40,069 nt of DNA from an uncultured Bacteroidales bacterium (GTDB lineage: Bacteria; Bacteroidota; Bacteroidia; Bacteroidales; F082): positions 1-40,069 of the forward strand of contig CAMHJX010000028.1 of the NCBI GenBank assembly GCA_946185535.1, written 5' to 3'. Positions 1 to 40,069 of this stretch are shown one piece after another. A model generated the notes under the pieces. The model saw only the letters and a program-made list of their open reading frames with translations, searched no databases and was not told the origin of the DNA. The translations under genes were made by a program, and so were the position numbers. The stretch's first letter is position 1, and each line of letters begins with the position of its first letter.

Positions 1-417
1 TGGAATTTAAGCACTTATAAAATCACAACTGAAAATCGCGGAAAACAGGAAAAGTATCACGAGTTTATCGATTTATATAAAAACCGAATTCTTTCATGGG
101 CTCTTCCTTTTATCTACATGACACCTTTAGAAGTAGTAAAGCAAATCATTACAATTAAACATGATGAAAAAACGGACGCTCCTTATGTTTGGTATGGAGA
201 AAGACGTAATTGGATTTTCCCTGAAGACGGTAAGTATATAAACCTCGAACACAAAGAAAAATGCCAATCTACATACGAATTCTTTAGCAAATTAATCTAT
301 TTGTGTATGGAAAATATAGATTGTATTCGGGATTATAAAAAATGCAAATACTACAAAAAACAATTTGATTACCAAGGTCAATCTTATGTATTTTGCAGTT
401 TCAAATCCATAAAATAG
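1..417 (+). CDS. Hypothetical protein, 5' end outside window
   Basis: The frame is open from base 1, so the gene enters from the left. An internal ATG at 118 is unlikely to be the real start, because coding-like sequence (WNLSTYKITTENRGKQ...) precedes it in frame. About 138 residues are visible. They are rich in Lys, Tyr and aromatic residues and contain several cysteines (residues about 94-131 of the visible part). I see no signal peptide, membrane segment or known motif and do not recognise the family. It is AT-rich compared with the etf genes it converges on, which fits an accessory gene. Confidence 0.6.
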   Translation, partial: WNLSTYKITTENRGKQEKYHEFIDLYKNRILSWALPFIYMTPLEVVKQIITIKHDEKTDAPYVWYGERRNWIFPEDGKYINLEHKEKCQSTYEFFSKLIYLCMENIDCIRDYKKCKYYKKQFDYQGQSYVFCSFKSIK

Positions 418-444
418 TAGAGACGTAGCGCGCTACGTCTCTAC
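417..444. repeat. 28-bp perfect palindrome (GTAGAGACG family)
   Basis: The two 14-base arms, GTAGAGACGTAGCG and its reverse complement, meet without a loop. It begins in the stop codon of the left-hand gene and lies between two convergent genes, so it could act as a bidirectional terminator, but no T-run follows. A second palindrome of the same length with the same GTAGAGACG...CGTCTCTAC arms is at 13936-13963, so this is a dispersed repeat family. Confidence 0.8.
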
Positions 445-466
445 AAACAATCGATTAAGAATCAGA

Positions 467-1489
467 TTATTTCTCAATCTCTTTTCTCAGTCTCTCCGTC
501 AGCATGGGGACAATCTTGTGCAGGTCTCCAACGATGCCGAGGTCGGCGACGCTGAAGATGGGCGCATACTTGTCCTTGTTGATGGCGATGATGAAGTCGG
601 ACTCTTCCATACCGGCCAAGTGCTGGATGGCACCGCTGATACCGCAAGCCATGTAGAGGTTCGGGCGGACGGTCTTACCCGTCTGACCCACCTGACGCTC
701 GTGAGGCATCACGCCGTTGTCGACCATAGCACGGCTCGACGAAACTTGTCCGCCAAGCACATCGGCCAAAGCCTGCAGCTTGTCGAAGCCTTCCTTGTTG
801 TGGACGCCACGACCGCCGGAGACCAAGATCTTTGCATCAGCGATGTCGACCATGGCCTTGTCTTCCTTGATGGTCTCAACGAGTTTCACCTTGAACTTGC
901 TGGTGTCGAACTTCGGCGCGAAGACAGTGACCACGCCTTGGCGGCCTTCTTGGCGTTGACGCTTCTGCATCACGCCAGGACGCACGGTCGACATCTGCGG
1001 ACGGGTGTTCGGGCAAATGATGGTGGCCATTAGGTTGCCGCCGAAAGCGGGACGCGTCATGCGGAACTGCGGCTCGCCGTTACTCTTCTCGTCGCTGACG
1101 ACTTCGAGCTTGGTGCAGTCTGCGGTCAGACCGGTCTTCAGACGCGAAGCGATACGCGGAGCCATGTCACGGCCAATGGTGGTAGCACCATAGAGCACGA
1201 TATTGGGGCAACGCTCCTTGACGATCTGGTCGACGACCTGCGAGTATTGCTCACTCAGATAGTCTTTCAGTTCGGGGCAGTCGGCGACGATGACCTCGTC
1301 AGCACCGAATTCAATGAGTTTCTGGGCTTGGTCTTTGATGCCGTAACCCAGCAGCATGGCAACGACTTTCTCACCAAGGGAATCGGCAAGATCGCGGGCC
1401 TTTCCTAAAAGTTCGAAAGCAACGGATTGGATGTTACCTTCACGCTGTTCAGCGAAAACGAATACGTTCTTATAATCTTTCAATTCCAT
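467..1489 (-). CDS. etfA: Electron transfer flavoprotein subunit alpha
   Basis: 340 residues, full length for EtfA. The C-terminal FAD-binding domain is clear at residues 268-294 (GQTGKTVRPNLYMACGISGA, then QHLAGM), followed by the usual INKDKYAPIFSVADLGIVGD segment. The N-terminal half is the Rossmann-like domain that pairs with EtfB. Last gene of the lysine fermentation cluster, 11 bases after etfB. With EtfB it exchanges electrons with butyryl-CoA dehydrogenase. In butyrate-forming anaerobes this complex commonly couples crotonyl-CoA reduction by NADH to ferredoxin reduction; that role is inferred here from context. Confidence 0.95.
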   Translation of the reverse strand: MELKDYKNVFVFAEQREGNIQSVAFELLGKARDLADSLGEKVVAMLLGYGIKDQAQKLIEFGADEVIVADCPELKDYLSEQYSQVVDQIVKERCPNIVLYGATTIGRDMAPRIASRLKTGLTADCTKLEVVSDEKSNGEPQFRMTRPAFGGNLMATIICPNTRPQMSTVRPGVMQKRQRQEGRQGVVTVFAPKFDTSKFKVKLVETIKEDKAMVDIADAKILVSGGRGVHNKEGFDKLQALADVLGGQVSSSRAMVDNGVMPHERQVGQTGKTVRPNLYMACGISGAIQHLAGMEESDFIIAINKDKYAPIFSVADLGIVGDLHKIVPMLTERLRKEIEK

Positions 1490-1500
1490 GGCTGTAACTT

Positions 1501-2283
1501 TTAGATGATGTGTTTTTCTTTCAATTTATTGACAATCAGCTCGACGGCTTCTTCTTCGCTCACTTCGTGGACTTCGCCCGGGGCCTTCATGGCCTTCGGG
1601 AACGACTGGAACACCTTGGTGGGTGAACCAGAGAGACCCAGCTTCGTTTCGTCGTAGTCGATCTTATCGGCGCCCCAGACCTCAACCTCGCGGTTGTAGG
1701 CCTCGACGATACCGCTCACGGTCATGTAACGAGGTTCAAAGGCTGATGCGAGGACGGTCAGCAGGCACTTGCCTTCCACTTCGAGAACCTGGACACTGTC
1801 CTCATTCTCCTTGTGGACTTGCAGGTTGCCGTTGGGCAACAGCTTTGCGTCGCAGACGTATGTGACCTGAGGCAGACCGAGGTGCTCGGCCATTTCAGGA
1901 CCCACTTGTGCGGTGTCGCCATCGATGGCCTGACGGCCGGCGATGATCAAATCATAGTCCAACGAGCGGCAGAGTCCGGCGATGGCATACGAGGTAGCCA
2001 GCGTGTCGGAGCCTGCGAACTTACGGTCGGAGAGCAGGATGGCACGGTCGGCACCCATGGCGAAGGCTTCGCGCATGATGACGTCGGCTTGCGGAGGTCC
2101 CATCGAGATGACAGTGACCTTGGCGCCGAACTGGTCTTTCAGACGCAGGGCGAGTTCGAGACCGCCCTTGTCGTCGGGGTTCATGATGCTCGGAACGCCT
2201 TCACGAATCAGCGTACCCTTTACCGGATCAATCTTGATTTCGGTGGTATCCGGAACTTGCTTGATACAAACGATAATATTCAT
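1501..2283 (-). CDS. etfB: Electron transfer flavoprotein subunit beta
   Basis: 260 residues. It starts MNIIVCIKQVPDTTEIKIDP, the usual N-terminus of EtfB partners of anaerobic butyryl-CoA dehydrogenases. The nucleotide/FAD-binding stretches GPPQA (about residues 62-66) and SDRKFAGSDTLATS (about 84-97) are present. It sits 15 bases after bcd and 11 before etfA, so the three genes are surely co-transcribed. The similarity to bifurcating-type EtfB proteins is by eye; the bifurcating function is inference. Confidence 0.95.
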   Translation of the reverse strand: MNIIVCIKQVPDTTEIKIDPVKGTLIREGVPSIMNPDDKGGLELALRLKDQFGAKVTVISMGPPQADVIMREAFAMGADRAILLSDRKFAGSDTLATSYAIAGLCRSLDYDLIIAGRQAIDGDTAQVGPEMAEHLGLPQVTYVCDAKLLPNGNLQVHKENEDSVQVLEVEGKCLLTVLASAFEPRYMTVSGIVEAYNREVEVWGADKIDYDETKLGLSGSPTKVFQSFPKAMKAPGEVHEVSEEEAVELIVNKLKEKHII

Positions 2284-2298
2284 ACTGCTTCCCTCCTA

Positions 2299-3438
2299 TT
2301 ATTTGAACAAATGACCGGCAATGACCATGCGCTGGACTTCCGATGTACCTTCGTAAATCTCCGTAATCTTGGCGTCGCGCATCATGCGCTCCACAGGATA
2401 CTCGCGGGTGTAGCCATAACCGCCATGGAACTGCACGGCCTTGGTCGTGACTTCCATAGCCGTTTCAGCGGCAAAGAGCTTTGCCATAGCTGCATCGGCC
2501 GAATACGGGATGCCATTGTCTTTCTTCCAAGCGGCGCTGCGCACGAGGAAACGGGCAGCCTCGACCTTCGTCTTAAGGTCGGCCATCTGGAATTGGGTGT
2601 TCTGGAACTGGGCAATGGCTTTGCCAAACTGCTTGCGTTCCTTCGTATACTTAACGGTCTCATCCATAGCACCTTGAGCGATACCCAAAGCCTGCGAGGC
2701 GATACCGATACGGCCACCGTCCAAGGTCTTCATGGCGATGCTGAAGCCCTTGCCGAGTTGGCCAAGGAGGTTCTCCTTCGGCACTTCGCAGTTTTCGAAA
2801 ATCAACTCGCAAGTCGCGCTGCCACGGATACCCATCTTCAGCTCCTTCTTGCCGATGCTGAAGCCGGGCATACCCTTCTCAACGATGAAGGCGGAGATGC
2901 CCTTCGTGCCCTTCGACTTGTCGGTCATGGCCATGACGATGAACACGTTGGCGTAAGATGCGTTGGTGATGAAGATCTTGGTGCCGTTGAGGATCCACTT
3001 GTCGCCAGCGTCAACGGCGGTCGTCTGCTGCATGGCGGCATCGGTGCCGGCGTTGGGCTCGGTCAATCCGAAAGCGCCAATCCATTCACCCGAGGCGAGT
3101 TTGGGCAGGTACTTCATCTTCTGTTCCTCGGTGCCGTTCTCCAAGATGGGAGCCATGCACAAGGAGGTGTGGGCCGAGAGGACGACGCCCGTGGTAGCGC
3201 ACACTCTCGACAGTTCTTCGACGGCCATGATGTACATCTGGACCGTGCCGCCTGCGCCACCGTATTGCTTCGGAATCGGGATGCCCATCAGTCCGAGTTT
3301 GCCCATCTTTTCGACGGTCTCCATCGGGAAGCGCTCCTGCTCATCGACTTCGGCAGCCAAAGGCTTTACTTCATTCTCTGCAAACGAACGGATCATCTGC
3401 AGGAAGAGTTGTTCTGTCTTTGAATAACTAAAATCCAT
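2299..3438 (-). CDS. bcd: Butyryl-CoA (short-chain acyl-CoA) dehydrogenase
   Basis: 379 residues, normal for the acyl-CoA dehydrogenase family. FAD/substrate-binding stretches FGLTEPNAGTDA and NGTKIFITNA lie in the middle domain. The catalytic base is the Glu of IYEGTSEVQR (E363). It reduces crotonyl-CoA, made by Kal or Crt, to butyryl-CoA with electrons from the EtfAB pair just downstream. Start: ATG at 3438 gives the typical MDFSYSKTEQLFLQMIRSFAENEV opening. A 90-base repeat hairpin separates it from hbd. Confidence 0.95.
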   Translation of the reverse strand: MDFSYSKTEQLFLQMIRSFAENEVKPLAAEVDEQERFPMETVEKMGKLGLMGIPIPKQYGGAGGTVQMYIMAVEELSRVCATTGVVLSAHTSLCMAPILENGTEEQKMKYLPKLASGEWIGAFGLTEPNAGTDAAMQQTTAVDAGDKWILNGTKIFITNASYANVFIVMAMTDKSKGTKGISAFIVEKGMPGFSIGKKELKMGIRGSATCELIFENCEVPKENLLGQLGKGFSIAMKTLDGGRIGIASQALGIAQGAMDETVKYTKERKQFGKAIAQFQNTQFQMADLKTKVEAARFLVRSAAWKKDNGIPYSADAAMAKLFAAETAMEVTTKAVQFHGGYGYTREYPVERMMRDAKITEIYEGTSEVQRMVIAGHLFK

Positions 3439-3453
3439 TTTTTATCAGTTTGT

Positions 3454-3543
3454 AGTTGGGAGTTGTTCAGTTATTCAGTTCTCATTTCATCCAGCCTTTC
3501 AATTATTAACTGAACAACTGAACAACTGAGCAACTGAACAACT
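3454..3543. repeat. Hairpin of 8-base tandem repeats (bcd/hbd junction)
   Basis: The right arm holds about four and a half copies of an 8-base unit (AACTGAAC). The left arm (about 3459-3480) carries the reverse complement, GTTCAGTT-like. The spacer is about 30 bases. Together they can form a long imperfect stem between hbd and bcd. It belongs to the architectural family described under findings. Confidence 0.75.
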
Positions 3544-3553
3544 CATTCAATTT

Positions 3554-4390
3554 TTAATACTTATAAAAACCTTCACCCGTTTTACGACCGAGCAAGCCGG
3601 CTCTCACCATCTTGCGGAGCAAGGGATGAGGACGGTATTTCGGGTCGCCGAACTCTTTGTACAACACTTCCATGATGGCGAGGTTGACATCGTTTCCGAT
3701 AAGGTCGGCCAAAGCCAAAGGACCCATCGGGTGGTTGGCACCCAGCTTCATGCACTTGTCGATATCCTCAGCGCTGGCGATGCCGTCGGCCAAGATGCCA
3801 ACAGCTTCATTGATCATCGGGATGAGGATGCGGTTGACGACAAAGCCAGGAGCTTCCTTCACTTCTACGGGCTGTTTGCCAATGGAGGTGGCGAGTTCAA
3901 CGATGCACTTAGTCACCTCATCGCTAGTCAGTTGACCTTTGATGACCTCAACTAATTCCATACGGTCGGCGGGGTTGAAGAAGTGCATACCGATGAATTG
4001 GGTAGGACGGTTCGTGCAGGCAGCGATCTCAGTGATCGACAGCGAGGACGAGTTGGTGGCAAAGATGGTTTCGGGCTTGCAGATCTTGTCAAGCTCCATG
4101 AAGACATCTTTCTTCAGTTGCATCTCCTCGACGGCGGCCTCAATCACGAGGTCGGCATCGGCGAAGGTGGCATAGTCGGTCGTGGTGGAGATGTTCTTCA
4201 GCAGAGCATCAACGGCCTCTTGGGTCATCTTGCCTTTCTCCACCAGCTTACCGTAACCTTTTGCGATGGAAGCCATAGCCTTATCGAGGCTGGCTTGCGT
4301 GCGGCTCTTCATGACGACGGGCATCTTGGCGGCGAATGCCTTCACGATACCTTTAGCCATGGTGCCGGTTCCGATAACACAGATTTTCAT
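3554..4390 (-). CDS. hbd: 3-hydroxybutyryl-CoA dehydrogenase
   Basis: 278 residues. The N-terminal NAD-binding Rossmann motif is IGTGTMAKG (residues 6-14). The catalytic pair is H136 in [15 protein letters not shown] and E148. The C-terminal helical dimer domain ends [14 protein letters not shown], typical for the family. It interconverts 3-hydroxybutyryl-CoA and acetoacetyl-CoA, and with Crt links crotonyl-CoA to the acetoacetyl-CoA pool. Flanked on both sides by repeat hairpins but in line with the rest of the operon. Confidence 0.95.
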
Positions 4391-4436
4391 GATTTGATTA
4401 TTTATTGTTGATTTGAATGATTGATGTTCTTTATTT

Positions 4437-4511
4437 GACTTCGGGACTTCGAGACTTCGGGACCTCGGGGTTTGACCTGTCTCGCAGTCTCGTAGTCTCG
4501 CAGTCTCGTGT
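4437..4511. repeat. Hairpin of 8-base tandem repeats (hbd/crt junction)
   Basis: The left arm is four copies of GACTTCGG-like 8-mers. The right arm is four copies of GTCTCGCA-like 8-mers. The arms are complementary at about six of eight positions per unit (core CGRGAC against GTCTCG). It ends two bases before the crt stop codon. Confidence 0.75.
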
Positions 4512-4513
4512 CA

Positions 4514-5293
4514 TTATTTCCCTACAAACTTCGCAGGCCTCTTCTCCAGAAACGCTGTCATACCTTCCTTTTGGTCCTCGGTGGCGAAGCACTTGCCGAA
4601 GGCGGTGTTCTCCAACTCGATGGCGTCGGCTGCAATCAGGTCGTAACTCTCGTTGATGCACTGCTTGGCGTATGCGATGGCCAAAGGCGCGTTGGCGACC
4701 ATCTTCTGAGCGGTCTCCATCACCTTGTCCATCAGTTCCTCGGGCTCATAGACGGCATTCACCAAGCCGATGCGCAGAGCTTCGTCGGCACGGATGGCCT
4801 TGCCTGTGTAGATCATCTCCTTGGCATAGCCTTGTCCGATGAGTTTGGCCAGACGGTAGGTGCCGCTGAAACCGGGCGTGATGCCCAGTCCCACTTCGGG
4901 CTGACCGAACTTGGCCTTCGACGAGGCGTAACGGAAGTCGCAAGCCATAGCCAACTCGCAGCCACCGCCAAGGCAGAAGCCGTTGACGGCAGCGATGACG
5001 GGTATCGGCAGCGTCTCGATCTTGCGAAACGCGATGGCGCCGAGTTTGCTGAACTCGTAGCCTTCCTTCTCATAGAGGTGTACCATCTCGGAGATGTCGG
5101 CACCGGCCACAAAGGCCTTCTCGCCGTCGCCCGTGATGATGAGGACACGCGTCTGCTTCGTGTCGAGGTTGCTCACGAAGTCGTCGATCTCCTTCAGGAC
5201 AGTGGAATTGAGCGCGTTGAGCGACTTGGGTGCCGACACTTTCATGACGGCGATTTGGTCGTGCTGCTCAATCTTCAAAAAGGTGTATTCCAT
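4514..5293 (-). CDS. crt: Enoyl-CoA hydratase / crotonase
   Basis: 259 residues, full crotonase fold. Oxyanion-hole segments are FVAGADI (61-67) and LGGGCEL (108-114). Both catalytic glutamates are present: E113 in GGGCEL and E133 in GQPEVGLG. It hydrates crotonyl-CoA to 3-hydroxybutyryl-CoA. It lies 11 bases after atoA and is followed by a repeat hairpin and hbd. Substrate assignment is from context. Confidence 0.93.
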   Translation of the reverse strand: MEYTFLKIEQHDQIAVMKVSAPKSLNALNSTVLKEIDDFVSNLDTKQTRVLIITGDGEKAFVAGADISEMVHLYEKEGYEFSKLGAIAFRKIETLPIPVIAAVNGFCLGGGCELAMACDFRYASSKAKFGQPEVGLGITPGFSGTYRLAKLIGQGYAKEMIYTGKAIRADEALRIGLVNAVYEPEELMDKVMETAQKMVANAPLAIAYAKQCINESYDLIAADAIELENTAFGKCFATEDQKEGMTAFLEKRPAKFVGK

Positions 5294-5304
5294 GTCCGCA
5301 GGGA

Positions 5305-5964
5305 TTAGATGTCCATGGGTTTCAGGTCGGGGCTGATGATGAGCTTGGCCTCGGTGGCGGCTTGCACCTGCTCGACGGTGAACTCAGGATGGATTTCCTT
5401 CAGGACGATGCCTTCGGGCGTGATGTCCATGACACCCATCTCCGTGATGATCATGTTGACTTGACCAGCGGCAGTCAGGGGCAGCGTGCACTCCTTCAGG
5501 ATCTTGGGAGCACCCTTTTGGGTGTGTTCCATGGTGAGGATCACGCGCTTGGCACCGACCACGAGGTCCATGGCACCGCCCATACCGGGAGCCATCTTGC
5601 CAGGGATGATCCAGTTGGCGAGGTTGCCTTTCTCATCCACTTGCAAAGCGCCGAGGAACGACACATTCACATGGCCGCCACGGATGATGGCGAACGAAGT
5701 GGCTGAGTCGAAGGTGCAGGCACCGGGCAGCAGCGTGATGGCGCCACCACCGGCGTTGATGAGGTTCTTGTCTTCCTTGCCTTCCTCGGGGGTCGGGCCC
5801 ATGCCCATGGCACCGTTCTCGGTCTGGAGGGTCACGGTGACACCTTCGGGAAGGTAGTTAGGAATCAAAGTCGGGATGCCAATACCCAGATTGACAACGT
5901 CGCCGTCGTGCAGTTCCTTGGCAGCACGCTTGGCGATAACTTCTCTCATTTCATTTTTGTCCAT
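5305..5964 (-). CDS. atoA: CoA-transferase subunit B (butyrate/acetoacetate type)
   Basis: 219 residues. The active-site glutamate is E49 in [13 protein letters not shown], which forms the glutamyl-CoA thioester in class I CoA-transferases. The N-terminal [16 protein letters not shown] is also typical. It should form a complex with the A subunit encoded at 18518-19168, moving CoA from butyryl-CoA to acetoacetate made by Kce. The two subunit genes, normally adjacent, here bracket the lysine-specific genes. Confidence 0.93.
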
Positions 5965-6023
5965 AGTGTGTTGTTATTTAAAGATTTAACTATTTGTTGT
6001 TAAGTTGTTTCTTTTGTTTTATT

Positions 6024-6102
6024 TGGCTGTTAGCTTTTAGCTGTTAGCAATTAGCTTGGCAGCACCTAGGCTAACAGCTAATTGCTAATAGCTAACTGCC
6101 AA
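6024..6102. repeat. Hairpin of 7-base tandem repeats (kamE/atoA junction)
   Basis: The left arm is TTAGC-type heptamers (TTTTAGC, TGTTAGC, AATTAGC). The right arm is their reverse complement (GCTAATAGCTAAC...). Stem about 33 bases, imperfect, with a short centre around GGCAGCACCTAGGC. It ends just before the kamE stop codon. Confidence 0.8.
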
Positions 6103-6108
6103 AAATCA

Positions 6109-6897
6109 TTATTTCATACCTCTTTTTACCATTTCTTGAACCACAAATGAAGCCACATCGTCGGCATAGGTGTTCATGCCGAAGCCAGCGTCGAAGCCTA
6201 GTTCCTTGGCTAATTCGTGGGTGATACGGGCACCGCCACAGCAGCAGATCATCTTGTCGCGCAGGCCCTCGGCCTCCATCAATTCGATGAAGTTGGTCAT
6301 GTTGTGAATGTGGACGTCCTTTTGGGTCACGGTCTGCGATACGAGCAGCGCGTCGGCGTGGAGTTCGATACCCTTGGCGATAAGCTCCTCGTTGGGCACC
6401 TGCGAGCCGAGGTTGTAAGCGTCAATCATCTCGTAACGCTCCAGTCCGTAGTGGCCGGCATAGCCCTTCATGTTCATGATGGCATCGATACCCACGGTGT
6501 GGGCGTCGGTACCCGTCGAGGCGCCGACGATGACGATCTTGCGGCCGATGTTCTCCTTGATGTACTTGTCGGTCTCGTACATGTCCATCGTCGTGGATTC
6601 CACCTTCGGCACATAGATGGTCGAATAGTCGACGGTGTGCGTGCAACTACCATAGCAGTTGACGAAGGTGAAACCGGGCGTCAGTTCCCTGTAATACACC
6701 ACGCTGGGGTTTTCCAATCCCATCTTCTTCAGCAGCAACTTGGCGGCTTCCACGGCCTCGGCGCCGCATGGCACGGGCAGCGTGAAGCTCAACTGCATCT
6801 TGCCGTCGTTCATGGTGTCGCCATAGGGCTTTATCTTGGTGAGGTCTAGGGTTTTGTCGTAATCCTTGGCCTCCATTGAATACAATCCTTCGCTCAT
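6109..6897 (-). CDS. kamE: Lysine 5,6-aminomutase beta subunit (B12-binding)
   Basis: 262 residues. The adenosylcobalamin motif DxHxxG is D131-A-H133-T-V-G136. The PLP-binding lysine is K144 in MNMKG, the same number as in the well-studied clostridial enzyme. With KamD it moves the terminal amino group of beta-lysine from C6 to C5, giving 3,5-diaminohexanoate. In this cluster it is separated from kamD by a transposase gene and REP-like hairpins, although the two are normally adjacent. Confidence 0.97.
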   Translation of the reverse strand: MSEGLYSMEAKDYDKTLDLTKIKPYGDTMNDGKMQLSFTLPVPCGAEAVEAAKLLLKKMGLENPSVVYYRELTPGFTFVNCYGSCTHTVDYSTIYVPKVESTTMDMYETDKYIKENIGRKIVIVGASTGTDAHTVGIDAIMNMKGYAGHYGLERYEMIDAYNLGSQVPNEELIAKGIELHADALLVSQTVTQKDVHIHNMTNFIELMEAEGLRDKMICCCGGARITHELAKELGFDAGFGMNTYADDVASFVVQEMVKRGMK

Positions 6898-6930
6898 TGT
6901 TTGTTGTTTTTATTCTTGATATTCTTTTGT

Positions 6931-7383
6931 TCACTCATCTTTGAGGAAATAGCGTTCGTCGATTTCAACGCCATGATCCTCAAGCAACTTTCTATATTCG
7001 GCAGGGAATTCACATTTTTTGTGATGTTCCTTCTGCCCTTTGATGTAATTCGTAACCGTTTCGACATCACTGCTTTTCTTCGACAGGGCCGCATAACCTT
7101 CTGCCCATCCGATGAAGTCGGGGAAGTTAGGTTGCGTCTTCAGCCATTTGCTCGACTTTTCCTTGAGCTCCTTCATGAAGTCTGACAGTGCGATGGTGGG
7201 ATGCAGGTCGACCAGCATGTGGATGTGATTGGGCATTCCGCCGATTCTGTAGAGGTGTGACTTCTTGTTTTTCACGATGCCATACAGATACGCATAGAGT
7301 TCCCTCTCGTGGTCTTCCACGATGGTATCCTGACCGTATTTGGTCCGGAACACTATGTGATATATGGATTGTGTGTAGCTCAT
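6931..7383 (-). CDS. IS200-like / REP-associated tyrosine transposase (Y1 family)
   Basis: 150 residues. It has the HUH metal site H53-I-H55 within GGMPNHIHMLVDLHPT and a candidate catalytic tyrosine Y113 in TNYIKGQKEHH, plus the family signature GWAEGYAALS. These enzymes nick single-stranded DNA at hairpins. No accessory tnpB gene and no obvious IS end pair is present. Upstream (7415-7646) are several hairpins of REP type, which suggests a domesticated REP-type transposase. It lies in operon orientation between kamD and kamE, 33 bases before kamE. Confidence 0.9.
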   Translation of the reverse strand: MSYTQSIYHIVFRTKYGQDTIVEDHERELYAYLYGIVKNKKSHLYRIGGMPNHIHMLVDLHPTIALSDFMKELKEKSSKWLKTQPNFPDFIGWAEGYAALSKKSSDVETVTNYIKGQKEHHKKCEFPAEYRKLLEDHGVEIDERYFLKDE

Positions 7384-7414
7384 GTTTACTTGTGTCTTGC
7401 CTGTCGGGGTGCTG

Positions 7415-7475
7415 CCGTAGGTCGCGACCTACGGTTACGCGATGTTCGACCTTTCAGGTCGTGAGGCACTCGGCA
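7415..7475. repeat. Palindrome cluster upstream of the transposase
   Basis: A 20-base perfect palindrome at 7415-7434 (arms CCGTAGGTCG/CGACCTACGG) is followed by CGACCT-TTC-AGGTCG at 7447-7461. An outer TGCCG/CGGCA pair (7413-7417 and 7471-7475) can close a compound structure. These are candidate recognition sites for the adjacent Y1 transposase; that link is inference. Confidence 0.7.
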
Positions 7476-7551
7476 ACCTAGTTATGTCATTCAGTCACTT
7501 GTCATCTTTAGTTGTTACTCACTTATGTTAGTTGTTCTCTTGGGTGTCGCC

Positions 7552-7646
7552 GCGTCTGAAAGACGCAACTTCCTTATCCGTATGTAAGCGAAGCGCAACT
7601 TACGGGACGAAGCGCAGCACACAGCAGTCTCCGCCCGAAGGGCGCA
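7552..7646. repeat. Three REP-like hairpins with a shared CGCAACT tail
   Basis: Three short hairpins, each with GAA in the loop and the same tail. GCGTCT-GAA-AGACGC is at 7552-7566 followed by AACTT. A bulged GTAAG...CTTAC stem is at about 7584-7603, with an inner GCG-AA-GCGC followed by AACTT. CGCCC-GAA-GGGCG is at 7632-7644 followed by CAACT. The stems differ but the tail is constant. They lie between the end of kamD and the transposase. Tail-only copies (GGGCGCAACTTTT) occur near 20546 and 20899. Confidence 0.65.
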
Positions 7647-7647
7647 A

Positions 7648-9201
7648 CTACTTCTTCCCCTTCATCAACTCCACAAACGGGTTAAGGTAATTCTCGCTCT
7701 TCAGCGTCACGCCAGCCAAGCCCTTGCCACCGTTCTTCGGGCGTTTCACGTCGCCGAAGATGCCTTTCTCCAAAGCAGTGAACAAGCCTTCCTTGACGAG
7801 TTCCTCAAGCAGCTTGATGGTGTTGTCGAGCACTTCGTGGGCGCGTTTGCGGCAGATGCCACCCTCCTTGAATTCCATCTCGTCGCCGATGTTCTTCATG
7901 TTGTTGAAGATGTAGCGGGCGTTCTCGATGGAGAGGTAACGGTCGCTCATGAACGGCGTGTGGATGGCCTCGGTGGGCATACCCAGCAGTTGCAGGCCTT
8001 GGTGCGTCCAGATGCCGATGATGTTGAACAGCGCGTCTTGGATGTGGCCACGGAAGATGTTGCCCGTCATGAACTTGGTGGGCGGCATGTATTTCAGCGG
8101 CGCGTTGGGGAAGATCTCGCGGGTCATCTGGGCCTGGGCCAACTCGAAGAGGAAACCGTTTTCGAGCATCGGGTCCATCTCGAAGGCGTGACCCAATCCC
8201 ATCTGCTCTTCGGGCAGACCGGCGATTTTGGCCAGCTGCTCGTTGATGAGGTCGGAGGCCAACACGGTGTGGGCGGCTTCCACGGCGTCGGCGGTGGTCA
8301 GGTAGTTGTCCTCACCCGTGTTGATGATGACGCCCGCGAAGCCGTTGATGATACGGCTCATGTATTGGTCGATGAGGGTGCGCTGCATGTTGATGTCGCG
8401 GAACAGGATGCCGTAGAGGGCGTCGTTCAGCATGACATCGAGGCCTTCGAAAGCGCCCATGATGGCGATTTCGGGCATGCAGAGACCCGAGCAGTAGTTG
8501 CAGAGGCGGATGTAACGGCCTACCTCCTCGCCCACTTCGTCCAGGGCCTTACGCATGATGCGGAAGTTCTCCTGCGTGGCGAAGGTACCGCCGAAGCCCT
8601 CGGTGGTGGCGCCGTAAGGCACATAGTCCAAGAGGCTCTGGCCCGTGGTGCGGATCACGGCGATAATGTCGGCTCCCTGACGGGCACCGGCCTGGGCCTG
8701 CACCACATCCTCGTAGATGTTACCCGTGGCCACAATAATATAAAGGTATGGCTTGGGGCCTTCGCCGATGGTCTCGAGGTAATGCTCGCGGCGGGCGCGG
8801 CGGGTGCGGATGCGGTTGATGCTCTCGTCGATGACAGGTTGCAGCGTGGCGGCAATCTGTTTCTGGTCGCGCGTCACCACCTTGGTGATGTCGAGTTCGC
8901 CTTTGGCGACTTTCTCGGCGATTTGTTGCGGGTTGAGGCCCGTCTGGATCATGGCGTTGGCGATGAAGAACAGGATGCCCTCGCCGAGCACGCCCTTGTC
9001 CTTGATGGCGTCCACCACCACATTGGGCAGCGGCACATCGCTTTCGTCCACCCCGTCGATGCCCATCAGTCGGGCGAGGGTGCGCTCCACGGCCACCGTG
9101 GTGTATTGCTCGCAGAAGGCCTGCACATCGTCAGCGATGTTCTTCGCCAGCCCTCTGGCATACTCCACTTTCTTAAAATCAAGTCCTAATTTACTTTCCA
9201 T
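7648..9201 (-). CDS. kamD: Lysine 5,6-aminomutase alpha subunit
   Basis: 517 residues, full length for the TIM-barrel alpha subunit. Recognisable stretches include YLYIIVATGNIYEDVVQAQA, GADIIAVIRTTGQSLLDYVP and YGATTEGFGGTFATQENFRI. It binds substrate, PLP phosphate and cobalamin at the barrel, with KamE supplying the B12-ligating His and the PLP lysine. The ATG at 9201 gives MESKLGLDFKKVEYARGLAK, a good start. Its stop lies one base beyond the last REP-like hairpin, so the hairpins directly abut the gene. Confidence 0.97.
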   Translation of the reverse strand: MESKLGLDFKKVEYARGLAKNIADDVQAFCEQYTTVAVERTLARLMGIDGVDESDVPLPNVVVDAIKDKGVLGEGILFFIANAMIQTGLNPQQIAEKVAKGELDITKVVTRDQKQIAATLQPVIDESINRIRTRRARREHYLETIGEGPKPYLYIIVATGNIYEDVVQAQAGARQGADIIAVIRTTGQSLLDYVPYGATTEGFGGTFATQENFRIMRKALDEVGEEVGRYIRLCNYCSGLCMPEIAIMGAFEGLDVMLNDALYGILFRDINMQRTLIDQYMSRIINGFAGVIINTGEDNYLTTADAVEAAHTVLASDLINEQLAKIAGLPEEQMGLGHAFEMDPMLENGFLFELAQAQMTREIFPNAPLKYMPPTKFMTGNIFRGHIQDALFNIIGIWTHQGLQLLGMPTEAIHTPFMSDRYLSIENARYIFNNMKNIGDEMEFKEGGICRKRAHEVLDNTIKLLEELVKEGLFTALEKGIFGDVKRPKNGGKGLAGVTLKSENYLNPFVELMKGKK

Positions 9202-9251
9202 ATTTTTATTATGTTGTTTAAATAATTGATTTATTGTCTATTAATATTAAA

Positions 9252-9710
9252 TTAATCTTCCCATCTTATGCTGTTAAATGCAGTATTATAATCTGTACGC
9301 CATTCATAAGAGAATTGTTTACCATCCTTTTTTAAAGTTAATTCGTAAAAATTTACATATACCGTTTTCTGTTCAGAAAATCTCTTATTCCTAGATGTCT
9401 TCTCTATATCCCAAGTTGTAACAAAATAGCCATTGTATGAAATATCATCACTCAATTCATCAGATAGACTATTACAACCAAAAATCACCAAACTATCAAA
9501 TGTAATTTTTGTCACTTCTTTACCAAATAGCATACTACCTGATTGTTGTACTATGGAAGGTGCCTTTTGTTGCTCATAATTTATTAAATCTTCACTAATA
9601 TCAGAAACTCTAATAGTTTGATTTATGCAGCCATTGAAACTAATAATCGAAACAATTGCTATAGCAATAATAAATAACCTTCTAATAGTTTTGTGAATTA
9701 ATCTATTCAT
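9252..9710 (-). CDS. Small putative lipoprotein, function unknown
   Basis: About 152 residues from the ATG at 9710; an ATG at 9737 overlapping the KilA-N stop (ATGA) is the alternative. The N-terminus is basic plus hydrophobic and ends in a lipobox-like SFNGC, so export and lipidation are likely. The rest is polar and AT-rich, with no family recognised (...TKITFDSLVIFGC..., ...VYVNFYELTLKKDGKQF). It lies between the KilA-N gene and kamD, in operon orientation, and has no visible link to lysine breakdown. Confidence 0.6.
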   Translation of the reverse strand: MNRLIHKTIRRLFIIAIAIVSIISFNGCINQTIRVSDISEDLINYEQQKAPSIVQQSGSMLFGKEVTKITFDSLVIFGCNSLSDELSDDISYNGYFVTTWDIEKTSRNKRFSEQKTVYVNFYELTLKKDGKQFSYEWRTDYNTAFNSIRWED

Positions 9711-9733
9711 TGTATTGATTTTTAATCGTTTAA

Positions 9734-10540
9734 TCATTTCAGCACCCTCCTTTCTTCCACACCCTCCAGCACTTTCATCTGCTGAATGGCGATTTTGTTC
9801 AGTTCTATCAGTCTATCCCGTTGCGGCATACCTTTATTAATAAAGACCGCATTCAGGTTTTCCATATTCGAAAGGCAAATCAGTTGGTTGATGTTAGCAT
9901 AGTCACGGATGATGCCCTTCAAGTCGGGGTTGGCATCGCGCCATTCCTTGGCCGTCAGGCCAAACAAGGCCACATTCAGCACATCGGCTTCGTTGGCGTA
10001 AATCAAAGAGGCATGATAACGGTCAATCTCTTCTGGAACAAGATTCTCTTTAATCGCGTCAGTATGGATATGATAATTGATTTTCGCCAACTCTCTCTTC
10101 ACCGACCAACCGAGTTGCTTTTGTTCCTCTTCTTTTAGGCGTTGGAATTCCTTGGCAACATACAACTCAAACTCAACCGAAATCCAACTGGCAAACTTGA
10201 AGGCAATGTCTTTGTGGGCAAATGTACCTCCGTATCTTCCAGATTTACTTACTATTCCAATGGCACTAGTCGCTTCTATCCATTTCTTTGGGGACATGGT
10301 AAAGGCATTTAACCCTGCTTCAATTCTAAACCTATCGAATTCGATAGGGTTAAAATCTGGATTGTATAAAGATTCCCAGATACCCAAATACTCAATGGTA
10401 TTCCTATTGCGCATCCAGTTACAAACGGCAATAAAAGTATCATCTGTCTTGAACTTTGCGATATCAGTCAAAGAAATATAATCTTTGCTGTCTATCGAAA
10501 GAATCGTAATACTCGTATCTTGAACTGTCATCTTTGCCAT
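9734..10540 (-). CDS. KilA-N domain DNA-binding protein
   Basis: 268 residues. The N-terminal part (about 10-135) matches the KilA-N fold: DYISLTDIAKFK, CNWMRNRNTIEYLGIWE, the KSGRYGGTFAHKDIAFKFASW stretch and FELYVAKEFQRLKEEE. The C-terminal part is a conserved helical region seen in bacterial chromosomal KilA-N proteins (NVALFGLTAKEWRDANPDLKG...). The family is typical of phages and mobile islands. Its ATG shares one base with the kamC stop (TAATG), so it is translationally coupled to kamC. A CGAATTCG-centred palindrome lies inside its coding sequence at 10327-10352. Confidence 0.88.
   Translation of the reverse strand: MAKMTVQDTSITILSIDSKDYISLTDIAKFKTDDTFIAVCNWMRNRNTIEYLGIWESLYNPDFNPIEFDRFRIEAGLNAFTMSPKKWIEATSAIGIVSKSGRYGGTFAHKDIAFKFASWISVEFELYVAKEFQRLKEEEQKQLGWSVKRELAKINYHIHTDAIKENLVPEEIDRYHASLIYANEADVLNVALFGLTAKEWRDANPDLKGIIRDYANINQLICLSNMENLNAVFINKGMPQRDRLIELNKIAIQQMKVLEGVEERRVLK
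10327..10352. repeat. CGAATTCG-centred palindrome inside the KilA-N gene
   Basis: CCTATCGAATTCGATAGG (10331-10348) is a perfect 18-base palindrome, extendable to 10327-10352 with one mismatched pair. It encodes part of NPIEFDRFRIEAG in the KilA-N protein. It has the same CGAATTCG centre as the four palindromes at 10562-10684. Confidence 0.85.
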
Positions 10541-12012
10541 TACTCATTTCCTCCTTTCTCTCCAAGGGGGTCGAATTCGACCCCTTTGGTTTTTAAACCC
10601 CTCGAATTCGAGGGGTTTAAATATGGCGAATTCGCCATATTTAAATCTGATAAGCTCTCTAATTGTACCGAATTCGGTATATTTAGAATCTCTCTCGCCG
10701 TCTCAATCCACTCCTTATCAATCCCCAAACTTTCAGCGATATTCAGCGCCTCATGCGGCACTTCGCCGTCTTGCACCTCGACAAGTTCGTAGTTCATCGT
10801 GCCGTTCTCGAAGCCCTTCACGCGGAGGCAACGGGCATCGGTCGGCTCTATATCGTAATGCGTGGTCATGACGAGGCTCACATTGTCGCCGCGCAACACC
10901 TTCACCAAGGCCGACACCAAGGCGGTGCCCTCGGTGGGATTGGTGGTGCGGGCCGGCTCGTCAATCAACGCCACTATCTTTCTGTTTTCGCGCGATGCCT
11001 TGATGACGGCATCGATGTTCTTCATCTCTGCGGCAAACGACGACAGTCCCTTCTCGATGGACTGCTCGTCGCCAATGCAGAAGTAAATTTCATCCTTGAC
11101 GGCAATCTCGGCTGATTGGGCCGGAATGCCAAAACCGTATTGGAACAGGTATTGGCACAGCGTCAAGGTCTTCAAAACCACGGTCTTGCCACCCATGTTG
11201 GCTCCCGTGATCAGGGTCGGTTTCAGCCCGAACTCCAAGGTCACAGGCTGGAATTGCTTCTTCGTTTTTTCGAGGGCATCCTTCACTTGCGGGTGGAACA
11301 TGCCTTCGTAATGCGTCATGTCGTTGTTGGAAATGCTCGGGAAACACAATCCCCACTGTCTCATCTGCAAGGCCTTCGCCAGATTGAGGTCAATTTTTGC
11401 CAAAGCCACCTGCGCGGCTTCCAATGCTTTTGCGAATGGATGCAATTGCTTGCTCAGGTCACGGCGCACGCCTTCTTCAATCCCGGCGGCTTCCACCAAA
11501 AGCTCTTCCTGCTGCTCTGGATGCTGTCGCATCTGCGAGCGTAAATCTCTCAGCTCCTGACAATAGGAGTCGTACACATAGAAGGTCGCCATCTTCAGCC
11601 CGTCAGGGTCGAGGATGGTGATGACCTCGTTGAGGTCGGGGATTGCAACGGCATCATCCAAACCGTGGTTCCTTAGGCGTTCCGCCACATCGACGGCCAA
11701 AATCGCCAAGTGCTTTACCTCAAACAGCTCTATATCGTCGAGTACGGCATTTTGGCTCAGGTTCTTGATGGTCGTGCGGATGTCCTTCAGCCCTTGCAGA
11801 CGGAACTGGAGTGTATTAATATAAGGTATGTCGGTCTGCGCGATGAACTCCACAAACCGACGCAGCACGGCGTAGGTTTGGGCAATCTCCTCCCCTGTCC
11901 GCATCATCGGCTGGTCGAGCAGCCAACGGCGCGTATAGCCCGCTTGCAGTTCGAGTTGTTCGAACATGAAGCGCAGGCCGCAGGGCGATTCTATGTGGTC
12001 TCTCAATTGCAT
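10540..12012 (-). CDS. kamC: MutS-like ATPase, likely lysine 5,6-aminomutase reactivase subunit KamC
   Basis: 490 residues from the ATG at 12012. An upstream ATG at 12072 would add 20 residues encoded by an inserted palindrome pair and is less likely. The Walker A is GANMGGKT (270-277), the MutS type. Walker B is VALIDEPARTTNPTEG (347-362), followed by LVMTTHYD. There is no mismatch-recognition domain. MutS-like KamC beside KamB in lysine fermentation clusters is thought to reactivate the B12 aminomutase. The last 45 or so residues (...NMANSPYLNPSNSRGLKTKG...) are encoded by a palindrome array and look like an acquired tail. Confidence 0.85.
   Translation of the reverse strand: MQLRDHIESPCGLRFMFEQLELQAGYTRRWLLDQPMMRTGEEIAQTYAVLRRFVEFIAQTDIPYINTLQFRLQGLKDIRTTIKNLSQNAVLDDIELFEVKHLAILAVDVAERLRNHGLDDAVAIPDLNEVITILDPDGLKMATFYVYDSYCQELRDLRSQMRQHPEQQEELLVEAAGIEEGVRRDLSKQLHPFAKALEAAQVALAKIDLNLAKALQMRQWGLCFPSISNNDMTHYEGMFHPQVKDALEKTKKQFQPVTLEFGLKPTLITGANMGGKTVVLKTLTLCQYLFQYGFGIPAQSAEIAVKDEIYFCIGDEQSIEKGLSSFAAEMKNIDAVIKASRENRKIVALIDEPARTTNPTEGTALVSALVKVLRGDNVSLVMTTHYDIEPTDARCLRVKGFENGTMNYELVEVQDGEVPHEALNIAESLGIDKEWIETAREILNIPNSVQLESLSDLNMANSPYLNPSNSRGLKTKGVEFDPLGEKGGNE
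10562..10684. repeat. Array of four palindromes centred on CGAATTCG
   Basis: P1, 10562-10589: GGGGTCGAA/TTCGACCCC core, 28 bases with one mismatch pair. P2, 10592-10621: perfect 30-base palindrome, arms TTTAAACCCCTCGAA. P3, 10616-10645: perfect 30-base palindrome, arms TTTAAATATGGCGAA; it shares TTTAAA with P2. P4, 10666-10679: TACCGAATTCGGTA, weaker pairing out to 10661-10684. All lie in frame in the 3' end of kamC. Centres are identical; arms differ. Confidence 0.9.
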
Positions 12013-13085
12013 CTCATTGTCGACGTTTGCGTCTCGCAAACGCTCTTTGTTTGGGATGATTGCGGGACGCAATCATCGACATTGTCTTTCATTAAATCAT
12101 AAACCGGCAGTTGTATTGCCTCCGAAAGTCGGGCACAAAGCGTGTCGGAGTCCAAGGTCACGCCCAAGGGCGAGGTTGGGTTCACCGTCACAGCGATCAA
12201 CTTGCTCTTTTGCAGCACTCTAAGTGTGCCGCCAGTCTTCAAAAACATTCTGTACTGTTGCGGACTGACGAAAAACTTCGTGAAGTCGCGCACCACCAAT
12301 TCGGTGGTCTTCAGTTTCGGGTTCTTCCTCACCTTTTCGAGGAAGCCGTCCACCAAGGCACCCGCCACATAAAGCGTCTTGCAGCGGTCCATGCCCTCGA
12401 AGCGGAAGTCCTGCGACAGCGAGGAGATGTTGTTCAACTCGTGCAACGCACCTTCGTCGTCGATGTACCACACGCCTTTCTCGATGGGCATCAGCAGTTT
12501 GAGGTTGTCGTCGCTGCTGAGTCCAATGTTGATGAGGTCCACCACGAACTTGGTCTGTTGCACCAAGGTGTTTATGTTGGTCGAATAGGCCGCGCCCGTG
12601 GCGAGAATCATGCTTTGGCTCACGGCGGGCGAAGCCAAGCTCATCCGCGACAAGGCCCCGTCAATGATGACGAGTTCGATGCCTACGCGGTGCATGTCTT
12701 TCATCCAGCGTTTCAAGCCGCTGGCCGACGAAGGTCCCGACAGGAGAATCTTGCCCTCTGTCAGGGCTTTGGCCGTTACCACACGACCCAACGAGGTGTT
12801 CTCGTCGCTCACGTCGATGAGTTCGGAGACGATGCGGCGCTGCCGGTAGTGCATCTCGGACGTGCCGAAATACATCCCCTGGCGCAGGGTGATCTCCGGC
12901 TTCTGGGTGCGCGTCACCTGGTCGGTGGTCTCTCCATCAATGCCTATTGAAGTCACGGCAATGCGCTTCCTTTCGACGGGCAGGCGGTCGAGCACATAGT
13001 TCAGACTGACGGTCTTCCCCGTGTTCTTCTGCAAGCCTACGATCGAGAGGCTGTCGTATTTCAATATTTCGTTGATGAAGGACAT
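12003..13085 (-). CDS. kamB: P-loop protein, likely lysine 5,6-aminomutase reactivase subunit KamB
   Basis: 360 residues. The P-loop is GLQKNTGKT (17-25) right after SIVG, and the text resembles small-GTPase/dethiobiotin-synthetase-like nucleotide binders (IELVIIDGALSRMSLASP near the middle). It sits directly upstream of kamC, as in other lysine 5,6-aminomutase clusters, where the pair is assigned to reactivation of the inactivated cobalamin enzyme; the role is known family context, not shown here. The last 25 or so residues (after VYDLMKDNVDD) run through an inserted palindrome pair and look non-native. The stop overlaps the probable kamC start by 10 bases. Confidence 0.82.
   Translation of the reverse strand: MSFINEILKYDSLSIVGLQKNTGKTVSLNYVLDRLPVERKRIAVTSIGIDGETTDQVTRTQKPEITLRQGMYFGTSEMHYRQRRIVSELIDVSDENTSLGRVVTAKALTEGKILLSGPSSASGLKRWMKDMHRVGIELVIIDGALSRMSLASPAVSQSMILATGAAYSTNINTLVQQTKFVVDLINIGLSSDDNLKLLMPIEKGVWYIDDEGALHELNNISSLSQDFRFEGMDRCKTLYVAGALVDGFLEKVRKNPKLKTTELVVRDFTKFFVSPQQYRMFLKTGGTLRVLQKSKLIAVTVNPTSPLGVTLDSDTLCARLSEAIQLPVYDLMKDNVDDCVPQSSQTKSVCETQTSTMRCN
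12024..12077. repeat. Palindrome pair inserted at the kamB/kamC junction
   Basis: Hairpin 1 is CGTTTGCG-TCT-CGCAAACG (12024-12042). Hairpin 2 is GATGATTGCG-GGA-CGCAATCATC (12055-12077). They are separated by about 12 bases. Short flanking words recur on both sides (CATTGTCGAC at 12015-12024, TCGACATTGTC at 12076-12086), as expected if the pair was inserted with a small target duplication. Confidence 0.75.
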
Positions 13086-13090
13086 AGATT

Positions 13091-13918
13091 TTAGATTTTA
13101 TAAATAACCTTGGGCGAAATCCCAAGTTTCGAAAACGCAAACAATTTCTTCCCCAAATCTTTCAATGAAGCACCGATGTGATAAACCGTGTCGTCAATGA
13201 TCAGGAATCTGTCGTGGATGTCGGTTCTTTCTTCCACATCGATTTGAGGATACTGGCTGTTGTGGCGGTTCAAGTCCAATTGGAACTGGTTGGAGATACT
13301 TCTGGTGACAATCTTCGCCAATACATTGTTTTCTCGTTTCGATAGCATCACAAGCACGGATTCATCAATGTAATTGTCAATCAGAAGGATACTGTTTTTC
13401 GCCGACTTTATCAGATTGGAGGCAAAGACATGGGCATCAAAGATTTGGCCGTCATAGAAAACGCCTTCAACGGGTGGCAATGAAGTACGGACAAAGAGGT
13501 CTATCTTCTCTTCGGTTTTGCTTACCCGCTGCTCAAGTCGTTCAATGCGTTGATTGACTGCATATCCCCGTAAGAGATAGTCTTTCAGGATCTTGTTGGC
13601 CCATTGGCGGAACTCAATACCTCTCTGTGACTTCACACGGTAGCCCACAGAAAGCACCATATCTAAACTGTAGTATTCCACATTTCGTGTAACGACTCTT
13701 TCTCCTTCCTTTTGAACTGTCGCAAATTTTGCGACAGTTGAAAAATCTCGTAATTCCTCTGTGAGCGCATTGTTGATATGCTTTCCTATAGTCTTAACAT
13801 CACGATTGAAAAGTAACGCCATTTGTTGCCGATTCAGCCATACCGTTTCGGCTTCCATGCGTACTTCCAACTCAATGCTGTTGTCGGGTTGATACAGTAT
13901 GATTTCTCCTTTTTCCAT
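13091..13918 (-). CDS. RhuM family protein (virulence-protein-like, Fic-free)
   Basis: About 276 residues from the ATG at 13918 (MEKGEIILYQPDNSIELEVR), the normal RhuM opening. The in-frame ATG at 13966 would translate a palindromic repeat and is rejected. RhuM hallmarks are ETVWLNRQQMALLFNRDVKTIGKHINN, STVAKFATVQKEGERVVTRNVEYYSLDMVLSVGYRVKSQRGIEFRQWANKILKDYLLRG (partly quoted as landmarks: VEYYSLDMVLSVGYRVKS). The C-terminal half continues as a PLD-like or ORF6N-associated segment (IDNYIDESVLVMLSKRENNV, DIHDRFLIIDDTVYHIGAS), with HDRFLIIDD resembling an HxK/D phospholipase-D-type motif. It is common next to mobile DNA; function unknown. It splits kamA from kamB. Confidence 0.85.
   Translation of the reverse strand: MEKGEIILYQPDNSIELEVRMEAETVWLNRQQMALLFNRDVKTIGKHINNALTEELRDFSTVAKFATVQKEGERVVTRNVEYYSLDMVLSVGYRVKSQRGIEFRQWANKILKDYLLRGYAVNQRIERLEQRVSKTEEKIDLFVRTSLPPVEGVFYDGQIFDAHVFASNLIKSAKNSILLIDNYIDESVLVMLSKRENNVLAKIVTRSISNQFQLDLNRHNSQYPQIDVEERTDIHDRFLIIDDTVYHIGASLKDLGKKLFAFSKLGISPKVIYKI
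13715..13739. repeat. 25-base perfect palindrome inside the RhuM gene
   Basis: Arms AACTGTCGCAAA and TTTGCGACAGTT flank a single central base. It encodes TVAKFATV of the RhuM protein, a stretch that is conserved in the protein family, so the DNA symmetry could be a by-product of the peptide or an intragenic binding site. Confidence 0.75.
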
Positions 13919-13935
13919 TACTGTTTCAGGTTTAT

Positions 13936-13963
13936 GTAGAGACGCAAAATCTTGCGTCTCTAC
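13936..13963. repeat. 28-base palindrome, second GTAGAGACG family copy
   Basis: Arms GTAGAGACGCAA and TTGCGTCTCTAC flank the loop AATC. It lies between the kamA stop and the probable RhuM start. It is the same length as 417-444 with the same outer nine bases on each side, but a different centre. Confidence 0.85.
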
Positions 13964-13979
13964 CATTCACCTTAATTAA

Positions 13980-15254
13980 TTACCTGTTCGCGTTTCTCTC
14001 GTGTCTCTTCAAAGCCTTCGGCTCGATGTTCATTCTCTCGCCTTCAAGCAAGGAGATGACACCGTCGACGGCCTTGTCGGCAGCCACTTGTTCCTTGGCG
14101 CGGGCAGCCTGGCACTCGGGGCAGTTGCACTCGCTGTGGTACTCGGTCGGCTCGGTGTAGGTCGTGATGACGCCTTCGAAGTTGCGCAACACCACCTTGC
14201 CAGGGGCCTGTGAGATGACATACTGGGGCATGACCGGGGTCTTGCCGCCGCCACCGGGAGCATCGACGACGAAGGTCGGGATGCAGAAGCCGCTGGTGTG
14301 GCCGCGTAGTCCTTCGATGATCTCAATGCCTTTCGAGACAGGCGTGCGGAAATGCTCCAAGCCCATCGAGAGGTCGCACTGATAGATATAGTACGGGCGC
14401 ACGCGCATCTTGACAAGCTCGTGGACGAGGTTCTTCATCACATGGACGCAGTCGTTGACGCCACGGAGCAGCACGCTCTGGTTGCCCAACGGGATACCGG
14501 CGTTGGCCAGCATCTCGCAAGCACGACGCGACTCGGCGGTCACCTCGTTCGGGTGGTTGAAGTGCGTGTTGATCCACACGGGGTGGTACTTCTTCAGCAT
14601 GTCGCAGAGTTCGGGAGTGATACGCTGCGGGCAGACCACGGGGGTGCGGGTGCCCAAGCGGACGATCTCCACATGCGGGATCTGGCGCAGGCGCGAGATG
14701 ATGTATTCCAGTTTCTTGTCGCTCACCATGAGGGCGTCGCCACCAGAGAGCAGCACATCGCGGACGGTCGGGGTCTTCTCGATGTATTCGAGGGCTTTCT
14801 CGATACGGTCGGGACCACATTCGTTGTCGGTCTGGCCGGCAAAGCGACGGCGCGTGCAGTGACGGCAGTACATGGAACACATGTCGGTGATGAGGAACAG
14901 CACGCGGTCCGGATAACGGTGTGTCAAGCCGGGTGTCGGCGAGTCTTCGTCCTCATGCAGCGGGTCGAGCAAATCGGCGGCCGCCTGATGGGTCTCTAAG
15001 GCCGTAGGGATGCACTGACGGCGGACGGGATCATGCGGGGCGTTCGGGTCGATGAGGCTCAGATAATAAGGAGTGATGGCCATGCGGAGGGTCGAAAGGG
15101 TCTTTCTCACGCCTTCTTCCTCCTCGGCGGTCAGCTTCACGTATTTCTTCAGGTCCTCAAGGGTCTCGATGCGGTTCTTCACCTGCCATTTCCAGTCGTT
15201 CCACTGCTCGTCGGTGACTTCCGGGAACAATTGTTTTCTTCTTGATTCTGCCAT
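13980..15254 (-). CDS. kamA: L-lysine 2,3-aminomutase
   Basis: 424 residues from the ATG at 15254 (MAESRRKQLFPEVTDEQW). The upstream in-frame ATG would translate a repeat hairpin. The radical SAM cluster motif is C126-SMY-C130-RH-C133. The PLP lysine is K338 in GGGGKTPV. The two acidic residues that bind the substrate side amino group in the clostridial enzyme are matched by D294 (YQCDLSMG) and D331 (VVDAPG). A C-terminal zinc-type CxxC (CNCPEC) is present. It makes beta-lysine, the first pathway step. Complete and apparently functional. Confidence 0.97.
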   Translation of the reverse strand: MAESRRKQLFPEVTDEQWNDWKWQVKNRIETLEDLKKYVKLTAEEEEGVRKTLSTLRMAITPYYLSLIDPNAPHDPVRRQCIPTALETHQAAADLLDPLHEDEDSPTPGLTHRYPDRVLFLITDMCSMYCRHCTRRRFAGQTDNECGPDRIEKALEYIEKTPTVRDVLLSGGDALMVSDKKLEYIISRLRQIPHVEIVRLGTRTPVVCPQRITPELCDMLKKYHPVWINTHFNHPNEVTAESRRACEMLANAGIPLGNQSVLLRGVNDCVHVMKNLVHELVKMRVRPYYIYQCDLSMGLEHFRTPVSKGIEIIEGLRGHTSGFCIPTFVVDAPGGGGKTPVMPQYVISQAPGKVVLRNFEGVITTYTEPTEYHSECNCPECQAARAKEQVAADKAVDGVISLLEGERMNIEPKALKRHERNANR

Positions 15255-15260
15255 GTTTAT

Positions 15261-15372
15261 TTGCTTTTGGCTTTTGGCCTTTGGCTTTTGGCCTTTGGCA
15301 GCTTTAACATAAAGGTTGAGTCTCAACGCTTCCATTAAGCTGCCAATAGCCAATAGCCAGTAGCCAATAGCA
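15261..15372. repeat. Hairpin of 7-base tandem repeats (kdd/kamA junction)
   Basis: The left arm is TTTTGGC heptamers (about 15261-15302). The right arm is GCCAATA heptamers (about 15337-15372). The 48-base centre runs from GGCAGCTT to AAGCTGCC (about 15296-15343) and contains GTTGA-GTC-TCAAC. The same 48-base centre layout recurs in the hairpin upstream of htpG. It would lie in the leader between kdd and kamA. Confidence 0.8.
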
Positions 15373-15374
15373 AA

Positions 15375-16448
15375 TTATGCATACAATTCCTCAAAGATCT
15401 TACGCAGCTTGGGGCTTTCGCGGAGTTCCTGCAAGGTGAATTCGGCGTGGCCTTTGGTGTAGCCGTTGCCCATGATCATGTTCACGTCGGCACCGATGCC
15501 TTCAGCACCCAATGAGGCCTTGGTGAAGCTGGTTGCCATCGAGAAGAAGTAAACGATACCGTCGTCCTTCGTGCAGAGTACGGCGGTCATTTCTTGGTCG
15601 GGCACGTTGACGCAGTTGATGGTCACGTCGGCCATCTTGCCGTTGGTCAGCTTTTCGACGAGTTCATAGACTTGGACGGGCGTCATGCCGGCAGCGCTTT
15701 CCACGATGTCGCAGAAGCCGAGGTCCTTGATGCGTTGGGTCGACTTGGGGCTGTTGGCGATACCGATCACCTTACCCGTGACGCCGACGCGCTTCTTGGC
15801 TTCGTAGGCGCAGAGCATACCGCTCTTGCCGCCAGCGCCGAGGATGACGACGGTTTGGCCGTATTGGCACAACTTGGCGGTCTGGGCAGGAGCACCAGCC
15901 ACGTCCAAAGCGCTCAGGGCGAGCTTCTCAGGCATGTCATCCGGAATCTTGGCATAGATGCCGCTTTCGAACAGGATGGCCTTGCCCTTGATGTCGACTT
16001 GGTCAACGTCGGGACGGATTTCCAGGATCTCGTCGATGCGGAGCGGAGTCAGCGAGAGGGAGACCAAAGTGGCGATGCGGTCGCCTTCCTTCAGGTCGAT
16101 CTTGCCTTTCAGGGCGTCACCGATCTTCTCGACCTTGCCGAGGAGCATACCGCCAGAGCCGGTACGACGGTTGCGGTGCTTGCCTTGGAGTTCCACGTTG
16201 AGGAACATCTCCTTCTTCACCTCTTCCATAATCCTCTCTTGGCTTGCGCCTTCACCAGCCTGTTGCTTGGCGTAGTTGTGGATGTCGGTGAACGAAGCGG
16301 AGTCGATGTTCAGGGTCTGCACGTCGATGAGGATCTCGTTGTCCCAAATCTCGTCCATGTTGTTGTTCAACTTGTTAGCGGGTTGCGGCAGCACGCCGAC
16401 GGGTTCGATTACACGGTGAGTACCGTATTTGTTACCATGTTTTTGCAT
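15375..16448 (-). CDS. kdd: L-erythro-3,5-diaminohexanoate dehydrogenase
   Basis: 357 residues. A zinc-free MDR-like fold with the dinucleotide-binding stretch TVVILGAGGKSGMLCAYEAK in the second half (about residues 200-219). The N-terminus HRVIEPVGVLPQPANKL is a strong family signature. It oxidises 3,5-diaminohexanoate to 3-keto-5-aminohexanoate with NAD(P)+, releasing ammonia. Position between kce and kamA matches other lysine clusters. Confidence 0.95.
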   Translation of the reverse strand: MQKHGNKYGTHRVIEPVGVLPQPANKLNNNMDEIWDNEILIDVQTLNIDSASFTDIHNYAKQQAGEGASQERIMEEVKKEMFLNVELQGKHRNRRTGSGGMLLGKVEKIGDALKGKIDLKEGDRIATLVSLSLTPLRIDEILEIRPDVDQVDIKGKAILFESGIYAKIPDDMPEKLALSALDVAGAPAQTAKLCQYGQTVVILGAGGKSGMLCAYEAKKRVGVTGKVIGIANSPKSTQRIKDLGFCDIVESAAGMTPVQVYELVEKLTNGKMADVTINCVNVPDQEMTAVLCTKDDGIVYFFSMATSFTKASLGAEGIGADVNMIMGNGYTKGHAEFTLQELRESPKLRKIFEELYA

Positions 16449-16535
16449 TGATTTTAATGTTTAATTGTTTATTGTTTAAATGTTTAATTGTTGTTTTCGT
16501 AATTCAATTCGTTGAGGAAGAACATTGTTCAATTA

Positions 16536-17027
16536 TTAAGGTTCGATACTGTTGGCATAATCCTCTTCTGTAATTGTATAGGTGAGACACCCATAATAAT
16601 CCCAAGAATTTAGGAAACCTTGGTTTCTTTCTGTAGTCCAAATGTAATGATCGCCTTCAAAATCAAAAGGTCCGTTCCCTACTTCCTTTGTGTATTTCAA
16701 ATATCTACCATCATCAAAGGTGAACGTTATAGTGTCACCATAAACTTCATAAACTGATAATAAATAGTCTTTTGCTTTGTAGAGATGTGCATAACCTAAT
16801 CCTTCATGAATCAAGTAGATCGTATCTTGTCTTGGCTCTATCGTAATTCCATCAGGATAATTTTTCCAGAAATCATTGTACATATTAGAAGTGAATGTCA
16901 CAGCATGTCCACTTGAATTTGAAAGTTTGTAATCAATGCTATATGCGTGATCACATGATGTCAATGCGATGACTAACAAACAAAGAAAGAAACCTAATTT
17001 TTTCATTGAACTAAATGTATTTTTCAT
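16536..17027 (-). CDS. Small lipoprotein, function unknown
   Basis: 163 residues from ATG at 17027; ATG at 17006 (MKKLGFFLCLL...) is equally good. The signal ends in a lipobox (ALTSC). The mature part is aromatic and acidic (YNDFWKNYPDGITIEP, FDFEGDHYIWTTERNQGF), suggesting a beta-rich periplasmic or surface protein. AT-rich compared with kce and kdd on either side, and only 9 bases after kce. No known link to lysine breakdown. The upstream part of the following gap (16452-16510) has TTTAATTG-type low-complexity repeats. Confidence 0.65.
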   Translation of the reverse strand: MKNTFSSMKKLGFFLCLLVIALTSCDHAYSIDYKLSNSSGHAVTFTSNMYNDFWKNYPDGITIEPRQDTIYLIHEGLGYAHLYKAKDYLLSVYEVYGDTITFTFDDGRYLKYTKEVGNGPFDFEGDHYIWTTERNQGFLNSWDYYGCLTYTITEEDYANSIEP

Positions 17028-17036
17028 CCTATTTAA

Positions 17037-17870
17037 TTACTTTCTCGGTTTCAGTCCAAGGATTTCGCGAGCCTCGTCGGAGGTGGCAATCGGGCGACCG
17101 AGTTCGTTGGCGATGCGAACAACCTTGGCGACCAGTTCACCATTCGATTGAGCGAGCACGCCCTTCGAGAGGTAGAGGTTGTCCTCGAAGCCCACGCGGA
17201 CGTTACCGCCCATGGCGATGGCAGCGGCAGCCATCGGGAAGGCATGACGACCTACGCCAGTGACGGTCCAAGTGGAGCCAGCGGGGATGCCGTTCACGAG
17301 CCAGCAGAGGTTGGCGACGGTGGCGGGAGTGCAGCCGGGCACGCCCAACACGAAGTTGAACTGCATGGGGGCGCCAGGGGCCTGACCCTTCTTGGCCATG
17401 TTGAGGATGGTGTCGAGGTGACCCATCTCGAAGCATTCGTATTCGGGCTTGATGCCACGTTCCATCATGCGTTTGCCGAAGGCGCGCATGGTCGGCATGG
17501 TGTTGTCGAAGATCTCGTCGCCGAAGTTGCAGGTACCGCAGTCGAGGGTAGCCATCTCGGGCAACGGGTCGGTGTCGGTCGATTGGAGACGTTCGTCGGG
17601 AGTCATGCCGACGGCACCGCCAGTCGAAGGGATGAGGATGACATTGGGGCATACCTTCAGGATGGCCTCTTCGCACTCTTGGAAACGGCCACGGTCCTGG
17701 GTGGGCGTGCCGTCGTCCCAGCGGACGTGCAGGTGGACGATGGCGGCACCGGCGTCGACGGCCGACTTGGCCTCGCGCACGATTTCTTCAACGGTATAAG
17801 GCACGTTGGGGTTCTGTTCCTTGGTGACTTCCGCGCCGCAGATGGCGGCAGTGATGATCAGTTTATCCAT
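17037..17870 (-). CDS. kce: 3-keto-5-aminohexanoate cleavage enzyme
   Basis: 277 residues from the ATG at 17870 (MDKLIITAAICGAEVTKEQN), the family-typical start; ATG at 17891 adds seven residues. A TIM barrel of the BKACE family. The zinc-binding HLHVR motif gives H46 and H48, and E14 in GAEVTK is the conserved acidic residue. It condenses 3-keto-5-aminohexanoate with acetyl-CoA, giving acetoacetate and 3-aminobutyryl-CoA. The kal neighbour uses the second product directly. Confidence 0.95.
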   Translation of the reverse strand: MDKLIITAAICGAEVTKEQNPNVPYTVEEIVREAKSAVDAGAAIVHLHVRWDDGTPTQDRGRFQECEEAILKVCPNVILIPSTGGAVGMTPDERLQSTDTDPLPEMATLDCGTCNFGDEIFDNTMPTMRAFGKRMMERGIKPEYECFEMGHLDTILNMAKKGQAPGAPMQFNFVLGVPGCTPATVANLCWLVNGIPAGSTWTVTGVGRHAFPMAAAAIAMGGNVRVGFEDNLYLSKGVLAQSNGELVAKVVRIANELGRPIATSDEAREILGLKPRK

Positions 17871-17911
17871 TTCGTTGATTTCAGATTTCAAGATTTGTTA
17901 TTTCAAGATTA

Positions 17912-17992
17912 GGAGCTTTCAGCTTTCAGCTATCAGCCTTCAGTTCGGTTCCAACCAGGCTGATAGCTGATGGCTGACTGCTGACAGCTTTA
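17912..17992. repeat. Hairpin of 7-base tandem repeats (kal/kce junction)
   Basis: The left arm is TTTCAGC-type heptamers. The right arm is GCTGATA/GCTGACT-type heptamers. The stem is about 31 bases, with a centre around TTCGGTTCCAACC. The right arm runs into the kal stop codon (17990-17992). Confidence 0.8.
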
Positions 17993-18376
17993 TTTTCTTT
18001 GGCAGTCTTTAGGAGTCACGCAGGTACCCGAAGCACGGCAAACGAGGATGGGCTCATCCAGTTCGTCGGCGGCTGAGGGCGAGATGTCGGGGCGGGCTTG
18101 GGCCACCTTGCGGGCCTCAAACATCATGTGGCGCGATGTGTTGCCTTCCTTGTCGATCCAGCCTTCAGCCTCGATGTAGTCGCCGGCATAGACGGGAGCG
18201 AGGAAATCGATGTTGTCGTAAGCGCGGAACAGGCCTTCGTCGCCGTCACGCATAATCAAAAGTTCGGTCGCCACGTCACCGAAGAGGTGAACCATGTGGG
18301 CACCGTCAACCAAATTGCCACCGTAGTGGGCATCCTTTGCGCTCATGCGCAGTCTGATCTTTGTTCTGTATTCCAT
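17990..18376 (-). CDS. kal: 3-aminobutyryl-CoA ammonia-lyase
   Basis: 128 residues, a single hot-dog fold domain. The signature [29 protein letters not shown] (landmark [10 protein letters not shown]) is characteristic. It eliminates ammonia from 3-aminobutyryl-CoA, giving crotonyl-CoA for Bcd. Lies between atoD and kce, separated from each by a tandem-repeat hairpin. Confidence 0.93.
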
Positions 18377-18416
18377 TTTGTTGAATTGTCTATCGTTTAA
18401 TTGTTGAATCGTTTTA

Positions 18417-18517
18417 TGGCTTTCAGCTTTAACTTCGTTGAATCTTCGATTTCAGCAATCAGCTTTCAGCAACGGCATTGCCAAGCTGATAGCTGACGGC
18501 TGATGGCTGACAGCTTA
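18417..18517. repeat. Hairpin of 7-base tandem repeats (atoD/kal junction)
   Basis: The right arm (about 18483-18517) is GCTGATA/GCTGACG heptamers. The left arm has TTTCAGC-type heptamers interrupted by TTTAACTTCGTTGAATCTTCG, a segment similar to part of the hairpin centre near 29710. It ends exactly at the atoD stop codon. Confidence 0.75.
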
Positions 18518-19168
18518 TTATTTTTCCACATAGATTGCATCGACATAAATGCCAGAGGCATGCACGCACTCGGGCTTGATCTCGCCAACGGGGACCAGCT
18601 TCTCGGCCTCAACCACGACATAGTCGGCGGCGGTGGCCATCAGCGGGTTAAAGTTGTTGGTCGTGCCAAGGAACACCATGTTGCCGAATTCGTCGACGAT
18701 GTTGGCGCGCAGGAAAGCGATGTCGGCCTTCAGAGGCTTCTCAAGGAGGTAGTCCTTACCATCGACGTTCACAATCTGCTTGCCGTCGGCCATGATGGTG
18801 CCAAGGCCCGTGGGGGTCAGCACGCCGCCCAAACCTGCACCGTAGGCACGGATGCGCTCGGCGAGGGTGCCTTGGGGGACGTATTCCACGATGAGGGTGC
18901 CCTCGTTCTTCTGGATGGCGGTCTGCTTGTTGGTGCCCGTGTGCGACACGATGGCTTTCTTCACCTGGTGGTTGCTGACCAGTTTGCCGTGGGCCACTTC
19001 GTCGTAGGCCGTGTCGTTGGCAATTATAGTGAGGTCTTTAACGCCTTTTGCAACAATAGCGTCAATGATTTGCGTGGCGCTTCCAACACCGAGGAAACCG
19101 CCGAACATGATCGTCATGCCGTCATGAACCTTCTCGACGGCCTGCTCTAATGTAATCTGCTTGTTCAT
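18518..19168 (-). CDS. atoD: CoA-transferase subunit A (butyrate/acetoacetate type)
   Basis: 216 residues. CoA-binding glycine motif GGFLGVGSA (18-26), SHTGTNKQT, and VPQGTLAERIRAYGAGLGG are typical of the A subunit. Partner of the B subunit at 5305-5964. First gene of the lysine cluster. Its promoter is at 19217-19248, leaving a leader of about 45 bases, too short for a lysine or B12 riboswitch. Confidence 0.93.
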   Translation of the reverse strand: MNKQITLEQAVEKVHDGMTIMFGGFLGVGSATQIIDAIVAKGVKDLTIIANDTAYDEVAHGKLVSNHQVKKAIVSHTGTNKQTAIQKNEGTLIVEYVPQGTLAERIRAYGAGLGGVLTPTGLGTIMADGKQIVNVDGKDYLLEKPLKADIAFLRANIVDEFGNMVFLGTTNNFNPLMATAADYVVVEAEKLVPVGEIKPECVHASGIYVDAIYVEK

Positions 19169-19216
19169 AATGTGTTATGTTTTAGATTTTAGATTTGTAA
19201 CTCGTATAAAAGTCTG

Positions 19217-19248
19217 CAAATTTACTGAGATTTCCAGCACTTTCCAAA
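19217..19248 (-). promoter_or_regulatory. Promoter of the lysine fermentation operon
   Basis: On the minus strand TTTG (19248-19245) is followed by 20 bases and TAAATTTG (19224-19217), a full match to the Bacteroidetes housekeeping consensus. It lies about 49 bases upstream of the atoD ATG and is the only strong promoter I see before the cluster. Confidence 0.75.
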
Positions 19249-19281
19249 CAAATTAATATTTATTTTATAAAGAGGTGTGTA

Positions 19282-19294
19282 ACCCTATTAGGGT
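19282..19294. promoter_or_regulatory. Inverted repeat upstream of the lysine operon promoter
   Basis: ACCCTA-T-TAGGGT, perfect 6-base arms. It is centred about 40 bases upstream of the TTTG element, a position that would suit an activator. No regulator gene for it is visible next to the operon. Confidence 0.45.
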
Positions 19295-19310
19295 CAAGGT
19301 TTTGCACAAC

Positions 19311-19340
19311 AAAAAAAGCCGCTGATTGCTCAGCGGCTTT
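19311..19340 (-). terminator. Rho-independent terminator
   Basis: AAAGCCGCTGA-TTGC-TCAGCGGCTTT with a run of seven A on the plus side, so T on the minus strand. It would stop transcripts of the 19426-20253 gene before the lysine operon promoter. Confidence 0.85.
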
Positions 19341-19425
19341 AACTTCCCCAACTCCAATGCTCATTTTCATTGGAAATCTGACTTGTGAATCTTGTTTATC
19401 AGAATGATGTATTTCTCCCTTCTGT

Positions 19426-20253
19426 TTATCTCTCTATTTCTTCTTCTGTTTCTGTTGGATAAAACTCATAGGTATATTCATATTCATAGCCTTTGGTTTC
19501 AACTGCAATATCGCCAATCTCTGTTTTAATACATCGGATTGGATTGCCGTCCGAATCGTATTCAAATCGGAACTCATTATGCTCATAGTCAACCCTCCCA
19601 CTAATCCATTTAAACTCCCTATATGCCATTATTGTTGACACATCACCTGCGTTATTGAAGTACATCACAATATCCATTTTTTCGTTTCCATTGACAAGAT
19701 TATACATGAACTTACGACTCTTTTTGTCAAAATTGCAAGTATATGTACAGATGAATTTTGAACCATGATACTTATTGATTTTTGTGATATTTCCATTTTT
19801 ATCAAGGGTATATTGGTAGATATCGCCATACATGTTTTGCATTGTTTTAAGTCGCCCATTTTCGTCATATGTAAAACTACTACCATAATTCCCATCAACC
19901 TCAACCACTTTGCCATTTTCGTAGATAAAGTTGACACCAACATAATCATCCTGGGAGCCTTGAATTTGTACGAGCCTTCCTAATGTGTCGTAGTGCATAA
20001 TGTATTGACTATCACGATCCGCCCACCGATGTAATTTACCCATTCTGTTGACAAGAAGGTATTGATTAACTATTACTGATTTTGTGTTGTGTTTTACTTT
20101 TGGACGAATCTCTGTTGGAAGATTGTTTATCATATAGGCATAGTCAACCAATTGGCCTTCACCGTTAACCCATAGAAAGTCCTGTGCAACAACTGAAAGA
20201 TGCGCCATTAACAAAACAACACACAACAATACAAATCTATTATTACCTTTCAT
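19426..20253 (-). CDS. Secreted YD-repeat-like protein
   Basis: 275 residues. The N-terminal signal peptide is MKGNNRFVLLCVVLLMAHLSVVAQ with cleavage after VVAQ. The mature part has repeated units of the form (Y)DxxGRLxx(I/M)Q and FTYDENGRLKTM, YTLDKNGNITKI, FEYDSDGNPIRCI, as in YD/RHS-type beta-repeat proteins. Exported, probably periplasmic or surface; substrate unknown. Its start overlaps the end of the 20243-20533 gene by 11 bases, so the two form an operon. AT-rich. Confidence 0.7.
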   Translation of the reverse strand: MKGNNRFVLLCVVLLMAHLSVVAQDFLWVNGEGQLVDYAYMINNLPTEIRPKVKHNTKSVIVNQYLLVNRMGKLHRWADRDSQYIMHYDTLGRLVQIQGSQDDYVGVNFIYENGKVVEVDGNYGSSFTYDENGRLKTMQNMYGDIYQYTLDKNGNITKINKYHGSKFICTYTCNFDKKSRKFMYNLVNGNEKMDIVMYFNNAGDVSTIMAYREFKWISGRVDYEHNEFRFEYDSDGNPIRCIKTEIGDIAVETKGYEYEYTYEFYPTETEEEIER

Positions 20254-20533
20254 GATATTTCCTCCAATACTGATTGTCTGTTACATTGCCTCTTACATTT
20301 TGAGAATCTGTTATCGTAATCTTTCTAATATTCAGAGTCTCTTGATTGTTTGACAAAAATCTTCCGATAGTTGCATTGACAGTTCTGAAAATAGTGGTAC
20401 TGTCAATATTGTTGATAAGCATGTTCACATAATCTCTTTCAAAAACAGTCAGGTATTTTTCGATGAAATCATGCGAATCAAATTCATTTGGCAGGTGCCG
20501 TAAGACTTCGTCGGCTTCAGCGATTGTTATCAT
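20243..20533 (-). CDS. Small protein, function unknown
   Basis: 96 residues, no signal peptide. The N-terminus MITIAEADEVLRHLPNEFDS is helical and acidic, like the small Bacteroidetes proteins that begin MITxxEVxxLLxxLP; this likeness is by eye. It overlaps the next gene by 11 bases. GGGCGCAACTTTT, the tail of the REP-like hairpins at 7552-7646, lies just upstream (about 20546). Confidence 0.55.
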   Translation of the reverse strand: MITIAEADEVLRHLPNEFDSHDFIEKYLTVFERDYVNMLINNIDSTTIFRTVNATIGRFLSNNQETLNIRKITITDSQNVRGNVTDNQYWRKYHER

Positions 20534-20576
20534 TTTGTTTTCCCTAATTCCGTGTCGGGCGCAACTTTTATGTTAA

Positions 20577-20897
20577 TTATAGTCCAATCAAACTTGAAAG
20601 GAAGAAAAACGCCACGCATGAAATCGACATGCCGATTAAGGCAGGCCAACGAGGTTTAAATTGCAGTGCAACAATAGAGAGCGATACCCCAGCAACGAAT
20701 AATGAGATGGCAAAAAACTCATTTTGAATGGTTGTGCTTTTCATTGCAAAAATTACACTAAGCAGACTGAGGATTGCTCCACCCCATCCAACAAAATTGA
20801 CTTGTAATGAATCTGTTTTTTCATTTCTGAGTTCTGTTGGTTTGTTTTCTTGTCCTAACATATTGTCTGTCATTTGTCTAAACCCTAAATTCGTCAT
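20577..20897 (-). CDS. Small membrane protein, function unknown
   Basis: About 106 residues from the ATG at 20897; ATGs 8 and 12 codons further in are alternatives, and a TTG three codons upstream is unlikely. Three predicted membrane segments (VGWGGAILSLLSVIFAM, FFAISLFVAGVSLSIVAL, WPALIGMSISCVAFFFLSS) follow a charged N-terminus. No family recognised. It is followed by the 20243-20533 gene on the same strand. Confidence 0.5.
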   Translation of the reverse strand: MTNLGFRQMTDNMLGQENKPTELRNEKTDSLQVNFVGWGGAILSLLSVIFAMKSTTIQNEFFAISLFVAGVSLSIVALQFKPRWPALIGMSISCVAFFFLSSLIGL

Positions 20898-21252
20898 CGG
20901 GCGCAACTTTTTTTTTGCCTATTGCTTCCTCGATTCAGCAGGTTTACGATTATGCATAAGAAGGCTAGGAAACTTGATTTGTACAAGTTTTCAGTTAGCA
21001 GGCTCTGGAAAACACCTTGTAGATAAAAACCGTACATGTTTACCTAGCCTGTATGTATCAAGAATCAATTGAATACAAATCAGGCTGGCAAACCTGTGAC
21101 CCATACCTATCTACTATATTTTCCAGATATTGCTAACTAGATACAAGCACAAATTGCCTTCAATCGCTCGGATGTCTCCCCGAACAATCGATGGCAAAAG
21201 TACAAATTATTTCAAATCAAAGCGTTTTTTGGAAGGTTTTTTTTGCCACAAA
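20898..21252. other. 355-base gap with nested inverted repeats
   Basis: No convincing gene. A near-perfect 19-base inverted pair bounds 20994-21137: GTTAGCAGGCTCTGGAAAA at the left and its counterpart ending TGCTAAC at the right, 15 of 19 positions matching. A further pair, AGGCTAGG (about 20962) and CCTAGCCT (about 21043), and TGATTTGTA/TACAAATCA (about 20975 and 21073) could pair as well. It could be a small non-autonomous element or a structured RNA; I cannot decide. Confidence 0.5.
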
Positions 21253-22152
21253 TCACTGCCAAAGTGGTTCCTGTCTCCAGCTTTTCGGGAAGCCCATGGC
21301 GGTGGCATCAACGGAAGGATATAAAAGGATAAGTTGTTCCAGATCGGTTTTAAATTCAACGCCATAACCCATGGCATCAAGCCAATAGGCAATGCAGCAA
21401 AGGATAGCGTAAACCTTGTTTGCATCAATTTGGCTGGTGTTTATCCATGCCCCACGCAAATTGACATTCATCTGGGGTGTCGCATTGAGAAACCGATTCC
21501 ACAAACGGGCATGGTGAGCACAGTAATTGCGTAGAGCAGAGAGACTACGCATCCAACTTTCCAAAATCTCGTGTTGGGGAAGGTTAAACTCTCGGGCAAC
21601 ACGCTTTTTCACCTTATTGTCGGCAAAATTGTAGTAAAGTTTGGACAATGTACCCAACGAAGCCAATTCAAGTGTTTTCCACGCAGGCGGGAACTCGGGT
21701 TTGTCATAGTTGGTGAAATGCTCTTTGATAAAGTCTTCCTTTGAGCGTTGCACTTCGCGGTCAAGAGCATTGAGGTTTTCAAGAAAACGGTGTTCGTTTT
21801 CATGGAGGTTCATCTGCATAAACCAGAAAGCACCATGCGCCATCGAGAAATGGTGGATGATTTTGGCCCTCAATGCCACCTCAATTCGTTGGATGGCAGC
21901 GAAAAGAATTTGGCGCAATGCGTTGTCAAATTCGCACAAAGCCACAGCGTTTTCAAAAGTGGAATTAGGCTTGAACCGATGCGTTTGCTTGTCGGCCTCC
22001 ATTGGGCGAAGGTAGGCGGCAAAACGGAAATAACTGACCTCTCCCAATGTCTTTTCCGCTTTGGCATCATCTACAATGATTAGGCCTAAAGACTTGAGTC
22101 TGACAATTTGGTCGGCAATGCTTATCGGTTGTTTGGTATAAAGCGTTCCCAT
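21253..22152 (-). CDS. Abi family protein (Abi_2, HEPN type)
   Basis: 299 residues, the usual length. The family opening is YTKQPISIADQIVRLKSLGLIIVDD. The HEPN-like RNase motif is R208-NYCA-H213 in SALRNYCAHHARLWN, and an upstream RIEVALRAKIIHHF (89-102) is also conserved. The C-terminus AMGFPKSWRQEPLWQ is family-typical. Such proteins mediate abortive infection against phages, probably as RNases. Promoter at 22219-22250. A relic of the same C-terminus lies at 23713-23766. Confidence 0.88.
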   Translation of the reverse strand: MGTLYTKQPISIADQIVRLKSLGLIIVDDAKAEKTLGEVSYFRFAAYLRPMEADKQTHRFKPNSTFENAVALCEFDNALRQILFAAIQRIEVALRAKIIHHFSMAHGAFWFMQMNLHENEHRFLENLNALDREVQRSKEDFIKEHFTNYDKPEFPPAWKTLELASLGTLSKLYYNFADNKVKKRVAREFNLPQHEILESWMRSLSALRNYCAHHARLWNRFLNATPQMNVNLRGAWINTSQIDANKVYAILCCIAYWLDAMGYGVEFKTDLEQLILLYPSVDATAMGFPKSWRQEPLWQ

Positions 22153-22218
22153 AGGCTAAAAAGAAAAGACCCGCCCTGGTTCGCTGGTCTTCGGGAAGCG
22201 TGGCGGATTCTGTCGCTG

Positions 22219-22250
22219 CAAAAATACGAACTTTTTCCAAAACCCGCAAG
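22219..22250 (-). promoter_or_regulatory. Promoter of the Abi gene
   Basis: Minus strand: CTTG, 20 bases, TATTTTTG. One mismatch in the upstream element. The leader to the ATG at 22152 is about 60 bases and contains a GCC-rich inverted pair (CCGCC/GGCGG). Confidence 0.6.
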
Positions 22251-22279
22251 CATTTTGATGAAAAATGCTGAAAAAATCA

Positions 22280-22307
22280 AAAAAGCCGCCAATCGCTCGG
22301 CGGCTCT
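22280..22307 (-). terminator. Rho-independent terminator
   Basis: AGCCGCC-AATCGCTC-GGCGGCT preceded on the plus strand by an A-run, so T on the minus strand. It follows the stop of the 22329-23609 gene. Confidence 0.8.
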
Positions 22308-22328
22308 TGCTTCCTTCCTTTGCAGAAA

Positions 22329-23609
22329 TCACTTTTTCACAATCGTGAAGTTTTTGTCATCCATCGGCTCAATAGCGAATCCGGTGTTCAACGAGATTTG
22401 GGCATCGCAATGGCCTTCCGAATAGGGTATGATAAAGTACGACCAATTATTGGCTCTGATGATGCCATTTTTTACGTCGATGGTGCCAAAATCACCTTTT
22501 AGTTGCACGGTCTTGTAAATTACCCCAATGCTGTCGTATGCAACCAAACGCTCATTCGGGTCGAAGCCAAAATGGGTGTTGTTATTGGGAATCACCAACC
22601 ATGTCGATTCGGAAAAACGCGCTCTCAATTCGGCATCTTCCTTGTCGCGGGCCTCAAGACGGCTCCTTTCTTTTCCGAGATACTCTGTCAAACCATAACG
22701 CGCTGATATTCTTTCTATTTCAGCATTATCAATCGTATCTGGAATGGCAACTACCGTTGAAATCACATCGGGGAGGGTTTTGCCTGAACGAATGCTGCTT
22801 CTCCAATCGGGAACCATTTCATCTATCAAGAGTCCGTAAGCGGGTCCAGTGAGGTATGCGAATGAATTACTGAAACCGGCGTTATCCAATCCTTTCATAA
22901 TGGCAGCTGCGGCCAATCCCTTTCTAATTGCCTCATTATCATTGTCCAAAGGCAACAGCTTGAAAGCTGTATATTCCGCCATCCCTTCGTGGCACTCAAA
23001 TTGGTTTTCGTTGCCGTTTGGGAACAAGGTTTGACGATATTTGCGCACCGTCATCGCATCGCGCAAACCTTCCGTCAGGCCTTTAGAATTGTTTTGCAAC
23101 AAGTCCTTCAAAATGCCCAATTCGAGTTTCAGCAACAGTTCACCCTCTGTTTCATCAAGATGCTGGTTAAAAGACCCACAAGCGGGCAAACCGATTTTTT
23201 CTTGGATGCGATGCCAACTTTCATGTATCAGAAGATGCGTGTTGGTCATCCCATCCCGGTTGCCGTCCCATATCACGCACGTCCAGTTCTCTCCGCAATA
23301 ATCAATGGATGTGTTGGCGATAATGATTTCTTCGGGAAGTTGCCCGAAATAAAGGTTTCCTTTTTGCACGAGAGTGTTTTCCTTATTTTGCTGATTGGCA
23401 ACGAGATTCCGTGTTCGAACATCTACAAACATTGTCGGGCCATAGAGCGTTTTGCCCCACAACTTGCCGTTGTCCGCATCGGAAACCTTTTTCAGATTCT
23501 CGAAACACGGAGCAGCTTTCTCCATCGAATTGGAATTGGATTGTGAACAAGAAGTACTTGAAAAACAAAGAACAAGCACCAAAAACAAACAGTAAAAACT
23601 CTTTTTCAT
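22329..23609 (-). CDS. Lipoprotein with HExxH metallopeptidase motif
   Basis: 426 residues. The lipoprotein signal ends at C21 (SSTSC). A zinc-binding HESWH lies at 129-133 inside a helix (THLLIHESWHRIQEKIG), followed by DETEGELLLKLE (152-163) and HEGMAEYTAFKLL (207-219). Either acidic stretch could supply the third ligand as in gluzincins. The rest includes a beta-rich C-terminal domain (about 330-426). I do not recognise a named peptidase family; it looks like an outer-surface protease specific to this group. Single gene with its own terminator. Confidence 0.7.
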   Translation of the reverse strand: MKKSFYCLFLVLVLCFSSTSCSQSNSNSMEKAAPCFENLKKVSDADNGKLWGKTLYGPTMFVDVRTRNLVANQQNKENTLVQKGNLYFGQLPEEIIIANTSIDYCGENWTCVIWDGNRDGMTNTHLLIHESWHRIQEKIGLPACGSFNQHLDETEGELLLKLELGILKDLLQNNSKGLTEGLRDAMTVRKYRQTLFPNGNENQFECHEGMAEYTAFKLLPLDNDNEAIRKGLAAAAIMKGLDNAGFSNSFAYLTGPAYGLLIDEMVPDWRSSIRSGKTLPDVISTVVAIPDTIDNAEIERISARYGLTEYLGKERSRLEARDKEDAELRARFSESTWLVIPNNNTHFGFDPNERLVAYDSIGVIYKTVQLKGDFGTIDVKNGIIRANNWSYFIIPYSEGHCDAQISLNTGFAIEPMDDKNFTIVKK

Positions 23610-23712
23610 ATCGGTATTTTTTAGATGATTGTTACGTAGAACGGAGAAAAGGTGGAAATGTTACAAAGAAGCACAAAAAAAAGCCACAGATTTGCAGTTT
23701 AATTATCCCATA

Positions 23713-23766
23713 TTACCGCCAAAGCGGTTCCTGACGCCAGCATTTTGGAAAGCCCATGGCGGCGAC
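23713..23766 (-). pseudogene. Relic of a second Abi_2 gene C-terminus
   Basis: Read on the minus strand it gives AAMGFPKCWRQEPLWR and a stop. The real Abi gene at 21253 ends AMGFPKSWRQEPLWQ and stop, so 13 of 15 residues match and the DNA is similar over about 45 bases. Nothing of the remaining Abi gene is left. It lies just downstream of the ParE-like toxin stop. Confidence 0.75.
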
Positions 23767-23772
23767 ATTTCA

Positions 23773-24084
23773 TCATTTCAACCTGTCTGCTTGCGCCTTT
23801 GGCTCCCTTCGGGTGTCCCAAAATGCGGCGATTCGGATGGTATCGCCTTTGATGTAATAGACTATTTTGTTCAGATGATTCAAGATTACACTTCTGTATG
23901 GCTTCGACTTTTGAGCCAGCAAAGGCTCAACTGGGCCAAGACAAGGATTGCTTTCCAATAAATCCGACACATGCTGCACTTCTTGCAAGAATTCTTCACT
24001 TGCCTTTGGACCAAACTTGTCCAAAATATAAACCGAAGTTTGCACTACGGCGTCACCAGCTTTTTTTGACCATGACACCTTCAT
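23773..24084 (-). CDS. ParE/RelE-like toxin
   Basis: 103 residues from ATG at 24084, which overlaps the antitoxin stop (ATGA). An upstream in-frame ATG at 24147 lies inside the antitoxin gene. Family features: MKVSWSKKAGDAVVQTSVYI opening, then YRSVILNHLNKIVYYIKGDTIRIAAFWDTRREP, the usual ParE core (KIVYYI...IAAFWDTRR). ParE toxins poison gyrase and RelE toxins cut mRNA; which applies is not clear here. Confidence 0.82.
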   Translation of the reverse strand: MKVSWSKKAGDAVVQTSVYILDKFGPKASEEFLQEVQHVSDLLESNPCLGPVEPLLAQKSKPYRSVILNHLNKIVYYIKGDTIRIAAFWDTRREPKAQADRLK

Positions 24085-24410
24085 GCCATTTGCTTTTTGG
24101 ATTGCGCCTCTTTGCACATCTGCAACACTTGCTCGGTGCTGTAGCATCTTCCCGCCTCAAAATCACGTTCTGATTCTTCCAACATAGCATCGATTTCAGC
24201 CATCGTATATGGTTGCACAACGGATTGAGCGTGTTCGATAAGGTGTTCACCTAGCCATTGCATGCTTTTCGGTGAGAGTGTGGCATAGAGATATTCAAGC
24301 AGGCCCGCAAGGGGTGCGCCTTGCGAATAACCGTATGCTATTGTAGGCTCGGAGGCCATACTAGGCTCCGTGTTGTCTTGTTCGTACTTTTTGGGTTCGT
24401 TATTATCCAT
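24081..24410 (-). CDS. Antitoxin of the ParE/RelE-like pair
   Basis: 109 residues. The C-terminal part (PYTMAEIDAMLEESERDFEAGRCYSTEQVLQMCKEA) resembles the toxin-binding tail of small antitoxins with an Asp/Glu-rich helix and a conserved G(R/K)xYSTEEV stretch. The N-terminus is acidic and Pro-rich with no clear DNA-binding fold. The 4-base overlap with the toxin gene (ATGA) supports one unit. A TAAATTTG box sits four bases upstream of the ATG, suggesting a leaderless or near-leaderless mRNA. Confidence 0.7.
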   Translation of the reverse strand: MDNNEPKKYEQDNTEPSMASEPTIAYGYSQGAPLAGLLEYLYATLSPKSMQWLGEHLIEHAQSVVQPYTMAEIDAMLEESERDFEAGRCYSTEQVLQMCKEAQSKKQMA

Positions 24411-24414
24411 GCCG

Positions 24415-24422
24415 CAAATTTA
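24415..24422 (-). promoter_or_regulatory. -7 promoter element of the toxin-antitoxin pair
   Basis: TAAATTTG on the minus strand, only four bases from the start codon. The upstream TTTG element is weak (ACTG about 21 bases away). If used, transcription begins at or beside the ATG. Confidence 0.5.
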
Positions 24423-24465
24423 CAAACTTTTTCCATACCGAAACAGTTTGAAGAAATGAATAAAT

Positions 24466-24494
24466 AAAAAAGCCGCTGAGTTTCAGCGGCTTTT
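24466..24494. terminator. Bidirectional terminator
   Basis: AAAAAGCCGCTGA-GTT-TCAGCGGCTTTTT, 13-base arms, A-run and T-run on the two sides. It closes the 24516-24713 gene on the minus strand. Confidence 0.88.
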
Positions 24495-24515
24495 TGTCTT
24501 CATCATCCATAGACT

Positions 24516-24713
24516 TTAGTTATTCATGTAGGCGACCTGCCCCATCAGTCCAGTGTTCACCGTGTCGTAGGCAGCGGCATAACCCAAAAGGAACTGCATG
24601 ACATTGCGGCTAGGTCTTTGATTCTCGCTCTCTCTCTCGAAAACGCTTTTGATTTGTGATACTAATATGTCGTCGTCAACGGATGAAAGGTAAGAGGTGT
24701 AACTATTTCTCAT
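24516..24713 (-). CDS. Small protein downstream of the sigma factor, function unknown
   Basis: 65 residues, no signal peptide: MRNSYTSYLSSVDDDILVSQ... then FLLGYAAAYDTVNTGLMGQV. Weak amphipathic helix at the C-terminus. It shares orientation with the sigma gene about 187 bases upstream and ends at a strong terminator, so it is likely a real gene. No family recognised. Confidence 0.5.
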   Translation of the reverse strand: MRNSYTSYLSSVDDDILVSQIKSVFERESENQRPSRNVMQFLLGYAAAYDTVNTGLMGQVAYMNN

Positions 24714-24815
24714 AGGCGTTTTTTAGGTTTGACTTTACCTTAGAACGCTACCTTTCCGTTATTATTTTACACGAGGAAAGATTTTTTCTTTTTTTTTCGG
24801 TTTTTCTTTTTTGAC

Positions 24816-24890
24816 CATGGCCGATGGCTTATGACTATGGCCACTTTTACGGCCGTTGCAGTGGCCATAAGCCATAGTCATAGGCCATAG
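24816..24890. repeat. Hairpin of 7-base tandem repeats downstream of the sigma gene
   Basis: The left arm has ATGGCCG/ATGGCTT/ATGACT/ATGGCC units. The right arm has GGCCATA/AGCCATA/GTCATA/GGCCATA. The stem is about 30 bases, closing on GGCCAC...GTGGCC. It ends near the sigma factor stop and may serve as its terminator. Confidence 0.8.
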
Positions 24891-24899
24891 TAGCGTGGG

Positions 24900-25487
24900 T
24901 CAATACGTGAGGGTCATATTATTAGCCACCATCATCTTACGCAAGTTGATCAAGGCGTAGCGCATGCGGCCCAGCGCCGTGTTGATGCTCACGTTGGTGA
25001 TGTCGGCGATGTCCTTGAAACTCATGTCGTCGAAGATGCGCATGCGGAGCACCTCGCGCTGCTCATCAGGCAGGAAGGCGATCATGCGGTGCAAGTCGCT
25101 GTGGACTTGGTCGACGATCATGCCCTGTTCGACGGAATGGTCGGTGATCGGGACATTGTCGATATAGTTGTAGTCCTCGCTCGACGACTCCACCGTAGGA
25201 ATGCGGTTCTCCTTGCGGAAATGGTCGATGACAAGGTTGTGGGCGATGCGCATGGCAAACTGCACGAAACGTCCGTCGTCCTTGTAGCCCTTCGACTTGA
25301 TGGTCTGGATGACCTTCACGAAGGTATCCTGAAAGACATCATCAGCCAACTGCTTGTCTTTCACGAGCGTAAGTATGTAGGAATAAACTTGTTTCTGGTA
25401 TCTACCAATCAATAATTCAAAACTGTGAACATCACCGTCCTGGTAGCGTTCAATCAGTTCTTTGTCGCTTTTCAATATGTTGGACAT
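24900..25487 (-). CDS. ECF-type RNA polymerase sigma factor
   Basis: 195 residues from ATG at 25487 (MSNILKSDKELIERYQ). Region 2 is at about 12-80 (DVFQDTFVKVIQTI, RFVQFAMRIAHNLVIDHFRKE). Region 4 is at about 130-190 (LPDEQREVLRMRIFDDMSFKDIADITNVSINTALGRMRYA, helix-turn-helix). No anti-sigma factor gene is adjacent, so it may be controlled elsewhere. A TATCTTTG box at 25594 precedes it. Confidence 0.92.
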   Translation of the reverse strand: MSNILKSDKELIERYQDGDVHSFELLIGRYQKQVYSYILTLVKDKQLADDVFQDTFVKVIQTIKSKGYKDDGRFVQFAMRIAHNLVIDHFRKENRIPTVESSSEDYNYIDNVPITDHSVEQGMIVDQVHSDLHRMIAFLPDEQREVLRMRIFDDMSFKDIADITNVSINTALGRMRYALINLRKMMVANNMTLTY

Positions 25488-25593
25488 TTGGTCCCCCTTT
25501 CTTTGTGCACTCAACGTAAGTGCTTGTTAATAAAGGGTATAGATCTTTCGATAGCGTCTCTCCTATTGATTAGTTAGTGAATTTTTTACACCG

Positions 25594-25601
25594 CAAAGAT
25601 A
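25594..25601 (-). promoter_or_regulatory. -7 promoter element of the sigma factor gene
   Basis: TATCTTTG on the minus strand, about 107 bases upstream of the start. TTTG lies 17 bases further upstream, slightly closer than usual. Confidence 0.45.
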
Positions 25602-25754
25602 CGTTTTTTTTTGATATGCAAATAAAAACATCGATTTTTTTTCAATTTTTACCATATATCATTCTAGACTATTCGAATAGTCTTTTTATGTTGGCATGGA
25701 ATTATACGAGCTTCAAAAATGATATTTATTTTCAAGTTTTACACTCAATCCATT

Positions 25755-27029
25755 TTATTGTGTTTCATCGACGACGCACGACACCGTCATGTCGCCCGTC
25801 ACATTCACCACGGTGCGCAACATGTCCAAAGGCCGGTCAATACCCAAGATGAGTGCCAAACCTTCAATCGGGATGCCAACAGAATCAAGCACAATCATCA
25901 GCATGACGATAGAGCCTCCCGGGATGCCAGGTGTGCCAATGGATGAGATGGTAGCCGTGGCCAAAATGAGCAGCATCTGACCGAAGGTCAAATCCAAACC
26001 CAAGACCTGCGCCAAAAACACCGCCGCCACCGCCTGATAGCAGCTTGTGCCATCCATGTTAATGGTCACGCCCACGGGCAGCACAAACGAAGACACTTCC
26101 TCGGATACGCCTAAATGCTTCTGAGTACGTTCCATGGTCAAGGGCAAGGTGGCCGCACTCGAGCTGGTCGTGAAAGCCAACATCTGCACTGGAGCAGCCG
26201 CATTGAAAAACTGCTTCATCGTCCGCTTGCCGAAGACCCGCATGATGAATGGATATACCAACAAGATAATGACAGCCAAAGCCAGCACTACCGTCAGGGC
26301 GTACAAGCCCAAGGCGGAGAAGATGCCCACATCGCCGGCATAGTCCACAATAAGGGCGGCCATCAGAGCAAATACACCATATGGCGCAAAGGCCATGATG
26401 AAGTCTATAATCTTGAGCAAGACAAGGTTCAACTGTTGGAAGAAACGCACCAGCGAGGGCACTTTTGAAGGTCCCACGACAATCAATGCCACGCCAAAAA
26501 GCAAGGCGAAGAAGATGATTTGCAGCATCTTGGAGTTGTCGCCCAAGGCCTTGAAAAGGTTCTCGGGCACCATGTCGACCACGAACTGCAAAGGCGATTC
26601 ATCCTTCACCTGTTGCATCTGCGCCTCGCGCTCCACCACAGTCTGCTGATAGCGATCCATGAACTCCGTCTGCCGATCTTTCGGGAAGACCTTTCCCGGC
26701 TTGATGACGCTAACCATGCCCAAGCCTATGCTCACCGCAAGTATGGTTGTGCAGACATAGATCAGAATGGTTTTCAAGCCGATGCGCGACAGGTTGCGGA
26801 TGTCCTTCAGGTTAACGACACCCAAGATGAGCGACACCAAGACCAAAGGCACGGCAATCAGCTTGAGCAATCGCATGAAGATAGTGCCCCAAGGTGCCAC
26901 CCAGTCGTGCACAAAGCCTTCCCAATGCAAGGCCATGGCCAGGAAGCCGAAGCCTAGACCCAAGCCCATGCCCAGCAAGATCTTGGCATAGAGTGGGACA
27001 CGTTTCCTATGTGCTTCTTCCCTATTCAA
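25755..27029 (-). CDS. Dicarboxylate/amino acid:cation symporter (DAACS family)
   Basis: 424 residues; about eight membrane helices plus two re-entrant loops. Substrate- and cation-site motifs are complete: SSSAATLP (289-296), NMDGT (324-328), GIPGG, and DRPLDMLRTVVNVTGD. The ligand is likely glutamate, aspartate or a C4 acid, not fixed by sequence. The start given is a TTG at 27029; the first internal ATG would cut into helix 1. It overlaps the upstream T9SS protein gene by 8 bases. Confidence 0.92.
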   Translation of the reverse strand: MNREEAHRKRVPLYAKILLGMGLGLGFGFLAMALHWEGFVHDWVAPWGTIFMRLLKLIAVPLVLVSLILGVVNLKDIRNLSRIGLKTILIYVCTTILAVSIGLGMVSVIKPGKVFPKDRQTEFMDRYQQTVVEREAQMQQVKDESPLQFVVDMVPENLFKALGDNSKMLQIIFFALLFGVALIVVGPSKVPSLVRFFQQLNLVLLKIIDFIMAFAPYGVFALMAALIVDYAGDVGIFSALGLYALTVVLALAVIILLVYPFIMRVFGKRTMKQFFNAAAPVQMLAFTTSSSAATLPLTMERTQKHLGVSEEVSSFVLPVGVTINMDGTSCYQAVAAVFLAQVLGLDLTFGQMLLILATATISSIGTPGIPGGSIVMLMIVLDSVGIPIEGLALILGIDRPLDMLRTVVNVTGDMTVSCVVDETQ

Positions 27030-29508
27030 TCAAGTTGATTTTTTGTGTCGCCACGCCGTCTTCAGTCAAGATGCGGACGACATAAATGCCTTTGGAATAG
27101 CCTTCCAAGTTCAGCTCCACCTTGTTCGTATTGGTCTTTCTATCCTCCAGCATCTCACCCTTGATGCCCATCAGCGTCACCTGCTGGATGTTGCTTTGAG
27201 CCTCAATGACAACCTTTTCCTTTGTCGGGTTGGGATAGACATCAAACTTCATGGCAGCCAATTCATTGACATTCACATCAGTGGTATCGGTCGGGACAAC
27301 CTTCACATCATCGACAAACCAATCGTAGGCCAGCCACTCGCCAAAGGTGTTGTAACCTCTAAATCCTATCTTGATGTTACGGCCGATATACTCATCCAAG
27401 TTGATGGAAATCGGCTCGTCATATGCGTTGATTTGTCCGTAAGGCATGTCGGCGGCATCCCATTTGTCGTCCCAAGTGCCGTTGTAGGTGTCGTACACCC
27501 TGACCACGAAACGGTCGTAACTGTCAGTGCCGTACTGCACCCAAGTCCAGAACTGCAAAACGGTGGGTCTCGTGATGGTCAAAACGGGCGTAATCAAAGT
27601 CTGGTCTTGTGCCGCGGGACTCTCGCTGCTGTCCCACTCTAACACAGCGTGCTTGTTGCCGCGATGTGGATTCACTACAAAGTTTTCTTCATAATAGTCC
27701 GTGTAGTACACAGTACCTTGGACGGTCCAATCCCACCACGTCGGGTTGCCGTCGGTGGTCCAGCCTTCGGGCATGGTGAACATGCTACTGCATTCCTCAA
27801 AGGTCTCATAGAGCAGCGGGCGTTGGTAATCCCAACGGATTGGGATCTCTTCTGAAGTCGCACTGTTGCCCAAGGCATCCATGAGTTGCACGGTCAATGT
27901 GCCGTGGGTATGATTATCGTAGGAAGGAATGGTGGCTGTGTAGTCATAGTTGGCCTTACCAGTCCTTGTGAATATCAAATCGCGAGTCACACCCCAAATG
28001 GTATAGGTGGCCGCCAACGTAGCAGGCATGTCAGATGCATCGTGGACACGCAAAGTGAGGTTCATTTCGGTGTCGGCGTAGGTTTGGTTGCCGTTGACAG
28101 CAATCACCGTGGGAGCCTCATGGTCTTCCGAAGAGCTATTGATGAAGATGTCATCAAGATACAGGTTCCAGCCATAGTCGCTTACACCTTCGAAGATGAT
28201 GAAACCATAGTCATCGGAGCAATCGAAAGTGAAGGCATATTCATACCAGTCGTCCACATCGGCGACAACGGGTTCCTTATAGGTGCAACGGTGGATGGTG
28301 CCGAGCAATTGCCCACCTTCCGAACGCGGCACCGCATTGTAATACACATTGATACGGTCATCCTTGTTGATGTTCGGGTTGCTGTTGCGGAACATCCAGA
28401 AACTGACAATGTTGTCATGTTCATTCAGGTTCATCTTGGGCGAGACCAGTTCAGCCGAACCTCCCGAAGGATTGGTGTAGGTGTAGAATCGCGCCATATA
28501 TTGGCTGCCTTCATGTGGCGTCGCGCTCGGTGTGGAGCCTTCCGTGATGCGGTCGAAGGCATAGTTGCCGTTGGTGATGTTGTTTTGCCAGCCAAACGGC
28601 ACGAAGTCGTTCTCAAAGCCTTCCTCAAGCGGAAAGTCGGCGTAAGGAGCCAATGCCGTGATAGCAAAGTCGGCATTTTGTGTCGGGGCAGAATGGTTAG
28701 ATACAACATCGAAGGTGGCGTGAACCACTTCGTTGTTGTTCAAGTTCATCGGCAAGGTCGTCTTGGCTACCAATTCCACAGAACTGTTGTAAGGCACATT
28801 GATTTGGTTCACCTGGGTGCCATTCTGGTAGAACTCAATCGGCAAGTTGCCTGTGCTGTTGAGTTGATAGGTATCCGACTGTTCGCCAGTATTGCTGAGA
28901 CGGAAACGCAAATAGGCAGGCTCCCCGAAATAGACGGACGTGTCGGCGGTGAGTTGCTCCATGTTGAAGTTGTATTGCGCGGTCTGCTCGATGATGATAT
29001 CATCGATGGACAGATACCATGGTCCATTATCGGCCACACTGTGGAAGCCCACATAGAAAGCGCCCGAACTTGTAGCCTGAAACACGCCCGAGGTCTGTTC
29101 AAAGTCCTCATTGGCCACCACCATCATCGGCACAGCTGTTTCCGTCATTGCCGAAGGGTTGGCACTCGCACCGGCCTTCACTTCCAGATTGAAGTGATCG
29201 ACATGCCAGGTGGCGTACCAAAACGAAACGCGGTAATAGTTTCCAGCCGTCACGTCGATTTCCTTGTAAATCCACACGTCGGTGTTATAGGTGGCATACA
29301 TGTACCAGTCGCCGGTATGCGGTTTTCTGCCGCGGGCCGTATTGTCGTCTGGAATGGTGATGCCAGCCTTCCATCCGCCGTCGCCAATCCAGCCCACAGG
29401 GGTTTGGTCTACCGTGTTACCATTTTCAAAAGTCTCGTTGACAAGCACTTGGGCGAAGGTACTTCCTGCAAGAAGCCACATCGCAAGTAAAGCGTACAGT
29501 TTTTTCAT
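27022..29508 (-). CDS. T9SS-exported protein with three cleaved-adhesin-type domains
   Basis: 828 residues. A signal peptide (MKKLYALLAMWLLAGSTFAQ) leads. Three MAM/cleaved-adhesin-like domains follow: about 25-175 (NETFENGNTVDQTPVGW...YLSIDDIIIEQ), 290-460 (EEGFENDFVPFGW...YLDDIFI) and 560-745 (YETFEECSSMFTMPEGW...DWFVDDVKVVP). A type IX sorting domain fills the last 75 residues (FDVYPNPTKEKVVIEAQ ... GIYVVRILTEDGVATQKI). Such proteins are delivered to the outer surface; the domains resemble those of gingipain/HagA adhesins. It has its own promoter at 29531-29562. Substrate unknown. Confidence 0.9.
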   Translation of the reverse strand: MKKLYALLAMWLLAGSTFAQVLVNETFENGNTVDQTPVGWIGDGGWKAGITIPDDNTARGRKPHTGDWYMYATYNTDVWIYKEIDVTAGNYYRVSFWYATWHVDHFNLEVKAGASANPSAMTETAVPMMVVANEDFEQTSGVFQATSSGAFYVGFHSVADNGPWYLSIDDIIIEQTAQYNFNMEQLTADTSVYFGEPAYLRFRLSNTGEQSDTYQLNSTGNLPIEFYQNGTQVNQINVPYNSSVELVAKTTLPMNLNNNEVVHATFDVVSNHSAPTQNADFAITALAPYADFPLEEGFENDFVPFGWQNNITNGNYAFDRITEGSTPSATPHEGSQYMARFYTYTNPSGGSAELVSPKMNLNEHDNIVSFWMFRNSNPNINKDDRINVYYNAVPRSEGGQLLGTIHRCTYKEPVVADVDDWYEYAFTFDCSDDYGFIIFEGVSDYGWNLYLDDIFINSSSEDHEAPTVIAVNGNQTYADTEMNLTLRVHDASDMPATLAATYTIWGVTRDLIFTRTGKANYDYTATIPSYDNHTHGTLTVQLMDALGNSATSEEIPIRWDYQRPLLYETFEECSSMFTMPEGWTTDGNPTWWDWTVQGTVYYTDYYEENFVVNPHRGNKHAVLEWDSSESPAAQDQTLITPVLTITRPTVLQFWTWVQYGTDSYDRFVVRVYDTYNGTWDDKWDAADMPYGQINAYDEPISINLDEYIGRNIKIGFRGYNTFGEWLAYDWFVDDVKVVPTDTTDVNVNELAAMKFDVYPNPTKEKVVIEAQSNIQQVTLMGIKGEMLEDRKTNTNKVELNLEGYSKGIYVVRILTEDGVATQKINLIE

Positions 29509-29530
29509 CTTGGTTCCTTTTAATTTGCTA

Positions 29531-29562
29531 CAAAAATAGGGATTGTTTTGATACCTATCAAA
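29531..29562 (-). promoter_or_regulatory. Promoter of the T9SS-exported protein gene
   Basis: Minus strand: TTTG, 20 bases, TATTTTTG. Full match to the consensus, 23 bases upstream of the ATG at 29508. Confidence 0.75.
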
Positions 29563-29662
29563 TAAAATGTAAACTCAAGTTGAAAACCTCGTTTTTATCC
29601 ATACAAAACAACACTTCTTTGCCAAAATGTCAGTTTTTTCAATGGCACACAATTTGACTAAA

Positions 29663-29767
29663 GGCCGCTGGCTCTTGGCCTCTGGCTTCTGGCAGCTTCA
29701 CATAAAAGTTTTAACTTCACAATCTCTGTAAAGCTGCCAAAAGCCAACAGCCAGTTGCCAAAAGCCA
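29663..29767. repeat. Hairpin of 7-base tandem repeats upstream of htpG
   Basis: The left arm is TCTTGGC/CTCTGGC-type heptamers. The right arm is GCCAAAA/GCCAACA-type heptamers. The 48-base centre from GGCAGCTT to AAGCTGCC (about 29691-29738) matches the layout of the hairpin at 15261-15372, including an ACATAAA segment after the left GGCAGCTT. Confidence 0.8.
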
Positions 29768-29807
29768 ATCTTAAATCTTAAATCTTGAATTTTAAATACT
29801 TAACAAT

Positions 29808-31727
29808 ATGACAACCGGTAACATTGGAGTAAAGACAGAAAACATTTTCCCTGTCATCAAGAAGTTCCTCTATTCGGACCAGGAGATTTTCCTGCGCGAA
29901 ATCATCAGCAACGCCGTGGACGCCACCCAAAAGCTGAAAGCCTTGGCCGCCTCGGGCGAGTTCAAAGGCGAGCTGGGCGACCTCACCATCAAGGTGGAAG
30001 TCGACAAGAAGAAAAAGACCCTCACTGTGCGCGATCACGGCATCGGCATGAACGCCGAAGAGGTCGACAAGTACATCAACCAAATCGCATTCTCGGGCGC
30101 GGAGGAGTTCATCGCCAAGTTCAAGACCCAAAGCGAGGCCGAAGCCGCCAACATCATCGGACATTTTGGTTTGGGCTTCTATTCCGCCTTCATGGTCTCC
30201 TCGAAAGTGTCACTGATCTCGAAGTCCTGCAAGGAAGAAGGCGCCAACGGCGTCATCTGGGAGTGCGACGGCAGCCCGGAGTACACGATGAACGAAATCC
30301 CGAAGGGCGACCGTGGCACCGACGTCATCCTCTACATCGCCGACGACGCGCAAGAGTTCCTCGAAGAAGGCCGCATCCGCGAACTGCTCAACAAATACTG
30401 CAAGTTCCTGCCCATCCCGATTCAGTTCGGCACACGCAAGGTGCAAGAGGAAATCGAGGGCGAGACCGACAAGGACGGCAAACCCAAGACCAAGGAAGTG
30501 GAGAAGCCTTGGATCATCAACGACGTGGCCCCGCTGTGGAAGAAAGCCCCGACCGACATCAAGGACGAGGAGTACAATGACTTCTACCACACGCTCTACC
30601 CGATGAACTTCGGCGAGCCGCTGTTCCACATCCACCTCAACGTCGACTACCCCTTCAACCTCACGGGCATCCTTTATTTCCCGAAGGTGAAGAACCGCTA
30701 CGAGTTCCAGCGCAACAAGATCCAACTCTACTGCAACGAGGTCTTCGTCACCGACAGCGTCGAAGGCATCCTGCCCGAGTTCCTCTCGCTGCTGCACGGC
30801 GTGATCGACTCGCCCGACATCCCGCTGAACGTCAGCCGCTCGTTCCTGCAAAGCGACCAAAACGTGAAGAAAATCTCGACCTACATCACCAAGAAAGTGG
30901 CCGAGAAACTCGAAGAGTTCTTCAAGAAAGACCGCGAGGCCTACGAGAAGAACTGGGACGACATCCGCGTCTTCATCGAATACGGCATGATGAGCGACCC
31001 GAAGTTCTACGAGCGCGCCGAGAAGTTCTTCCTCTTCAAGGACACCGACGACAAATACTACACCATCGAGGAATACAAGACCTTGATTAAGGAAAACCAG
31101 ACCAACAAGGACAAAGCCCTCGTCTATCTGTATGCCACCGACAAGGACGACCAATACACCAACATCGAGAACGCCAAGGCCAAGGGCTACAACGTCTTGA
31201 TGATGGACGGCATCCTCGACCCGCACTTCATCAGCGCCTACGAGCAGAAGGAAGGCGAGAAAGGCGACGACAACCGTGCGATGTTTGCCCGTGTGGACTC
31301 CAACACCATCGACAAACTCATCGTGAAGGACGACAAAGAAGCCGCCTCGGGCCTCGACGACAAGCAGAAGGAAACCGTGAAGGCCGCCTTCGAGAAGGTC
31401 ATCGACAAGATGAAGTTCAATGTGGAGTTCAGCAACGAAGGTGCCGAAGCCGCGCCTGTGGAGGTCACCCAAAACGAGTGGATGCGCCGTATGAAGGAGA
31501 TGGAGCAGATGGGCGGCGGCCCCATGTCGTTCTACGGCTCGATGCCCGACAGCTACACGCTGATGCTCAACACCAACAACCCGGTCATCATCGGCCTTTT
31601 GGACAAAGACGAAGCCGCACAGGAAGCCACGATTCGCCAAATTTACGACCTCGCATTGCTCTCGAAGAACCTGCTGAAGGGCAAGGATTTGAGCGAGTTT
31701 GTGAAGAGGAATATGGAAAAACTATAA
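29808..31727 (+). CDS. htpG: Molecular chaperone HtpG (Hsp90)
   Basis: 639 residues. The N-terminal ATPase carries FLREIISNAVDA (catalytic Glu and ATP-binding Asn/Asp), VRDHGIGM and GHFGLGFYSAFMV. The middle domain has FQRNKIQLYCNEVFV and GVIDSPDIPLNVSRSFLQSD. The C-terminal dimer domain ends LAL-rich. Start at ATG 29808 gives MTTGNIGVKTENIFP. No classical promoter is obvious; a tandem-repeat hairpin lies 40 bases upstream. Confidence 0.97.
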   Translation: MTTGNIGVKTENIFPVIKKFLYSDQEIFLREIISNAVDATQKLKALAASGEFKGELGDLTIKVEVDKKKKTLTVRDHGIGMNAEEVDKYINQIAFSGAEEFIAKFKTQSEAEAANIIGHFGLGFYSAFMVSSKVSLISKSCKEEGANGVIWECDGSPEYTMNEIPKGDRGTDVILYIADDAQEFLEEGRIRELLNKYCKFLPIPIQFGTRKVQEEIEGETDKDGKPKTKEVEKPWIINDVAPLWKKAPTDIKDEEYNDFYHTLYPMNFGEPLFHIHLNVDYPFNLTGILYFPKVKNRYEFQRNKIQLYCNEVFVTDSVEGILPEFLSLLHGVIDSPDIPLNVSRSFLQSDQNVKKISTYITKKVAEKLEEFFKKDREAYEKNWDDIRVFIEYGMMSDPKFYERAEKFFLFKDTDDKYYTIEEYKTLIKENQTNKDKALVYLYATDKDDQYTNIENAKAKGYNVLMMDGILDPHFISAYEQKEGEKGDDNRAMFARVDSNTIDKLIVKDDKEAASGLDDKQKETVKAAFEKVIDKMKFNVEFSNEGAEAAPVEVTQNEWMRRMKEMEQMGGGPMSFYGSMPDSYTLMLNTNNPVIIGLLDKDEAAQEATIRQIYDLALLSKNLLKGKDLSEFVKRNMEKL

Positions 31728-31749
31728 TCAAGAATTGGAGAATTAGAGA

Positions 31750-31784
31750 AATCCCCGTAGCACAAGATGGCGTTACGGGGATTT
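31750..31784 (+). terminator. Terminator of htpG
   Basis: ATCCCCGTA ... TACGGGGAT with a 14-base loop followed by a short T-run, 23 bases after the htpG stop. The lipoprotein gene on the other strand converges on it. Confidence 0.75.
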
Positions 31785-31787
31785 TCA

Positions 31788-32627
31788 TTATTCGGCATCA
31801 CGCACAAGACGCACGGACAATCCTGCGTAACGGGGACAATAATTAGGCGTCGTGACAATGTCTCCAGCACACTGAACATAATATACATAAGCAAATGGAT
31901 CAGACGGTCCTGCTATCCAATACAAACCATAATCTTGAACCCATTTCACCTCTGTTCCAAGCCTAATTCCAGCATTTGGCAAAAAAACCGCCCCCTTCCT
32001 TTCCAATTGTTCCCACTCTTGCATTGAGATATTGTTCTCCTCTGACTCATTTACCTGATTATTGATATCCACAAAACCAAAAATGGATGCGTCCCAATCA
32101 TCGGGCAATAATATTACACCATCAACATCATTAACTGTCGCAGTAACAAAACTGACGCCTGAATCAGTTTTTCTTCTAAATAATAAATAAAGCCATTCCA
32201 GCATATCAAGAGTACACCATTGGCATTCATCACCATTCCAATTGCTGATAGGATTCACACCCCAATCTACAAAATTGGCATAGACAACATGCTCCATATC
32301 AGTCGAGGTATCCGTTGGATGGTCTCCAGTTCCCCAAGCAAAAAGGTCAATCCAACCATCGTAGGTTTCAGAAATATTGGCATTCCCTTCTCCAATATAA
32401 TCCCATTGGTGTTCAGCAAAGCGCCATGTGTTGGTTGAGGCTTGGTATTGCAGGTTACCTGGTGAAAAACACACTTGCGTGCTATCATTTATCGAAAACA
32501 AGCCAACAACTGGTTCTTCAGGGAGATCATTGTTTCCGCCATTATTCGGCTCATCCGGTTTGTTGCATCCCACCGCAAAAACCATCATCAGCATTATGGC
32601 TGCGGTTGCTTTCATAGTCCTGTTCAT
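31788..32627 (-). CDS. FISUMP-type lipoprotein
   Basis: About 279 residues from ATG at 32627 (MNRTMKATAAIMLMMVFAVGC, lipobox cysteine at 21). Upstream in-frame codons to 32816 are intergenic. The domain opens VGLFSINDSTQVCFSPGNLQ, then ASTNTWRFAEHQWDYIG and GWIDLFAWGTGDHP, a widespread Bacteroidales surface-lipoprotein domain (Fibrobacter succinogenes major paralogous type), ending RYAGLSVRLVRDAE. Function unknown. Paralogue at 33649-34362 with near-identical leader and upstream sequence. Confidence 0.85.
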   Translation of the reverse strand: MNRTMKATAAIMLMMVFAVGCNKPDEPNNGGNNDLPEEPVVGLFSINDSTQVCFSPGNLQYQASTNTWRFAEHQWDYIGEGNANISETYDGWIDLFAWGTGDHPTDTSTDMEHVVYANFVDWGVNPISNWNGDECQWCTLDMLEWLYLLFRRKTDSGVSFVTATVNDVDGVILLPDDWDASIFGFVDINNQVNESEENNISMQEWEQLERKGAVFLPNAGIRLGTEVKWVQDYGLYWIAGPSDPFAYVYYVQCAGDIVTTPNYCPRYAGLSVRLVRDAE

Positions 32628-32714
32628 GTTGATTGAATTTTGTTGTTTGACATTGCAAAGAAACAAAAAAAGCGTGATTTGGCAAGTTGGGAATGTGAAT
32701 TTGCGGAAAATGAT

Positions 32715-32722
32715 TACTTTTG
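32715..32722 (+). promoter_or_regulatory. -7 element upstream of the orphan antitoxin
   Basis: TACTTTTG, 23 bases before the ATG at 32746. No good TTTG element at the expected distance. Confidence 0.4.
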
Positions 32723-32745
32723 CAGGTGAAAAAACTATAAAGACA

Positions 32746-32955
32746 ATGGCTACTGTAACATTACAATATGACGGAAGAAGCGCTGCAATGAAGAAACTCA
32801 TCGAACTCTTCGTCACCCTTGGTGGAATCGTGACCGAACAAAAAGAAACGAAAACGAAAAAAGGATCTATTGACGAGGCTATTGCAGAATACCGCGCGGG
32901 AAAGACCTACAAGGCAAAGGACGCTCACGACCTCATTGAACAATGCTTGAAATAA
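32746..32955 (+). CDS. Orphan antitoxin-like protein
   Basis: 69 residues: MATVTLQYDGRSAAMKKLIE, then a basic linker and SIDEAIAEYRAGKTYKAKDAHDLIEQCLK. Small proteins of this type are common Bacteroidetes antitoxins paired with YafQ/RelE-like toxins. The stop TAA shares its last base with an ATG (TAATG), the normal coupling to a toxin gene. That toxin gene is only a remnant here (32955-33028), so this antitoxin is an orphan. Confidence 0.75.
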   Translation: MATVTLQYDGRSAAMKKLIELFVTLGGIVTEQKETKTKKGSIDEAIAEYRAGKTYKAKDAHDLIEQCLK

Positions 32956-33028
32956 TGTATGAGATTGAATACACAAGCTTGTTTTGGTAATGATCGATAC
33001 AGGAACCCATTCTGACATTTTTGGATAA
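32955..33028 (+). pseudogene. YafQ/RelE-like toxin gene with its middle deleted
   Basis: The reading frame from 32955 gives MYEIEYTSLFW then a stop, the N-terminus of a YafQ-type toxin. Shifted by one, the next bases encode VMIDTGTHSDIFG and a stop (33026-33028), the family C-terminus. So about 60-70 codons are missing between the two ends, with a frame change. It follows the antitoxin with a TAATG overlap. Confidence 0.78.
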
Positions 33029-33040
33029 ACTAAAATATTT

Positions 33041-33478
33041 ATGGCCACATCCAACTCGATATTCTCCAACTACCATCCCAACGGACACCATATCAACCCT
33101 TCGTTGCTGTGGGAATACGACATGAGCACCTTTGATTGGCAACGGTCGAAGGCTTTGGTCGCGCAACGTGTGGTGGAATTGGGTTGGCCAGAGGATTTTT
33201 ACGGTGCCTTCGACCTTTACGGAGGTTTTGAAGGCTTCCGCGAAGTCATCAAGAGCATCCCACACCTTTCGGACATCGACATGAATTTCGTCTGCCATTA
33301 CTTCAACCTGCAAAAGGAGGAATTGCTATGCTACACAAGGAAACAGTCGAGACAATCTGATTCAAAATACTTTAGGGAGCATTGCCGACTTCTTCAAGGC
33401 GATTTTGATTGGAAGGTCATCGCCCACCGACTGAACGAGATGACCTCACATCCTGAGAGACACTTCAAACGCCTTTAA
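33041..33478 (+). CDS. DUF6922-like protein
   Basis: 145 residues. The first 105 or so (HHINPSLLWEYDMSTFDWQR, ALVAQRVVELGWPEDFYGAFDLYGG, FEGFREVIKSIPHLS, MNFVCHYFNLQKEELLCYTRKQ) match a small Bacteroidetes family often encoded near toxin-antitoxin genes. The last 40 residues (SRQSDSKYFREHCRLL...) are not expected in that family and may be a fusion to unrelated sequence. Function unknown. Family name is from memory. Confidence 0.6.
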   Translation: MATSNSIFSNYHPNGHHINPSLLWEYDMSTFDWQRSKALVAQRVVELGWPEDFYGAFDLYGGFEGFREVIKSIPHLSDIDMNFVCHYFNLQKEELLCYTRKQSRQSDSKYFREHCRLLQGDFDWKVIAHRLNEMTSHPERHFKRL

Positions 33479-33517
33479 ACCAGAATCTTCAGATTCGCAA
33501 ATGCATTATCAAACAAT

Positions 33518-33616
33518 TAGTGTTTTCAAATACTATTTTTATTATTGATTTAGTATTTTCAAACATTATTTTCTACAATATTTTAGTATTTTTATACATT
33601 ATTTTCAGCGAAATAC
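33518..33616. repeat. Three copies of a 33-base AT-rich tandem repeat
   Basis: Each copy begins TAGTRTTTT and contains ATTATTTT about 16 bases later; copies start at 33518, 33551 and 33584. Degenerate, AT-rich. It lies between a plus-strand gene and the end of the FISUMP paralogue. Confidence 0.6.
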
Positions 33617-33648
33617 TTGTGTTTTAAAATAATCTTCAAACATACAAA

Positions 33649-34362
33649 TCATTGATCAACCAACACAGCCCTGACCGTTTGTCCCCGATTGCGGTCGCTG
33701 CTGCCGCAGAGATGGCATTGGAACGAATTGAAATGGAAACCCCAAGCGCGGTACGGATACTCCATGTTGAGCGTGACCGACCAATAAACACCCAGGTCAA
33801 CGGCATTGAGCTCGTCATTCCAATAGTAACCCGCAGCTGGCAAGAAGAGGCTGTTGCCGTTCGAGGCAGTGAAGCGCCACCCATTCACGCCATTCTGGGA
33901 TGACCATACGCTGGTCGTGTTTTGGAACATCTCTTCCCATTCTTCTATGGTAGGCGTGCGCCAAGCAGTGCCCCAAATGATCGAAGCTACATCGTCATCA
34001 GGTTCCAAAAGGGTCAGGTTGTCGACAAATCCGTTGAGTCCAAATACCGAGTCGCTGCAGTATTTGTTCAGCTCATAACGCTCATGAACGAAGCGGCCAT
34101 ATTTATAGTTTTTCCAACCATAGAATTCCTTTGGCTCTATTTCGCCCCAGGCAAAGTAATCACCATAACCTTCTGGCGTATCGGCTCCCACATTGCAGGT
34201 GGCCCACAAAGTGCCGCTCGGAAGGCCGAGATCAACATATTCATGGCCATTGAGTTCATTTCCCGGATCGTTGCCAGGATTCTGCCCGTCAGGTTTGTTG
34301 CAACTAGCAGTAAAAACCATTATCAGCATTATGGCCCATATTGTCTTCAAGGCTCTGTTCAT
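33649..34362 (-). CDS. FISUMP-type lipoprotein, paralogue
   Basis: 237 residues from ATG at 34362 (MNRALKTIWAIMLIMVFTASC, lipobox cysteine). Classical FISUMP signature EYVDLGLPSGTLWATCNVGA, then GDYFAWGE, WRTPTIEEWEEMF, LPAAGYYW and a C-terminal RGQTVRAVLVDQ. The leader peptide and the 23 bases upstream (GACAYTGCAAAGAAACAAAA on the plus strand) match the gene at 31788-32627, so the two share a duplicated promoter/leader. Surface lipoprotein, role unknown. Confidence 0.87.
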   Translation of the reverse strand: MNRALKTIWAIMLIMVFTASCNKPDGQNPGNDPGNELNGHEYVDLGLPSGTLWATCNVGADTPEGYGDYFAWGEIEPKEFYGWKNYKYGRFVHERYELNKYCSDSVFGLNGFVDNLTLLEPDDDVASIIWGTAWRTPTIEEWEEMFQNTTSVWSSQNGVNGWRFTASNGNSLFLPAAGYYWNDELNAVDLGVYWSVTLNMEYPYRAWGFHFNSFQCHLCGSSDRNRGQTVRAVLVDQ

Positions 34363-34449
34363 GCTACAATCCTTCTTTAGTATGACACTGCAAAGAAACA
34401 AAAAATCGGCTCATAAGCGACTAATGCATGAAAAATTACGGAAATTGTC

Positions 34450-34457
34450 TATTTTTG
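34450..34457 (+). promoter_or_regulatory. -7 element upstream of the TPM genes
   Basis: TATTTTTG, 18 bases before the ATG at 34476. Upstream TTTG element not clear. Confidence 0.4.
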
Positions 34458-34475
34458 CGGTCAAAAGAATACAAT

Positions 34476-34919
34476 ATGTCAAACGCCATAACCATATTGA
34501 ACCGAGAGGAAGACCAACGCGTTGTGGAAGCCATCCGACAAGCCGAACGCAACACCTCGGGCGAGATTAAGGTACATATCGAAAACCGCTGCAAAGGCGA
34601 CGTGGAGCAACGCAGCCTTTTCATTTTCGACAAATTAAAACTCAACGAAACCCAACTGCGCAATGGCGTGCTCATCTATTTGGCCATCAAAGACCACAAA
34701 TTCGCCATCCTCGGTGACAAAGGCATCAACGACATGGTGGAAGACAGCTTCTGGAACGATGCGAAAGACTTGATGCTGAGCCACTTCAAGGAAGGACGCT
34801 TCGCAGAAGGCCTCGAGCAAGGCATTATGCGCTGCGGCGAGAAACTGAAAGCCTATTTCCCCTACCAATCCGACGACATCAATGAAATTCCCGACGATAT
34901 TTCCTATGAGAACAACTGA
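34476..34919 (+). CDS. TPM domain protein (cytoplasmic)
   Basis: 147 residues from ATG at 34476 (MSNAITILNREEDQRVVEAI). The TPM (TLP18.3/Psb32/MOLO-1) core is present: SGEIKVHIENRC, RNGVLIYLAIKDHKFAILGDKGI, FAEGLEQGIMRCGEKL. No signal peptide. It overlaps the exported TPM gene by 14 bases. In other Bacteroidetes a lemA gene usually precedes this pair; none is seen here. Confidence 0.85.
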   Translation: MSNAITILNREEDQRVVEAIRQAERNTSGEIKVHIENRCKGDVEQRSLFIFDKLKLNETQLRNGVLIYLAIKDHKFAILGDKGINDMVEDSFWNDAKDLMLSHFKEGRFAEGLEQGIMRCGEKLKAYFPYQSDDINEIPDDISYENN

Positions 34920-35673
34920 ACGATACAGCTGGCTGCTCTGCCTTATGCTTGTGCTATTTTTTGGCACAGGCTTGAAGGCACAATTGCCGAGTCCGCCCTA
35001 CACGCCACGCCTCGTGAACGACTACACGGGTACTTTGAGCGCATCGCAAATCAGCACCTTGGAGCGCAAGTTGGTGGCCTATAACGACAGTACCTCCACC
35101 CAAATCCTTGTTCTGCTTGTCGACAACCTGCAAGGTTATAGTGTTGAGCAATACGCCACAGAAATCGGGCACAGTTGGGGTGTGGGACAAAAGGGCAAAA
35201 ACAATGGCGCAGTCATTCTAGTCAAGCCCAAAAAAGGCAGCGAAAGAGGCCAAGTCAACATCAGTCCTGGCTACGGCATGGAGGAATATGTCACCGACGC
35301 CACGGCCAAGCGCATCATCGAGAAAGAGATGATTCCCGCCTTCAAGGAAAACGACTACTACACTGGCATCAACAATGCCGTCAACGTCATCATGGACCTC
35401 TGCTCGGGCAAGTTTTCCCAAGATGAATATGCTGACGGAGACGGTTTCCCCTTATGGCTTATCATCCTCTTCATCATCGCTATCATGGTCGTTTTCTCCA
35501 AGTTCTCCGGCGATGGACAGAACTACTCAGGCGGCGGCACTCGCACCATCTGGATTCCGATGGGTGGTGGATTTGGAAGCGGCGGCGGTTTTGGTGGTGG
35601 AGGCCACAGTGGCGGCTTCGGTGGCTTCGGCGGCGGCGGTTTCGGTGGAGGAGGAGCCTCGGGGAGTTGGTAA
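34906..35673 (+). CDS. Secreted TPM domain protein with membrane anchor and Gly-rich tail
   Basis: 255 residues from ATG at 34906 (MRTTERYSWLLCLMLVLFFGTGLKAQ, signal peptide). TPM domain at about 35-165 (VNDYTGTLSASQISTLERKL, NGAVILVKPKKGSERGQVNI, SPGYGMEEYVTDATAKRIIE). A single membrane helix (PLWLIILFIIAIMVVFSKF) is followed by a tail of Gly, Ser and Phe repeats ending GGGGASGSW. The tail is characteristic of this family, role unknown; the domain was first tied to photosystem II repair and membrane maintenance. Confidence 0.88.
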   Translation: MRTTERYSWLLCLMLVLFFGTGLKAQLPSPPYTPRLVNDYTGTLSASQISTLERKLVAYNDSTSTQILVLLVDNLQGYSVEQYATEIGHSWGVGQKGKNNGAVILVKPKKGSERGQVNISPGYGMEEYVTDATAKRIIEKEMIPAFKENDYYTGINNAVNVIMDLCSGKFSQDEYADGDGFPLWLIILFIIAIMVVFSKFSGDGQNYSGGGTRTIWIPMGGGFGSGGGFGGGGHSGGFGGFGGGGFGGGGASGSW

Positions 35674-35678
35674 ACAGA

Positions 35679-35797
35679 TTCCCTTCGGGAATGGCAAATA
35701 GTGCTATGTTATTCTGCGGCGGCAGATAGCGCTACAAGCAGTTAACAAGTGTTGCCGCCGCTGGATAACTAAACAGAACTCCATTCCCGAAGGGAAA
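35679..35797. repeat. BIME-like pair of inverted REP units
   Basis: Two inverted copies of a unit of about 45 bases. Copy 1 (35679-35725): TTCCC-TTC-GGGAA hairpin, TGG, about 20 bases, GTTAT.C.GCGGCGGCA. Copy 2 (about 35753-35797) is the reverse complement of the same pattern (TGCCGCCGC ... TTCCC-GAA-GGGAA). GCGGCGGCA and TGCCGCCGC can pair as the inner stem. It lies between the TPM gene and ftsE, on the same strand. Confidence 0.75.
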
Positions 35798-35817
35798 CTC
35801 AAAAGAAAGACAACAAT

Positions 35818-36495
35818 ATGAATAGCCCCATCATAGAGATTAAGAATGCTTCGATCTTCCAACAGGAGAACCTCGTCCTTTCCAATGTCAACCTGACGCT
35901 GAACAAGGGTGAATTCATCTACCTCATCGGTCGCACGGGAAGTGGAAAGTCCTCATTGCTAAAGACTTTGTACGGTGAGTTGCCCGCCCGCGACGGCATT
36001 GTGCGCGTAGCCGGTTACGACCTCACCCAACTCAAGAAGAAGGACATCCCCTACTTGCGCCGCAAGATTGGCATTGTGTTTCAGGATTTCCAACTGCTCT
36101 TCGATCGTAGCGTGGAGAAAAACCTGGAGTTTGTGCTGGGTGCCACGGGTTGGACGGAGAAAGCCGAGATTTCGCGCCGCATCGATGAAGTGTTGGCCAA
36201 AGTGGGACTGAGCGACAAGCGCAAGGTAATGCCCCATCAGATGTCGGGCGGCGAGCAGCAAGGCATCGCCATCGCCCGCGCTCTGCTTAACGACCCCGAT
36301 GTCATCCTTGCCGACGAGCCCACAGGTAACCTTGACCCAGATACTACTTTAGAAGTGATGAAACTCTTACGCAACATCAGCGAGAACGGCCAAGCCGTGC
36401 TGATGGCCACGCACAACTATACTTTGATGCAGAAATACCCCTCGCGCATCGCCAATTGCAAAAATGGGACGGTGGTGTGTTCGGAGATGGAATAG
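35818..36495 (+). CDS. ftsE: Cell-division ABC ATPase FtsE
   Basis: 225 residues. Walker A is GRTGSGKS (38-45). The ABC signature is MSGGEQQ (about 142). Walker B is VILADEPTGNLDP (about 162). The FtsE-like GIVFQDFQLLFDRSVEKN Q-loop is present. A Gly replaces the usual Arg/Val after SGGEQQ. No ftsX is adjacent. It likely acts at the inner membrane with FtsX in division-site peptidoglycan control. Confidence 0.88.
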   Translation: MNSPIIEIKNASIFQQENLVLSNVNLTLNKGEFIYLIGRTGSGKSSLLKTLYGELPARDGIVRVAGYDLTQLKKKDIPYLRRKIGIVFQDFQLLFDRSVEKNLEFVLGATGWTEKAEISRRIDEVLAKVGLSDKRKVMPHQMSGGEQQGIAIARALLNDPDVILADEPTGNLDPDTTLEVMKLLRNISENGQAVLMATHNYTLMQKYPSRIANCKNGTVVCSEME

Positions 36496-36560
36496 TTTAG
36501 TGTTTAGAGTTTAGAGTTTAGAGTCAGTTTAGAGTGGAGAGTTGAGAGTTGTTAGTTAGA
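36492..36560. repeat. TTTAGAG tandem repeat (single arm)
   Basis: About five degenerate copies of TTTAGAG between ftsE and the convergent glycosyltransferase. Unlike the other tandem-repeat elements it has no clear complementary arm. Confidence 0.6.
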
Positions 36561-37680
36561 AGTTTATTGCTTCGATGATTTTTTGCGCATTCGATTCATT
36601 ATCATAAAGTTGCCGCATTTGCGAATCGCGCTCTTCGATGTCATCCTCGGTGAAGTCCTCTTCCATCAGTCGCTTAATCTCAGCAATCATCTGATCGGGC
36701 TGGTCGGCAACCACGCAAAGACTTTCCAATGATGTCCCTTTCACCATATCAGAATTAACCAAACAGAACCTTCCGTTGTATAGCGCATTCAACAATTTCA
36801 GTTTCAGTCCCGTAGGTTGATTGGTTACCAAAATGTTCACCTGCGCCTGTCGCAAAAGATCAATCATCTCGGCATCATCGGGATTGGCCACCAAGGTCAC
36901 ATTGGGGTATTTTTCAGTCAATTTTATCAGTTTGTCGGACGGATTCAAGCCTGACACGATGCAATGTAAATCAAGCTCGGAGAAGACATTCTCTATCAAC
37001 CATTTGGCTGCATCTTCATTCTCGCGAACCGAAAGGTTTCCGTGATACAAGACATACTCTCCCCTTCCCGTCTCGGAGCACACTGAATCGGTGGCGCTGA
37101 AGCCAGGCACAAGCACCACATTCCTATACCGTTGGGCAAAGTAATCACTGTCCTTCTGCGAGATGGCAAAAATGCCTGTAGCTTTTTTCAGAACAGGTTC
37201 GTAGCGCCTTAGTTTCCAAGCCTCTATATGATAAAACAAACGCTTCCAACCGCATCGCTCCGTATCGCCCAGTCCGTTGTAATAGTCATGCTCGACATTG
37301 TGTGCTCGGACATAAATTTTCCTGTTTTTCAGACGCTTGTCCGTCAAAACAGCAGTCGTGTGCAAGCCTTCGCAAAGGATGGGATAATTGTCTTTTAACA
37401 AGTCCTGCACCAAAGCCTCTGAGCGGCGTGAGTTGACAATAAAAGGCGTGAAGCTCAGCTGTTTGGCAAAGGAAGTGTCGCGCTTGTAATATTTCACCTC
37501 ATAACAACGCTTTAGGATCTCTTGTTCGCCGCGACCATACTCAAAACAATGCAGATGCACCTTGACACCCGCTTCCGAAAGTGCCTTCACACGATAGAAC
37601 ACATCGATGACCCCACCGTAGTTGGCGGGATAAGGCACATCAAAAGCGATGACATGTAGGTGATAATCGGTATCATTCAT
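36556..37680 (-). CDS. Glycosyltransferase (GT-B fold)
   Basis: 374 residues from ATG at 37680; the first 65 codons upstream in the frame are the other glycosyltransferase gene read out of frame. Features: HVIAFDVPYPANYGGVIDVFYRVKAL N-terminus, VRAHNVEHDYYNG, and VLYHGNLSVRENEDAAKWL plus LVANPDDAEMIDLLRQAQVNILV near the C-terminal sugar-nucleotide site. Probably cell-surface polysaccharide synthesis. Start overlaps the upstream gene by 8 bases (ATGAATGA). Confidence 0.83.
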   Translation of the reverse strand: MNDTDYHLHVIAFDVPYPANYGGVIDVFYRVKALSEAGVKVHLHCFEYGRGEQEILKRCYEVKYYKRDTSFAKQLSFTPFIVNSRRSEALVQDLLKDNYPILCEGLHTTAVLTDKRLKNRKIYVRAHNVEHDYYNGLGDTERCGWKRLFYHIEAWKLRRYEPVLKKATGIFAISQKDSDYFAQRYRNVVLVPGFSATDSVCSETGRGEYVLYHGNLSVRENEDAAKWLIENVFSELDLHCIVSGLNPSDKLIKLTEKYPNVTLVANPDDAEMIDLLRQAQVNILVTNQPTGLKLKLLNALYNGRFCLVNSDMVKGTSLESLCVVADQPDQMIAEIKRLMEEDFTEDDIEERDSQMRQLYDNESNAQKIIEAINF

Positions 37681-38788
37681 AATGTTTGTAGATTTCAAGC
37701 AGTTTTTGTTCCTCGTTCTCCCAACACAAATCCTGTGCCGCAACGGCCAAGTTTTGCTTCCATTGCGTTCTTCTCGCCTCATCTGACAAGGCCTCACGGA
37801 TGGTGGCAGCAATGGTCGCGGGTTCGTGGCTCTCGATGAACATGCCCAAGTCGTATTGTCGGATAATCTTCTCAATCTCAGTCAGATGCGAAGCCACAAT
37901 CGGCACGCCTGCTTGAATGAAGTCGAAGAGTTTGTTGGGGAGGCTGAAACGATAGTTGAGGTTGGTGTCCTTGTCGAGGCAGAAGCCCAACTCTGCGAGT
38001 TGCGTGTAAGCCATCATCTGCTGGTAAGGCATCCTTGGAAAGAAACGCACACGGTCAGTAATCTTCAGGTCTTCAACCATTTGTTTCAACACTGGTAACA
38101 CATCGCCGCCGCCAATAATCATTAGGAAACAGTCGTCAAGCTGTGTCATGGCTTGTACCAATTCCTCTGCCCCACGCTGGATGTTGATGCCCGAGCCTTG
38201 CAGAATCAGCAGGTGCTTGTCGGTGGGCAAGCCCAATTCCGTTTTAGCGCCCTTTGGTGGCAAAGCCTTTCGTAGAGGTATATTTCTGATGACATGGCAC
38301 TTTACGCCGTATTTCTCACGGAACAGGTCGGCGATGCTATCGCAAACAGTGATCATCTCGCTCAATTTGGGCACCACAAAGCCCTCTATACGCTTCCATA
38401 CCTTTTGCACCTTGGGCCGATGGACCAGCTCGGGTGTTTCGGTGAAATACTCATGGCTGTCGAAAACCATCTTGCTACCTTTCAGCCGTGAGATGAAATA
38501 ATTGGGCAGAACTGTATCCAAGTCATTGGATAGCAAAAAATTAGCTCGATGGAAAAGCAAGAATAGAAACAGGCGGATGTTATATTCGGCATAAAAAAGC
38601 GGTCCCTTTTCGAAGAGTAATTTCATACGATGCGAAGCGTAAGGGCGTTCATCCATGGGTGGACTCTTGCGCTGCTTCCTGCCAACCAAAAGCACCTCGT
38701 AGCCAGTCTTTTGCAAAGCCAGGCACGACTTGTTGACTCTTTGGTCCGTGACCAAGTCATTAATCACCGATACGATGGCGCGTTTCAT
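37673..38788 (-). CDS. Glycosyltransferase family 4-like
   Basis: 371 residues from ATG at 38788 (MKRAIVSVINDLVTDQRVNK). Conserved GT4 features: VFDSHEYFTETPEL, VCDSIADLFREKYGVKCHVIRN, LLILQGSGINIQRGAEELVQAM, and FSLPNKLFDFIQAGVPIVAS with its catalytic-site Glu replaced by Lys-Leu-Phe context typical of this subgroup. A TACCTTTG box ends five bases before the ATG, so the mRNA may be leaderless. Co-transcribed with the next glycosyltransferase, divergent from murB. Confidence 0.85.
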   Translation of the reverse strand: MKRAIVSVINDLVTDQRVNKSCLALQKTGYEVLLVGRKQRKSPPMDERPYASHRMKLLFEKGPLFYAEYNIRLFLFLLFHRANFLLSNDLDTVLPNYFISRLKGSKMVFDSHEYFTETPELVHRPKVQKVWKRIEGFVVPKLSEMITVCDSIADLFREKYGVKCHVIRNIPLRKALPPKGAKTELGLPTDKHLLILQGSGINIQRGAEELVQAMTQLDDCFLMIIGGGDVLPVLKQMVEDLKITDRVRFFPRMPYQQMMAYTQLAELGFCLDKDTNLNYRFSLPNKLFDFIQAGVPIVASHLTEIEKIIRQYDLGMFIESHEPATIAATIREALSDEARRTQWKQNLAVAAQDLCWENEEQKLLEIYKHYE

Positions 38789-38793
38789 CGGGG

Positions 38794-38801
38794 CAAAGGT
38801 A
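38794..38801 (-). promoter_or_regulatory. -7 element of the glycosyltransferase operon, adjoining the start codon
   Basis: TACCTTTG on the minus strand, then CCCCG and ATG. Only five bases separate the box and the start codon, so a leaderless transcript is likely. The upstream TTTG element is weak (TCTG about 20 bases away). Confidence 0.5.
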
Positions 38802-38843
38802 CGAAGTTTTCTGTTGAAACGCAGAAAACACCAAGGAATTGTG

Positions 38844-38851
38844 TATTTTTG
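38844..38851 (+). promoter_or_regulatory. -7 element of murB, adjoining the start codon
   Basis: TATTTTTG, then CACCC and ATG. Same five-base gap as the divergent promoter at 38794. No good TTTG element upstream. Confidence 0.5.
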
Positions 38852-38856
38852 CACCC

Positions 38857-39870
38857 ATGAAAACCAATGTCAACCTCAAAGACTACAACAGCTTCGGCTT
38901 CCATGCCGTGGCAAAGCATTTCGCTGAAATCAACGAGATTCAAGAGCTTGAATCCTTGATTCGCTCCGATGTGTTCAAGCACGAGAAGTATCTGATTCTC
39001 AGCGGAGGCAACAATGTGCTTTTTCGGGATGATTTTTTCGATGGTGTCGTTGTGCATATCAATACAAAAGGCATAGAGACCCTTGAAGAGCAGAAAAACA
39101 ATGTGGTTGTTAGGGCTCAAGCCGGTGAAGACTGGCCCGAATTTGTGCGTTTCTGTGTCGAAAAAGGTTGGCATGGCGTGGAGAACCTTGCCCACATTCC
39201 TGGCAAAGTGGGTGCGGCACCCGTACAAAACATTGGCGCTTATGGCATGGAACTGAAAGACAAGTTCCTGCGATGCGAAGCCATGGATTTGACCACAGGC
39301 GAGACCAAGGTTTTCACCAAAGAGGAATGCCGTTTTGGCTATCGCGAGAGCGTTTTCAAAAACGAGTTAAAAGGACAATACATCATCACCTCGGTGGACT
39401 TCCTATTGAAGAAGGACGCCCCGCTCAACCTAGAATACGGCAACATCAAGGCCTATCTGGAGCAAAACGGCATTGAACGACCAACCTTGCAGCAACTCCA
39501 CGATGCCATCTGTGCCATCCGTGATGCCAAATTGCCTGATGTGAAACAAATCGGCTGTGCAGGAAGCTTCTTCAAAAATCCTGTGATTGAAAAGTCACAG
39601 TTTGAGGACTTGCAAAAGGATTATCCCAACATTCCGCATTATGACGAACCTGACGGCAGGGTTAAAGTTCCCGCTGGATGGCTCATTGAACAGTCTGGAT
39701 GGAAAGGCTGGCGCAACGAGCATGTTGGCGTGTACGAGAAACAAGCACTCGTTTTAGTGCATTTTGGTGGTGGCAAAGGCGAGGACATTGTCTATCTGGC
39801 CAAATGCATCCAAGTCTCCGTAGAGGAAAAGTTTGGAATCAAGATTTGCCCAGAGGTGAATTTTGTATAA
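38857..39870 (+). CDS. murB: UDP-N-acetylenolpyruvoylglucosamine reductase
   Basis: 337 residues from ATG at 38857 (MKTNVNLKDYNSFG). FAD/substrate features: LSGGNNVLFRDDFFDGVVVH, HIPGKVGAAPVQNIGAYGME. Catalytic-site residues: Arg in CRFGYRESVFK, Ser in CAGSFFKNP, and the C-terminal Glu in CPEVNF. A type I (E. coli-like) enzyme of peptidoglycan precursor synthesis, cytoplasmic. Confidence 0.96.
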   Translation: MKTNVNLKDYNSFGFHAVAKHFAEINEIQELESLIRSDVFKHEKYLILSGGNNVLFRDDFFDGVVVHINTKGIETLEEQKNNVVVRAQAGEDWPEFVRFCVEKGWHGVENLAHIPGKVGAAPVQNIGAYGMELKDKFLRCEAMDLTTGETKVFTKEECRFGYRESVFKNELKGQYIITSVDFLLKKDAPLNLEYGNIKAYLEQNGIERPTLQQLHDAICAIRDAKLPDVKQIGCAGSFFKNPVIEKSQFEDLQKDYPNIPHYDEPDGRVKVPAGWLIEQSGWKGWRNEHVGVYEKQALVLVHFGGGKGEDIVYLAKCIQVSVEEKFGIKICPEVNFV

Positions 39871-39976
39871 GGGTACCTTATTTTTCAAGAAGACTCATAT
39901 CTAAACTTTTGTCGAACGCAAGTCCACGAATCAGTATATTCCTAGCCATAGTCGAAAGAAATGTCGCTAAAAACAG

Positions 39977-40004
39977 AAGACCCCGGCAGCGTTTGCTGTC
40001 GGGG
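39977..40004 (-). terminator. Terminator of the rRNA operon
   Basis: CCCCGGCAGC-GTTT-GCTGTCGGGG at 39981-40004. On the minus strand it is followed by TCTTCTGTTTTT. It lies 14 bases beyond the 3' end of the 5S gene. Confidence 0.85.
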
Positions 40005-40017
40005 TTTCCGTTGCGGG

Positions 40018-40069
40018 TGGGCGGCGAACTACTTTCCCACGGTCTCCCGCAGTATCATCGTCGCGGCGG
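40018..40069 (-). rRNA. rrf: 5S ribosomal RNA, 3' part
   Basis: On the minus strand the sequence reads GATACTGCGGGAGACCGTGG, then GAAAGTAGTTCGCCGCC, the conserved 3' half of bacterial 5S rRNA. The 5' half lies beyond the window end. An rRNA operon therefore enters from the right, reading leftwards. Confidence 0.88.

Follow-up and report, generated by a model that had tools for sequence, protein, structure and literature searches.

A palindrome at fixed codons of KilA-N genes as the possible DNA target of their own proteins, and an array of related sites at the 3' end of kamC

The kamC and KilA-N genes and their palindromes

The window, i.e., the whole stretch of 40,069 bases analysed here, harbors two adjoining genes on its minus strand. 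The first one (positions 9734–10540) codes for P0002, a protein of 268 residues that passes the Pfam KilA-N profile (PF04383; 75.8 bits against a cut-off of 23.8, 2.9e-21) and represents a full-length match to the PADLOC family PDC-S22 (433.7 bits, 5.8e-131, residues 3–264); probing its own genome (an assembly 93% complete) with P0002 retrieved one KilA-N gene. The second one (10540–12072), which we take to be kamC following the initial annotation of this DNA, encodes a MutS_V domain (Pfam, 1e-22).

The initial annotation had described, in the 3' end of kamC, four palindromes with the common centre CGAATTCG, two of them 30 bp long and overlapping by TTTAAA. All four were found where it had placed them, at 10567–10584 (18 bp), 10592–10621 (30 bp), 10616–10645 (30 bp), and 10666–10679 (14 bp), the whole array spanning 10567–10679, and simulations showed them to be far beyond chance: arms of at least seven bases occur at five of the six CGAATTCG sites of the window (0.025 expected; first-order Markov model, 200 simulations), and seven palindromes of any centre have arms of at least nine bases (0.23 expected; 30 simulations). 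Taken as sites of 24 bp on the minus strand, the four are site B (10564–10587, class GGGGT, paired helix KDVVKNW, 11 of 12 pairs matched), site C (10595–10618, class CCCCT, paired helix AVIGNW, 12 of 12), site D (10619–10642, class TATGG, paired helix FFVTDW, 12 of 12), and site E (10661–10684, class TATAC, paired helix HIIFKW, 10 of 12). Reading of kamC continues through the array, which adds a tail of 47 residues and the stop codon to its end (10540–10683, minus strand), and the observation that both arms change together, with the symmetry kept inside a coding sequence, was right. Five of the 30 kamC loci fetched have no adjoining KilA-N gene; their kamC ends with AREILKIKE or AREILRK and the array is absent, which implies that the array was added after AREIL. 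Neighboring array units mostly lie a multiple of three bases apart (24, 27, 30, 33, 42, 45, 57, 75), the exceptions being 31 (this window and its two nearest kin, L046–L048), 34 (L049), and 176 (L051).

A fifth palindrome, CCTATCGAATTCGATAGG (10331–10348, 18 bp), had been missed; it lies in the adjoining KilA-N gene, on the same strand, and forms the perfect core of a site of class CCTAT (10328–10351, 11 of 12 pairs) that codes for residues 64–71 (NPIEFDRF). This exact 18-mer occurs once in the genome, inside the P0002 gene, a second match having three mismatches; the reversed control likewise gave two matches. Searching the genome for further copies, as the initial annotation had proposed, retrieved 64 CGAATTCG in 3.67 Mb, compared to 12 for the reversed pattern. 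Among the 15 sites read of the 58 outside the window, no scattered repeat was seen, all dyads being only 8–10 bp long. The array itself is real; the home of the palindrome, however, is a fixed place in KilA-N genes rather than kamC, and the units in kamC would be copies of that segment. Among 173 genomes of the family, 32 contain two CGAATTCG within 8–38 bases of each other, 30 of these 32 being from the genus of the window (own genome included), and the reversed control matched two; at least three matches (L017, L028, and L037) are chance pairs lacking a 14-bp palindrome. In many genomes of the genus the array is directly followed by the KilA-N gene, and elsewhere only short N- or C-terminal KilA-N stubs are left.

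Other palindromes of the window are the following. A perfect one of 28 bp, GTAGAGACGTAGCGCGCTACGTCTCTAC, lies at 417–444, and similar GTAGAGACG hairpins are found upstream of KilA-N genes in two other loci (L080 and L089). A second short one within the KilA-N gene, CTTTATTAATAAAG (9832–9845, at about residue 235), recurs in many copies from the genus. A perfect one of 20 bp, CCGTAGGTCGCGACCTACGG (7415–7434), lies just upstream of the start of an IS200-type Y1 transposase gene (6931–7383); the product of this gene matches the IS200 profile and falls below the cut-off of the REP profile, and no link of the REP/RAYT kind was found between it and the CGAATTCG-centred palindromes.

Coupling between the in-gene palindrome and a predicted helix

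The conservation of the in-gene site was checked in 299 loci covering residues 20–130, which gave 239 distinct KilA-N genes after the removal of duplicates. Most come from Bacteroidota, the others including Treponema and a small number of viral contigs, and the sample leans to near relatives, the queries having been P0002 and three of its relatives. All 239 genes harbor a palindrome of about 24 bp at the same codons, centred on the boundary between codons 67 and 68 (mostly Glu and Phe). All 12 pairs are matched in 109 genes, 11 in 87, 10 in 39, and 9 in four, i.e., at least 10 in 235; the mean is 11.26 pairs and 45.6% of the sites are perfect, compared to 6.99 and 0.023% with random synonymous codons. 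The arms are varied, with 90 distinct 24-mers, of which 25 are perfect palindromes. Twelve named loci were also fetched from among 66 listed plasmid and phage matches (Xenorhabdus, Aeromonas, Pasteurella, four Streptococcus satellite phages, Staphylococcus phage EW, Haliscomenobacter, Pontibacter, Bernardetia, and Latilactobacillus); 11 of them, including members of Gammaproteobacteria and Firmicutes, have at least 10 of 12 pairs, with an altered core in two (L368 and L369), and among these 12 only the Latilactobacillus gene has no in-gene palindrome. Furthermore, the pattern AAACCNNTCGAATTCGANNGGTTT matched 35 of 344 genomes of the order in 37 places, 31 of which (by coordinates) lie in, or at most 200 bases upstream of, a KilA-N match and six elsewhere.

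The arms were then compared with the proteins by the background-corrected mutual information between protein columns and arm positions (effective sample 85.8), leaving out residues 61–77 because the palindrome itself codes for residues 64–71. The strongest coupling joins residue 41 to arm position 5 (z 8.3), followed by 37–6, 40–7, and 36–7; residue 122 with position 9 (z 4.5) comes next, before further helix pairs, and residue 84 with position 5 is also high (z 3.7). Residues 36, 37, 40, and 41 share one face of a helix predicted at residues 35–42 by an AlphaFold model of P0002 of medium confidence (mean pLDDT 79.7, pTM 0.53), and in the window the codons of this putative recognition helix (residues 36–41, FIAVCN) occupy 10418–10435 of the minus strand. 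Asn41 stands opposite A, Lys, Arg, or His41 opposite G, and Asp41 opposite C; Lys or Arg40 goes with G (25.8 of 26.0), Gln40 with A (10.0 of 14.1), and Glu40 with C (4.7 of 6.0), Ser40 being mixed at position 6. These pairings largely match textbook residue-base preferences.

Among genes less than 60% identical outside the region, the four residues correctly gave all four bases in 16.9% of cases; 60 random sets of four variable residues reached a mean of 1.4% and a maximum of 7.6%, and none of the other windows of the same spacing that were tested predicted better. Out of the sample, eight of the 12 named loci had a full helix match: five predictions were exact (L361, L364, L365, L367, and L370, of which L364 and L365 are near-identical), two were right at three of four bases, and one concerned the Latilactobacillus gene, which has no site. 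With a partial helix match, one of the four remaining loci was predicted right. A tree built from the C-terminal part, with 222 tips, has 27 changes of residue 41 and likewise 27 of arm position 5, but only 31 of the two taken as a pair; parsimony counts 95 changes among 43 arm states. Two Treponema genes with 90% identical C-terminal parts harbor the helices PFIVVCNW and PNAVIANW, with the arms CCTAT and CCCCT, respectively.

Part of this covariation could be due to contacts within the protein, since the in-gene site also codes for residues 64–71. Synonymous sites alone speak directly for DNA and answer this objection in part. When codon 65 codes for proline, all 18 genes with Phe36 or Phe37 use CCT, compared to four of 88 without (Fisher 7.6e-17, related genes being non-independent); when codon 69 codes for Asp, it is GAT in all 27 genes whose codon 66 is ATC, and GAC in 44 of the 46 whose codon 66 is GTC. 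From the sequences, then, the arms of a palindrome of about 24 bp, centred on GAA|TTC at fixed codons, covary with one helix face of the protein encoded by the same gene, down to synonymous codons, and the target of each protein seems to be contained in its own gene. The KilA-N domain would very probably bind this palindrome as a homodimer, and both arms would change together because one helix contacts each half-site. Thus, the symmetry that the initial annotation ascribed to selection for palindromes as such would be best explained, given the arm-helix coupling, by a helix reading both halves.

Putative self-immunity and related systems

The likeliest role of such a target, argued by analogy, would be the self-immunity of a phage-defence gene. 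The Salmonella phage BTP1 encodes BstA, which has a KilA-N-like domain and acts in phage defence; the prophage itself is spared through aba, a DNA element of the bstA locus. Variants of BstA have cognate aba elements without cross-protection, and how BstA meets aba is treated as open in that report (PMC8585504). BstA and the PDC-S22 family are alike in their N-terminal KilA-N or KilA-N-like domain, in a short DNA element within their own locus (cognate-looking in PDC-S22), in their diversified classes, and in a role in defence, which is a candidate one here. The setting is also similar: BstA is a single-gene defence beside a repressor in a prophage, and in two streptococcal satellite phages the KilA-N gene lies between repressor and integrase genes. 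In the five upstream regions tested, moreover, its neighbors are genes of type I specificity, RhuM, or YhcG nuclease. We tentatively propose, at somewhat less than even odds, that the in-gene site is a cognate self-immunity element like aba: it would travel with the gene and switch the candidate defence protein off upon replication of the element carrying it, and the classes would diversify so that other elements could not borrow the immunity.

The two systems differ in several respects. The aba element has 63 bp over the start codon and direct CCCGCC repeats, whereas the PDC-S22 site is a palindrome of about 24 bp at codons 64–71, and the bstA locus contains no palindrome with 10 of 12 pairs or better. 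By sequence, P0002 is not BstA and has no detectable homology to it: the PADLOC BstA profile, which hits bstA of BTP1 (1.9e-124), did not retrieve P0002 at E-values up to 10, BLASTP gave an E-value of 0.30, and hhalign a probability of 0.1. In the PDC-S22 family a helix-base code is visible in the sequence, unlike what is reported for BstA and aba (PMC8585504). The PADLOC library gives no function for the candidate defence family PDC-S22, of which P0002 is a full-length match, and the passage of PMC12813430 on this family reports co-occurrence statistics only. An open-access keyword search for binding sites inside KilA-N genes retrieved nothing apart from BstA and aba.

As for the fold, the closest solved structures among the matches listed are the winged-helix domains of Mbp1 and PCG2 (APSES), with middling scores. 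Their helix B enters the major groove, and their target, ACGCGT, is fixed and read mainly by the wing, whereas in PDC-S22 the helix would track a diversifying palindrome in its own gene. DdrC of Deinococcus radiodurans, a DNA-damage response protein by the title of its report, resembles P0002 over much of the chain, the match being weak. A parS site may lie inside the spo0J gene, although two papers searched for it did not confirm this, and ParB and Noc differ from PDC-S22 in both fold and function. As a parallel to the helix code, the site preference of ParB and Noc was switched by a few residues (PMC7383237). The C-terminal part of the KilA-N protein (residues 132–250) shares about 30% identity with phage genes annotated as antirepressors or transcriptional regulators (Acinetobacter phages, ES18 gp79).

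The main rival is autorepression, which shares the same predicted binding and cannot be separated from self-immunity by sequence. A dimer sitting on its own in-gene site would block RNA polymerase; a mobile gene read from whichever operon it enters would need an internal operator. The arm-helix coupling fits this scenario equally, as do the position of these genes adjacent to or within other operons (kamC, type I specificity genes), the single exact copy of the class-matched 18-mer of the genome in its own gene, and the label of PHROG 2657 as a transcriptional regulator. However, autorepression leaves unexplained both the diversification of the classes (the 43 arm states and 95 parsimony changes) and the other-class sites upstream, and such a roadblock would silence downstream host genes too. 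We hold it to be possible and the less probable of the two roles. Against the proposed reading as a whole, from the helix-matched site to self-immunity, stand the coupling beyond the helix (122–9 and 84–5), the mixed pairing of Ser40, the incomplete prediction of the named loci, the two altered cores, and the absence of detectable homology to BstA; as to self-immunity, many loci are chromosomal, where immunity upon replication is less obviously needed.

Viral contigs were also searched. Three site patterns matched 110, 22, and 113 stretches, and three controls for the first pattern matched 1, 4, and 11. In the 212 of 245 stretches examined (all those of the first two patterns and 80 of the 113 of the third), there are 178 distinct class palindromes without a KilA-N match in their stretch (L406–L617). 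Outside frames of at least 80 amino acids lie 150 of the 178, although 77% of random positions fall inside such frames; of 78 with both neighbors within 400 bases, two are between divergent genes, and a stop codon lies at a median distance of 31 bases (n = 76). These isolated palindromes look like terminators and may have no relation to the KilA-N sites; due to this placement, they were used neither for nor against immunity.

Origin of the array

The array of the window probably represents the last pieces of KilA-N genes of classes TATAC, TATGG, CCCCT, and GGGGT, fused to the end of kamC, the class of the living gene being CCTAT. Its sites would be remnants of the in-gene sites of four other classes, left by the replacement of KilA-N genes downstream of kamC, a step that we regard as rather probable. 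In fact, 87 of 96 distinct upstream sites have an arm known from in-gene sites, and (by eye) they keep the orientation of the gene. Moreover, KilA-N coding fragments were found beside other genes at several degrees of reduction (residues 2–91, 2–80, 42–74, 55–73, down to the palindrome alone), in 33 of the 239 loci, and upstream in 26 of these 33; one such remnant (L099, residues 2–80) has no palindrome with 10 of 12 pairs. Short C-terminal pieces, from about residue 223–239 to the end, occur next to arrays or downstream of complete genes, and their break points resemble one another (L018, L027, L039, L040, G057, G105, and G115).

An exclusively upstream placement of the extra sites was considered and rejected, since 82 of 83 came from a scan reaching just about 100 bases past the gene, an unfair test, and a Pontibacter plasmid locus (L371) is a counterexample: just past the end of its KilA-N gene, at +833 from the gene start, there is another perfect palindrome, of the same class as the in-gene one. 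No extra GAATTC-centred palindrome was found downstream of the gene in 123 loci scanned from -700 to +1500.

The array might instead be a functional bank, whose foreign-class sites make the locus immune to the KilA-N proteins of other elements or place it under their control. This idea would fit the upstream sites, which belong to as many as four other classes and frequently have 10–12 of 12 pairs, and the finding that outside the genus none of 44 upstream sites matches the class of its own gene (4.3 matches would be expected given the gene pool, P 0.010; P 0.085 by shuffling). Inside the genus, however, eight of 52 do, without depletion, so that a strict exclusion of same-class neighbors is suggested outside the genus and absent within it. 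In like-for-like comparisons, the sites differ less than their flanks among L046, L047, and L048 (12/288 vs. 20/237), between L064 and L067 (1/48 vs. 9/127), and between L049 and L341 (0/72 vs. 4/103), but as much as their flanks among L050, L055, and L060 (20/288 vs. 18/237). No firm tendency towards a better conservation of array sites emerges overall: the pooled 33/912 vs. 129/1001 is inflated by the pairs L058/L059 and L059/L061, whose flanks are different, and without them the values are 33/768 vs. 51/807, with the pairs disagreeing. Several array sites are also decayed, and the whole genome has one KilA-N match. A bank is unlikely in our opinion, and marginally more doubtful still is its fullest form, in which a stack of foreign helix-matched off-switches, built as DNA only by gene replacement, would protect the locus (or its source element) from five KilA-N specificities.

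The remaining explanations concern the palindrome itself and are all very improbable. A hairpin formed by the KilA-N mRNA or its leader, either bound by the protein or active alone, is conceivable in that each perfect palindrome can fold, by inspection, as a 10-bp stem with an AAUU loop, and site B with its tail reads terminator-like on the plus strand; against it, the 90 distinct 24-mers show no excess of G-U over A-C mispairs (25 vs. 28, with 44 others), the core itself stays palindromic, the arms track helix residues, and no Rfam match reaches the gathering score within 9600–11000. Mutation only, with template-switch repair keeping the palindromes perfect while the arms drift together without selection, would keep coding and non-coding copies alike matched, but it predicts neither the coupling to residues 36–41, about 70–105 bases from the site, nor that identical arms reappear alongside the same helix in other groups (L361, L364, L365, L367, and L370). 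Weakest of all is a mobile mini-element like the Rickettsia palindromic elements, which insert in frame into genes: the array spacing, mostly in multiples of three, would suit it, but each unit is a piece of a KilA-N gene, the codons occupied by the in-gene site never vary, and dispersed in-frame insertions in unrelated genes were absent from all 15 own-genome loci read of 58.

Taking the remnant origin of the array together with the helix-matched site, its binding by a dimer, and self-immunity, we give a probability of about one half to the reading that every KilA-N gene of this family carries the DNA target of its own protein. Little is known on the targets of KilA-N domains outside fungi, according to PMC4862756. 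The 239 sampled genes pair a predicted recognition helix with its apparent target in one frame, which would represent a ready-made specificity code of four residues, so that the DNA target of a member could be predicted from its protein sequence. If self-immunity is true, in-gene self-recognition would reach beyond proteobacterial prophages to several other bacterial groups.
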